A stretch of DNA of 38,113 nt. Source: Bacilli bacterium (GTDB lineage: Bacteria > Bacillota_I > Bacilli_A > RFN20 > CAG-826). Of this stretch, positions 1 to 38,113 are shown piece after piece. The translations under genes were made by a program, and so were the position numbers. A model generated the notes under the pieces. It made no database searches. It worked only from the letters and a program-made list of their open reading frames with translations, and was not told the DNA's origin. Within the stretch, counting starts at the first letter, position 1; each line of letters opens with the position of its first letter. The stretch spans positions 1-38,113 of the forward strand of contig JAILIV010000077.1 in assembly GCA_024695105.1 (NCBI GenBank), written 5' to 3'.

Positions 1-325
1 TTTTTCCCACATTTCTGTGAAATGGCGAAATCTACTAAATTCGGGTAGTGCGAATAATGAAAACAACTTTTTATACGCTCCTTCTTCTCCTTTCTCGTTG
101 TTTCGCCTTTTGGCGGGACGAAGGATCCGTTCCGCGAGACGCTAGGCCACAAACTAAATGACTTTAGCCCATGAGCGCAAACGGTTACTTGAACATTTTT
201 TTGTCAATATATTGAGGTTTTTTAGTCCATAAATACTTTTTTGACGTAAAGAAATGGTCTCCAAGGCATCCCCTACCCCCACCACTCATGCCTGTCCTAG
301 CGCCTGAACGTGTATACTTAGGCAC
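1..325. other. Noncoding leader region
   Basis: No reading frame with codon use like the neighbours is visible on either strand. There is a pyrimidine-rich stretch around 80-110, a short hairpin (CGCC TTTT GGCG, about 104-116), and an A+T-rich stretch at about 195-250. I could not match it to tRNA, tmRNA, SRP RNA, RNase P RNA or a T-box. The only element I can name is the -10 sequence at 313-318. Confidence 0.5.
313..318 (+). promoter_or_regulatory. -10 element of a probable leaderless promoter
   Basis: TATACT lies 7 bases before the GTG start codon at 326. Transcription normally begins about 7 bases after the -10 hexamer, so the mRNA would start at or next to the start codon. There is no purine-rich ribosome binding site. 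The -35 region (around 289-295) is weak. Confidence 0.5.
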
Positions 326-973
326 GTGAAGTCCGTTATCTTCGATCTAGATGGAACCCTGTGGGACGCGAGTCTCCCAATCGCAGAGGCTTGGCGGGAA
401 GTCGGCCGCCGCTATTTCGGCCCTTCTTTTTCCCTTCCCTTGGGAAAAGTGTGCGCCATGATGGGCAAAACCATGGACGAAATCGCCCGTCTCCTTGCCC
501 CTGAAAACGCTGATCCCGCCGCTTTTTCTGGTTTTGTTCACGATAGTTTCTCTTACGAATGCGAGTATCTCTCCACGCACCCCGGTTCTTTGTTCCCTGG
601 CGAACTCGACGTCCTCAAGGAACTCTCCCAGAAATACGACCTTTACATCGTCTCCAACGCCCAAGCCGGCTATATCGAAAACTTTACGGCCATCCTCCCC
701 TACCCATACATCAAAGACCACATGTGCTGGGACGATACGAAGAAGGAAAAAGCCGTGACGATTCAGGCCCTGATGGCGCGCCATGGCATCGCGAAAGAAG
801 ACGCCGTTTACGTTGGCGACACGTCCAAAGACCGCGATGCCGCCTTTGGCGCGGGCATCCCCTTCATCTATTGCCTCTTCGGTTTCGAGAAGAAACCTAG
901 GGAAGATGAACCTACGCTTCGGGCCTTTCAGGAGCTTCCCGCGGCCCTAGAACGTATCTTCAAGGGCAACTGA
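326..973 (+). CDS. HAD-superfamily hydrolase (phosphoglycolate-phosphatase-like)
   Basis: 215 aa. HAD motif I is FDLDGTLWD at the N-terminus (first Asp the nucleophile, second the acid/base). Motif II is the SNA segment after YDLYIV. The motif III lysine is in the DTKKEKA stretch, and motif IV is YVGDTSKDRDAA. The insert between motifs I and II looks like a helical C1 cap, which places it in the phosphoglycolate phosphatase/beta-phosphoglucomutase branch. The substrate cannot be read from sequence. The start is GTG, chosen because it precedes the nucleophile motif directly and because the -10 hexamer ends 7 bases before it. It stands alone, convergent with rsfS, and is followed by a good intrinsic terminator. 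Family call is secure, substrate unknown. Confidence 0.88.
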   Translation: MKSVIFDLDGTLWDASLPIAEAWREVGRRYFGPSFSLPLGKVCAMMGKTMDEIARLLAPENADPAAFSGFVHDSFSYECEYLSTHPGSLFPGELDVLKELSQKYDLYIVSNAQAGYIENFTAILPYPYIKDHMCWDDTKKEKAVTIQALMARHGIAKEDAVYVGDTSKDRDAAFGAGIPFIYCLFGFEKKPREDEPTLRAFQELPAALERIFKGN

Positions 974-995
974 GGAATGATCCCATAACGAAATA

Positions 996-1022
996 GACGG
1001 CCTTCTCAGGCCGCCTTTTCTT
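996..1022 (+). terminator. Rho-independent terminator of the HAD gene
   Basis: CGGCC (998-1002), loop TTCTCA, GGCCG (1009-1013), followed by CC then TTTTCTT. It lies between two convergent genes. Read on the minus strand the same hairpin is preceded by an A-tract but has a poor U-tract, so it may act weakly for rsfS as well. Confidence 0.75.
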
Positions 1023-1037
1023 ACGCTTCGTATGCGT

Positions 1038-1397
1038 TTATTTCTTTTTGGGGGCGAACTTTTCGTTCACTTGGGCCAATAGGGTCTCTAAATCGAGCAC
1101 CCTGCGGTTGCCCGCGAGCAACAGATGGACGATGACTTCCTGCCCTTGGGTGATGACCCATCCGGAATCGGGTTCGCCTTCTTTGACCGCGACCTCGATC
1201 CCATTTTGTTCCAAGGTGTCCTCCAAATGCCCTTGCATCGCGCCTAAGGCCCTAGGGTTGGGGCAGGTGGCGATCACCACGGCGGAGGCAAAAGGCGAGG
1301 ATTCGGACACATCGATGGTGACGATGTCCTCCCCTTTGTGTTCCTCAAGGCAGGCGATGAGGGCGTCTAGTTCTTTTTGGGTCGTCTCGTCGATCAT
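1038..1397 (-). CDS. rsfS: Ribosome silencing factor RsfS (YbeB/iojap family)
   Basis: 119 aa, normal family length. RsfS binds ribosomal protein uL14 on the large subunit and blocks subunit joining when nutrients are scarce. The family signature is visible: an N-terminal helix, the IDVSESSPFASAVVIAT strand-loop region, then GWVITQGQEVIVHLLL and a YDLE-like LDLETL near the end. It is the last gene of the yqeG-yqeH-yhbY-nadD/yqeK-rsfS operon, starting 2 bases after the nadD/yqeK stop, with an AGGAG 13 bases before the ATG inside the upstream gene. The order matches the Bacillus subtilis yqe cluster. Confidence 0.92.
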   Translation of the reverse strand: MIDETTQKELDALIACLEEHKGEDIVTIDVSESSPFASAVVIATCPNPRALGAMQGHLEDTLEQNGIEVAVKEGEPDSGWVITQGQEVIVHLLLAGNRRVLDLETLLAQVNEKFAPKKK

Positions 1398-1399
1398 AT

Positions 1400-2503
1400 T
1401 CAGTTTTCTTCTCCTAAGTACAGTTCAAAGCAGGCTTTGGTCATGGGATTGTCCACCGCGTAGCCTTTCGATTCCAGGTATTCCTTATTGGCCCCGAGGA
1501 CGGTCATGAACCCCACGTAATAGTTCCGGTAGCACGCGGCGATCAACTTGCTCGAATCAAATCCCCTTAGGGGCTCGATTTTGTCCGAGGCGTAGATGAT
1601 CTTGCTGATGGGGGGCATATGGGCCCTACCCGTCGCATGGGAGCTGATCGCGTCGAGGATGATGGGGTCTTTTATGCCGAATACCGTCTCCGCCAAAAAC
1701 GCCCCGATGAACTGGTGATGGGTCCATTTGGGCATGGAGCAGAATTCGGGGTAGCGCTCGGTCATGATGCGCGTGGCGGTTTCCTCGTCGATTTGCTTGC
1801 CACAGTCATGCAATAGCCCGGCGGCATAAGCCTTGCGGTATTCCTCCACGCGGTTTTTCGCGGCGATGGAATAGGCGAGGTTGGCCACGGAGACACTGTG
1901 GGCGTAGCGGTGTTCCGAAAGCATGCCCTTGAGTTTGGCCATGTAGTAGATGCCGTTGTTCTCGATGTAGTCCCGGATGGCGAGGGGGATGTCCATGTCC
2001 TGGAGGTTGCGCACCTTGGTGGAGGATACCGGCCCCGACCCATCGTAAGGAAGACGCTGCATCTTGTATTGGGCGAGCACCGCGTCGTCGATGTCCACGC
2101 CCGGACGGGCCACGTAAAGGGGCGTGGCCAATTCGCAGATCTTATCGGGGTCCTTCCAGTTGGGGAAGGAATTGACTTCGTCCGCCCCGATGAGGAGATA
2201 AAGCTTGGTGTTCTTGTGGGTCAACGCCATATGGCGGACCAAGTCGATCGAATAGGAATTCTCCGAATGGCTCTTCATCTCGAAGAGGTCCAACGAAAAC
2301 GCCGGGGAGCCATCGGTCTTCAAGGCGAGCTGGAGCATTTCCACGCGCTGCTTCGCGGTGGCCTCGGGAGTCTTCCAACGGGGAACGCGGGTGGGCACGA
2401 AAACGACGTCGGCGTTAAGCATCATGGAAGCGGCCCGGGCGATGCGGAGATGGCCGTTATGGATGGGGTCGAACGCCCCGCCGTAAATAATCAGGGACTC
2501 CAT
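1400..2503 (-). CDS. nadD: Fused nicotinate-nucleotide adenylyltransferase and YqeK HD-domain hydrolase
   Basis: 367 aa, about twice the length of NadD. Residues 1 to about 190 are NadD, which joins nicotinate mononucleotide and ATP to deamido-NAD: GGAFDPIHNGH nucleotidyltransferase motif at 8-18 and the SSTKVR motif near 160. Residues about 190-367 are a YqeK-type HD domain: HRYAHSVSVA, LLHDCGKQ, THHQFIGA, ISSHATG and IIYASDKIEPLRG. YqeK enzymes are reported to cleave diadenosine tetraphosphate symmetrically to ADP. In B. subtilis nadD and yqeK are adjacent separate genes; here they are one frame with no break. The start ATG follows the yhbY stop by 3 bases and has no clear ribosome binding site, so translation is probably coupled. 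Confidence 0.92.
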   Translation of the reverse strand: MESLIIYGGAFDPIHNGHLRIARAASMMLNADVVFVPTRVPRWKTPEATAKQRVEMLQLALKTDGSPAFSLDLFEMKSHSENSYSIDLVRHMALTHKNTKLYLLIGADEVNSFPNWKDPDKICELATPLYVARPGVDIDDAVLAQYKMQRLPYDGSGPVSSTKVRNLQDMDIPLAIRDYIENNGIYYMAKLKGMLSEHRYAHSVSVANLAYSIAAKNRVEEYRKAYAAGLLHDCGKQIDEETATRIMTERYPEFCSMPKWTHHQFIGAFLAETVFGIKDPIILDAISSHATGRAHMPPISKIIYASDKIEPLRGFDSSKLIAACYRNYYVGFMTVLGANKEYLESKGYAVDNPMTKACFELYLGEEN

Positions 2504-2506
2504 GGG

Positions 2507-2821
2507 TTAGGGTTCGATCCTCGGGTTCTTCTGGGAACGGCGGTAAAGCACCACCACGCGTCCGATGATCTGAACGGTTTGGCAGCGGAGTTTGGCCTCC
2601 AGTAGCGCCGCCACTTCCTTCGGCGTGGAAAGGCAGGACTGCAATAGCCCCACCTTGATCAACTCCTTGGCCTCCAAGGCTTTGTCGACGGTGACCAAGA
2701 ACCCTTCGTCGGGTTCGGATTTACCCAAGAGGTATCTTTGGGAGATGCCATTGGCGAGCCCTTTGAGCTTGGCCTTTTGCTTGGGCGTAAGCGCAGGCGT
2801 GAAAACGGTTGGCCCGCTCAT
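2507..2821 (-). CDS. yhbY: YhbY-family RNA-binding protein
   Basis: 104 aa from the ATG at 2821, which overlaps the yqeH stop as ATGA; an upstream extension of the frame is only yqeH sequence in another frame. CRS1-YhbY (CRM) fold: LTPKQKAKLKGLAN at the N-terminus, the conserved middle GLLQSCLSTPKEVAALLEAK, and a C-terminal VQIIGRVVVLYRRS. YhbY associates with pre-50S ribosomal particles. Its position between yqeH and nadD matches Bacilli, where aroE sits between yqeH and yhbY; aroE is missing here. A more divergent copy than usual (the GxxG loop is weak), but the family assignment is sound. Confidence 0.88.
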   Translation of the reverse strand: MSGPTVFTPALTPKQKAKLKGLANGISQRYLLGKSEPDEGFLVTVDKALEAKELIKVGLLQSCLSTPKEVAALLEAKLRCQTVQIIGRVVVLYRRSQKNPRIEP

Positions 2822-3954
2822 TTGACTTTGGCCCTCGTGGTGTAGATGGAAACGTTTTTGGGCGTGAAGATACGCCAGGTCTGTTTGTCGCCCATGAAGC
2901 AAACCCAACCAAGCCCGGCGATGCCGATGTCGCGCGGCCCGGTCTCTTCCACCGTCAAGTCAAAGGCGTCGAAGTCGCTTGGACCCGCAAGGGCGCGACT
3001 AGAGGGGACCAGCGCCCCGCTGGCGGCCCTACGGAAGAAGACGTCCTCGGCGTGGGAGGAACGTACTTTGGTCAGGGTTACGCCGTGGGCGAAGAAGGCT
3101 TTGATATCTTGCTTCCCGCCTTCGCGGAGCTCAATGCGGGCGACGCCGCCGATCAAAAGCACGTCGCCTTTGTCGAAGGAGAAGGTGCGCGCCTTGATCG
3201 CGGAGGTTGGGTTGACGGCCTTAAGGCCCTCAAGATCCAATTTGGACCCGATGGTGTTGTCTAAGGAGATACCCGGGGTCTCGTAGATGTAGGTGCTGGT
3301 GTCCAGTGGGATCTGCAAAACGCGCAGGCTGGTACCCGGGTAATTGGCGCTGGTGATGGCGCGGTTGCTCTGGTTGGAATACGTGTGCAGGAAGGAGGAA
3401 ATGAGTTGGGTCTTCCCCGATCCGGTGGCGCCGATGATGTAGACGTCGTGGCGCATCCTGCGCTTTTCGATTTCCTCGATGATCTCGCTGGTGTCGCTAA
3501 GAGAGGTCAGGGAGGTGAGGATGACGTCGTCGCGGGTCACCTTAAGGCGCGCGTTGCGGCAACGGTGCGCGACGTATTCGCGGAGTTCCTCGTCCTTGCA
3601 GGACTTGGGCAGGAGGTCGCGCTTATTGGCGATGATAAGGATATTGAGCCCTTCGATGGTTTCGGTGATTTCGGGGACGAAGGAATTCTCAAAAGAGAAT
3701 AGGTCCACGATGTAAACAATCAACGCATCACTGGCCTCGGCGTCTTGGACCATGGAAAGGAATTCGTCGGATACCTTGGGGGTACGGGGCACGAAGTTGT
3801 AACGCGATTCGTCGAAGCACTTATTGCAGAAAAGGACACGGGCCGAAGTGTTCTCCAGAATGGCCGGGTCGATATAGCCCTCCTTTTCCGGTTCTTCGCA
3901 TTGGAGGATGACGCCGCAGTTATGGCAGCGGCGAACGATGTTGAGTTTGCTCAT
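2818..3954 (-). CDS. yqeH: Ribosome biogenesis GTPase YqeH
   Basis: 378 aa, a circularly permuted GTPase needed for 30S assembly in Bacillus. An N-terminal zinc finger uses Cys10, Cys13, Cys43 and Cys46. The permuted order of G motifs is seen: G4 NKRD at 110-113, then G1 at 175-182, then G3 at 225-228. Two motifs are unusual. G1 is GATGSGKT where YqeH proteins usually have a GxTNVGKS sequence, and G3 is ETPG instead of DTPG. The lysine and the following hydroxyl residue are kept, so nucleotide binding is still plausible. The start overlaps yqeG (ATGA) and has AAGGAG 9 bases upstream. Confidence 0.92.
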   Translation of the reverse strand: MSKLNIVRRCHNCGVILQCEEPEKEGYIDPAILENTSARVLFCNKCFDESRYNFVPRTPKVSDEFLSMVQDAEASDALIVYIVDLFSFENSFVPEITETIEGLNILIIANKRDLLPKSCKDEELREYVAHRCRNARLKVTRDDVILTSLTSLSDTSEIIEEIEKRRMRHDVYIIGATGSGKTQLISSFLHTYSNQSNRAITSANYPGTSLRVLQIPLDTSTYIYETPGISLDNTIGSKLDLEGLKAVNPTSAIKARTFSFDKGDVLLIGGVARIELREGGKQDIKAFFAHGVTLTKVRSSHAEDVFFRRAASGALVPSSRALAGPSDFDAFDLTVEETGPRDIGIAGLGWVCFMGDKQTWRIFTPKNVSIYTTRAKVK

Positions 3955-4478
3955 GGGACGATCTCCTTCCAGTCGGGGGCTAAGCCCTTTGCTTTGATCT
4001 TTTTGCGTTTGGGGCGGTCAAACAGCCGATTGAATTTGGTCCAGGGCGGTTCGCGGGGGTCCAAAGGCTCGGTTAATACGCAACGCACGCCTGCGCCATT
4101 CGCGGCTTGCACGTCGGTCATGATTTGGTCCCCGACCAGAATCGCTTCCCCGGGTTTGAGGTTCTCTTGGGCCAAAAAGCGTTTAAGGGGCCCCGAGAAC
4201 GGCTTTTTCATGAAGCAACGGTGTTCGACGCCAAGCTCGGTCGCATAACGGGAAACGCGCTTGCCCGAATTATTGGACAAAATGACGATGCGGAGCCCTG
4301 CGCCAAGCAAAGCTTCCTTCCATTTTTTCGGGGATTCGGTGGGATCGGACACCACATAAGGGTCGAGGGTGTTATCCAAATCCACCAAAACGGCTTTCAC
4401 CCCAAGGCTTTGGTAAAAAGAAGCCGGGATCTCGAAGATGGTTTCGGCCAAGGCAAAGGGGATGCAACGACGCCTCAT
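3951..4478 (-). CDS. yqeG: YqeG-family HAD IIIA phosphatase
   Basis: 175 aa from the ATG at 4478. HAD motif I is VDLDNTLDPY, motif II SNNSGKRV, motif III lysine in KKPFSGPLKRFL, motif IV ILVGDQIMTDVQAA. The family (YqeG/YrfG-type, class IIIA) always precedes yqeH in Bacilli; its substrate is not settled. An in-frame ATG exists at 4508. I prefer 4478 because homologues begin near the RRCIPFALA segment and because a TATCAT hexamer lies exactly 7 bases before it, as for the HAD gene at 326. It is the first gene of the operon that continues through rsfS. Confidence 0.88.
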   Translation of the reverse strand: MRRRCIPFALAETIFEIPASFYQSLGVKAVLVDLDNTLDPYVVSDPTESPKKWKEALLGAGLRIVILSNNSGKRVSRYATELGVEHRCFMKKPFSGPLKRFLAQENLKPGEAILVGDQIMTDVQAANGAGVRCVLTEPLDPREPPWTKFNRLFDRPKRKKIKAKGLAPDWKEIVP

Positions 4479-4485
4479 GCCCCTA

Positions 4486-4491
4486 ATGATA
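4486..4491 (-). promoter_or_regulatory. -10 element of a probable leaderless promoter for yqeG
   Basis: TATCAT followed by TAGGGGC and the ATG at 4478. The spacing (7) and the bases after the hexamer (TAGG) match the element at 313-318. The GGGG is too close to the ATG to serve as a ribosome binding site. The -35 is weak (TTACAG with a 20-base spacer). Confidence 0.45.
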
Positions 4492-4508
4492 CGCCTAAAT
4501 GCGCGCAT

Positions 4509-4658
4509 GTGCTGTAAGAATTGCGCGCTGATGCGCCAATAGGCACCGCAACCCCATTTGGAACTGCAACCAAAACTGACCGCAAATAAAATTCTAGCAA
4601 ATAACTGCTTTATTACTTATAAACTACTAAATTAACGATATATTACCAAAGGTAATAG
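4509..4658. other. Intergenic region downstream of parC
   Basis: A+T-rich near parC. The parC stop is followed on the minus strand by a hairpin, ATTACC TTT GGTAAT, with outer arms ATTAAC and GTTAAT that include the stop codon (about 4625-4662). It has no U-tract, so it is a weak terminator candidate at best. Nothing else is recognisable. Confidence 0.4.
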
Positions 4659-7301
4659 TTAATCGTCAAAATCATCAAATGAGAAGATTGATATCTGCTC
4701 GAAACGCTCAGCCGGTTGATCGTTCTCGCGCTGCAAAATCTCCACTTTGGGTTTGTCTTCCGTTTCAGGAATGGGATCGATGGGATCCGGGTTCACGGGT
4801 GGCGGGAACGAGACGATGGAGGAATCGATGTAGTCGTTATCCAAACGGAACACGGTGGCGATGACGTCTTTTCTCGGCCACTTGTCGTCTTTTTTCGCGT
4901 AGCGTTCCATGGGGGTAAGGTTAAAGTCACCAAAGGTGACGCCCTTGTTCGCGCCGCTATTGAGTGTGACGGTGAAGGATAAAGGCGGCTCCTTGTCGAG
5001 GGCTTTGCCGACGAAGACAAGCTCATGAGGCTCGGACTTAAACGTGCGGAAGATAACCGTCGTACGCCCCATGCGGTCCCCTTCCTCGATGTTCGTGGAG
5101 GAAAACACGCGCAGGTGGCCTAAATCGGTGATGAGCAAGACCTTGCCCTTCTCTTCGGGGGCGAAGGAAACTAAGCCCGCCATCGGGGCGCCATGGAAGT
5201 TTCCGGACTTGATGCCTGACGCGTTATTGGAGGATAAGGCGATCGCGTTCTCGTTGTAGCGCGTGGCGAATCCGTTGCGGGAAAACACGATGACATCGGA
5301 ATTGCCGGTGGTAAGCTCGGCCCCTACCACTTCGTCGTCGGTCAAAAGCTTCATCGCGCGGATCGGACGGTTAAAGCGTGCCACGGGGAAGTCAGAAAGC
5401 TTCATGCGCTTGATTTGGCCCTTCCGCGAAAGCAAGACGATGTTCAAATCCTCGCGGAAATCATGGACCGCGTAGGCGCGCACGATTTTGTCGTCCGGGG
5501 TAAGGGAGATCGCGTAGTTGACGTGCATGCCCTCTTCCAGCCACTTATTAGCCTTTAGGACGTGCACGGGGAAATAAAGGTAATTGCCACGACTAGTAAA
5601 CAGCAGCATGTGATCCACCGTGTCGGCCTGCCCATAATAGATGAGCGTGTCCCCTGCTTTTAATCCAGGCAAGGCGCCGTTTTGGCCGCCAGACCCCTTC
5701 CACGAAGCCAACGAGGAGCGCTTGACGTAGCCGTCGCGGGAAACGCTGACCATGACGGTTTCCTTCGCGACCAGTTCGCGGGCGTCGAAGGCTTTCGCGG
5801 AACGGTCTTCCTCTTGGATGAGGGTGCGCCGTTCGTCGCCATAGACCTTCGCGATTTGCCGTAGGTCGGCGATGAGGAGGCTGTCCAATGCCTCCTCGGA
5901 GTTCAAAATCTTACGTAGGTCGGCGATTTCCTTGGTCAGGGAACGTTGTTCCTCTTCCACCACGGCGACGTCGAAATGGCTTAGTTTGTATAACGGCATC
6001 AGCAAGATGGCCTCAGCCTGGTCGGGCGTGAAACCAAACCGCGCGATGAGGTTGGCCTTGGAATCGGCCTTGTCTTTGGAGGCACGGATGATGCGGATGA
6101 TCTCGTCGATGATGGACGAGGCTTTGATGAGGCCTTCCACGATGGAAAGGCGCGCCAGGTCCTTCGCCAAATCGTATTTGCTGCGGCGGGTGATGACGTC
6201 GACTTGGTGGGCGATATAGGTATCGCAATAGGTAAGCAGGTTCAGGGTTTGGGGACGGCCATCGACGATCGCGACCATGTTGGCGGAATAAGAGGTCTTC
6301 AAAGCGGTCTTGGAGTTCAAATACGCCAAGATGGGCTCGGGTTTATATCCCGTTTTGATGTCGATGGCGATGCGAAGGCCGGTCTTGTCGGTCTCGTCGC
6401 GGACCTCCTCGATACCGGGGAGGGTCTTATCGTGACGAAGCTTATCGATGGAGCCCACAAGCACGGATTTGTTCACTCCATAAGGGATTTCGGTGACGAT
6501 GATCTGCTGCATGCCGTTTTCGTCGGTGACGATTTCGGTCTTGGAGGCGACGTCGACGCGCCCCCTACCCGTCAGATACATGTCCGCTAAGCCTTGGGAT
6601 TGGTAAACGATGCCGCCGGTAGGGAAATCGGGGCCTGGCACGAAGCGCATCAAGGTCTCAATGGGGCAAGACGGGTGCTGGATACGGTAAATGATCGCGT
6701 TGACGATCTCCTTGAGGTTATGGGGCGGGATTTCCGTCGCCATGCCTACGGCGATGCCCGTGGAGCCATTGACGAAAAGATTGGGGAAGCGGGAAGGAAG
6801 GACGATGGGTTCTAACTCCGCGTCATCGAAGGTCAGCGTCATGTCGACGGATTCCTTCTCGATGTCGCGGACGAGTTCTTGGCTCACCGCGGCAAGACGG
6901 GCTTCCGTATAACGGAAGGCGGCGGGACCATCGCCATCCATCGAGCCGTTGTTCCCTTGGAAATCCACCAGAGGAAGGCGCATGTTCCAGGTTTGGGAAA
7001 GGCGGACGAGGGCTTCGTAGATGGAAGCGTCGCCATGGGGGTGGTATTTGCCCATGACCTCACCGACGATCTTGGCGCACTTTCTCGTGGGCTTATTGAT
7101 CGTGTTCCCCGTCTCATACATCGCATAGACGATGCGGCGCTGAACCGGTTTCATGCCATCGCGCGCATCGGGGATCGCACGATTTTGGATGACGTCTTTG
7201 GCGTAGATGTCAAAACGCTCGCCCATGAGCTCATCCATCGCGGTGGGCTCGATAATCTCGGGGATGGCGGGAATGGTCGGCTTTTCTTTTTTCTTAGCCA
7301 T
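4659..7301 (-). CDS. parC: DNA topoisomerase IV subunit A
   Basis: 880 aa. With ParE it forms the enzyme that unlinks daughter chromosomes. N-terminal breakage-reunion domain with catalytic Tyr131 in FRYTEARL; the [18 protein letters not shown] stretch is ParC-type rather than GyrA-type, and no GyrA-box is seen in the C-terminal beta-pinwheel. The quinolone-pocket segment is [12 protein letters not shown]: the usual serine after GD is Ala92, while acidic Glu96 is kept. The protein ends in an acidic tail rich in Pro, Glu and Asp (FDDFDD). It overlaps parE by 8 bases and has a full AAGGAGGTGA ribosome binding site inside parE, the strongest in the window. Confidence 0.95.
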
Positions 7302-9249
7302 TCTTGGTCACCTCCTTGATAAAGCGGTCCACCTCGTTGAACTTGATGTTCTGCTCAATCCACTCGCGGCGGCGGGACGGGTCGTTGCCCATGAGTACGG
7401 AGATGCGCTTCTCCACGGTCAAGGGGTCCTCGATTTTCACTTGGAGCAATCGACGGGTGGCTTTGTTCATGGTGGTCGCGCCGAGCTGGTCGGCGTTCAT
7501 CTCACCTAAGCCCTTGTAACGATTAATGCCGTATCCGGCGCCGATCTTCTTCTTCGCTTCTTCTAAAGAAGAATCGTCCCAGGCGTAGATGATTTTCTTC
7601 GGATCGGACTTCTTGTAAACGCCGTAAAGCGGCGGGCAGGCAAGGTAGACCATGCCATGGGTGATCAGCGGCTTCATGTAGTTGTAGAAGAACGTCAAAA
7701 GAAGGATTTGGATGTGGGCGCCATCGGTATCGGCATCGGTCATGATGATGATCTTGCCGTATTTGGATTCCTCGATGTCGAAGTTGGCCCCTACCCCGGC
7801 GTTGATGGTTTGGATGATCGTGGAGAATTCAACGTTGGCCTGGATCTTGTCCAAGGGAACGCCATCGGTGTTCATCGGTTTGCCACGCAAAGGCAAAATG
7901 GCCTGGTGCAGACGGTCACGTGCCTTCTTTGCGGACCCGCCTGCGGAATCGCCCTCGACGATGAAGAGCTCGTTCTCGGGGTAGTCCTTGGATTGGGCGG
8001 CGGCGAGTTTGTCGGAAATGACCGCGTCGACTTTCTTTTGTTTGCCGGTGCGTGCGGCTTCCTTGGCTTTTCGGGCCGCTTCGCGGGCCTGGCGGGAGGC
8101 TTGGCATTTATGGACGAGGTCCACCGCGAAGTCCTTATGCTCAGCGAGGAAATGGAGAAAGTTCGAATACACGAACTCGGTGATCATGGGCAAAATATCG
8201 GGGGACGTGAGCTTTTGTTTGGTCTGGGATTCGTAGAGGGCGAGTTTCTCGGGAACCTTCACGGACACCACCGCGGTTAGGCCTTCGCGGATGTCTTCGC
8301 CAATAAGCTTGTCCTTTTCCTTGATGACTTCGTTTTGGACAGCCCAGTCGTTGACGGCCTTGGTGACGCCGGTGCGGAAACCGGTCTCATGGGTGCCGCC
8401 ATCGTGGGTCCTCACGGCGTTGGCATAGCTATACAGATTCTCGTTGTAGTCCTTGTTGCACCACCGCATGGCGACTTCCATCTTCACCTGCGCGGAATCG
8501 TCTACGAAATGGACGATTTCGCCGATGGGCTCTTTGTTCGCGGTGAGGTTTTCAACGTATTGGGCAAGGCCGGATTCGTAATGGAACTCCTCGGTTTTCT
8601 TCAACCGTTCGTCAATTAAGACGAAGGTGACGTTTTTGAGCAAAAACGCCTCTTCCTGAAGGTGGCTCGCCACGGTGTCCCACTTAAAGTCGGTGGTTGA
8701 AAACAGCGTCTCATCAGGCAAAAAACGCACAAGCGTTCCACGCTTTCTGGTGGTGCCCAGGACTTCAAGGGGCACGGCCAAGTGGCCACCGTTTTCGAAG
8801 CGGATATGGTGGATCTTGCCATCGCGGAAAACGGTCACGTCGAGGTAACTGGAAAGGGCATTGACCACGGTGGCGCCGACGCCATGGAGACCAGCGGAAG
8901 TTTGGTAGGCCTTGTCGGAGAATTTGCCGCCTGAATGGAGTTTCGTATAAATGATTTGGATGGCGGGAAGCCCCGTCTGCTTATGGATGTCCACGGGAAT
9001 GCCGCGGCCATCGTCCTCCACGGAACAAGAACCGTCTTTGTGGAGGGTGACGGTGATTTTGGATCCGTATCCGTTGGCGGCTTCGTCGACGCCGTTATCG
9101 ACGATTTCCCAAATAAGATGGTGAAGACCGCCACTATTAGTGGCGCCGATGTACATGCCAGGGCGCTTGCGAATGCCATCGAGCTCAGGCAAAAGCTCGA
9201 TGTTATCGGCTGTGTAGTGAGAGGATGCAAAATTATCGGTATCGGCCAT
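7294..9249 (-). CDS. parE: DNA topoisomerase IV subunit B
   Basis: 651 aa, the ATPase subunit. GHKL ATPase domain: IVDNGVDEA, DDGRGIPVDIH, LHGVGATVVNALS. The Toprim domain has EGDSAGGSAKKARDR and DTDGAHIQ, and the end carries the RYKGLGEMNADQL segment. The gene starts the parE-parC pair and is divergent from plsY, the same arrangement as in B. subtilis. The ATG at 9249 has no good ribosome binding site (GAATCCTC precedes it). A 14-base perfect palindrome sits in the short leader, so some form of regulation at the promoter is possible. Confidence 0.95.
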   Translation of the reverse strand: MADTDNFASSHYTADNIELLPELDGIRKRPGMYIGATNSGGLHHLIWEIVDNGVDEAANGYGSKITVTLHKDGSCSVEDDGRGIPVDIHKQTGLPAIQIIYTKLHSGGKFSDKAYQTSAGLHGVGATVVNALSSYLDVTVFRDGKIHHIRFENGGHLAVPLEVLGTTRKRGTLVRFLPDETLFSTTDFKWDTVASHLQEEAFLLKNVTFVLIDERLKKTEEFHYESGLAQYVENLTANKEPIGEIVHFVDDSAQVKMEVAMRWCNKDYNENLYSYANAVRTHDGGTHETGFRTGVTKAVNDWAVQNEVIKEKDKLIGEDIREGLTAVVSVKVPEKLALYESQTKQKLTSPDILPMITEFVYSNFLHFLAEHKDFAVDLVHKCQASRQAREAARKAKEAARTGKQKKVDAVISDKLAAAQSKDYPENELFIVEGDSAGGSAKKARDRLHQAILPLRGKPMNTDGVPLDKIQANVEFSTIIQTINAGVGANFDIEESKYGKIIIMTDADTDGAHIQILLLTFFYNYMKPLITHGMVYLACPPLYGVYKKSDPKKIIYAWDDSSLEEAKKKIGAGYGINRYKGLGEMNADQLGATTMNKATRRLLQVKIEDPLTVEKRISVLMGNDPSRRREWIEQNIKFNEVDRFIKEVTKNG

Positions 9250-9259
9250 GAGGATTCGT

Positions 9260-9284
9260 CAGTCTTAAGACTGCGTGTATTATA
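9260..9284 (-). promoter_or_regulatory. parE promoter -10 and overlapping palindrome
   Basis: A consensus TATAAT is at 9284-9279 (minus strand), so transcription should start near 9272. A perfect palindrome CAGTCTTAAGACTG covers 9260-9273, exactly at the predicted start. Only a weak -35 (TTGTCT, 19-base spacer) is seen. The dyad could be an operator or could form a 5' hairpin. Confidence 0.55.
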
Positions 9285-9439
9285 AAGCAAGATTTGCCAC
9301 GTTAGACAACCCAAAAAGCGGATTTTTAAGCCATACGTGAACGCATTTGCCCCCTATTTACAAAGTAAATAAGATTTGGGGTTCCTCGACAGAAATCCAC
9401 CGCCTTTTCCTTCATGGAAACGGGGCGAGTCGAAAGGCT

Positions 9440-9468
9440 TTGCCAAGAAGGCTTCTTTGTCCTAACAT
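9440..9468 (+). promoter_or_regulatory. plsY promoter
   Basis: TTGCCA (9440-9445), a 17-base spacer, TAACAT (9463-9468). Predicted start near 9475 gives a 17-base leader that contains the GAGGT ribosome binding site. Confidence 0.55.
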
Positions 9469-9491
9469 ATGGGAGTTGTGAGGTTTGTATC

Positions 9492-10241
9492 ATGAATATT
9501 TACTCTGTAAATATCCTCGTCGGAATCGTCGTCGCCGCGTTCTCTTATCTGTGCGGCGGCATCCCCACCGGGGTCATCATCAGTAAGGTTTTCTTCCATA
9601 AGGACATCCGTGAGTTCGGTTCGAAGAACTCCGGTGGCACAAACGCCGGACGTGTCTTGGGCAAAGGCGTCGGGATTTTGGTCATCATTCTGGACATGAT
9701 CAAGACGATCATTCCCTTCTACTTGGCCTGGGCGCTTCTGACCTATGTCCCTAGGCTCAACGAAGCGATGCATTGGGAAAACGGTTATTTCGCCGCCCCG
9801 CTTTATTACTGGGGATCGGCGTTATTCGCTGCTTTGGGCCACTGCTGGTCTGTGTTTTTGCGCTTCAAAGGCGGCAAAGCCGTCTCCTGTTTCATGGGCG
9901 TTAACGTTCTGACCTCCTGGATCGAGTTCGTCTGCGCCGGGTTCACCTTCCTCGGAGTAGCCAAATTCTCCAAGTTCATTTCCCTTTCCTCCATCATCGC
10001 CTCCATCGTTGGCACCGTCACCGCATGGACCATTGCCATTATCGCGGTGGCCGTGCCCTGGAACCCGCACTGGCTGACTTGGCTCATCACCATTGAGGAA
10101 GCCCCCTACCTTGGATTTGAGTTCGCGATTGTCAATACATTGATCTCCGCAATCTTGATCATCCGTCACCAGTCCAATATCCAGCGTCTTCGTAACGGCA
10201 CGGAGTCCATCAATCCCTTCGCCAAAGAACAAAGTAAATAA
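9492..10241 (+). CDS. plsY: Glycerol-3-phosphate acyltransferase PlsY
   Basis: 249 aa from the ATG at 9492, chosen because GAGGT lies 7 bases upstream and the hydrophobic N-terminus begins there. PlsY uses acyl-phosphate to acylate glycerol 3-phosphate, the first step of phospholipid synthesis, in the cytoplasmic membrane. Motifs: GSKNSGGTNAGRVLGK (usual GSGNxGATN) and GHCWSVFLRFKGGKAV (usual GHxFPVFLxFKGGKGV). At least five membrane segments are visible. It is somewhat longer than the usual ~200 aa, with an enlarged loop around residues 80-100 and a C-terminal extension. Divergent from parE, as in Bacillus. Confidence 0.92.
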   Translation: MNIYSVNILVGIVVAAFSYLCGGIPTGVIISKVFFHKDIREFGSKNSGGTNAGRVLGKGVGILVIILDMIKTIIPFYLAWALLTYVPRLNEAMHWENGYFAAPLYYWGSALFAALGHCWSVFLRFKGGKAVSCFMGVNVLTSWIEFVCAGFTFLGVAKFSKFISLSSIIASIVGTVTAWTIAIIAVAVPWNPHWLTWLITIEEAPYLGFEFAIVNTLISAILIIRHQSNIQRLRNGTESINPFAKEQSK

Positions 10242-10299
10242 TTAGTAGTTTTTTGGTTAAACATTCTCCCTGTTCCTAGATTCATCATATACGAACGAT

Positions 10300-10336
10300 A
10301 ATGAAAATTCGCCCGATATAGTGGGCGTTTTTCATT
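10300..10336 (+). terminator. Terminator after plsY (probably bidirectional)
   Basis: Core stem CGCCC (10310-10314) / GGGCG (10323-10327) with loop GATATAGT, flanked by AATGAAAA and TTTTCATT, which extend the stem and supply the U-tract on both strands. Confidence 0.8.
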
Positions 10337-10506
10337 GACATAATTTTTGCAAACTGATTTTTCGAACAAATAGTTCGTTCGAATACCAATTGGAAATTTT
10401 CGTCGCGAATTCTCCCCCTTCCACTGCTTTATATGATGATGGACGACAGGATTTTCTTTCTTTGAGCTTGGAGCATATGGACGAACTATATCCTGCAAAA
10501 TTTCGT
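10337..10506. other. Noncoding region between two terminators
   Basis: About 170 bases with no credible ORF. It contains an isolated TTGACA (10335-10340) without a matching -10, and a dyad TTCGAAC N9 GTTCGAA (10361-10383), inside which CGAAC N5 GTTCG can also pair. The dyad is not next to any start codon. Confidence 0.4.
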
Positions 10507-10535
10507 CAACAAAAAAACCGGAGCATGGCCGGTTT
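10507..10535 (-). terminator. Terminator of the efp-yneF-fakB-fakA operon
   Basis: On the minus strand AAACCGG, loop CCATGCT, CCGGTTT, followed by further T residues (7-base stem). It ends the unit about 20 bases after the fakA stop. Confidence 0.82.
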
Positions 10536-10555
10536 GGTATAACGGATGAGTCTTT

Positions 10556-12202
10556 TTATTCCACCGCGAGGATGAATGGATAAATGGTTTGCTGGCCATC
10601 GATCTCAATGAAGTCCATCAACGGATAGGCTTCCCCTACCGCTTCCCTCAAGGCCTCTCGGTCTTCGGGCTTGGCGTCCTCGCCATAGAAGACGGTGATG
10701 ATGCTGCGCTCCTCGATGTTGGGGACGTCTTGGAGCAATTTCATCGTGGTCGGAATGAGCTCTTTCCCCGCGCTGCGCACAGCCCCACCGCCAATACCGA
10801 CATAATCACCGGTATGGATTTCAAGGCCGTTGTTGACGGAATCGCGCACCGCGATGGAAACGGAGCACGACACAACGCCTTGGATCTGGTTGTAGATGAG
10901 GTCGAGGTTATCTTCCAAGGACTGGTTTTCCAAATCCACCATGCCAAGGGCGCTATAGCACTCGATCGTGGACTTGGTCTCGATGACGACGACGTTAACG
11001 TCGTCCACCATGGCGGCGGCTTGTTTGGCCGTGAGGATGACGTTGCCGTTATTGGGGAAGACGATGACGTTATCCGCGTTGCAGGCTTTGATGGCCTTCA
11101 CGAAGTCCTCGGCCGAGGGGTTCATGGTCTGCCCACCTTTCACGATTTGCCCCACGCCCATCTGCACGAACAAAGAAGAGATGGGGTCGGAAGGCGACGT
11201 GGCTACCATGGCGCAGGGAACGCGCACCTGGCCTTTGTCGATTTCCTTTAGCAACACCTCTTGATGCTGGATGGACATGTTCTCCATCTTGAAGGTGACG
11301 AACTCGCCATAACGTTGGGCGTATTCGATGACCAAGGCTGGCGTTTTGGTGTGGATGTGCACTTTGACGATCCCATCCGCCTCGATGGCGACGATGGAAT
11401 CACCCAAGGTATTGTAATAGTCAATCATATCCTGCAGAACAAAGTTCTGAGGGCCGTTTTTGGCGTTGAGCAACTGCATGATGAACTCGGTGCAGTAGCC
11501 ATATTCCAAGACGGAATCGGCGTTGAATAGGCTCTGCGCATCCGCATTCGCGCTATTTGTTGGCCCGTCGAAGAAGGAATCCTCGATCTCACGTCCCGAA
11601 AGCCACGCGGCCATACCTTCCATGATGGCGATCAAACCAGCGCCTCCAGAGTCGACGACGCCCGCTTCCTTTAGGACGGGAAGAAGGTTCGGCGTGTTCT
11701 TAAGCGACTTACGCATCTTCTTAAGAAGCATCTCAAAAAGCTGTTCCAAGGTCTTAATGGAATCGATGGAGTCCAGGACATAGGTGCATCCCTCTCGGGC
11801 GACCGTGAGGATGGTCCCTTCCACGGGCTGAATGACGGCTTTGTACGCTTTGTTCACGCCCGAGCGTAACGCGGAGGCGAATTGGACGACGTTGGCGGTC
11901 TCTAACCCCGAAAGGCCTTCCGCCACGCCGGCGAAGAATTGGCTTAGGATGACGCCAGAGTTGCCGCGCGCGCCGAAAAGCATTCCGGTGGCGAGCTTGG
12001 AAGCGACGTCGGAAAGGCTCATTTCCTGGGCTTTTTCCATCGACGAAACGCCTCCGTTGATCGTGGCGGTCATATTGGTTCCGGTATCCCCATCGGGAAC
12101 CGGGAAAACGTTTAGATCGTTGATCTTGGCGTACTGGAGTTTGATGGCCCGGTAGCCATTTCGGACCATGTCGGCAAATACCGAACCGGTTAGGTTATCC
12201 AT
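10556..12202 (-). CDS. fakA: Fatty acid kinase catalytic subunit FakA (DAK2/YloV family)
   Basis: 548 aa, the normal FakA length. FakA phosphorylates fatty acids held by FakB, giving acyl-phosphate that enters phospholipid synthesis through PlsX/PlsY. The N-terminal DhaL/DAK2 domain has LNVFPVPDGDTGTNM, whose Asp residues bind magnesium, followed by LFGARGNSGVILSQ and the DSGGAGL motif. The middle and C-terminal FakB-binding domains include VFPNNGNVI and GDYVGIGGGA. It lies 36 bases after fakB. An AAGGAA is 14 bases before the ATG, which is far, so translation start control is unclear. The pairing with a DegV protein fits the Fak system and supplies the substrate of the nearby plsY product. 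Confidence 0.92.
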   Translation of the reverse strand: MDNLTGSVFADMVRNGYRAIKLQYAKINDLNVFPVPDGDTGTNMTATINGGVSSMEKAQEMSLSDVASKLATGMLFGARGNSGVILSQFFAGVAEGLSGLETANVVQFASALRSGVNKAYKAVIQPVEGTILTVAREGCTYVLDSIDSIKTLEQLFEMLLKKMRKSLKNTPNLLPVLKEAGVVDSGGAGLIAIMEGMAAWLSGREIEDSFFDGPTNSANADAQSLFNADSVLEYGYCTEFIMQLLNAKNGPQNFVLQDMIDYYNTLGDSIVAIEADGIVKVHIHTKTPALVIEYAQRYGEFVTFKMENMSIQHQEVLLKEIDKGQVRVPCAMVATSPSDPISSLFVQMGVGQIVKGGQTMNPSAEDFVKAIKACNADNVIVFPNNGNVILTAKQAAAMVDDVNVVVIETKSTIECYSALGMVDLENQSLEDNLDLIYNQIQGVVSCSVSIAVRDSVNNGLEIHTGDYVGIGGGAVRSAGKELIPTTMKLLQDVPNIEERSIITVFYGEDAKPEDREALREAVGEAYPLMDFIEIDGQQTIYPFILAVE

Positions 12203-12238
12203 AACAAAAACAGGTTCCTTAACGTAAAAAGGCGAGGA

Positions 12239-13129
12239 TTATTCCCCGCCAAGGGTAACTTCTTTGCCAAAGACGAAGACGCCGATGGTGCCCGGACCGG
12301 TGGAAGCGCCGACGATCGGCCCGATGGGACCGATGTAGGTCTTCGCCTTGGGGGCGAGCTTAGCGATCTCAGACTGCACGAACTCGGCGCCCGCGAGGTT
12401 GTCCGCGTGGCCGATGAAGATATCCTTGCCTTCGGTGTCTTCCGCCGCCTCGACGATGGCCTTAGCCAAGTAAAGGAGGGACGGCTTGGTGCCTTTGACC
12501 TTCTCCACCGCGAGGTTTTGGCCCTTACGGTCGGAGATAAGGATCGGCTTCACGCCGAAGATGTTGCCGAAGAAGGCGCTGGTCGCGGAGACGCGCCCGG
12601 CGCGCTTAAGGTAGGACAGACTTTCGACGGTGGCGAACTGGTTGAACTTGAACATGTTCTCCTCCAACCAAGCGACCACTTCGTCCAAGCTCTTCCCTTC
12701 CTTGCGGAGGCGGGAGGCAAAGACGGCCATCAAGCCTTGGCCAAGGCAGGCGATCTTGGAGTCAAACACGACGAGTTTCCGCTTCGGGAATTCCTCGCGC
12801 AGGGTGACGGCGACCTTCTCCGCCGCCAAGACAGAAGCGCTGAGGGCACTGGAGCAGCCGATGTAAAGGACGTCTTCGCCCTTGTCCAAGGCCTCGGTGA
12901 ACTTTTCCACGAAGACGTGGTCCGGGACCTGGGAGGTGAAAATGCGGCGGCCTTGGCGCATGACGTCATAGAAGGCCTTAAGGCTATAGCCTTGGTCGTA
13001 GTCGAGGGAAGCGACGACTTCCTTCTCGTCCACGGTGACCACCATGGGGCAGTAGTCGATGTCGTATTCGTCGCGGAGCTCCTTGGGCAAATCGCCGGTG
13101 GAGTCGATGAAAATCTTAAATTTGGGCAT
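12239..13129 (-). CDS. fakB: DegV-family fatty acid-binding protein (FakB)
   Basis: 296 aa from the ATG at 13129; a TTG six codons upstream is in frame but adds only a Lys-rich stub. DegV fold: FIDSTGDLP at the N-terminus, TSQVPDHVFVEKF, YIGCSSALSAS, and GPIVGASTGPGTIGVF at the C-terminus. The Ser/Thr and His residues that hold the carboxylate in FakB proteins fall in these segments. It carries the fatty acid that FakA phosphorylates. GGAG is 12 bases upstream of the ATG. It precedes fakA and follows the yneF-like gene in one operon. Confidence 0.9.
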   Translation of the reverse strand: MPKFKIFIDSTGDLPKELRDEYDIDYCPMVVTVDEKEVVASLDYDQGYSLKAFYDVMRQGRRIFTSQVPDHVFVEKFTEALDKGEDVLYIGCSSALSASVLAAEKVAVTLREEFPKRKLVVFDSKIACLGQGLMAVFASRLRKEGKSLDEVVAWLEENMFKFNQFATVESLSYLKRAGRVSATSAFFGNIFGVKPILISDRKGQNLAVEKVKGTKPSLLYLAKAIVEAAEDTEGKDIFIGHADNLAGAEFVQSEIAKLAPKAKTYIGPIGPIVGASTGPGTIGVFVFGKEVTLGGE

Positions 13130-13148
13130 GGTCTTTTTTTTCTCCAAA

Positions 13149-13373
13149 TTACAGGTTGTTGCTATTTTCCATGTTCTTCATGACTTGCCGAATTTGGGCT
13201 TCGGAGGGCTTGCGGCCCATGGACAGGAACATGGCGCGGATCATCTTTTCGTTGATCGGCGGGTTTTTCTTCAATTCCCGGCGCATCAATGCACGGGCGC
13301 CGAAGAAACCGGCGACCAATCCGAGGATCAAGGCGGCGATGACGATGCCGAACCAGCCGCCATCCCAGCTCAT
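13149..13373 (-). CDS. YneF-family (UPF0154) small membrane protein
   Basis: 74 aa from the ATG at 13373. One N-terminal membrane helix (GIVIAALILGLVAGFFGARA), then the family signature KKNPPINEKMIRAMFLSMG and a polar helix KPSEAQIRQVMKNM. The function of the family is unknown. It begins about 11 bases after the efp stop with no clear ribosome binding site close to the ATG (GGGAGGG is about 15 bases away), and ends about 20 bases before fakB. Confidence 0.88.
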   Translation of the reverse strand: MSWDGGWFGIVIAALILGLVAGFFGARALMRRELKKNPPINEKMIRAMFLSMGRKPSEAQIRQVMKNMENSNNL

Positions 13374-13384
13374 GAGGATCACGG

Positions 13385-13945
13385 TTAGGCCCTCCCGTCG
13401 TACTTGCACTCTTGGACGTCGACGCTGATCTTGTCGCCCACGTTGATGAACAGAGGCACGCGGAGATTGAGTCCGGATTCGAGGACGGCATCCTTGCTGC
13501 CACCGTTTGAAACGGTGTCGCCACGGACGCCCGGCTCGCATTCCACGACGGTCAAGACGACCTTCGCGGGGAGGATGACGTCGAGGATCTCACCCTCATA
13601 GGACATGATGGTGACTTCGCCGTTGGGGGCGAGGAAGGGGATGATGTCGGCGTAGACGGCTTTGGAGAGCTCGACCTGCTCATAGGTGTTGCCATCCATG
13701 AACACCAGCGTCTCGCCGGCGTCATAAAGGTATTGCATCGTGGCTTTGTCGACGCGGATGTCCTCCACGCCATAGCCCGAGTTGCGGGCGAGTTCGGTGA
13801 TCGCGCCGGTGCGGAGGTTCTTGACCTTGACCTTGGCGACCATCTTACGCATGGCGGTCTTGTTGAGCAGGATGTCGATCACCCTGTAGAGGTTGTTCTC
13901 ATCAATGAAGTAGTTTCCGGGACGGAGTTCGGTAACGTTGATCAT
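13385..13945 (-). CDS. efp: Elongation factor P
   Basis: 186 aa with the three beta-domains of EF-P: N-terminal KOW-like domain, central OB domain (MQYLYDAGETLVFMD, YEQVEL) and C-terminal OB domain (ECEPGVRGDTVSNGGSKDA, VPLFINVGDKI). EF-P relieves ribosome stalling at polyproline. It aligns without gaps to B. subtilis EF-P as I recall it, but the tip loop KPGKG, which carries the modified Lys32, is KTAMR here, so residue 32 is Met. From memory, Mollicutes EF-P proteins have a similar NKTAMR loop. First gene of the operon, with AAAGGA 8 bases before the ATG and a TATAAT promoter. Confidence 0.95.
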   Translation of the reverse strand: MINVTELRPGNYFIDENNLYRVIDILLNKTAMRKMVAKVKVKNLRTGAITELARNSGYGVEDIRVDKATMQYLYDAGETLVFMDGNTYEQVELSKAVYADIIPFLAPNGEVTIMSYEGEILDVILPAKVVLTVVECEPGVRGDTVSNGGSKDAVLESGLNLRVPLFINVGDKISVDVQECKYDGRA

Positions 13946-13964
13946 AGTTTTTCCTTTCGTGTTT

Positions 13965-13997
13965 CATGGCGCCATGTCGGCGCACGGCGCGATTATA
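13965..13997 (-). promoter_or_regulatory. efp promoter -10 and leader palindrome
   Basis: TATAAT at 13997-13992 (minus strand) predicts a start near 13985 and a 40-base leader. The leader holds a perfect palindrome CATGGCGCCATG (13965-13976) upstream of the AAAGGA ribosome binding site. The -35 is poor. Confidence 0.55.
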
Positions 13998-14056
13998 CAC
14001 CCTCTCGCGAAAGGGAGGAAGCGCTTTGTGCATAATGCGCGCGCCTGCCCGTATGC

Positions 14057-14086
14057 ATAAAGAAAAGCCACCCGTTCGGCGGTGGC
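14057..14086 (-). terminator. Terminator downstream of the lipid kinase gene
   Basis: Minus strand GCCACC, loop GCCGAACG, GGTGGC, then TTTTCTTTAT. Confidence 0.8.
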
Positions 14087-14105
14087 GTTAACGGGAACCA
14101 TTTCC

Positions 14106-14969
14106 CTACTTCGGTACGTAGGCTTTATAGGAAGTCACCCCGGTAAGGACTTCCCCGTCGATTTGGATGCCACAAGGCCTATCGAAGTTCACTTCGACCC
14201 TTTCCCCTTGGGCGATGAAGACGTTGTTTTGTTTGACCACGTGGGTTCCTTTGAATAGACGCGGGAAAAGGATCAACGCCTGGATCCTATTCATGCCATA
14301 GACGCAGACAAAAGTGATTTTGCCGCTTCTTCGGTCTTGCTCCGGGGCCATGGCCACGCCACCCCCGCAATATCGGCCATTCATTGTGGAGGCGAGGTAG
14401 ACCTTATGGAACGTCTTAGGTTCGCCTCCGTCGACCGTTATGGTGGCCGTCGCGGGCATGTAAGGTCCTAGCAAAAGCCCCGCGCCGATCTTCCCATAAT
14501 GGACCTTTTGGCCGCGGGTTTTCTTCTCTTCGGCATAGATGCAGCATTCTCCATCGATCCCTAACCCAACGCCATTGAGGAAGCGGTACGCTTTGCCCTC
14601 GACCTCCACGACGGGCAAACCCACCAAAAGGGAATCGATACGGTATAAACCCGTCTCGGCGTCCAAGAAATCCATCGGGAGGTCGCGTTGGAAGTCGCAG
14701 CCTTTTTCCGTCGGGCAAAGGTAAACGGGACAAGGAAGAGGGCCTTCGCTAAGTTGGTTGGCGAAATGGTTCAGCGTCCCATCGCCCCCGAAAAGCACCA
14801 CCGCGTCCTCGGAACTCATTTCCTTAAGGAAAGAATCGACTTTCAAACCAAGGACTGAGGTTTTTCGGTCGATGGGAAAACCCGCGGCGAAGAGCTTTTC
14901 GATCGCCTTGTCGGCGTCTGCTTCCCCGCGTTCCCAGTTGGCGAGTTCGCTGTAAAGGAAATGGTTCAT
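14106..14969 (-). CDS. Diacylglycerol kinase family lipid kinase
   Basis: 287 aa, the usual length of the DgkB/YegS group. The nucleotide-binding loop is VVLFGGDGTLNHFANQL (GGDGT). Later motifs: FLNGVGLGIDGE, and MNGRYCGGGVAMAPEQDRRSGK, which matches the family NGxxxGGGxxxxPxAxxxDG pattern with Gln-Asp-Arg-Arg-Ser-Gly in place of the usual DG. Likely phosphorylates diacylglycerol or a related lipid at the membrane. It follows the metallo-hydrolase gene by 15 bases without a clear ribosome binding site, so the two are probably cotranscribed. Exact substrate is not readable. Confidence 0.85.
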   Translation of the reverse strand: MNHFLYSELANWERGEADADKAIEKLFAAGFPIDRKTSVLGLKVDSFLKEMSSEDAVVLFGGDGTLNHFANQLSEGPLPCPVYLCPTEKGCDFQRDLPMDFLDAETGLYRIDSLLVGLPVVEVEGKAYRFLNGVGLGIDGECCIYAEEKKTRGQKVHYGKIGAGLLLGPYMPATATITVDGGEPKTFHKVYLASTMNGRYCGGGVAMAPEQDRRSGKITFVCVYGMNRIQALILFPRLFKGTHVVKQNNVFIAQGERVEVNFDRPCGIQIDGEVLTGVTSYKAYVPK

Positions 14970-14984
14970 GAAACTTTTTCGTGG

Positions 14985-15659
14985 CTATTTTAAGGCAAGG
15001 AAGGACGGGTTGTAACGCAGTTCTTCCCCAATGGTCGAGGACGGTCCATGGCCAGGGTATACCTTTGTCTCCGGCGGAAGGGCCATCAGTTTGCGTAGGC
15101 TCTCCTCCATTTTTCGAGGGCAGGCGCCAGGAAGGTCATAACGCCCAATGCCTCCGCGAAACAAGGTGTCCCCGCTGAAAAGGACGCCCTCTTCCTCAAA
15201 GTAATAGCAGACCGACCCTTGGGTGTGGAACGGGGTATGGATCACCTTGGCCACGGTGCCATGGAATCCGCTTTCGTCCCGATGCCCCAAGACGATTTCG
15301 TCTTCGTCCTCGCATAGGTAGAAAGGAAGAGGATCCTCCACGATAAAAGGGGCGCGGAAAAGGTCATAGGAGGCATTAAGCCTCGGGTTGGTCAGGAATT
15401 CTTCCTCCTCCTGATGGAGCACCACTCGGGTCGGGGGCTTTGGATTGAAGCCTTTCAGTCCGCGGATATGGTCATAATGCCCATGGGTTAAAAGGACCGC
15501 GGAAAGAAAGCCAAAGCGCGCAAGGCAATACTCCTGCGTCTTGTTGCCATCCTCCACCGCGAAGTCCACGATGAAGCACCCTCCCTCCGGAAGAGCCACC
15601 AAGTAGGTATTGGCCATTTCGCCTTGGCCCACGCGCAACCGCTCGACGTTCATATCCAT
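14985..15659 (-). CDS. Metallo-beta-lactamase-fold hydrolase (YqgX/glyoxalase II-like)
   Basis: 224 aa from the ATG at 15659 (222 aa if the ATG at 15653 is used). Zinc-binding THGHYDHIRG (HxHxDH), then a His in HTPFHTQGS, Asp in FSGDTLFRGGIGR and His in VYPGHGP, which complete the dinuclear site of the glyoxalase II-like group. The FRGGIGRYDLPG segment is typical of the YqgX branch; a general thioester or phospholipid hydrolase role is possible. A frame extension upstream is only rpmG sequence out of frame. A strong terminator ends immediately before the start, and a TATGCT hexamer lies 6 bases before the second ATG, so the transcript may begin at the start codon. Confidence 0.87.
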   Translation of the reverse strand: MDMNVERLRVGQGEMANTYLVALPEGGCFIVDFAVEDGNKTQEYCLARFGFLSAVLLTHGHYDHIRGLKGFNPKPPTRVVLHQEEEEFLTNPRLNASYDLFRAPFIVEDPLPFYLCEDEDEIVLGHRDESGFHGTVAKVIHTPFHTQGSVCYYFEEEGVLFSGDTLFRGGIGRYDLPGACPRKMEESLRKLMALPPETKVYPGHGPSSTIGEELRYNPSFLALK

Positions 15660-15665
15660 AGCATA
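15660..15665 (-). promoter_or_regulatory. Possible -10 element before the metallo-hydrolase gene
   Basis: TATGCT ends directly before the ATG at 15659 and 6 bases before the ATG at 15653. It overlaps the end of the U-tract of the rpmG terminator. If used, the mRNA would be leaderless from 15653. Confidence 0.35.
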
Positions 15666-15693
15666 AAGAAAAATGGAGCCGTTTGGGCTCCAT
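15663..15693 (-). terminator. Terminator of rpmG
   Basis: Minus strand ATGGAGCC (15693-15686), loop CAAAC, GGCTCCAT (15680-15673), then TTTTCTTT. Perfect 8-base stem, the best terminator in the window. Confidence 0.88.
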
Positions 15694-15709
15694 ATCTTCG
15701 CTTTCGCGC

Positions 15710-15868
15710 TTATTTCTTTTCCTTGTGGAGGGTTTTCTTCCTGCAGGTGGGGCAATACTTCAAGATCTCCATCTTCGCGGGATGGGTCTTTTTGTTGCGG
15801 GTGGTGAAATAGTTCTCGTTGCCGCACTCGCTGCATTTCAGAATCGCTTGATCACGTTTTCCAGCCAT
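15710..15868 (-). CDS. rpmG: 50S ribosomal protein L33
   Basis: 52 aa from the ATG at 15868. Zinc-ribbon (C+) form with CSEC near residue 11 and CPTC near residue 38, plus the family stretch [20 protein letters not shown]. The ATG has AAGGAAGTGA about 9 bases upstream. It is monocistronic: its own -10 lies upstream and a strong terminator follows. Divergent from ispG. Confidence 0.95.
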
Positions 15869-15905
15869 TGTCGTCTCACTTCCTTCTTTGTAGCGCGGGT
15901 ATCTT

Positions 15906-15911
15906 AGCATA
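15906..15911 (-). promoter_or_regulatory. rpmG promoter -10
   Basis: TATGCT on the minus strand, flanked by a GGTAT/ATACC dyad. It predicts a start near 15899 and a leader of about 30 bases with the ribosome binding site. The -35 is weak. Confidence 0.4.
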
Positions 15912-15956
15912 CCCCCAAACAATAATCCATAGAGGAATTCACCCGCTTTGTCGCGG

Positions 15957-15962
15957 TAATAT
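15957..15962 (+). promoter_or_regulatory. -10 element of a probable leaderless promoter for ispG
   Basis: TAATAT followed by TAAACC and the ATG at 15969 (6-base spacing). No ribosome binding site is present in front of the ATG. Confidence 0.4.
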
Positions 15963-15968
15963 TAAACC

Positions 15969-17021
15969 ATGTTTAAACGTATCGATACCCGCCCCGTATT
16001 CTTGGGCTCTCTGCAACTCGGAGGCCAAGCCACGCCCATCATCCAAAGCATGTGCTCCATCAAGACCTCCCGCGTGGAGGAAGTCTCCGCCCAAATCAAC
16101 CGCTGCGCCGCCTTGGGCGCGCAAGCCATGCGTTGCTCCGTCTTGGACATGGATGACGCTAAGGCGTTTAAGGAAATCAAAAAGCGCGTTGCCGTGCCTC
16201 TTATCGCGGACATTCACTTCGACTACCGATTGGCCCTGCAGGCCATCGAATCCGGGGTGGACGCGGTGCGTATCAACCCCGGCAACATCGGGGCGAAGGA
16301 AAACATCGCCGCCGTTGTAGACGCCTGCAAAGCGCGCAACCTCCCGATCCGCATCGGCGTGAACTCGGGATCTTTGGACAAAGACTTCGTCGTGGGCAAG
16401 GAAATCGTCTCCGGGGAAGCGTTATTAAACTCCGCGAAGAAGCACGCCGCCATCTTGGAGGAATTCGGGTTCGAAGACATCGTGCTCTCCCTCAAAGGGT
16501 CTTCCGTCCAGGAGACCGTGGCCGCCTATCGCCTTGCCGCGAAAACGTTCCGCTACCCCTTGCATTTAGGGGTTACCGAAGCAGGCGTCAAAGAGGTGGG
16601 CTTGCTTCGTTCCGCCGCCGCCTTATCCCCGTTGCTTCTTGATGGCATAGGCGACACCATCCGCATTTCCCTCACCGAACCCCCGGAGGAGGAAATCAAG
16701 GCCTGCACCCGTTTGCTCCATGACCTAGGGCTCTATCCCAATTACCCCACCTTCATTTCCTGCCCCACCTGCGGCCGCACCGCCGTCGACTTGATGCCCC
16801 TTGCCCATAAGGTGCAGGAATATCTGGAGCAGCACCAAACCAAAGCCACCGTGGCCGTGATGGGTTGCATCGTCAATGGGCCAGGCGAAGCCCGTCACGC
16901 AGACGTCGGCTTAGCCGGGGGCAAAGGCAGCTGGGTCTTATTCAAAAAAGGCGAAGTCATCGCCACGTTGAAGGAAGAAGAAGCCTTTGGTGCGCTAGTC
17001 AAAGAAATCGAAAAGCTATAG
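15969..17021 (+). CDS. ispG: 4-hydroxy-3-methylbut-2-en-1-yl diphosphate synthase (flavodoxin)
   Basis: 350 aa, normal for the bacterial two-domain type. IspG converts MEcPP to HMBPP in the MEP isoprenoid pathway, using a [4Fe-4S] cluster. The TIM-barrel part has SMCSIKTSRVEEV, RCSVLDMDDA, IADIHFDYRLAL and INPGNIG. The C-terminal cluster domain has SCPTCGRTA (two cysteines) and MGCIVNGPGEARHADVG (third cysteine), followed by the ligand Glu. It precedes ispH in the pathway, and ispH is also in this window. Its last codons lie in a palindrome shared with the end of nfo. Confidence 0.95.
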   Translation: MFKRIDTRPVFLGSLQLGGQATPIIQSMCSIKTSRVEEVSAQINRCAALGAQAMRCSVLDMDDAKAFKEIKKRVAVPLIADIHFDYRLALQAIESGVDAVRINPGNIGAKENIAAVVDACKARNLPIRIGVNSGSLDKDFVVGKEIVSGEALLNSAKKHAAILEEFGFEDIVLSLKGSSVQETVAAYRLAAKTFRYPLHLGVTEAGVKEVGLLRSAAALSPLLLDGIGDTIRISLTEPPEEEIKACTRLLHDLGLYPNYPTFISCPTCGRTAVDLMPLAHKVQEYLEQHQTKATVAVMGCIVNGPGEARHADVGLAGGKGSWVLFKKGEVIATLKEEEAFGALVKEIEKL

Positions 17022-17024
17022 CTT
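17013..17024. other. Palindromic overlap of the ispG and nfo stop codons
   Basis: AAGCTATAGCTT is a perfect 12-base palindrome. Read on either strand it encodes Lys-Leu-stop, so both convergent genes end in the same residues and their last 6 bases (CTATAG) overlap. There is no room for a terminator between them. Confidence 0.8.
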
Positions 17025-17891
17025 CTGCCGCCAACTTGGATCGAACTTCCCCTCGCGCAACAACGAAATTTCCGCCCCGTATGGGGCTTTTTCGTTCACC
17101 CAAGGGGTCTCTAGTATCACGGGAATGTCTTTTAGAAGCGGATGCGACGCAAAGCGATGAAGGGCATCAAACCCGATCGCCCCATAGCCCAGGTTCTCAT
17201 GGCGGTCCTTATGGCTTCCCCGCGGGTTTTTGGAATCGTTCAGGTGCACCACTTTCAGTTTCTCTAATCCGATGAGGCGGTCAAATTCGCCAAGCAAGGC
17301 ATCGGCGTCGCTTACGTCATAGCCCGCGTCGGATACGTGGCAGGTATCCAGACATACGGCCACCCTATCCGGATATGGGAAGCGGGCGAAGAATTGATGG
17401 AAGAAGGAGAAATCCGCCCCCACTTCGCTGCCTTTGCCCGCCATGGTCTCGAGGCAGATGGTAACGTCGGTGGAATCATTCTCGAGCACTTTGCTTAGGC
17501 CTAGGATGAGGCTATCCAGCCCATGCTCCACCCCATGTCCCACATGGGAACCAGGGTGAAGCACCAATAGTTTCAACCCAAAGCCAGAGACGCGAAGAAG
17601 CTCACTCTGAATGAATTCGATGCTCCCTTGGAACGTCTCTTCCTTGTCCTTGTTGGCGAGGTTCACGATATAGGGCGCGTGGACGACGATTTTCGATTCG
17701 TCTAGGCATGCTTGGCGGATCAACGCCCTGCCTTCGGGAATACGCAATTCGTCCAAAGGCTTCCTCCGCGCGTTTTGGGGCGCCCCGGTATAGAACATGA
17801 AGGTATCCGCCTTATAGGAAAGCGCCTCTTGGACCGCGCCAAGGTAATAAAGAGGGGAAGAAAGCCCCACGTGGCTTCCAAGTAGGCTCAT
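17016..17891 (-). CDS. nfo: Deoxyribonuclease IV (apurinic/apyrimidinic endonuclease)
   Basis: 291 aa. Endonuclease IV cuts DNA 5' of abasic sites with three zinc ions in a TIM barrel. Ligand motifs appear in order: GSHVGLSSPL, VVHAPYIVNLA, LLVLHPGSHVG, CLETMAGKGSEVG, VCLDTCHVSDAGYD, KVVHLNDSKNPRGSHKDRHENLG and ILETPW. The start overlaps the stop of the DEAD-box gene as ATGA, so the two are translationally coupled. The cshB-nfo order matches B. subtilis yqfR-yqfS. Confidence 0.95.
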   Translation of the reverse strand: MSLLGSHVGLSSPLYYLGAVQEALSYKADTFMFYTGAPQNARRKPLDELRIPEGRALIRQACLDESKIVVHAPYIVNLANKDKEETFQGSIEFIQSELLRVSGFGLKLLVLHPGSHVGHGVEHGLDSLILGLSKVLENDSTDVTICLETMAGKGSEVGADFSFFHQFFARFPYPDRVAVCLDTCHVSDAGYDVSDADALLGEFDRLIGLEKLKVVHLNDSKNPRGSHKDRHENLGYGAIGFDALHRFASHPLLKDIPVILETPWVNEKAPYGAEISLLREGKFDPSWRQKL

Positions 17892-19261
17892 TTCTTCTTT
17901 TTCGCCTTGGCGGCGTAGTCTTTGTCGCGCTGGGCGCGGATCTTTTCCTTGATGGCTTTGCGGCGGTATTTGCCTTTGACCTTCTCCACGGCTTTCTTGC
18001 GTTTCGCCTTATAACCGGGCTTTACTTGGTCGGTTTTGGTTCTGGCCTTGGCGATGGAGATGTCCCGGGCTTCTTCCTCGCTGATCTTGGGTTTGAAGTC
18101 GGGGCGCGTTTTGTTTAAGGGGCTAGAGGCCACCATCACAAGTTCGGATCCTTTTAGCGCGTAATGGTCAAACGGCGTACCTTGGGAAAGAAGGGATTTG
18201 GCCCTGCTGGTCTCATCGGCGTTATAGAACACCCACGAATCCCCGGTTTTGCCAAATCGACCCGCCCTGCCGGCGCGATGATAGTAATAGCTAAGGTCGG
18301 AAGGAAGGTCCAAGGAGATGACGTCGCTGACGTCCTCGATGTCGATGCCTCGGGCCAAAAGGTCGCTGCAGCACACCACGGGGAAACGGTTGGACTTGAT
18401 CATGCGGATGGCCTTACGCCGCTCCCTGGTATCCAAATTCCCCGAGAAATGCACCGCGTCGACGCCGTTTTCCTTTAAAAAGGAATAGGTGCGTGCCACG
18501 TCTTCCTTTTTGGAGGAGAACACCAAAGCCAAATAAGGGCTTCTGGCCTTCAGAAAACGAAGCAACGCCTCTTGTTTGCCGACGTGTTTGACGTCCAAGA
18601 AATGGTGGGCCACGGTGGAAGCGGTCTTAAAGTCCTCGCCTTCGTAAAGGAAGCGCGAATCCACGTAGCGTTCCAGATGCTGCTTCAATCCTTGGTTCAG
18701 CGTGGCGGAGAACACCATTGTCTGCACCGATTCGGGCAAGGTGGCGTATAAGGCGTCGATGTCCTCAAAGTAGCCAAGCTCCACCAACATGTCGGCCTCG
18801 TCCAGCACGAGGGTGCGCACACCATGGAGTTCCAAAGGCCTATCTTCGGCTAAAAGCACGTCCTTGGCGCGCCCTGGCGTAGCCACGATGAGATGCGGCG
18901 CTTGGCTTAGGCCCTCCACGTTTTGGGACTTCTCCACTTCCGAGGTCAAAAGGCGCACCTTCAAACGGGGAAGATAACGCGTAAACGCAAAAGCAAAGTC
19001 ATACACTTGCCGGGCCAGTTCCCTGGAAGGGCAAAGCACGATGGCCTGAAGGCGCGGAAGGTTCACGTCGATCCGTTCCAAAATAGGGATGAGGTAGGCA
19101 TGGGTTTTGCCTGACCCCGTCTCGGATTGGCACACCAAAGAGGCCCCGCTTAGCGCCTTGGGGATCACCCGACTCTGCACAGGGGAAGGGGTAACGTAGC
19201 CAAGGCTTTTTAACGCCGAGACCAGCGGCTTGGACAAATGAAACGAAGCAAAGCTTGCCAT
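17888..19261 (-). CDS. cshB: DEAD-box ATP-dependent RNA helicase (CshB-like)
   Basis: 457 aa. Helicase motifs in order: Q motif PSPVQSRVIP, motif I ETGSGKT, Ia PSRELARQ, Ib TPGR, II DEAD, III SAT, V ARGIDIE and VI HRAGRAGRFG. The C-terminal 60 residues are strongly basic (KPGYKAKRKK, YRRKAIKEK, KAKKKK), which suits RNA binding and resembles the CshB tail. Members act in mRNA turnover, ribosome assembly and cold adaptation. The symbol rests on synteny with nfo, ispH and trmK as well as on the tail. The ATG has a consensus TATAAT only 6 bases upstream and no ribosome binding site. Confidence 0.9.
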   Translation of the reverse strand: MASFASFHLSKPLVSALKSLGYVTPSPVQSRVIPKALSGASLVCQSETGSGKTHAYLIPILERIDVNLPRLQAIVLCPSRELARQVYDFAFAFTRYLPRLKVRLLTSEVEKSQNVEGLSQAPHLIVATPGRAKDVLLAEDRPLELHGVRTLVLDEADMLVELGYFEDIDALYATLPESVQTMVFSATLNQGLKQHLERYVDSRFLYEGEDFKTASTVAHHFLDVKHVGKQEALLRFLKARSPYLALVFSSKKEDVARTYSFLKENGVDAVHFSGNLDTRERRKAIRMIKSNRFPVVCCSDLLARGIDIEDVSDVISLDLPSDLSYYYHRAGRAGRFGKTGDSWVFYNADETSRAKSLLSQGTPFDHYALKGSELVMVASSPLNKTRPDFKPKISEEEARDISIAKARTKTDQVKPGYKAKRKKAVEKVKGKYRRKAIKEKIRAQRDKDYAAKAKKKK

Positions 19262-19267
19262 GGCGGC

Positions 19268-19273
19268 ATTATA
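19268..19273 (-). promoter_or_regulatory. Consensus -10 of a probable leaderless promoter for cshB
   Basis: TATAAT then GCCGCC then the ATG. This is the clearest leaderless-type start in the window, because the -10 is a full match and the six bases between cannot pair with 16S rRNA. The -35 region overlaps a CCTGT N10 ACAGG dyad. Confidence 0.6.
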
Positions 19274-19399
19274 ACACGATAAACCTGTGACTTTGTCTAC
19301 AGGCCATTTTGTTCTAAATGGCGCGGATCAGGAATTCGCGAAGGGTTGAAGCTACGCTAAAGGCTTCATCTGTTGGCCCGTGCTTTTATATTGCCTGAA
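19274..19399. repeat. Inverted repeats between the lipoprotein gene and cshB
   Basis: GCCATTT (19303-19309), loop TGTTCT, AAATGGC (19316-19322) is a perfect 7-base stem. A second stem (GAAGC / GCTTC) lies near 19350-19372. Neither is followed by a U-tract on the minus strand, so they are poor intrinsic terminators for the lipoprotein gene. They may be operator or processing structures. Confidence 0.4.
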
Positions 19400-19984
19400 T
19401 CAATCAAGAACCGCGAATCCGGCAAAGTTGCTCGGACGCGGGCTGAAAAACACGTCGATTCCATCGGGCTGGTATATGACGTCGCTCATCGTACCAGTGG
19501 TTCCACGAAGTTTCATGGCCACGCGCTCCACGCGCGTTTGGAAAGGATGGGAGTATAAGAAAGTCATCGACGGTCTTGTGTTCGCGTGGAAAAACGCATA
19601 GTCCTCCACATAGAGCATCGTTCCGTACCACAAATAAACCGCGTCCTCGAAATTGCCATCCACTACCGCCGTTATTTCTCCATCATTCCTAGAAACAGAA
19701 GCCGTTAGCCCGATGCCAACGTCCGCCCAAGATAGAAGGTTTCCCGCTCGATTGGTCAGCCTCACCGATTCATCCAAAGGAATCCTCGTGCCGTCCTCAA
19801 GCTTAATGGTGGGTGCGAGATGGAAAGAATCGATTTGGTTGTTCTCAAACTCTCCGACGGTAGGCATTTCAAAACGTCCGGTCTGTTCGCTATCGTTGGA
19901 TAGAACGTGAGAGCCGGGTTGATCAACCCCACAGGCGGTGCAACACAACATTGCTCCGATGAGTATGCTTCTTCTAATAACCAT
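19400..19984 (-). CDS. Putative secreted lipoprotein of unknown function
   Basis: 194 aa from the ATG at 19984, chosen because AAAGGAGGA is 6 bases upstream. The frame also opens at 20011, where it overlaps the protease stop. The N-terminus is VIRRSILIGAMLCCTACG: two Arg, a short hydrophobic core and a Cys before Gly that could be the lipidation site, although the position -3 residue (Cys) is not the usual Leu. The mature part has no family I recognise; it looks beta-rich with acidic and aromatic residues. It follows the serine protease gene with 23 bases between stop and start, so it is probably cotranscribed. It could be an inhibitor, chaperone or surface partner of the protease. Confidence 0.72.
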   Translation of the reverse strand: MVIRRSILIGAMLCCTACGVDQPGSHVLSNDSEQTGRFEMPTVGEFENNQIDSFHLAPTIKLEDGTRIPLDESVRLTNRAGNLLSWADVGIGLTASVSRNDGEITAVVDGNFEDAVYLWYGTMLYVEDYAFFHANTRPSMTFLYSHPFQTRVERVAMKLRGTTGTMSDVIYQPDGIDVFFSPRPSNFAGFAVLD

Positions 19985-20007
19985 TGGTTCTTCCTCCTTT
20001 GCGCTTT

Positions 20008-21312
20008 TCATAAGTACTGATCAATTGTACTCAAATATAGGTTTTGGAAACCGGCAGTAAGAGACTGGATTATACTCCCGGTTCTTATGTCGTTTACTAC
20101 CGTGCCACCGACGTGAATTCCGATGAGTTTTCCACTTTTGAACACTGCGGAGCCCGATCCTCCGCCAGTGTAAGGATAATCCGCATATATTAAGCCACTT
20201 TGAGTGTCAACAGACGTTGTTTCGCCCATGCTCCAAAGCATGTCACCGCTAGTATCAAACCTAGGGTATCCAGCCGTCCACAAATCGTCAGAGACAGATA
20301 TTGTCTCCGTGGAGTCGAACCCCAAATAATCGGTGCCGACATCATCGGCGGTGACTAAAAAAGCATAATCGTGGCTCTCTGAATTGCTAGGAACAAAATA
20401 ATCGAGGGGAATTATGTATTTAGAAACCCCGAGAGAACTCTCGTACGAGGATCCGTGTTGATTAACGTAGAGCGTAATTTGGTAAGGCATAGACCATGCC
20501 CCTCTGCTAAAAACGCAGTGGGCAGCAGTCCCAAAAAGATTCGGCTTGATACGAAAGGCACTGCCATAACCGACCCAATGTGCGCTGCTATGACAACCTG
20601 AGGCTTCAACCTCAGAAACGCTATTAAATGGGTGTCCAGTAGAGACGACTGGCTTAACCCCATCGGGGGTAACCGAGCCGAAATCACTATTGGAATAAGA
20701 AATTGTGGAGCTTGGATTCACGGTAACATTAGTTCCTGTAAGGGTATACGACTTTGGCTCTAACTTTTTAGTAGCGGGCGTATAAACGACGTAGTCATAG
20801 GAAGAAGTGAGGTCCGGAATTTCGGAGGCATAGATAGTAAAATTATAGGTTCTCCGAGAGACCAAAGGCTCGACTTGAATATAAGCGGTTCTGACACTCG
20901 ACACAGGGAGAAAGGAGATAACGTTGTTTGCGGAAATAAAACAATGCGTCATATCGCCATCCAAATAATAGACCTTGAGGCTTACCCCATAGCTTGATGT
21001 CGTCAGAATGGAATAAGCGGTATTTGTTTGAGAAGTATATGTTAAGGAATATGAGAAAACTTGGTGGCTATTATCAAATGTGCCAAATTGGGTAGAAGAG
21101 AGATCGCCATCCACGCGCAATTGCACCGGATCACAGTCGTCGTGAGTATTAACGGCCTTGCTAAAACTCTCACGAACAGAAATTAAATTTCTTTGGGCGT
21201 GACAAAAAGCAAAGGCAAAACTTAGTAAGAGGGAGAACATGAAAGTACAAAAAATAACTAAAGAAGACTTTCTAGTTGTTGTTTTTTTAGCAAAAGAATT
21301 CTTAGATCTCAT
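20008..21312 (-). CDS. Secreted trypsin/V8-like serine protease
   Basis: 434 aa from the ATG at 21312 (GGAGG 8 bases upstream). Residues 1-38 form a signal peptide or anchor: basic SKNSFAKKTTTRKSS, then a hydrophobic run to SFAFAFCHAQ. Residues about 45-230 are a Ser/Thr/Tyr-rich, probably beta-structured region without a recognised family. The protease domain follows: His265 in GTAAHC, Asp315 in SHDYAF and Ser386 in GGGSGSAV, the S1B (glutamyl endopeptidase) pattern. The long N-terminal region may be an adhesion or pro-domain. Base composition is lower in G+C than the neighbours. It is inserted with the lipoprotein gene between cshB and ispH, which are near each other in Bacilli. Confidence 0.87.
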   Translation of the reverse strand: MRSKNSFAKKTTTRKSSLVIFCTFMFSLLLSFAFAFCHAQRNLISVRESFSKAVNTHDDCDPVQLRVDGDLSSTQFGTFDNSHQVFSYSLTYTSQTNTAYSILTTSSYGVSLKVYYLDGDMTHCFISANNVISFLPVSSVRTAYIQVEPLVSRRTYNFTIYASEIPDLTSSYDYVVYTPATKKLEPKSYTLTGTNVTVNPSSTISYSNSDFGSVTPDGVKPVVSTGHPFNSVSEVEASGCHSSAHWVGYGSAFRIKPNLFGTAAHCVFSRGAWSMPYQITLYVNQHGSSYESSLGVSKYIIPLDYFVPSNSESHDYAFLVTADDVGTDYLGFDSTETISVSDDLWTAGYPRFDTSGDMLWSMGETTSVDTQSGLIYADYPYTGGGSGSAVFKSGKLIGIHVGGTVVNDIRTGSIIQSLTAGFQNLYLSTIDQYL

Positions 21313-21349
21313 CGTCGTTTCCTCCGAGTTTAAATTGAATAAAACCTTC

Positions 21350-21380
21350 TTTATATTGCAATACAAAACTGTTTTTTCAA
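21350..21380 (-). promoter_or_regulatory. Probable protease promoter
   Basis: Minus strand TTGAAA (21380-21375), then 17 bases, AATATA (or 19 bases to TATAAA at 21355-21350). It leaves a leader of 30-40 bases with the GGAGG site. Two tandem 15-base repeats lie directly upstream of the -35. Confidence 0.45.
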
Positions 21381-21387
21381 GGTTTTT

Positions 21388-21417
21388 TGTATTAGTCGTT
21401 TATGTATTAGTCGTTTT
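21388..21417 (-). repeat. Two tandem 15-base direct repeats upstream of the protease promoter
   Basis: TGTATTAGTCGTTTA at 21388-21402 is followed without a gap by TGTATTAGTCGTTTT at 21403-21417 (plus-strand reading), 14 of 15 bases identical. They end 7 bases upstream of the -35, a usual place for an activator site. Confidence 0.6.
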
Positions 21418-21702
21418 CTTAGAAACCCAGGGTTCCGTGTTTCCCCTTGCCGTGAATCAGACGGGATTAGATGAATCGATTTACCAGTAAAAATATAGTT
21501 GGCATTAAAAGACGTTTTGTACAGGAAGGCGATAACCGCGCTCTTCGATAAGAAAACGACGGGGAACGAAAAGCACCAATCCATGGCAAGGAGGTCAGGA
21601 ACACTCGCTGTTTCTTTATTATCTTGTCAGAATCCATGCGTTTATCGTTACCTTTCAGGGAAGGTTCTTCCCTTTTGGCAACAAATAGGGCACATTTAAC
21701 GC
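21418..21702. other. Intergenic region between the protease promoter and ispH
   Basis: No credible ORF. A hairpin GGGAAG / CTTCCC followed by TTTT lies at about 21658-21676, shortly before ispH. It could be a weak terminator or an attenuator-like element. I see no convincing promoter for ispH; the bases just before its ATG (CACATTTAACGC) contain no ribosome binding site. Confidence 0.35.
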
Positions 21703-22566
21703 ATGGACGTTCTTCAGTTGCATCCCCATGGCTATTGCCTTGGGGTACGCGCCGCGATCGATTTGGCGCTTCAGGCGAAAAAAGACCACCCCTCTTCCAA
21801 CGTCTACCTCCTTGGCCTTTTGGTGCATAACGAGGAAGCCGTCGCGGAACTAGAGAAGGCGGGCCTTATCCCTTTAGACGAACGGAAAAAGGACCTTCTT
21901 TCCTATCTTTTGGACATGCAGGAAGGCGACGTCGTCGTGTTTTCGGCCCATGGCCACCCGAGCGCTTATGACGACCTAGCTAAGGCCAAAGGGCTCATCT
22001 GCGTCGACGCGACCTGCCGTTACGTGAAAGAAAATCTGGAAGCCGGGAAAGAAACGAAAGGCTCGCTTCTTTATATCGGCGTGGCGGGCCACCTCGAGTC
22101 CGAAGCCTTCTTGGCCAATAACCCCGACTCCGGGTTCTATGACGTGAAATCCCATACGGGAGATTTGTTACGCCTCAAAGGCAAAAAGGAAACCCCCACC
22201 ATCATCACCCAAACCACGCTTTCGGGCGATGAGATCGAGGAAGCCATGGACGACATCCGCGTCTTCTTCCCCGACGCGACGATATCCAAGGAACGCTGCC
22301 ACAGCACCTCGCTGCGCCAAAAAGCGGTTGCCTTTTTGCCAAGTGACGTCGATGCCCTGATCGTCTTAGGCAGCAAGCGAAGCAACAACTCGGTCAAGCT
22401 TTACGAACTTGGCCTATCCATGGACAAGGAAACCTACCTTTGCCTTGGCTTAGAGGACGTAAAAGAGCTGAACCTCAAAGGAAAAAGGAGGGTCGCCTTA
22501 TGCAGCGGCGCCTCCACTTCCGACGCGACGTTTGACGCGGTTCTTAGTTATCTCCGGTCGGTTTGA
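21703..22566 (+). CDS. ispH: 4-hydroxy-3-methylbut-2-enyl diphosphate reductase
   Basis: 287 aa. IspH makes IPP and DMAPP from HMBPP in the last step of the MEP pathway with an iron-sulfur cluster. The three cluster cysteines are in HPHGYCLGVRAAID, VDATCRYVKE and KERCHSTSLRQ. The conserved HN in LVHNEEAV and the catalytic Glu and Thr region ITQTTLSG are present, and GASTSD near the end matches the usual GASxP segment. The first Cys motif is GYCLGV instead of the common GFCAGV/GVCFGV. Its 3' end overlaps the convergent trmK by 23 bases. Confidence 0.93.
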   Translation: MDVLQLHPHGYCLGVRAAIDLALQAKKDHPSSNVYLLGLLVHNEEAVAELEKAGLIPLDERKKDLLSYLLDMQEGDVVVFSAHGHPSAYDDLAKAKGLICVDATCRYVKENLEAGKETKGSLLYIGVAGHLESEAFLANNPDSGFYDVKSHTGDLLRLKGKKETPTIITQTTLSGDEIEEAMDDIRVFFPDATISKERCHSTSLRQKAVAFLPSDVDALIVLGSKRSNNSVKLYELGLSMDKETYLCLGLEDVKELNLKGKRRVALCSGASTSDATFDAVLSYLRSV

Positions 22567-23245
22567 CCTTCGTTTGCAGTTCGTGGGAAATGCTACGGTA
22601 CATCTTTAACAACGTGTCGCGCTTTTCCTTGTTGATGTCGGGCTTGTCCAATAGATGCCCGATCTTTCCTTTTTGGGTGCTTAGCCACTCGACGTAGATG
22701 GGATCCCCCTGGCGCATCAAAACCGGCCCAAAGGCCAATTCATTGGGGCTATAGGGAACCTCGGGGAAGCCACGGACGAAGCGGATGACCGTGTAATAGA
22801 TGCGGTCTTCCTTCACCATGGTTTCTTCCTCGATATGGAATCCAAGTTCGGTGACGCGTTTGCGGACCGCCATCAGATCCCGGTGCGGGTCGACGATGAT
22901 GGTGCGCACGTTGCCAAGTTTCTCCGGGTGGGCTTCCAATATCTCGCAGGCCAAACGTCCGCCCATTCCCGCGACGATCAGGGTATCCACCCCGTCGGAA
23001 AGGGCGCTGATGCCGTCGGAGCAAGAGCAGACGATATGGTTCTTCGCCGCGGATGAGGCGACGTTTTCCTTCATGCGAAGGTATGGCCCGATTTTGTTGT
23101 CGATGGCCATGGCCCAGTCGATCTTCCCCGACTCGACGAGGAAAATGGGCAACCAGGCATGGTCGCTGCCCACGTCGGCCACATACGCCCCTTGCGGGAC
23201 GAGGTCGGCGATGGCGGAAAGCCTTTTGGATAGCCGCTTCGGCAT
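22544..23245 (-). CDS. trmK: tRNA (adenine(22)-N(1))-methyltransferase TrmK
   Basis: 233 aa. SAM-dependent enzyme that makes m1A22 in some tRNAs. Motif I is VADVGSDHAWLPIFLV; DNKIGPYLRMKENV contains the acidic adenosine-binding residue; VDTLIVAGMGGRL is the conserved GMGG motif of the family; VDPHRDL is the post-motif. The helical C-terminal region (KRDTLLKMYRSIS) is typical. The start codon directly abuts the rpoD stop (TAAATG). Matches B. subtilis yqfN downstream of sigA. Confidence 0.93.
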   Translation of the reverse strand: MPKRLSKRLSAIADLVPQGAYVADVGSDHAWLPIFLVESGKIDWAMAIDNKIGPYLRMKENVASSAAKNHIVCSCSDGISALSDGVDTLIVAGMGGRLACEILEAHPEKLGNVRTIIVDPHRDLMAVRKRVTELGFHIEEETMVKEDRIYYTVIRFVRGFPEVPYSPNELAFGPVLMRQGDPIYVEWLSTQKGKIGHLLDKPDINKEKRDTLLKMYRSISHELQTKVKPTGDN

Positions 23246-24586
23246 TTAGCGGCGGCCTCCTCCCCTGCCTTCTCCCGGCAAGACACCATCGCGGTAGTCG
23301 CCCAGCTTCTTCGCGCGGGTCGGATGGCGGAGTTTGCGGATGGCCTTGGCCTCGATTTGGCGGATACGCTCACGGGTGACCCCGAATTCACGGCCCACCT
23401 CTTCCAAGGTCCGCGGACGGTTGTCGTCTAGGCCGTAACGGAGGCGCAGGACGCGCTCCTCGCGGTCGGTGAGGTCCTTCATGATCTCGTAGAGCTCTTC
23501 CTTAAGAAGCGACTTGGTCGTGTATTCCTCCGGGGACTGCGCGTCGGAGTCGGCGATGAAGTCGCCTAGACGCGAATCGTCTTCCTCGCCAATCGGGGTC
23601 TCCAGCGAGACGGGTTCCAAGGCGATGCGCTGGATCTCGCGGATGCGCTCAGGCGAAAGGGCCCCTTCCATCTTCTCCGAGATTTCCTCGGCGGTAGGCT
23701 CGCGGCCAAGTTCTTGTACCAACTGACGCTGGACACGGGTCATCTTGTTGATGGTCTCGACCATGTGCACGGGGATGCGTACGGTGCGGGCTTGGTCGGC
23801 GATGGCGCGGGTGATGGCTTGACGGATCCACCAGGTCGCGTAGGTGGAGAACTTAAAGCCTTTGGTGTAGTCGAACTTTTCGACGGCCTTGATAAGACCC
23901 ATGTTGCCTTCTTGGATGAGGTCGAGGAAGTGCATGCCACGCCCCACATAGTGCTTGGCGATGGAGATGACCAACCTAAGGTTGGCGTTGATGAGTTGGT
24001 CTTTGGCCTCCTTGCCATCCAAGATCTCGTCCTCGGTGGCGTCGGGCTTGCTGCCGGCGACGATTCGTTTGGCCAAATCGGTCTCCTCTTGGGCGGTGAG
24101 AAGGTTAACTTTGCCGATTTCCTTGAGGTACATCTTCACGGAGTCGTTGACCTTGACTTCCCCGATGCCGATGTGGGCAAAATCGGTGATGGAGGCCACC
24201 TCTTTCTCTTCATCGGTAAGGTCTTCCTCTTCCTCGGCGTCGATTTCGTCTTCCTCCAACTGACGTTCGGCTTCGGCCTCGTCCATGTTGACGGGGACGT
24301 CCATCTCCATGGCGAGCTCTTCGTCGGATTCCTCGACGGTGTCATCCTCGATTTCGATGCCATTGCGGCGGAAATAGTCGATGATGCCTTCGAAATCCTC
24401 CTCGCTCAAATCGAGGTGGGAGGTTGCCTCCATGACGTCGGCGGTGTTGATGTAGCCCTGCTCCTTCCCTTTTTGGAGGAAGCGTTTCTTGATGGTCTCG
24501 AGCGAGACGATCTCCTCTTCATCGAGATTGGGGATGTCCATCATCTCCAAATCCTCGACGGGATTGTTTTTCTTGGTCTTGGTCAT
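23246..24586 (-). CDS. rpoD: Primary RNA polymerase sigma factor (sigma-A/sigma-70)
   Basis: 446 aa from the ATG at 24586, chosen because AAAGGA is 9 bases upstream and the longer frame runs into dnaG. Region 1.1 is about residues 15-75, followed by a strongly acidic linker (about 80-135). Region 1.2 is [19 protein letters not shown]. Region 2 has [20 protein letters not shown] and [17 protein letters not shown] (-10 recognition). Region 3 starts at [13 protein letters not shown]. Region 4.2 is [20 protein letters not shown] (-35 recognition). The protein extends about 16 residues beyond the usual end with a Gly/Arg tail (GEGRGGGRR). It starts 5 bases after the dnaG stop. Confidence 0.96.
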
Positions 24587-24591
24587 GGCGT

Positions 24592-26418
24592 TTATCCTTT
24601 CTTTTTGGCCTTGCTGGCCCAACGTTGGCGTATTTTGGCGGCGAGTTCCTTGTTCGCCTGGGCCCCGTCTTCGACGGATCCCTCTTCGATGGCGTGCTTG
24701 GCCACCATCTTGTCATGGATGGAGATGGTTTCGTCGGAGAGGATTTGCGCGCAGTCTCCGATGGCTTCCAATGAATAGGCGGGCAAGGTCGCGTCCAAGT
24801 CGATGCTTGCCACCTCGTTTCCGATCTCGTCGCGATTGGGGAATTCGCTGGCGTCGATGAACGCGAGCAACCCACTCAAGTCGACGTCTCCCTCGTGTTG
24901 CATCGCGTACTCCGTCACGAAGTCTGAGATGGTCGTGAGGATCGAACCCGATGGCAAGGCGGTGATGTTCTCCTCGAAATAGTCGATGGCCTCGCGCTTT
25001 TTGAGCATGTAATGCACGATGGCACGCTCGGCGTATTCCAGGCGTGAGAGCAATGGCCTTAGTCCTACCCTTGAAGTAGGCGCGACGACGATGTTCCCTG
25101 AGAACCCCTGCTCATCCGGAGCGGGCTGCGAGGGTGCCTGACGGGCGAATTCCCGAATGGCCTCGGGCTGGTAGCCGGTGGCTTGGGATAGCTTGACGAG
25201 CATGTCCTCGAACTCGATGCCCGCGCCTTTGGTTTTCAGCGTGGGGATGAATATGCCCAGGATCCGTTTTCGCTCGGCGGCATCCTCGATTTTCTTCCCC
25301 TTGGTGTAATAGGCCAGCTGGAAGTCCACGGGATCGACGAGGCGACGCAGTTTCTCTAGCAGCGCCTCTTTTCCGTCTTCCCGGAGGATTTCGTCGGGGT
25401 CGCGCAGATCATCCCCGTAATCCACGATGCGGAAGGGAAGCCGGGCGGCGTTAAGCTCATCGCAAGCCTTTAGCATCGCCTTCTGTCCCGCCTCATCGCC
25501 ATCAAGGCATAGCCTTATCTCGCAATTCAAGCGCTTCAGCAAGGCGATGTGGCGCTCGGTAAGGGCCGTGCCCATAAGCGCGACGGCGTTTGGCACCCCT
25601 GCCTTATCTAAGGCAATGACGTCCATGAACCCTTCGAGCACGTAGCAATAGCCGTCTCGATGAGCCGAACCTACCACGTTGTGGTAGTTATACAGGACGT
25701 TGCGTTTGACGAACAGTGAGTTCTCAGGGGAGTTGATGTATTTGGCGGTCCCGTCATCCCGGATGCGACGAGCGGAGAATCCCACCACTTGCCCATTGGG
25801 GTCGCGGAGGGGGAACATCACCCGCCCCGCGTTGGAATCGCTGGTCGCGGTCCCGCGCATCAGCGCGATGCCGATGTCCTCGATCGCTTTGAGGGAGTGT
25901 CCCTTGGCTTGGAGGTACCTCACGGTCATTTGGCCGTCTAACGGCGCATAGCCGATGCCGTATTTGACGCGGATTTCAGAGGTCAACTCACGGCCATCGA
26001 GGTATTGCCTCGCCTCCGCGCCTTCGGGGATATCGATGGAGTACCGGTAAAAGTCCTGAAGGTCGTTGATGCAGTCGTAGAGCTTTTTCCGTTCGGGATC
26101 GATTTGGATCTTCGGGACATCCGCGACAAGTCGTGGGTCGGAAAAGTTGCATAGTTCGGCGGTCTTGCGCACCGCTTCGGGGAAAGAGATCTTCTCAAAC
26201 TTCTCGACGAACTTGATCGCGTTGCCGCCTGCGCCACAGGCGAAGCATTTAAAAATGCGTTTCTCGGGCGTGATGGTAAGCGACGGATTCGTGTCGTCGT
26301 GAAACGGGCAGACGGCCTTGTAGGCTCTTCCCGCCTTGATCACGGGGATGAAGGAGGACACGACTTTGACGATGTCGGCGTGTTGCAATACCGCGTCAAT
26401 CAAATCTTGGCTATACAT
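24592..26418 (-). CDS. dnaG: DNA primase
   Basis: 608 aa. Makes RNA primers at the replication fork. The N-terminal CHC2 zinc finger is [11 protein letters not shown] then [10 protein letters not shown]. The RNA polymerase domain follows, with Toprim motifs [14 protein letters not shown] and [10 protein letters not shown]. The C-terminal helicase-binding domain is rich in Ala, Glu and Leu and ends with a basic tail (ASKAKKKG). The ATG has AAAGGAGGA 4 bases upstream. dnaG-rpoD-trmK is the classical macromolecular synthesis operon without rpsU. Confidence 0.96.
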
Positions 26419-26431
26419 AGTCCTCCTTTCC

Positions 26432-26444
26432 TATACTAAGTATA
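26432..26444 (-). promoter_or_regulatory. dnaG promoter -10 within an inverted repeat
   Basis: TATACT (26444-26439, minus strand) is the left arm of TATACT T AGTATA. Predicted start near 26432 gives a leader of about 14 bases that is almost only the ribosome binding site. The right arm covers the start point, so the dyad could be an operator. Confidence 0.45.
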
Positions 26445-26479
26445 ATCTACTAATTCAATACTAGTCTTTTACCAGAGTA

Positions 26480-27865
26480 TTACTTGTCACACGCCTTTTC
26501 CAAATAGGCGAGAACTTCGTCGATGGGCAGGCGGATTTGGCTCATGGAATCGCGTTCGCGGATCGTGACGGTGCCATCTTCCACGGTCTGGAAGTCGATG
26601 GTCACGCAGAAAGGCGTGCCGATTTCGTCCTGGCGGCGGTAACGTTTGCCGATGGATCCCGTCTCGTCATAGGTGACGCAAAGGCGCTTATTGAGTGAGG
26701 CCAGGACCTCCAAGGCTTTCTCGGAAAGCTTCTTCGACAAGGGCAAGACGGCCGCTTTATAGGGCGCGAGCGCGGGCGAAAGACGAAGCACGGTGCGCTG
26801 GTCCCCTCCTTCGAGGTCTTCGACGTCATATGCATCCACCAAGGCCATGAGCATCAAACGGTCCAAACCCATGGACGGCTCGATGCAATACGGCACATAA
26901 CGCTCGTTGGTGTCCGGATCGAAATAGGTCAGGTCGCCCTTGGAATATTCCTGATGGCGGTTGAGATCATAGTCCGTGCGATCCGCGATGCCGAGGATCT
27001 CTCCCCAACCAATGGTTGGGAAATCGTATTCCACGTCGGTCGTGGCCTTGGAATAGAAGGCAAGTTCCGCGGGTTCGTGGTCGCGGTAACGGAGGTTACT
27101 CTCCTTGATGCCGAGGGATTCGACGAACTTGAGGCAATAGTCCTTCCAATAGGAGAACCACTCCAAGTCGGTTCCGGGCTTGCAGAAGAACTCCATCTCC
27201 AACTGTTCGAACTCGCGGGTACGGAACGTGAAGTTCCCCGGGGTGATCTCGTTACGGAAGCTCTTGCCGGCGTTGCAGATGCCGAAGGGAAGTTTCCTGC
27301 GGGTGACGCGCTGGACGTTACGGAAGTTCACGAAGACGCCTTGGGCCGTTTCCGGGCGAAGGTAGACCGTGGAAGTCGGCGTGTCGTCCTCAAAGACGCC
27401 CAAATGGGTCTTGAACATCATGTTGAATTTGCGGATCGGCGTGAAGTCGGATTTGCCACAGACGGGGCACACCACGTGATTCTCCGCGATGAAGGCATCC
27501 ATCGCGGCGTAATCCATGCCATCGACATCCACGTCGGGGAATTGCCCATGGATCAGGTTATCCGCGCGGTGGCGTGCTTTGCACGACTTGCAGTCCACCA
27601 TCGGGTCGTTGAAGGTGGAAACGTGGCCGGTGGCCTCCCAAACGCGGGAGTTCATCAAGATGGCGGAATCGATGCCGACGTTGGTGGGCGATTCCTGCAC
27701 GAACTTCCTCCACCACAGGTCCTTGACATTACGCTTCAACTCGGCGCCTAGAGGGCCATAGTCCCACGTATTGGAAAGCCCGCCGTAGATCGCGGATCCT
27801 TGGAACACGTAGCCGGTGTTTTGGAGATGTTGGGTGATCGTTTCGAAATCGAATTTGTTTGCCAT
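26480..27865 (-). CDS. glyS: Glycine--tRNA ligase, dimeric one-chain type
   Basis: 461 aa from the ATG at 27865 (GAGGT 7 bases upstream). Class II synthetase of the alpha2 type, not the alpha2beta2 GlyQ/GlyS pair of Bacillus. N-terminal FETITQHLQNTGYVFQGSAIYGG and DYGPLGAELKRN; zinc-site cysteines CKSCKARH and CPVCGKSDF; class II motif 2 FRNEITPGNFTFRTREFEQLEMEFF; motif 3 EPSMGLDRLMLM. The anticodon-binding domain starts at APYKAAVLPLSKK. The gene keeps the position recO-gly-dnaG found in Bacilli. No T-box is present in the short leader; two mutually exclusive small hairpins (GCAC TTT GTGC and TTGTGC gtaat GCGCAA) can form there. Confidence 0.95.
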   Translation of the reverse strand: MANKFDFETITQHLQNTGYVFQGSAIYGGLSNTWDYGPLGAELKRNVKDLWWRKFVQESPTNVGIDSAILMNSRVWEATGHVSTFNDPMVDCKSCKARHRADNLIHGQFPDVDVDGMDYAAMDAFIAENHVVCPVCGKSDFTPIRKFNMMFKTHLGVFEDDTPTSTVYLRPETAQGVFVNFRNVQRVTRRKLPFGICNAGKSFRNEITPGNFTFRTREFEQLEMEFFCKPGTDLEWFSYWKDYCLKFVESLGIKESNLRYRDHEPAELAFYSKATTDVEYDFPTIGWGEILGIADRTDYDLNRHQEYSKGDLTYFDPDTNERYVPYCIEPSMGLDRLMLMALVDAYDVEDLEGGDQRTVLRLSPALAPYKAAVLPLSKKLSEKALEVLASLNKRLCVTYDETGSIGKRYRRQDEIGTPFCVTIDFQTVEDGTVTIRERDSMSQIRLPIDEVLAYLEKACDK

Positions 27866-27915
27866 GGGAATGACCTCGGATGAATGGGTTTGCGCATTAC
27901 GCACAAAGTGCGAAA

Positions 27916-27944
27916 AGTATCCCCTTATATAGGAAACCTGTCAA
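27916..27944 (-). promoter_or_regulatory. glyS promoter
   Basis: TTGACA (27944-27939), 17-base spacer, GATACT (27921-27916). Perfect -35 and a 4/6 -10. Start near 27909, leader of about 44 bases. Confidence 0.65.
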
Positions 27945-27972
27945 CCCTCAATAAGTGAACATATCAAATTAT

Positions 27973-27988
27973 ATAGGGTAAACCCTAT
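27973..27988. repeat. Inverted repeat between recO and glyS
   Basis: ATAGGGT AA ACCCTAT, 7-base arms with a 2-base centre. On the minus strand it is followed by ATAATTTG, so a TATAAT overlaps its end. No U-tract follows, so it looks more like an operator with a second -10 than a terminator of the recO operon. Confidence 0.5.
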
Positions 27989-27997
27989 CCACGAAAA

Positions 27998-28732
27998 CTA
28001 AGCGCGAAATATCGGCGACAAAGCCTTTAATCGGACCCCGCTTTGCTCTTCCACGTGCGTCAACAATGCGCGGAGCACCCCGGGAACGTCCTCTTTGGGG
28101 TAGGTTACTCGGCGCAGGTCCTCCAAAGGGCAAAGGAAGGAATGGTATAGGATGCGGAGTTCCCCTTTTGGCGTGGGCAACGCCTCCACCGGCCCCATGC
28201 ATTCGGTGCAGACGAAGCCGCCTTGCACCAAGGAAAGCGATCCGATGGGTCTGCGTTCCCCGCAAACGACGCACCGCTCCACCTCTAATCCGTATCCGCC
28301 GATCTTCGCGGCGCGCGACAAGAACATGATGGCGACGCTATAAGGGTCCGCGTTTTGCTCCAACGCCTCTAGCGAAGCTTCCAGTAACGGGTATAAGGCA
28401 GGGCCATCCTCTGGGTTCACGGCTTTGAGGCAGTATTCCAGCAGCAACTGGGCCACCAGCATCCCCTCCAATCCCCCTGCGGGGGCGTAAAGATGCCGTA
28501 TGCGCCCTTCTTTGAGGGTGAGGGCACCCGAACCCGAGACGGTCAGAAGAAAGGCGCTACGGGCCAATTCCTGGCCGCTGGAAGCCGTTGGCGACCCCAT
28601 CTTGAAAGCGCCATGGGCGTAAAAGGAGAAGAAACCGTCCTTCCCGAGGCAACGCACCATCGCGTCGCGCTCCTTCTGGGGGATGCGGGAAAGGACGATG
28701 GCCTCGCGTTCCTCGATCTTAGCGGTCGCCAT
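27998..28732 (-). CDS. recO: DNA repair protein RecO
   Basis: 244 aa. RecO loads RecA with RecR and RecF in recombination repair. The N-terminal OB fold includes EAIVLSRIPQKERDAMVRCLGKDGFFSFYAHGA. A zinc site is seen in CVVCGERRP and later FVCTEC. The start overlaps the era stop by 14 bases and has no visible ribosome binding site, so translation is probably coupled to era. Last gene of ybeY-cdd-era-recO. Confidence 0.92.
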   Translation of the reverse strand: MATAKIEEREAIVLSRIPQKERDAMVRCLGKDGFFSFYAHGAFKMGSPTASSGQELARSAFLLTVSGSGALTLKEGRIRHLYAPAGGLEGMLVAQLLLEYCLKAVNPEDGPALYPLLEASLEALEQNADPYSVAIMFLSRAAKIGGYGLEVERCVVCGERRPIGSLSLVQGGFVCTECMGPVEALPTPKGELRILYHSFLCPLEDLRRVTYPKEDVPGVLRALLTHVEEQSGVRLKALSPIFRA

Positions 28733-29600
28733 AGCCGATGTATTGGAGCGCCTTGGGCGAATCCCTCCACCCTGGCTCGACCTTGACGGTCAGCTTTAAG
28801 GTGGCGATATGGGTCTTCCACATGCGCTGAAGTTCGGTTTTCGCGGCCACTTTGATCTTCTCGATCATCTGCCCGCCTTTGCCAATGACGATGCCCTTGT
28901 GGTTCTCCTTGTCGAGGATGATCGTCGCGAAAAGGTGGATTCCGTCCTCCTTTTCTTTGAGGGAGTCCACCACCACCGCGGAGCTATGCGGGATTTCGTC
29001 GCGCAGGAAATGCAGCATCTTCTCGCGGATGACTTCCTTGGCTTGGTAGGACTGGTCTTTGTCGGTGATCATGTCGGTGGGATAAAACGGCATGTCCCCA
29101 CTCAAAAGGGGGATGACCGCCTCCTTGATTTCCTTCAGGCCGAAGTTTTCCTTGAAACTGGCTTCCAAAACCAACGCGTTGGGGTAATGCTCGCAAAGCG
29201 TTTGGATCTTATCTTCCCCGATCTCGGGACGGATTAAATCGATCTTGTTAAGCACGAAGATGCGCGGGGCGTCGGAGGAAATGGAGTCAATGATACGGAA
29301 ATCGGGGTCCATGTCCTTTTCGGAAGCGTCGAGGATATAGACGATCGCGTCGACGTCGCGGGAAGAGGAAAAGGCGCTGCGGCGCATATGGGAGTCCAGT
29401 TTCCGTTCCCCTTGGTGGATGCCCGGGGTGTCCACGAAGACGATTTGGAGGTCCTTTTCTTCGTAGATGCCCGAAATCGCGTCCCGGGTGGTCTGGGCTT
29501 TCGGGGAGACAATGGACACCTTCTTGCTAAGCAAGGCGTTCAATAAGGTGGATTTGCCGACGTTGGGTCGGCCCATGATGGCGACGAATCCGGATCTCAT
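28719..29600 (-). CDS. era: GTPase Era
   Basis: 293 aa. Binds the 3' end of 16S rRNA and helps 30S assembly. GTPase motifs: G1 GRPNVGKST, G3 DTPGIHQGE, G4 NKIDL, G5 region VLEASFKENFGLKEI. The C-terminal KH domain has KGIVIGKGGQMIEKIKVAAKTELQRM. The ATG overlaps the cdd stop (ATGA). The binding of the 16S tail by Era is notable here because several genes in the window seem to lack Shine-Dalgarno sites. Confidence 0.96.
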   Translation of the reverse strand: MRSGFVAIMGRPNVGKSTLLNALLSKKVSIVSPKAQTTRDAISGIYEEKDLQIVFVDTPGIHQGERKLDSHMRRSAFSSSRDVDAIVYILDASEKDMDPDFRIIDSISSDAPRIFVLNKIDLIRPEIGEDKIQTLCEHYPNALVLEASFKENFGLKEIKEAVIPLLSGDMPFYPTDMITDKDQSYQAKEVIREKMLHFLRDEIPHSSAVVVDSLKEKEDGIHLFATIILDKENHKGIVIGKGGQMIEKIKVAAKTELQRMWKTHIATLKLTVKVEPGWRDSPKALQYIGYGDR

Positions 29601-29998
29601 AGGTCGTGTCCGTCGAAGGCAAAGGGAAGCAATTCGGTGGCGTTGGTGGTCATCCTTGCCCCACTAAGGTTGGCCAAATAGATTGGGGCCTCATGCGGGA
29701 ATAATTCATGGATCACCTGACGGCATGCCCCACAGGGGGAGCAGGGTCCCTCGGTGTCGGCGACGATGGCCAAAGCCAAGAAATCGTCACGGCCTTTGCC
29801 GTCCATCATCGCGTTGTAAAGCGCGTTGCGCTCCGCGCACATGCAAAGCGGGAACGAGGAGTTCTCGATGTTGGCGCCGATGTAGACGCTGCCATCGCGG
29901 CAAAGTACCGCGGCCCCCACCGCAAAGCGGGAGTATGGGCTATAGGACCTCTCCCTCGCGGAGATGGCCACCTCAATCAATTCCTCACGTCCAATCAT
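29597..29998 (-). CDS. cdd: Cytidine deaminase
   Basis: 133 aa, the homotetrameric small type. Zinc and catalytic residues are in MCAERNALYNAM (Cys and catalytic Glu) and GPCSPCGACRQVI (two cysteines). Deaminates cytidine and deoxycytidine to uridines for pyrimidine salvage. Strong ribosome binding site AAGGAGGA 6 bases before the ATG; the ATG overlaps the ybeY stop (ATGA). Confidence 0.95.
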   Translation of the reverse strand: MIGREELIEVAISARERSYSPYSRFAVGAAVLCRDGSVYIGANIENSSFPLCMCAERNALYNAMMDGKGRDDFLALAIVADTEGPCSPCGACRQVIHELFPHEAPIYLANLSGARMTTNATELLPFAFDGHDL

Positions 29999-30459
29999 GG
30001 GTTCTCCTCCTTATGGATGCGCAATATCTCTTCCTGAAGCGGGAACATCACGTCCTCGTCTTCCTTTTTCATGTGGTCGTATCCAAGCAAATGAAGCAGT
30101 CCGTGGACGAACAGGAACTGCAACTCGCGTTCATCGGTATTGCCGATCTCCTTGGCCTGTTCTAACGCCCTAGGGACGCAGATGAACACTTCCCCTAGGA
30201 TCCGGGGAACGTCCCCTTGGATGCGGCCAAGGTCGGAATCGTCGTCGTTGAAGGCGAAGCTGATGACGTCGGTGACGCGGTCGATGTTCCGATAGTCGCG
30301 GTTGATTTCCCGGATTTGCTTTTCGTTCACCAAGGAAACGTCCACTTCGTAATTCTCCTTCACGCCCAAATGACGGAAAGCGACCTCCATTAAGGAGGCA
30401 TAGGTTCGTTCTAACCCGTCGTAACGGGGATCAAGGGAATTGTCGAAGCAAAGTTCCAT
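29995..30459 (-). CDS. ybeY: Endoribonuclease YbeY
   Basis: 154 aa from the ATG at 30459. Zinc-dependent RNase used in rRNA maturation and ribosome quality control. The signature HGLLHLLGYDH (H3xH5x type) is near the C-terminus; the conserved Arg region is RNIDRVTDVISFAF. A TATATT (30480-30475) 15 bases before the ATG is the likely -10, so the leader would be only about 8 bases and has no ribosome binding site. First gene of the operon; dgkA, which follows ybeY in B. subtilis, is absent. Confidence 0.94.
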   Translation of the reverse strand: MELCFDNSLDPRYDGLERTYASLMEVAFRHLGVKENYEVDVSLVNEKQIREINRDYRNIDRVTDVISFAFNDDDSDLGRIQGDVPRILGEVFICVPRALEQAKEIGNTDERELQFLFVHGLLHLLGYDHMKKEDEDVMFPLQEEILRIHKEENP

Positions 30460-30474
30460 ATTCGTGGCAGCGAA

Positions 30475-30480
30475 AATATA
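30475..30480 (-). promoter_or_regulatory. Probable ybeY -10 element
   Basis: TATATT 15 bases before the ATG. Gives a very short leader. Confidence 0.4.
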
Positions 30481-30509
30481 CCACACGCCCACGCAAGGGG
30501 CAAACGAGC

Positions 30510-30941
30510 CTAAGACGAAGACCCGCCCGAATTGAAGAGACGGTCTTGCTCGTGCAAAAGGGCCATCAGCTCTTTGGCGGTACCCGCCCGCATCGCTTCT
30601 ATTTCCACGTAGGCCCCTAGGTCGCTGGCTTCCCCAAGCACATACTCAAGCATTTCGTCGTATTCAGACAGCAATACCAAGCGCATCTCCAGTAGGCGGT
30701 CCCCCACCTTGGTCTCATCGCACGCGAAAAAATCCTTGAGCAAGATGACTTGGCGCTGGTTCGATTTCTCCATCAAGGCCAATAAGGCGGGTGGCAATTG
30801 TTCTTGCGGAAAAGCGGAGAATGCGTCCGTCACCATTTGGGCCAAACCCCTTAGCTTCGGCGCGAAAAGATGGAATACCTTTCGCGGGAGATTCTCCTTC
30901 CCGCCCGATAGAATCACTGCCAATGCGTAAACCTCTTCCAT
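30510..30941 (-). CDS. Protein of unknown function next to the C39 membrane protein
   Basis: 143 aa from the ATG at 30941, preceded by AGAGGA 6 bases upstream. I do not recognise the family. It is mostly helical, with a hydrophobic start VYALAVILSGG, a helix LRGLAQMVTDAF, and a Ser/Gly end (SGGSSS). The Gly-Gly at 13-14 could be a double-glycine processing site for the C39 peptidase encoded 16 bases upstream, but the usual leader spacing of hydrophobic residues fits only in part. A TATAAT overlapping the stop codon of the C39 gene could give it its own transcript. Confidence 0.7.
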   Translation of the reverse strand: MEEVYALAVILSGGKENLPRKVFHLFAPKLRGLAQMVTDAFSAFPQEQLPPALLALMEKSNQRQVILLKDFFACDETKVGDRLLEMRLVLLSEYDEMLEYVLGEASDLGAYVEIEAMRAGTAKELMALLHEQDRLFNSGGSSS

Positions 30942-30956
30942 GGGATCCTCTTGGTA

Positions 30957-30962
30957 ATTATA
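30957..30962 (-). promoter_or_regulatory. -10 element overlapping the stop codon of the C39 gene
   Basis: TATAAT includes the TAA stop of the upstream gene and lies 15 bases before the ATG at 30941. Confidence 0.45.
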
Positions 30963-32178
30963 CCTTATGGCTCCCCACTTTGGACGCGACATGCAGAAGA
31001 AAGTACGGTTCCTCGCGCTTTCTTTCGTTTAAGGCATCGGGGCTTTGGAGCAATTTATCCGCTTCGAAGGTAAGCACGAGCGTGCCGAGTAGATAAAACA
31101 AAAACATCTGCCCGCCCATTTTCCCCTGGAACAGGCAAAAGACGATGGCGAGAGTCAGGCAAAACGACACCAAAGCCGCGTTCCACCCCCATAACGCCAT
31201 CCCATAACGCTCCCCCGCCTTGCGAAGATCAGCCCTAAGTTTCCTCCGCTCCTCGGGGCGTTCTTGGGCGGAAAGGTAAGTGGACTCCTTCGCTATCGCC
31301 TCTAAGGAAAAACGCCTTAACGCGTTGTGGAAGCAAAGCCTGCCGGCCAGGCATAAAAGCACCGCGCACCCGCAGCATCCCGCAAGGTAAATGTCCCGGA
31401 AACAAAGGAAGATAAGGGCCGCCCCCAGGGAGAGCGCGCGACCAAGAACGTCGCTCCCAGATAGGAAGACGGCCCTTTTATAGGCATGGTAATGGACGAA
31501 GGATTCCCTTCTGCGCGTGAGGTCCTCCTCGTCCACCCCATCCATATAAACGTCGTCGAACCGCCCCATCGCCGCCAGCATGAACCCTTTGCCGGCCAGC
31601 GATAGGACAAGGCTCAATAGCATGCTTCCCATCCCGACGGCAAAAGGGAGGGGAGCGTCGAGGGAAAGCACGCCAAACGTCGCCGAAGCGACGGTGAGGA
31701 TGGCAAGGACGTCGGGGAGAAGAACGCCTCCGCCGCGCTTTGGCCTGCACCAGAACGTTGCGGACTCCCCTTTTGCCCCATCATAGCCCTCCACCGCCAA
31801 GAAGCGTCCCGTCCACAAAGGGAGCAGTTCATCCAGACGTACCGTTCGCTTGCCCACGACCGGATCCAGTAACACGAACCGCTCCCCCTGTCGGGAGGCA
31901 CACAAGACCATGTGTAGCCCATGGCCTTGGCGGAGCAAGAGCAATAGTGGAGCGCCGGAGAAGGAAGCTATTTCCTCCTTCTTCGGTGCCTCGTATCCGC
32001 ACAAGGCCAGACCTGCGGAGTCCGCATAGGCGATCAATGTGGCAAGGTCAGGCGCCCTATCGACAAGTGGCTCCGCCAAAAGGGCAAAGCGTTTCGACTT
32101 GGACGCGACGATCAACGCCATCTTGATGCAGGCGAATCCACAGCCGTGTTCCTGCGCTTGGTAAACGAGGTTCCTCAC
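30958..32178 (-). CDS. C39 peptidase-like membrane protein lacking the ABC ATPase domain
   Basis: 406 aa, GTG start. Residues 1 to about 130 match peptidase C39: Gln7 and Cys13 in the QAQEHGCGFAC segment, His89 in GHGLHMVLC, Asp105 in LLDPVVGK. In bacteriocin exporters (PCAT proteins) this domain cuts leaders after Gly-Gly. Then come about six membrane segments in three pairs (about 152-205, 245-285, 335-385) separated by charged cytosolic loops, as in an ABC exporter. The protein stops there: no Walker A, no LSGGQ. About 300 residues of ATPase are missing compared with PCAT proteins, and there is no pseudogene remnant downstream. The start has TATATA 5 bases upstream and no usable ribosome binding site. 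Confidence 0.8.
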   Translation of the reverse strand: MRNLVYQAQEHGCGFACIKMALIVASKSKRFALLAEPLVDRAPDLATLIAYADSAGLALCGYEAPKKEEIASFSGAPLLLLLRQGHGLHMVLCASRQGERFVLLDPVVGKRTVRLDELLPLWTGRFLAVEGYDGAKGESATFWCRPKRGGGVLLPDVLAILTVASATFGVLSLDAPLPFAVGMGSMLLSLVLSLAGKGFMLAAMGRFDDVYMDGVDEEDLTRRRESFVHYHAYKRAVFLSGSDVLGRALSLGAALIFLCFRDIYLAGCCGCAVLLCLAGRLCFHNALRRFSLEAIAKESTYLSAQERPEERRKLRADLRKAGERYGMALWGWNAALVSFCLTLAIVFCLFQGKMGGQMFLFYLLGTLVLTFEADKLLQSPDALNERKREEPYFLLHVASKVGSHKV

Positions 32179-32183
32179 ACCCC

Positions 32184-32189
32184 TATATA
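32184..32189 (-). promoter_or_regulatory. -10 element of a probable leaderless promoter for the C39 gene
   Basis: TATATA, then GGGGT, then the GTG start at 32178. The G-run is too close to act as a ribosome binding site. Confidence 0.4.
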
Positions 32190-32245
32190 CGGCCGAAAAA
32201 CGGAAGTGGCGAAAAAAGATGAAAAATCCAACGAAAAGAAGTTTC

Positions 32246-33632
32246 CTAGCGATTGTGAAACTTGATCGCGGGCCCCAGCGCCTCGGGAATCTTTACGATA
32301 GTATCCCAGTTTGGAGAAGAGGCGCCGGATTCGATATTGGCGATTGCAGGCTGTGACATCTTGCACATTTTCGCAAGTCTCCTCTGAGTCATTCCGACCT
32401 CCTTCCTTCTTTTCTTCATCATGGTTGAAAAAGAGTCGTGCCACAAAGGCGATGTCAAGCCTTCACCGGCCTTGCTTTCTATCTCCTCTTTGGTTGGAAG
32501 GCTGCTTTTGAAATTTTCGGGAACAAGTGAGGAAAGTTCATAGGAGGAAATCCCCAAAGGTTCCTTGGACGAGGCCAAGGCATACCTTGCCACGATTTCC
32601 GATTTGTCTTTGCAAATGAGCAAACCGATGGTTTTGTTGTCGGATTCGCCCCGTAACGTATGGTCCACCGCAACGACATATGTCCCTAGCTGTCCAATGT
32701 CCGCTGGTTTCAATTAATCAATCTTCACCTCCACGACAACATAGGCATGAACGGACGCGTTATAGAAAAGCATGTCACAAAACTCTTCCTCGTCACCGAG
32801 CATGAGTCGGTATTCTCTCCCCACATAGGCAAACCCAGTTCCAAGTTCCAATAGGAAGCGCTCAATGTTGGCGATTAGGGCGTCCTTTAATTCCCTCTCA
32901 TCATATTCTTCGCGTATGGATAGGAAATCGAAGTTATATGGGTCCTTGGTTATTTGGGCGGCAAGGTCCCCTTTGTATTCGGGCAAAACGGATGGAAAGT
33001 TGGTGATTGCCTTTCCTTTCCGCTCAAAAAGATCTGTTCCTAAAAAGTTTAGAAGCATGGCCCTAGACCAGTTATTTTTGATAGTCTCGACAATATAAAA
33101 CAGCGCTTTTTCGGGGTTCCCATCGCATTTGTCTATGATGCATTTTATGTGATTCCAAGGGACCAAAAATATCTGTTCTCCGATAAAGGACGTGTTTCTT
33201 CCCCAATAGGGGAAAAATTGGGCGGAGGGGGGATTCTTTCGTGCCGTTTTCGGCGCGCGGAATCCGATGGAAATTCTTCCCCAACTTGGGGAACAATTTG
33301 AGCGACCCTAATTTGTCCCTCAACTTGGGGGACATTTTCATACGGAAACAAGCAATAGAACCTTTCCTGTACCGCAGGTTTATAGGAGAAAAGCCCTTGG
33401 ACTCAGGCAACAGACTCTTCAGGTCTCGCGAAAGGGTGTCGTAAAAGGCGCTACCCCATCTGGCTTCCGCACGCAGCAAATGGATGCTCCGTCCTAATCT
33501 CCAATTGAAGGCTACCAATTCCATGTTTACTTTGGTCGCGGCCTTAATCTGGGAACGCCTGGAATCAGCCTTAACCGAAACAAGCCATTCCTTATAATCG
33601 TCATCGATAATCGAAATCGTTTTCTGCGCCAT
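32246..33632 (-). pseudogene. Disrupted DUF1016/PDDEXK nuclease (YhcG-type) with C-terminal XRE domain
   Basis: Three open pieces in different states add up to one gene. The N-terminal DUF1016 domain (MAQKTISIIDDDYKEWL to GFSPINLRY) runs from 33632. The frame then shifts near 33363 (an A missing from an A-run) into FYCLFPYENVPQVEG, and shifts again in a five-T run at 33165-33169 into LVPWNHIKCIIDKC. The nuclease part NNWSRAMLLNFLGTDLFERKG to VHAYVVVEVKID follows, then an in-frame TAA (32714-32716), then LKPADIGQLGTYVV, DNKTIGLLIC and the normal DUF1016 end. After LPTKEEIES a short linker leads to an XRE-type helix-turn-helix (KKRRKEVGMTQRRLA, SQPAIANIE). Three independent lesions make a functional product unlikely. 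The family is linked to restriction and phage defence. Confidence 0.85.
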
Positions 33633-33725
33633 ATGCCATTGTCCAACCCCATTCAAAAAGGGGGATTCCTCCATTCCCATATACCGAGATAAAAGGGCAA
33701 TGGCGAACCCTCTTAGATACGACAA

Positions 33726-33906
33726 GAAAAAGCCCCCAAAGGGACCTATCTATCTGGATGCCGCCGTTTGTCCAATTTCGGATAAGTGGATTTGGACGAC
33801 GACACAAAATGTGGCCGGCTGAATCGAATCATCCAGTTTTGCACAAGTTCGCCCATCCGTATTATGTCGCGCCGGGCCTGGTGGTCGAATCCCGTTTTGG
33901 TGGAAA
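33726..33906. other. Intergenic scar between the DUF1016 pseudogene and the IS66 remnant
   Basis: No ORF of substance and no clear IS66 terminal inverted repeat. The sequence contains GTTTTGCACAAG near 33837-33848, and a related TTGTGCAA element occurs twice near 34194-34228 in the IS66 remnant, possibly leftover element ends. Confidence 0.3.
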
Positions 33907-34233
33907 TTAGCGGATTTCAAGATCCTTCGAATACGGAAGGATGCCCCCGATCGGCTTCTTCCCGACGTTCTCTAGGGCGTACTCGAGGTAACGGTATGGG
34001 TCCAGCCCGTTGATGATCGCCGTGCGGATTATCGAGAACAGGGCGACCGTGTGCCTGGCGCCGGCCTCGCTGCCCGAGGTCTGGAAAACCTTCCTGGCGA
34101 CGACGAAGGGCTTGACGCACCTCTCGGCCAGGTTGTTCGAGAGCTTGAGGTAGGGCTCGGAAAGGTACGGAAGCAGGTCGTCAGGATGGATGGTTTTGTG
34201 CAAGGCTGGATGGTTGGGTTTGTGCAGCGACAA
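33907..34233 (-). pseudogene. IS66-family transposase, C-terminal remnant
   Basis: 108 aa remain of a protein that is normally 450-550 aa. The segment LKLSNNLAERCVKPFVVARK carries the catalytic Glu (NNLAER) of the IS66 DDE transposase. It is followed by the family end GSEAGARHTVALFSIIRTAIINGLDPYRYLEYAL. The first 16 residues come from an imperfect tandem repeat (HKPNHPAL/HKTIHPDD) and do not look like IS66, so the 5' breakpoint is near 34190. The DDE Asp residues and the zinc-finger and helix-turn-helix parts are absent. The remnant cannot transpose. Confidence 0.87.
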
Positions 34234-34339
34234 ATGTGATTGTCCAAACGCAATTGTTCTCCGTTGTCCAGATTCTTCCGTCCTCTAAAAGGCACAAAAG
34301 CCATAAACGTGGACGGTTTTGGCGTTGCGACTGAAGGCC

Positions 34340-34654
34340 TTAATTATCGTTACCAGGAGTCATGGTATAACAATAGTTCCTACCAGCCTCTATATGTTCT
34401 TTGTCATATGGTTGAAGGAGCGGGCATAAATCATCGCGATCAAAGAATATGCCGCCCTCTTCATAAGTGGGGCGTTGCCCATATCCATCGAAAGTCTTTA
34501 CCGACGCCCAATAAACTCTTTCCCAGTCTTCGGAAGGACAATAGAAATAGATTTGATAATGGGTCCCTGCATTACCAACTTGAGCATCTGCATGAACATT
34601 GCTAATTGGGCAATCTTCATAGCCTTCTGCGATTCTCACTTGTTCTTTGTCCAT
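34340..34654 (-). CDS. Small protein of unknown function
   Basis: 104 aa from the ATG at 34654, which has AAGGAG 6 bases upstream, a good ribosome binding site that supports a real gene. The protein is acidic and rich in aromatic residues (YQIYFYCPSEDWERVYW, YEEGGIFFDRDD, NYCYTM), has three cysteines and no signal peptide or membrane segment. I do not recognise the family. It lies between the IS66 remnant and the terminator of the permease gene, in A+T-richer accessory DNA. Confidence 0.65.
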   Translation of the reverse strand: MDKEQVRIAEGYEDCPISNVHADAQVGNAGTHYQIYFYCPSEDWERVYWASVKTFDGYGQRPTYEEGGIFFDRDDLCPLLQPYDKEHIEAGRNYCYTMTPGNDN

Positions 34655-34711
34655 ATTTATCTCCTTAATCGATTTCATTATTTCGCAACGAGGAGGTCGG
34701 CGGTTCGAGAC

Positions 34712-34747
34712 AAGGAAAAGCCGCCCCAAAAAGATTAACGAGACGGC
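34712..34747 (-). terminator. Probable terminator of the HD-GYP/permease operon
   Basis: Minus strand GCCGTC (34747-34742) pairs with GGCGGC (34725-34720), with one G-U pair and a 16-base loop, followed by TTTTCCTT. Confidence 0.55.
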
Positions 34748-34763
34748 AAGATGTATTATTAAG

Positions 34764-37007
34764 CTAAGCGTCTATTTTCTTTAATCCAATATAATAGTTT
34801 TCTATTCTATCTCTTGCTCTAGCAAAATATTTTTCTAGTCCTGGGTCAAATTGTTTGCCCATGTTTTCAATGATTATTTTATAGGCGTCATCAAATGAGA
34901 ATTCGTCTTTATAAATACGCTTACTAACGAGTGCGTCGTAAACATCCGCGACCGCCATAATACGTGCTTCTAAAGGTATTTCTTCACCTTTTAGTCCTTG
35001 TGGGTAGCCCTTGCCATCCCATCTTTCATGATGGAAATTAGCGACATTAATTGCTACCGCTTCAAAGTTCTTATCAGTCACATCTTTAAGGATTTGCGCT
35101 AAAATGACTGCTCCTGCCGCGGAGTGAGTCTTCATCACTTGGTATTCTTCGGGTGTAAACTTTCCTGGTTTTCTTAAAATGACATCATCAATAGTAATCT
35201 TGCCTAAGTCATGCATAGGAGCAGCTTTAATAAGACTTTGATAGAAAGTTGAATTCAAATCAACGGATGGATCTTTAATCATTTCTTCAACCAAGAAACG
35301 CACTACATCGCTCGTTCTTTTAATATGACCACCTGTAGAATTATCTCTTCCTTCAACCATAGTGGCCATACCTAACACTAATTTATCTTGCAAAGCAACT
35401 TCTCTTTTTTTAATCACAGAGAAGACAAAGAAGAAAACAGCTTGCGTAGCAATTAATAAAAGCATACTAGCGATAAGTCCCGCGATTATTTCATTGTCAT
35501 TGTGGTCTACTGCATGGATTAATTTCAAAATCCAAGAACTAATGCAGTAAATGATTAAAACAAATAGACCAAAAAGCGCTACCATAGAATGACCAAAGGT
35601 TCTTGTTTTGTCTCTTTTTAATAACACTGCGTAATAGATAAAACCTGCTACTGCCCACACAACAAAGATTAAGATTGATTCCTTGGCTAAATAATCGAGG
35701 TTAATGAAATCATTAACAATAGCCGAAATTGCAAAAGTAATACATAAGAGCAAACCAGTTACACCCATTGTCATGGCTTCTCTACCTTTATTAATATCTC
35801 TTCTTGATTGTTTGATGGTGATGATTGAGATATAGGTGTAAACGATAATGCCGCAGAATGTATTAATATCAACAATCCATCCAATCAACACTCTACCGAA
35901 AAAGAGCATTATTGCGGTAAAGATTGTGAGTGCGATGATAATATTTCTTGGATTTCCATATTTATCTACCTTAGTAAAAAACTTAGGGAAAACACCATCT
36001 TCTGACATTGAATGCAATAAGTTAGATAAGGCAATCATACTGCCAATTAAACTGGTCACTAAAATCGCTAAAAGAGCGATGATAAACATTACTAGTCCTG
36101 GCACGCCCAAATAACGGTGCATAACATAAAATGCTGGTATCGCATCTAATCCAGTTAAAGAATTAGAACTAGTTAGATATTCATACCAGTTATTGTAGTT
36201 ATCCGGGAAAACACTGATTGATAACTGACAAATAAGAATATAAACAATCGTGGTTATAACAATAGAAGCAACTAAGATTTTAAAAACATTTTTATGACGG
36301 AATTTGAAATCCTTAGAAGAATGGGAAATGCTTTCAAAACCAACGAATGCCCAAGGCATCATGCCCACCACTCCCACAACTTGCTTAAACTCACTATTTC
36401 CATCAGGAGCAAAGTCTGGTTTATAAGACGATATTCCGCCTTGATGCATAACAGCGGCAACAACAAATCCTGCAATGATTAAAGCAACAAACAACAACAT
36501 CAAACCACCCTGAATTGATGTGGTGATTCTTCTTTTAATCAAACATATACCAGCAAATAGTAATAAGAAGAATAAAGAAAGCAACAATTCTCCTAGCCAT
36601 ACATCATAGCCACCAATGGAATAATGGAATCCAAATTGGAAAGTACTTCCAAAAATATATCTCGCAAATAATGAGAATGAAGACACATTAGCCCATAAAA
36701 TAGCAGCGTATGTAATGATTAGAAACCATGCAACTAAAAACGCATGGTCACCACCTAAGGTATTCTTGGCAAATGTATAAATACCACCATTGGAGTTTGG
36801 GTATTTATTTATCATATAATGATAGTTGTACGCTAAAACAAGCATGATAAGCATGCCAATGACAATACCAATCATGCTTCCTAAAGGACCGGCTTTACTT
36901 AAAAAGGAACTACCGGTAACAACAAAAGAGCCCCATCCGATTGCGGTGCCTATCGAAAGACCTAACGCTCCTAAAGCTGATACTTTTTTGCTTTTTAATT
37001 TATCCAT
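34764..37007 (-). CDS. APC-family amino-acid permease fused to an HD-GYP phosphodiesterase domain
   Basis: 747 aa. Residues about 8-465 are an APC-superfamily permease: SALGALGLSIGTAIGWGSFVV (first helix with the Gly-rich substrate loop), PNSNGGIYTFAKNTLG, and PWAFVGFESISHSSKDF in helix 6. Two more helices follow (about 474-495 and 506-533). Residues about 540-735 are a complete HD-GYP domain: Glu552, His561, His599-Asp600 (HDLGK), His628, His659-His660, GYP at 667-669, Asp688, all the metal ligands of active c-di-GMP phosphodiesterases. The reading is that amino-acid binding or transport controls a cytosolic hydrolase. It begins 15 bases after the stop of the HD-GYP gene upstream, without a visible ribosome binding site. 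A/T-ending codons and low G+C set it apart from the housekeeping genes and suggest transfer. Confidence 0.88.
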   Translation of the reverse strand: MDKLKSKKVSALGALGLSIGTAIGWGSFVVTGSSFLSKAGPLGSMIGIVIGMLIMLVLAYNYHYMINKYPNSNGGIYTFAKNTLGGDHAFLVAWFLIITYAAILWANVSSFSLFARYIFGSTFQFGFHYSIGGYDVWLGELLLSLFFLLLFAGICLIKRRITTSIQGGLMLLFVALIIAGFVVAAVMHQGGISSYKPDFAPDGNSEFKQVVGVVGMMPWAFVGFESISHSSKDFKFRHKNVFKILVASIVITTIVYILICQLSISVFPDNYNNWYEYLTSSNSLTGLDAIPAFYVMHRYLGVPGLVMFIIALLAILVTSLIGSMIALSNLLHSMSEDGVFPKFFTKVDKYGNPRNIIIALTIFTAIMLFFGRVLIGWIVDINTFCGIIVYTYISIITIKQSRRDINKGREAMTMGVTGLLLCITFAISAIVNDFINLDYLAKESILIFVVWAVAGFIYYAVLLKRDKTRTFGHSMVALFGLFVLIIYCISSWILKLIHAVDHNDNEIIAGLIASMLLLIATQAVFFFVFSVIKKREVALQDKLVLGMATMVEGRDNSTGGHIKRTSDVVRFLVEEMIKDPSVDLNSTFYQSLIKAAPMHDLGKITIDDVILRKPGKFTPEEYQVMKTHSAAGAVILAQILKDVTDKNFEAVAINVANFHHERWDGKGYPQGLKGEEIPLEARIMAVADVYDALVSKRIYKDEFSFDDAYKIIIENMGKQFDPGLEKYFARARDRIENYYIGLKKIDA

Positions 37008-37022
37008 ATTAATTATTACTAA

Positions 37023-37913
37023 TTAGAGTTTTTTATTTTTTGGATCACAAGCAATGATCTCTTCTTTTGGGATGGAAACAAAAATATCCACTAACTCTGG
37101 TTCAAATTTACTGCCGGATTCACTTTTGATGATTTCAATCGCTTCTTCATATGTGCGAGGTGTGCTATAGACTCTTCCCATCGTAATTGCAGAATAAGAA
37201 TCAATAATCGCGATTAATTTACTTGGAAAAGGAATGGAATCACCTTTTTTAAAGTAATACCCTTGTCCATCTATTCTTTCGTGGTGATATAAAATCCAGT
37301 CGGCAATATAGTCAAATGATTTAATTGATCTAAGGAGTCTAACAGCTACTTGTGGGTGAGTGCGCATTAAAGCTTCCTCCTCTTCGTTGAGTTGACCTTC
37401 CTTATTAAGAATTTCTTCAGGCATGCCTAATTTACCAATGTCATGTAATAAAGCAGCGTATTCCAAACTAACAAGGTTATAATCTGATTTTAAATAACGT
37501 GGTAAGTGTTTATAAAACACTGTCATTAAATTTTTCACATGCATACTGTGACCTTGGAGATTTGGCCCATGAGCATCAATAACGCTAATTAAGATTTGCG
37601 CTACTTCTAATGATCTTTCTTTAGAGGTTGCAATGAGATGCCTTAATAAAATAATCATGATACTGACAAACAAACTACCAAAGAACAAGATAAAACCAGT
37701 AACTATGTTTGGATTGGCAAATATACTTACGTAGATATATCCAAACAAGAAAAACACAATTAAGATAAGGCCGGTAATAATCATGGCGTTGTCTTTTTTC
37801 ACACCACCAGAGATAACATCTCTCATTTTAAAAGTGAAGATAGTGTAAAAAACTATGTTGGATACCATGTTTGCTGCACCAACAAGAATAAGAACTAGTG
37901 TTAGTGTTTCCAT
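37023..37913 (-). CDS. Membrane HD-GYP-like phosphohydrolase
   Basis: 296 aa. Three membrane segments (about 3-27, 43-63, 70-92) then an HD-GYP-type domain: Asp113 (Glu in the permease fusion), His122, His157-Asp158 (HDIGK), His186, His210-His211, Asp238. The GYP signature is GYY (218-220) and the segment after it is shorter than usual. The metal ligands are nearly all kept, so it may be active, but the altered signature leaves the substrate open. First gene of a two-gene unit with the permease fusion. The start ATG has only AAGG 12 bases upstream, which falls in the loop of an inverted repeat. Confidence 0.85.
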   Translation of the reverse strand: METLTLVLILVGAANMVSNIVFYTIFTFKMRDVISGGVKKDNAMIITGLILIVFFLFGYIYVSIFANPNIVTGFILFFGSLFVSIMIILLRHLIATSKERSLEVAQILISVIDAHGPNLQGHSMHVKNLMTVFYKHLPRYLKSDYNLVSLEYAALLHDIGKLGMPEEILNKEGQLNEEEEALMRTHPQVAVRLLRSIKSFDYIADWILYHHERIDGQGYYFKKGDSIPFPSKLIAIIDSYSAITMGRVYSTPRTYEEAIEIIKSESGSKFEPELVDIFVSIPKEEIIACDPKNKKL

Positions 37914-37931
37914 ATAATAAAACCTTATTAT
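37914..37931 (-). promoter_or_regulatory. Inverted repeat covering the start region of the HD-GYP gene
   Basis: ATAATAA, loop GGTT, TTATTAT on the minus strand, ending at the ATG. The only purine-rich bases that could act as a ribosome binding site are in the loop. It could be an operator or a translational hairpin; all arms are A/T, so chance is possible. Confidence 0.4.
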
Positions 37932-38009
37932 CTAACATAATAAAGGCATTTCTATCAGAATAAATAATATTTACGAAGTATTTACAAAATGACTGATGCG
38001 AAAAGCTAG

Positions 38010-38113
38010 TCAGTATCGGTCCTTTACCTTGAAATCGCCCCCGACCAGGCGGTTCGCCTCGACGAAGAAGGCGATTTTGTCCCTAGGGTCCAGCTCGTCG
38101 AGGTAGGTCTCGA
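38010..38113 (-). CDS. C-terminal end of an unidentified protein (partial)
   Basis: A minus-strand frame is open from the window edge to a TGA at 38010-38012. It gives 33 residues, beginning ETYLDELDPRDKIAFFVEAN and ending VKDRY. Codon use (CTC, GAC, GGC) is like the G+C-rich genes, unlike the HD-GYP operon next to it. Too short to assign a family. Confidence 0.6.
   Translation of the reverse strand, partial: ETYLDELDPRDKIAFFVEANRLVGGDFKVKDRY

What the first reader, a model, noticed from the sequence alone, without database searches (positions are those of the whole stretch)
34764..37007. Amino-acid permease fused in one chain to a complete HD-GYP domain
Seen: about 460 residues of APC permease, two extra helices, then an HD-GYP domain with every metal ligand (Glu552, His561, His599, Asp600, His628, His659, His660, Asp688) and an intact GYP at 667-669. 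Known: HD-GYP domains hydrolyse c-di-GMP or related cyclic dinucleotides and are usually joined to response-regulator, PAS, GAF or periplasmic sensor domains. Inferred: the permease works as a transporter-receptor, so that amino-acid occupancy sets the hydrolase activity. This links uptake to a second messenger in a single protein.
Basis: partly seen in the sequence, partly recalled or inferred. Interest (0 to 1): 0.82.

Follow-up and report, generated by a model that had tools for sequence, protein, structure and literature searches.

The report
Amino-acid permease fused to signalling hydrolase
A gut bacterium carries a protein in which an amino-acid uptake machine is joined to an enzyme of the kind that destroys a bacterial signal molecule, and close relatives of the same uptake module are joined to other signalling enzymes, which suggests a little-noticed family of nutrient sensors.

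Summary
The gene lies on the minus strand (34764-37007, 747 aa): APC permease, two added helices, HD-GYP domain. It is no assembly error: ten assemblies cross the same joint. The HD-GYP keeps 7 of the 8 metal ligands of PmGH; the eighth (Glu185) is Ser557, and Glu552 is not that ligand.

The larger finding lies outside the coordinates. The 80 best-matching permease relatives kept from one genome scan (of 546) are all fused to signalling outputs by Pfam: 37 histidine kinases, 25 GGDEF, 9 GGDEF-EAL, 9 HD-GYP. On the permease tree outputs change at least 10 times, and a single HD-GYP clade is rejected (p = 0.017). Unfused relatives exist, more distant. The window gene sits in a conserved two-gene operon with a second membrane HD-GYP-like protein; here that operon is a low-GC, probably recently acquired island.

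Most likely the permease is an amino-acid or polyamine receptor that sets cyclic-dinucleotide hydrolysis through TM13-14 and a helical stalk. Ligand, direction of control and chemistry are untested. Transporter-receptors are a known kind (CbrA, Ks-Amt5); nine answered searches of one open-access library found no APC-based family.

The parts
34764..37007 (-). APC permease - TM13/14 - stalk - HD-GYP protein, 747 aa (P0001), stop codon included
   Evidence: joint crossed in 10 assemblies
35613..36986 (-). APC permease core, residues 8-465; TM1 motif GTAIGWGSF and TM6 motif PWAFVGFE
   Evidence: Pfam AA_permease_2; AF2 model, Foldseek best match AdiC 3ob6; motif conservation over 36 rows
35343..35612 (-). 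joint, residues 466-555: two added helices, the second (504-555) running on as a stalk into the HD-GYP domain; short outer loop
   Evidence: AF2 helices; alignment; least conserved part, 59.4%
34767..35342 (-). HD-GYP domain, residues 556-747 (H561, HD 599-600, K603, H628, HH 659-660, GYP 667-669, D688; Ser557 in place of the Glu185 ligand of PmGH)
   Evidence: Pfam HD_5; alignment to 4mcw and 4r8z; ligand columns
37023..37913 (-). operon partner P0002, 296 aa: N-terminal helices (about three, likely membrane) and an HD-GYP-like domain with GYY for GYP; 15 bases upstream of P0001
   Evidence: Pfam HD_5; next to the fusion in all 6 loci with upstream sequence (L036-L041), gaps -4 to +25
33910..34233 (-). 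remnant of the C-terminal end of an IS66 transposase, beside the low-GC block that holds the operon
   Evidence: Pfam DDE_Tnp_IS66 E 7.1e-8; GC profile

Best explanation
P0001 is a transporter-derived membrane receptor (transceptor). SHOWN: an APC permease fold and an HD-GYP domain in one chain, conserved together; the same permease module carries histidine kinase, GGDEF or GGDEF-EAL outputs in other bacteria; the genome has GGDEF and EAL proteins and a c-di-GMP-I riboswitch. INFERRED: an outside amino acid, or a polyamine, binds at the TM1/TM6 breaks; the change between outward and inward or occluded states is passed through TM13-14 and the continuous helix 504-555 to the HD-GYP domain, probably in a dimer, and raises or lowers hydrolysis of c-di-GMP (or a related cyclic dinucleotide), with pGpG a likely product if the site holds two metals. 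P0002 is probably a membrane partner or second subunit of the same switch. Whether substrate is also transported, and whether binding activates or inhibits, is open.
For: 80 of 80 kept permease relatives carry a known signalling output by Pfam: HisKA 37, GGDEF 34 (9 of them with EAL), HD_5 9. On the permease tree (86 rows) the outputs need at least 10 changes and HD-GYP 3; one HD-GYP clade is rejected, p-AU 0.017. Swapping of outputs on one input module is the mark of a sensor domain. HD-GYP of the window clade groups with HD-GYP domains of the same genus that carry other N-termini (starred 95/92), so the fusion arose locally. TM1 GWG (G24-W25-G26) and TM6 P-W-A-F-x-G-F-E are nearly invariant across output types in 36 rows, and TM1/TM6 breaks set the pocket in this fold (PMC5809530, passages). 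Permease and HD-GYP are equally conserved. In the window clade the segment between TM13 and TM14 is short (5 residues in the model), while L052 and L080 have a long one, which leaves the permease as the only evident input. The host has 10 GGDEF matches in 9 frames, 4 EAL matches and one c-di-GMP-I riboswitch at 50 bits. P0001 is the only AA_permease_2 match in the 85% complete assembly. Precedents: CbrA (PMC13022988, PMC7096432) and Ks-Amt5 (PMC5764959).
Against: No ligand, transport or enzyme assay exists for this family as far as found. In CbrA the kinase works without the SLC5 domain and the signal is thought to be intracellular (PMC7096432, PMC7918813, passages), so fusion does not prove coupling. 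PilZ was not found in the host, so effectors are only partly known. Ser557 replaces a metal ligand whose loss lowers activity in PmGH. PA4781, the best-scoring HD-GYP of known structure, has limited activity and prefers pGpG (PMC8177086, passages). In a sample of 392 genomes of the phylum, 7 of 8 genomes with a match have unfused frames of 435-501 aa, so the wider permease group is not bound to signalling. The scan that gave 80 of 80 used an alignment of fused proteins that ran into TM13, which favours fused relatives.
Confidence: 0.6

Rival explanations
1. Inside-out control: the protein is first of all a transporter, and the HD-GYP domain, by binding or cutting a nucleotide, regulates uptake.
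For: The permease core keeps the conserved TM1 and TM6 motifs, and P0001 is the only AA_permease_2 match in its incomplete genome, so it could be a needed uptake route.
Against: Interchangeable outputs, including histidine kinases, GGDEF and GGDEF-EAL, fit an input module better than a regulated transporter. In CbrA the kinase domain has no significant effect on transport (PMC7096432 abstract passage).
Confidence: 0.15
2. The permease is a dead membrane anchor or dimerisation unit; the hydrolase answers to P0002 or to cytosolic signals, or is always on.
For: Isolated CbrA kinase works without its transporter domain (PMC7096432, passages). P0002 is kept beside the fusion in all 6 loci that hold upstream sequence. 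Phe173 aligns with a TM5 lysine of GkApcT that I recall as its proton site.
Against: The permease is as conserved as the enzyme within the clade (75.0 and 75.5%), and its putative pocket motifs are the most conserved of the segments compared (TM6 0.87, TM1 0.80, all 0.60). The unfused relatives L029 and L031 also lack the TM5 lysine, so its absence is not a sign of a dead transporter.
Confidence: 0.15
3. The HD-GYP domain has another substrate, such as pGpG or a cGAMP-like molecule, or is weakly active; the receptor logic holds but the messenger is not c-di-GMP.
For: S-T-G in place of E/D-T-G; closest solved HD-GYP is PA4781 (118 bits), which prefers pGpG (PMC8177086, passages).
Against: All 11 other compared catalytic and metal positions match PmGH, and the host has GGDEF, EAL and a c-di-GMP-I riboswitch. 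HD-GYP proteins with a non-carboxylate at this place occur widely (PMC4159591, passages).
Confidence: 0.25
4. The window copy is an assembly chimera or contamination: a low-GC piece joined to a high-GC contig.
For: The two genes have 34-36% GC and GC3 30-31% in a contig of 54% GC with most genes at GC3 62-80%; only about 100 bases of high-GC DNA lie beyond the block before the contig ends.
Against: High-GC sequence lies on both sides; an IS66 remnant lies beside the block. It would in any case not touch the fusion, which is seen in nine other assemblies.
Confidence: 0.1

Closest known systems
CbrA / CrbS: SLC5-STAC histidine kinases (Pseudomonas, Vibrio)
   Same: A LeuT-fold transporter domain at the N-terminus and a cytosolic signalling output in one chain; a small membrane partner encoded just upstream (CbrX; PMC13022988 abstract, outline and passages).
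   Different: Transporter is SLC5, here APC (2.A.3-like). Output is a histidine kinase, here HD-GYP. CbrA has a STAC domain after the transporter; here the Pfam scan shows nothing between permease and HD, and the model shows two helices and a stalk. CbrX is a small peptide; P0002 is a 296-aa HD-GYP-like protein.
Ks-Amt5, ammonium sensor histidine kinase
   Same: A transporter repurposed as a sensor fused to a signalling domain (PMC5764959, passages).
   Different: Amt fold, trimer, histidine kinase; loss of transport was shown there, while nothing has been measured here.
AdiC / GkApcT / CAT permeases (APC family)
   Same: Fold: AdiC 3ob6 is the first Foldseek match (TM-score 0.85 by target length); sequence: GkApcT 6f34 and plant CAT4.
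   Different: Only about 14-20% identity; TM1 GWG motif; two added helices and an enzyme at the C-terminus.
HD-GYP phosphodiesterases PmGH, PA4781
   Same: Seven of eight metal ligands, GYP, catalytic Asp/Lys, substrate Arg/Lys.
   Different: Ser557 for the metal-bridging Glu185; membrane permease as N-terminus, where PmGH has a GAF-like sensor (label recalled) and PA4781 a receiver (label recalled).
5TMR (S-component-like) receptors
   Same: A transporter-related membrane module joined to GGDEF, EAL, PAS and HK domains in a modular way (PMC11109136, passages).
   Different: Unrelated fold (S-component); that paper names an NRAMP fusion as the only assembly with an integral membrane transporter as a fused domain of 5TMR proteins.

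Membership tests
APC amino-acid permease family | Match over the curated cut-off of AA_permease_2 | tested here: met
   133.4 bits against 27
APC amino-acid permease family | LeuT/APC fold with breaks in TM1 and TM6 | tested here: met
   AF2 pLDDT 84.9; AdiC first in Foldseek; breaks between helices 11-22/26-68 and around 215-224
APC amino-acid permease family | Transports amino acids or polyamines | not testable with these tools
   No assay; substrate not predicted with confidence
HD-GYP phosphodiesterase | HD_5 match, HD dyad and GYP motif | tested here: met
   HD_5 97.8 bits against 27.2; H599-D600, G667-Y668-P669
HD-GYP phosphodiesterase | Seven shared metal ligands of the family | tested here: met
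   H561, H599, D600, H628, H659, H660, D688
HD-GYP phosphodiesterase, trinuclear (E/D-T-G) subgroup | Carboxylate at the Glu185 position | tested here: not met
   Ser557 in all 8 window-clade rows and L080; Asp in L052
HD-GYP phosphodiesterase | Hydrolyses a cyclic dinucleotide | not testable with these tools
   No assay
SLC5-STAC histidine kinases (CbrA-like) | SLC5 transporter domain, STAC domain and kinase | tested here: not met
   Pfam finds APC and HD only; it works like, but is not a member of, this family
Transceptors (functional class) | Substrate occupancy changes output activity | not testable with these tools
   Needs biochemistry

The most novel reading that the evidence does not exclude
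The APC permease with TM13-14 is a general, interchangeable nutrient-input module: a family of receptors in rumen and gut anaerobes (Bacillota, Spirochaetota, Actinomycetota and one Chloroflexota-labelled MAG in the scan) that couples amino-acid or polyamine sensing directly to c-di-GMP synthesis, c-di-GMP breakdown or phosphorelay, according to the output fused, and that has acquired HD-GYP at least twice independently. The window operon adds a two-gene, horizontally moving version with a partner HD-GYP-like subunit.
Probability: 0.5. Interest if true: 0.8.

Novelty: new variant of a known kind. Interest (0 to 1): 0.66.

Why it matters
If true, amino-acid sensing feeds into c-di-GMP and two-component signalling through transporter-like receptors that may be common in rumen and gut bacteria, where inputs to these networks are mostly unknown. 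A 2026 preprint still calls CbrA a rare transceptor (PMC13022988, abstract). A family in which one transporter fold is joined to four kinds of output would let the coupling of transport state to signalling be compared across outputs, and would make the question of what HD-GYP and GGDEF proteins sense directly testable in this group.

Tried and rejected
Assembly or sequencing error of the fusion: rejected (ten assemblies). Phage or plasmid origin: A1 in viral contigs gave 78 pattern stretches, none a relative; in plasmids 564 records match by one part, none over 80% of the query. Trinuclear metal site: rejected on sequence (Ser557). P0002 as an obligate partner of the fusion: not upheld. G006 carries a P0002 homologue (54%) beside a frame that looks like a membrane protein with a SpoIIE/PP2C-type phosphatase domain (my reading of the translation, not a family search); L052 and L080 have no such neighbour. 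A PilZ effector: none found.

Rows dropped: the first tree (89 rows) held three unfused rows that were wrong or very long (L121, and L123 and L124, where my script had picked another gene); they were removed and the tree rebuilt (86 rows). Loci L119, L120 and L122 were not used. From the HD-GYP set of 39, three P0002-type rows were left out. In the identity comparison 2 of the 7 rows of A1 (partial) were left out. Motif conservation used 36 rows (window and 35 of the relatives), not all 80; 26 of these 36 were cut before TM14, so the long outer segment was seen to its end only in L052 and L080.

Structure of P0002: pLDDT 69.4, too weak to use beyond helix positions. The structure search with VIA-align was not available.

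Full report
WHAT IS THERE. The open frame at 34764-37007 is on the minus strand and encodes 747 residues. Pfam finds AA_permease_2 at 12-428 and HD_5 at 564-723. The plus strand there has no long frame. AF2, with an alignment of 36 rows, gives pLDDT 84.9 and pTM 0.72: an APC fold, then helices 476-498 and 504-555, then the HD-GYP domain. The helix 504-555 runs from the membrane into the enzyme without a break, so the joint is a stalk rather than a domain; that it transmits a signal is inferred. Foldseek puts AdiC first (3ob6, TM-score 0.85 by target length) and matches the enzyme part to PA4781 and PmGH.

ACTIVE SITE. Aligned to PmGH without gaps around the site, and with the ligands named in PMC4159591 (passages seen), Glu185 corresponds to Ser557, not to Glu552. 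The other seven ligands and the equivalents of D183, K225, D308, R314 and K317 are present. The paper predicts two metals for members without the carboxylate, though it adds that the boundary is not clear-cut; a review says dinuclear members make a one-step cut (PMC8177086, passages). So pGpG is the likelier product if c-di-GMP is the substrate. Ser557 is shared by all 8 window-clade rows and L080; L052 has Asp.

REALITY OF THE FUSION. Ten assemblies cross the joint (window, G018, G024, G013, G099, L037, L039 whole; G027, G030, L036 cut by contig ends). A nucleotide comparison showed which loci are the same record in two collections (L007=L038, L008=L040, L010=L041, L011=L042). In the 116 genomes nearest to the window's, the fusion is in 7 (G000, G018, G024, G013, G099, G027, G030), and a permease-histidine-kinase fusion in 2 (G003, G011).

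THE PERMEASE IS A SENSOR MODULE. Pfam on the C-terminal parts of all 80 finds HisKA in 37, GGDEF in 34, EAL in 9, HD_5 in 9, Response_reg in 43. With the motif-based sorting that is 37 kinases, 25 GGDEF, 9 GGDEF-EAL and 9 HD-GYP: 80 of 80 fused. The named hosts are mostly rumen and gut MAGs: Lachnospiraceae, Oscillospiraceae, Selenomonadaceae, Erysipelotrichaceae, other Bacilli, Treponema, Coriobacteriaceae, Eggerthellaceae, and one MAG labelled Chloroflexi. Against this: the query was made from fused proteins and ran into TM13, which favours fused relatives, and in a sample of 392 genomes of the phylum 7 of the 8 genomes with a match carry unfused frames of 435-501 aa at lower scores (228-308 bits against 920).

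EVOLUTION. On a careful tree of 86 permease rows (80 loci, window, L009, L014 and 3 unfused rows) the five labels need 10 changes, and HD-GYP needs 3 in every bootstrap range shown. Holding the 11 HD-GYP rows together is rejected, p-AU 0.017, with the warning that the group should have been named before the tree was seen. In the tree of 36 HD-GYP domains (39 found; 3 P0002-type rows left out) the ten window-clade domains form one clade (100/100) inside a set of HD-GYP domains from the same genus and family with other N-termini (95/92). One such relative in the same genome, L002, matches HisKA_7TM at 26.4 bits, just below the cut-off of 28.6. So the window clade probably took its HD-GYP from a local protein, separately from L052; for L080, whose HD-GYP falls in the same wider set, a shared HD-GYP source is not excluded.

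CONSTRAINT. Within 5 full-length fusions, permease and HD-GYP are equally conserved (75.0% and 75.5%), the joint less (59.4%). Over 36 rows with all output types, the TM1 and TM6 break segments are among the most conserved parts (0.80 and 0.87 against 0.60 overall); W25, P218, W219, A220, G223, F224 and E225 are among the columns at 97% or more. These breaks set the pocket in LeuT-fold transporters (PMC5809530, passages). In the window clade the stretch between TM13 and TM14 is short; in L052 and L080 it is a long, probably external, segment, and 26 further rows, cut before TM14, show the beginning of a long segment too. So some relatives may have a second sensor there; the window clade does not.

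THE OPERON. P0002 (37023-37913, minus) has about three N-terminal helices, likely in the membrane, and an HD-GYP-like domain (HD_5 108.6 bits) with GYY instead of GYP. Its HD dyad and histidine ligands are invariant in 7 rows, but the Lys of HDxGK is kept in only 4 of 7. It lies upstream of the fusion in all 6 loci with upstream sequence (L036-L041), with gaps of -4 to +25 bases, while the genes further out differ among these loci. In 116 related genomes, P0002 at E 1e-30 or better is in 9: seven with the fusion, G006 beside a different membrane gene, and G002 at a contig end next to a transposase-like frame. A partner role is likely but unproved.

MOBILITY. In the window the pair has 34-36% GC and GC3 30-31% in a contig where most genes have GC3 62-80%. 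In L036, L037, L039 and L041 the same gene is low-GC in low-GC surroundings; in L038, L040 and L042 it is 47-52% GC in surroundings of 44-51%. The window copy is therefore probably a recent arrival, and an IS66 remnant lies next to it. The rest of the contig is ordinary chromosome (glycyl-tRNA synthetase, Era, RecO, cytidine deaminase, DnaG).

MESSENGER CONTEXT. The window's genome (85% complete) has 10 GGDEF matches in 9 frames, 4 EAL matches, further HD-GYP proteins, and one c-di-GMP-I riboswitch over its gathering score; no PilZ was found. The riboswitch lies ahead of a frame with a signal-peptide-like start (my reading), near a GGDEF gene. P0001 is the only AA_permease_2 match. c-di-GMP is thus the best-supported messenger, by context only.

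WHAT IS KNOWN. Nine answered full-text searches of one open-access library gave no description of an APC permease fused to HD-GYP, GGDEF or a histidine kinase; subscription papers and supplements were not searched. The closest known things are CbrA and Ks-Amt5 (passages and abstract seen). CbrA also warns against easy conclusions, since its kinase can act without the transporter domain. I judge this a new variant of a known kind, transporter-derived receptors, with a wider and less described family behind it than the finding suggested.

Noticed in passing
window 34600-38000: Low-GC block (about 35% GC, GC3 about 31%) inside a contig of 54% GC; looks like a recently acquired island that holds just the two-gene operon and a small unknown frame.
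   Followed up: partly
window 33075-33725 and 33910-34233, minus strand: A DUF1016_N frame and an IS66 transposase remnant beside the island.
   Followed up: no
window 20008-21366, minus strand: A 452-aa frame of lower GC (43%, GC3 43.5%) than its neighbours, with no NCBIfam match.
   Followed up: no
L125 3895-6387 (G006:C25): A P0002 homologue (54%) directly followed by a frame that looks like a membrane protein with a SpoIIE/PP2C-type phosphatase domain, i.e. another sensor-output gene in the place of the permease fusion.
   Followed up: partly
L013/L048 and L014: Same-genus relatives with the permease joined to a histidine kinase and receiver, 39-41% identical over the permease.
   Followed up: yes
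L069, L078, L072, L056: Permease fusions with elaborate outputs: PAS-GGDEF, GGDEF-REC-GGDEF-EAL-like, HK with two receivers.
   Followed up: no
L132 (G000:C57:1920-1997, minus): A c-di-GMP-I riboswitch (50 bits) ahead of a frame with a signal-peptide-like start, close to a GGDEF gene.
   Followed up: partly
L052 and L080 (relatives): Two further permease-HD-GYP fusions outside the window clade, in a Coriobacteriaceae and a Clostridiales MAG, without the P0002 neighbour.
   Followed up: yes
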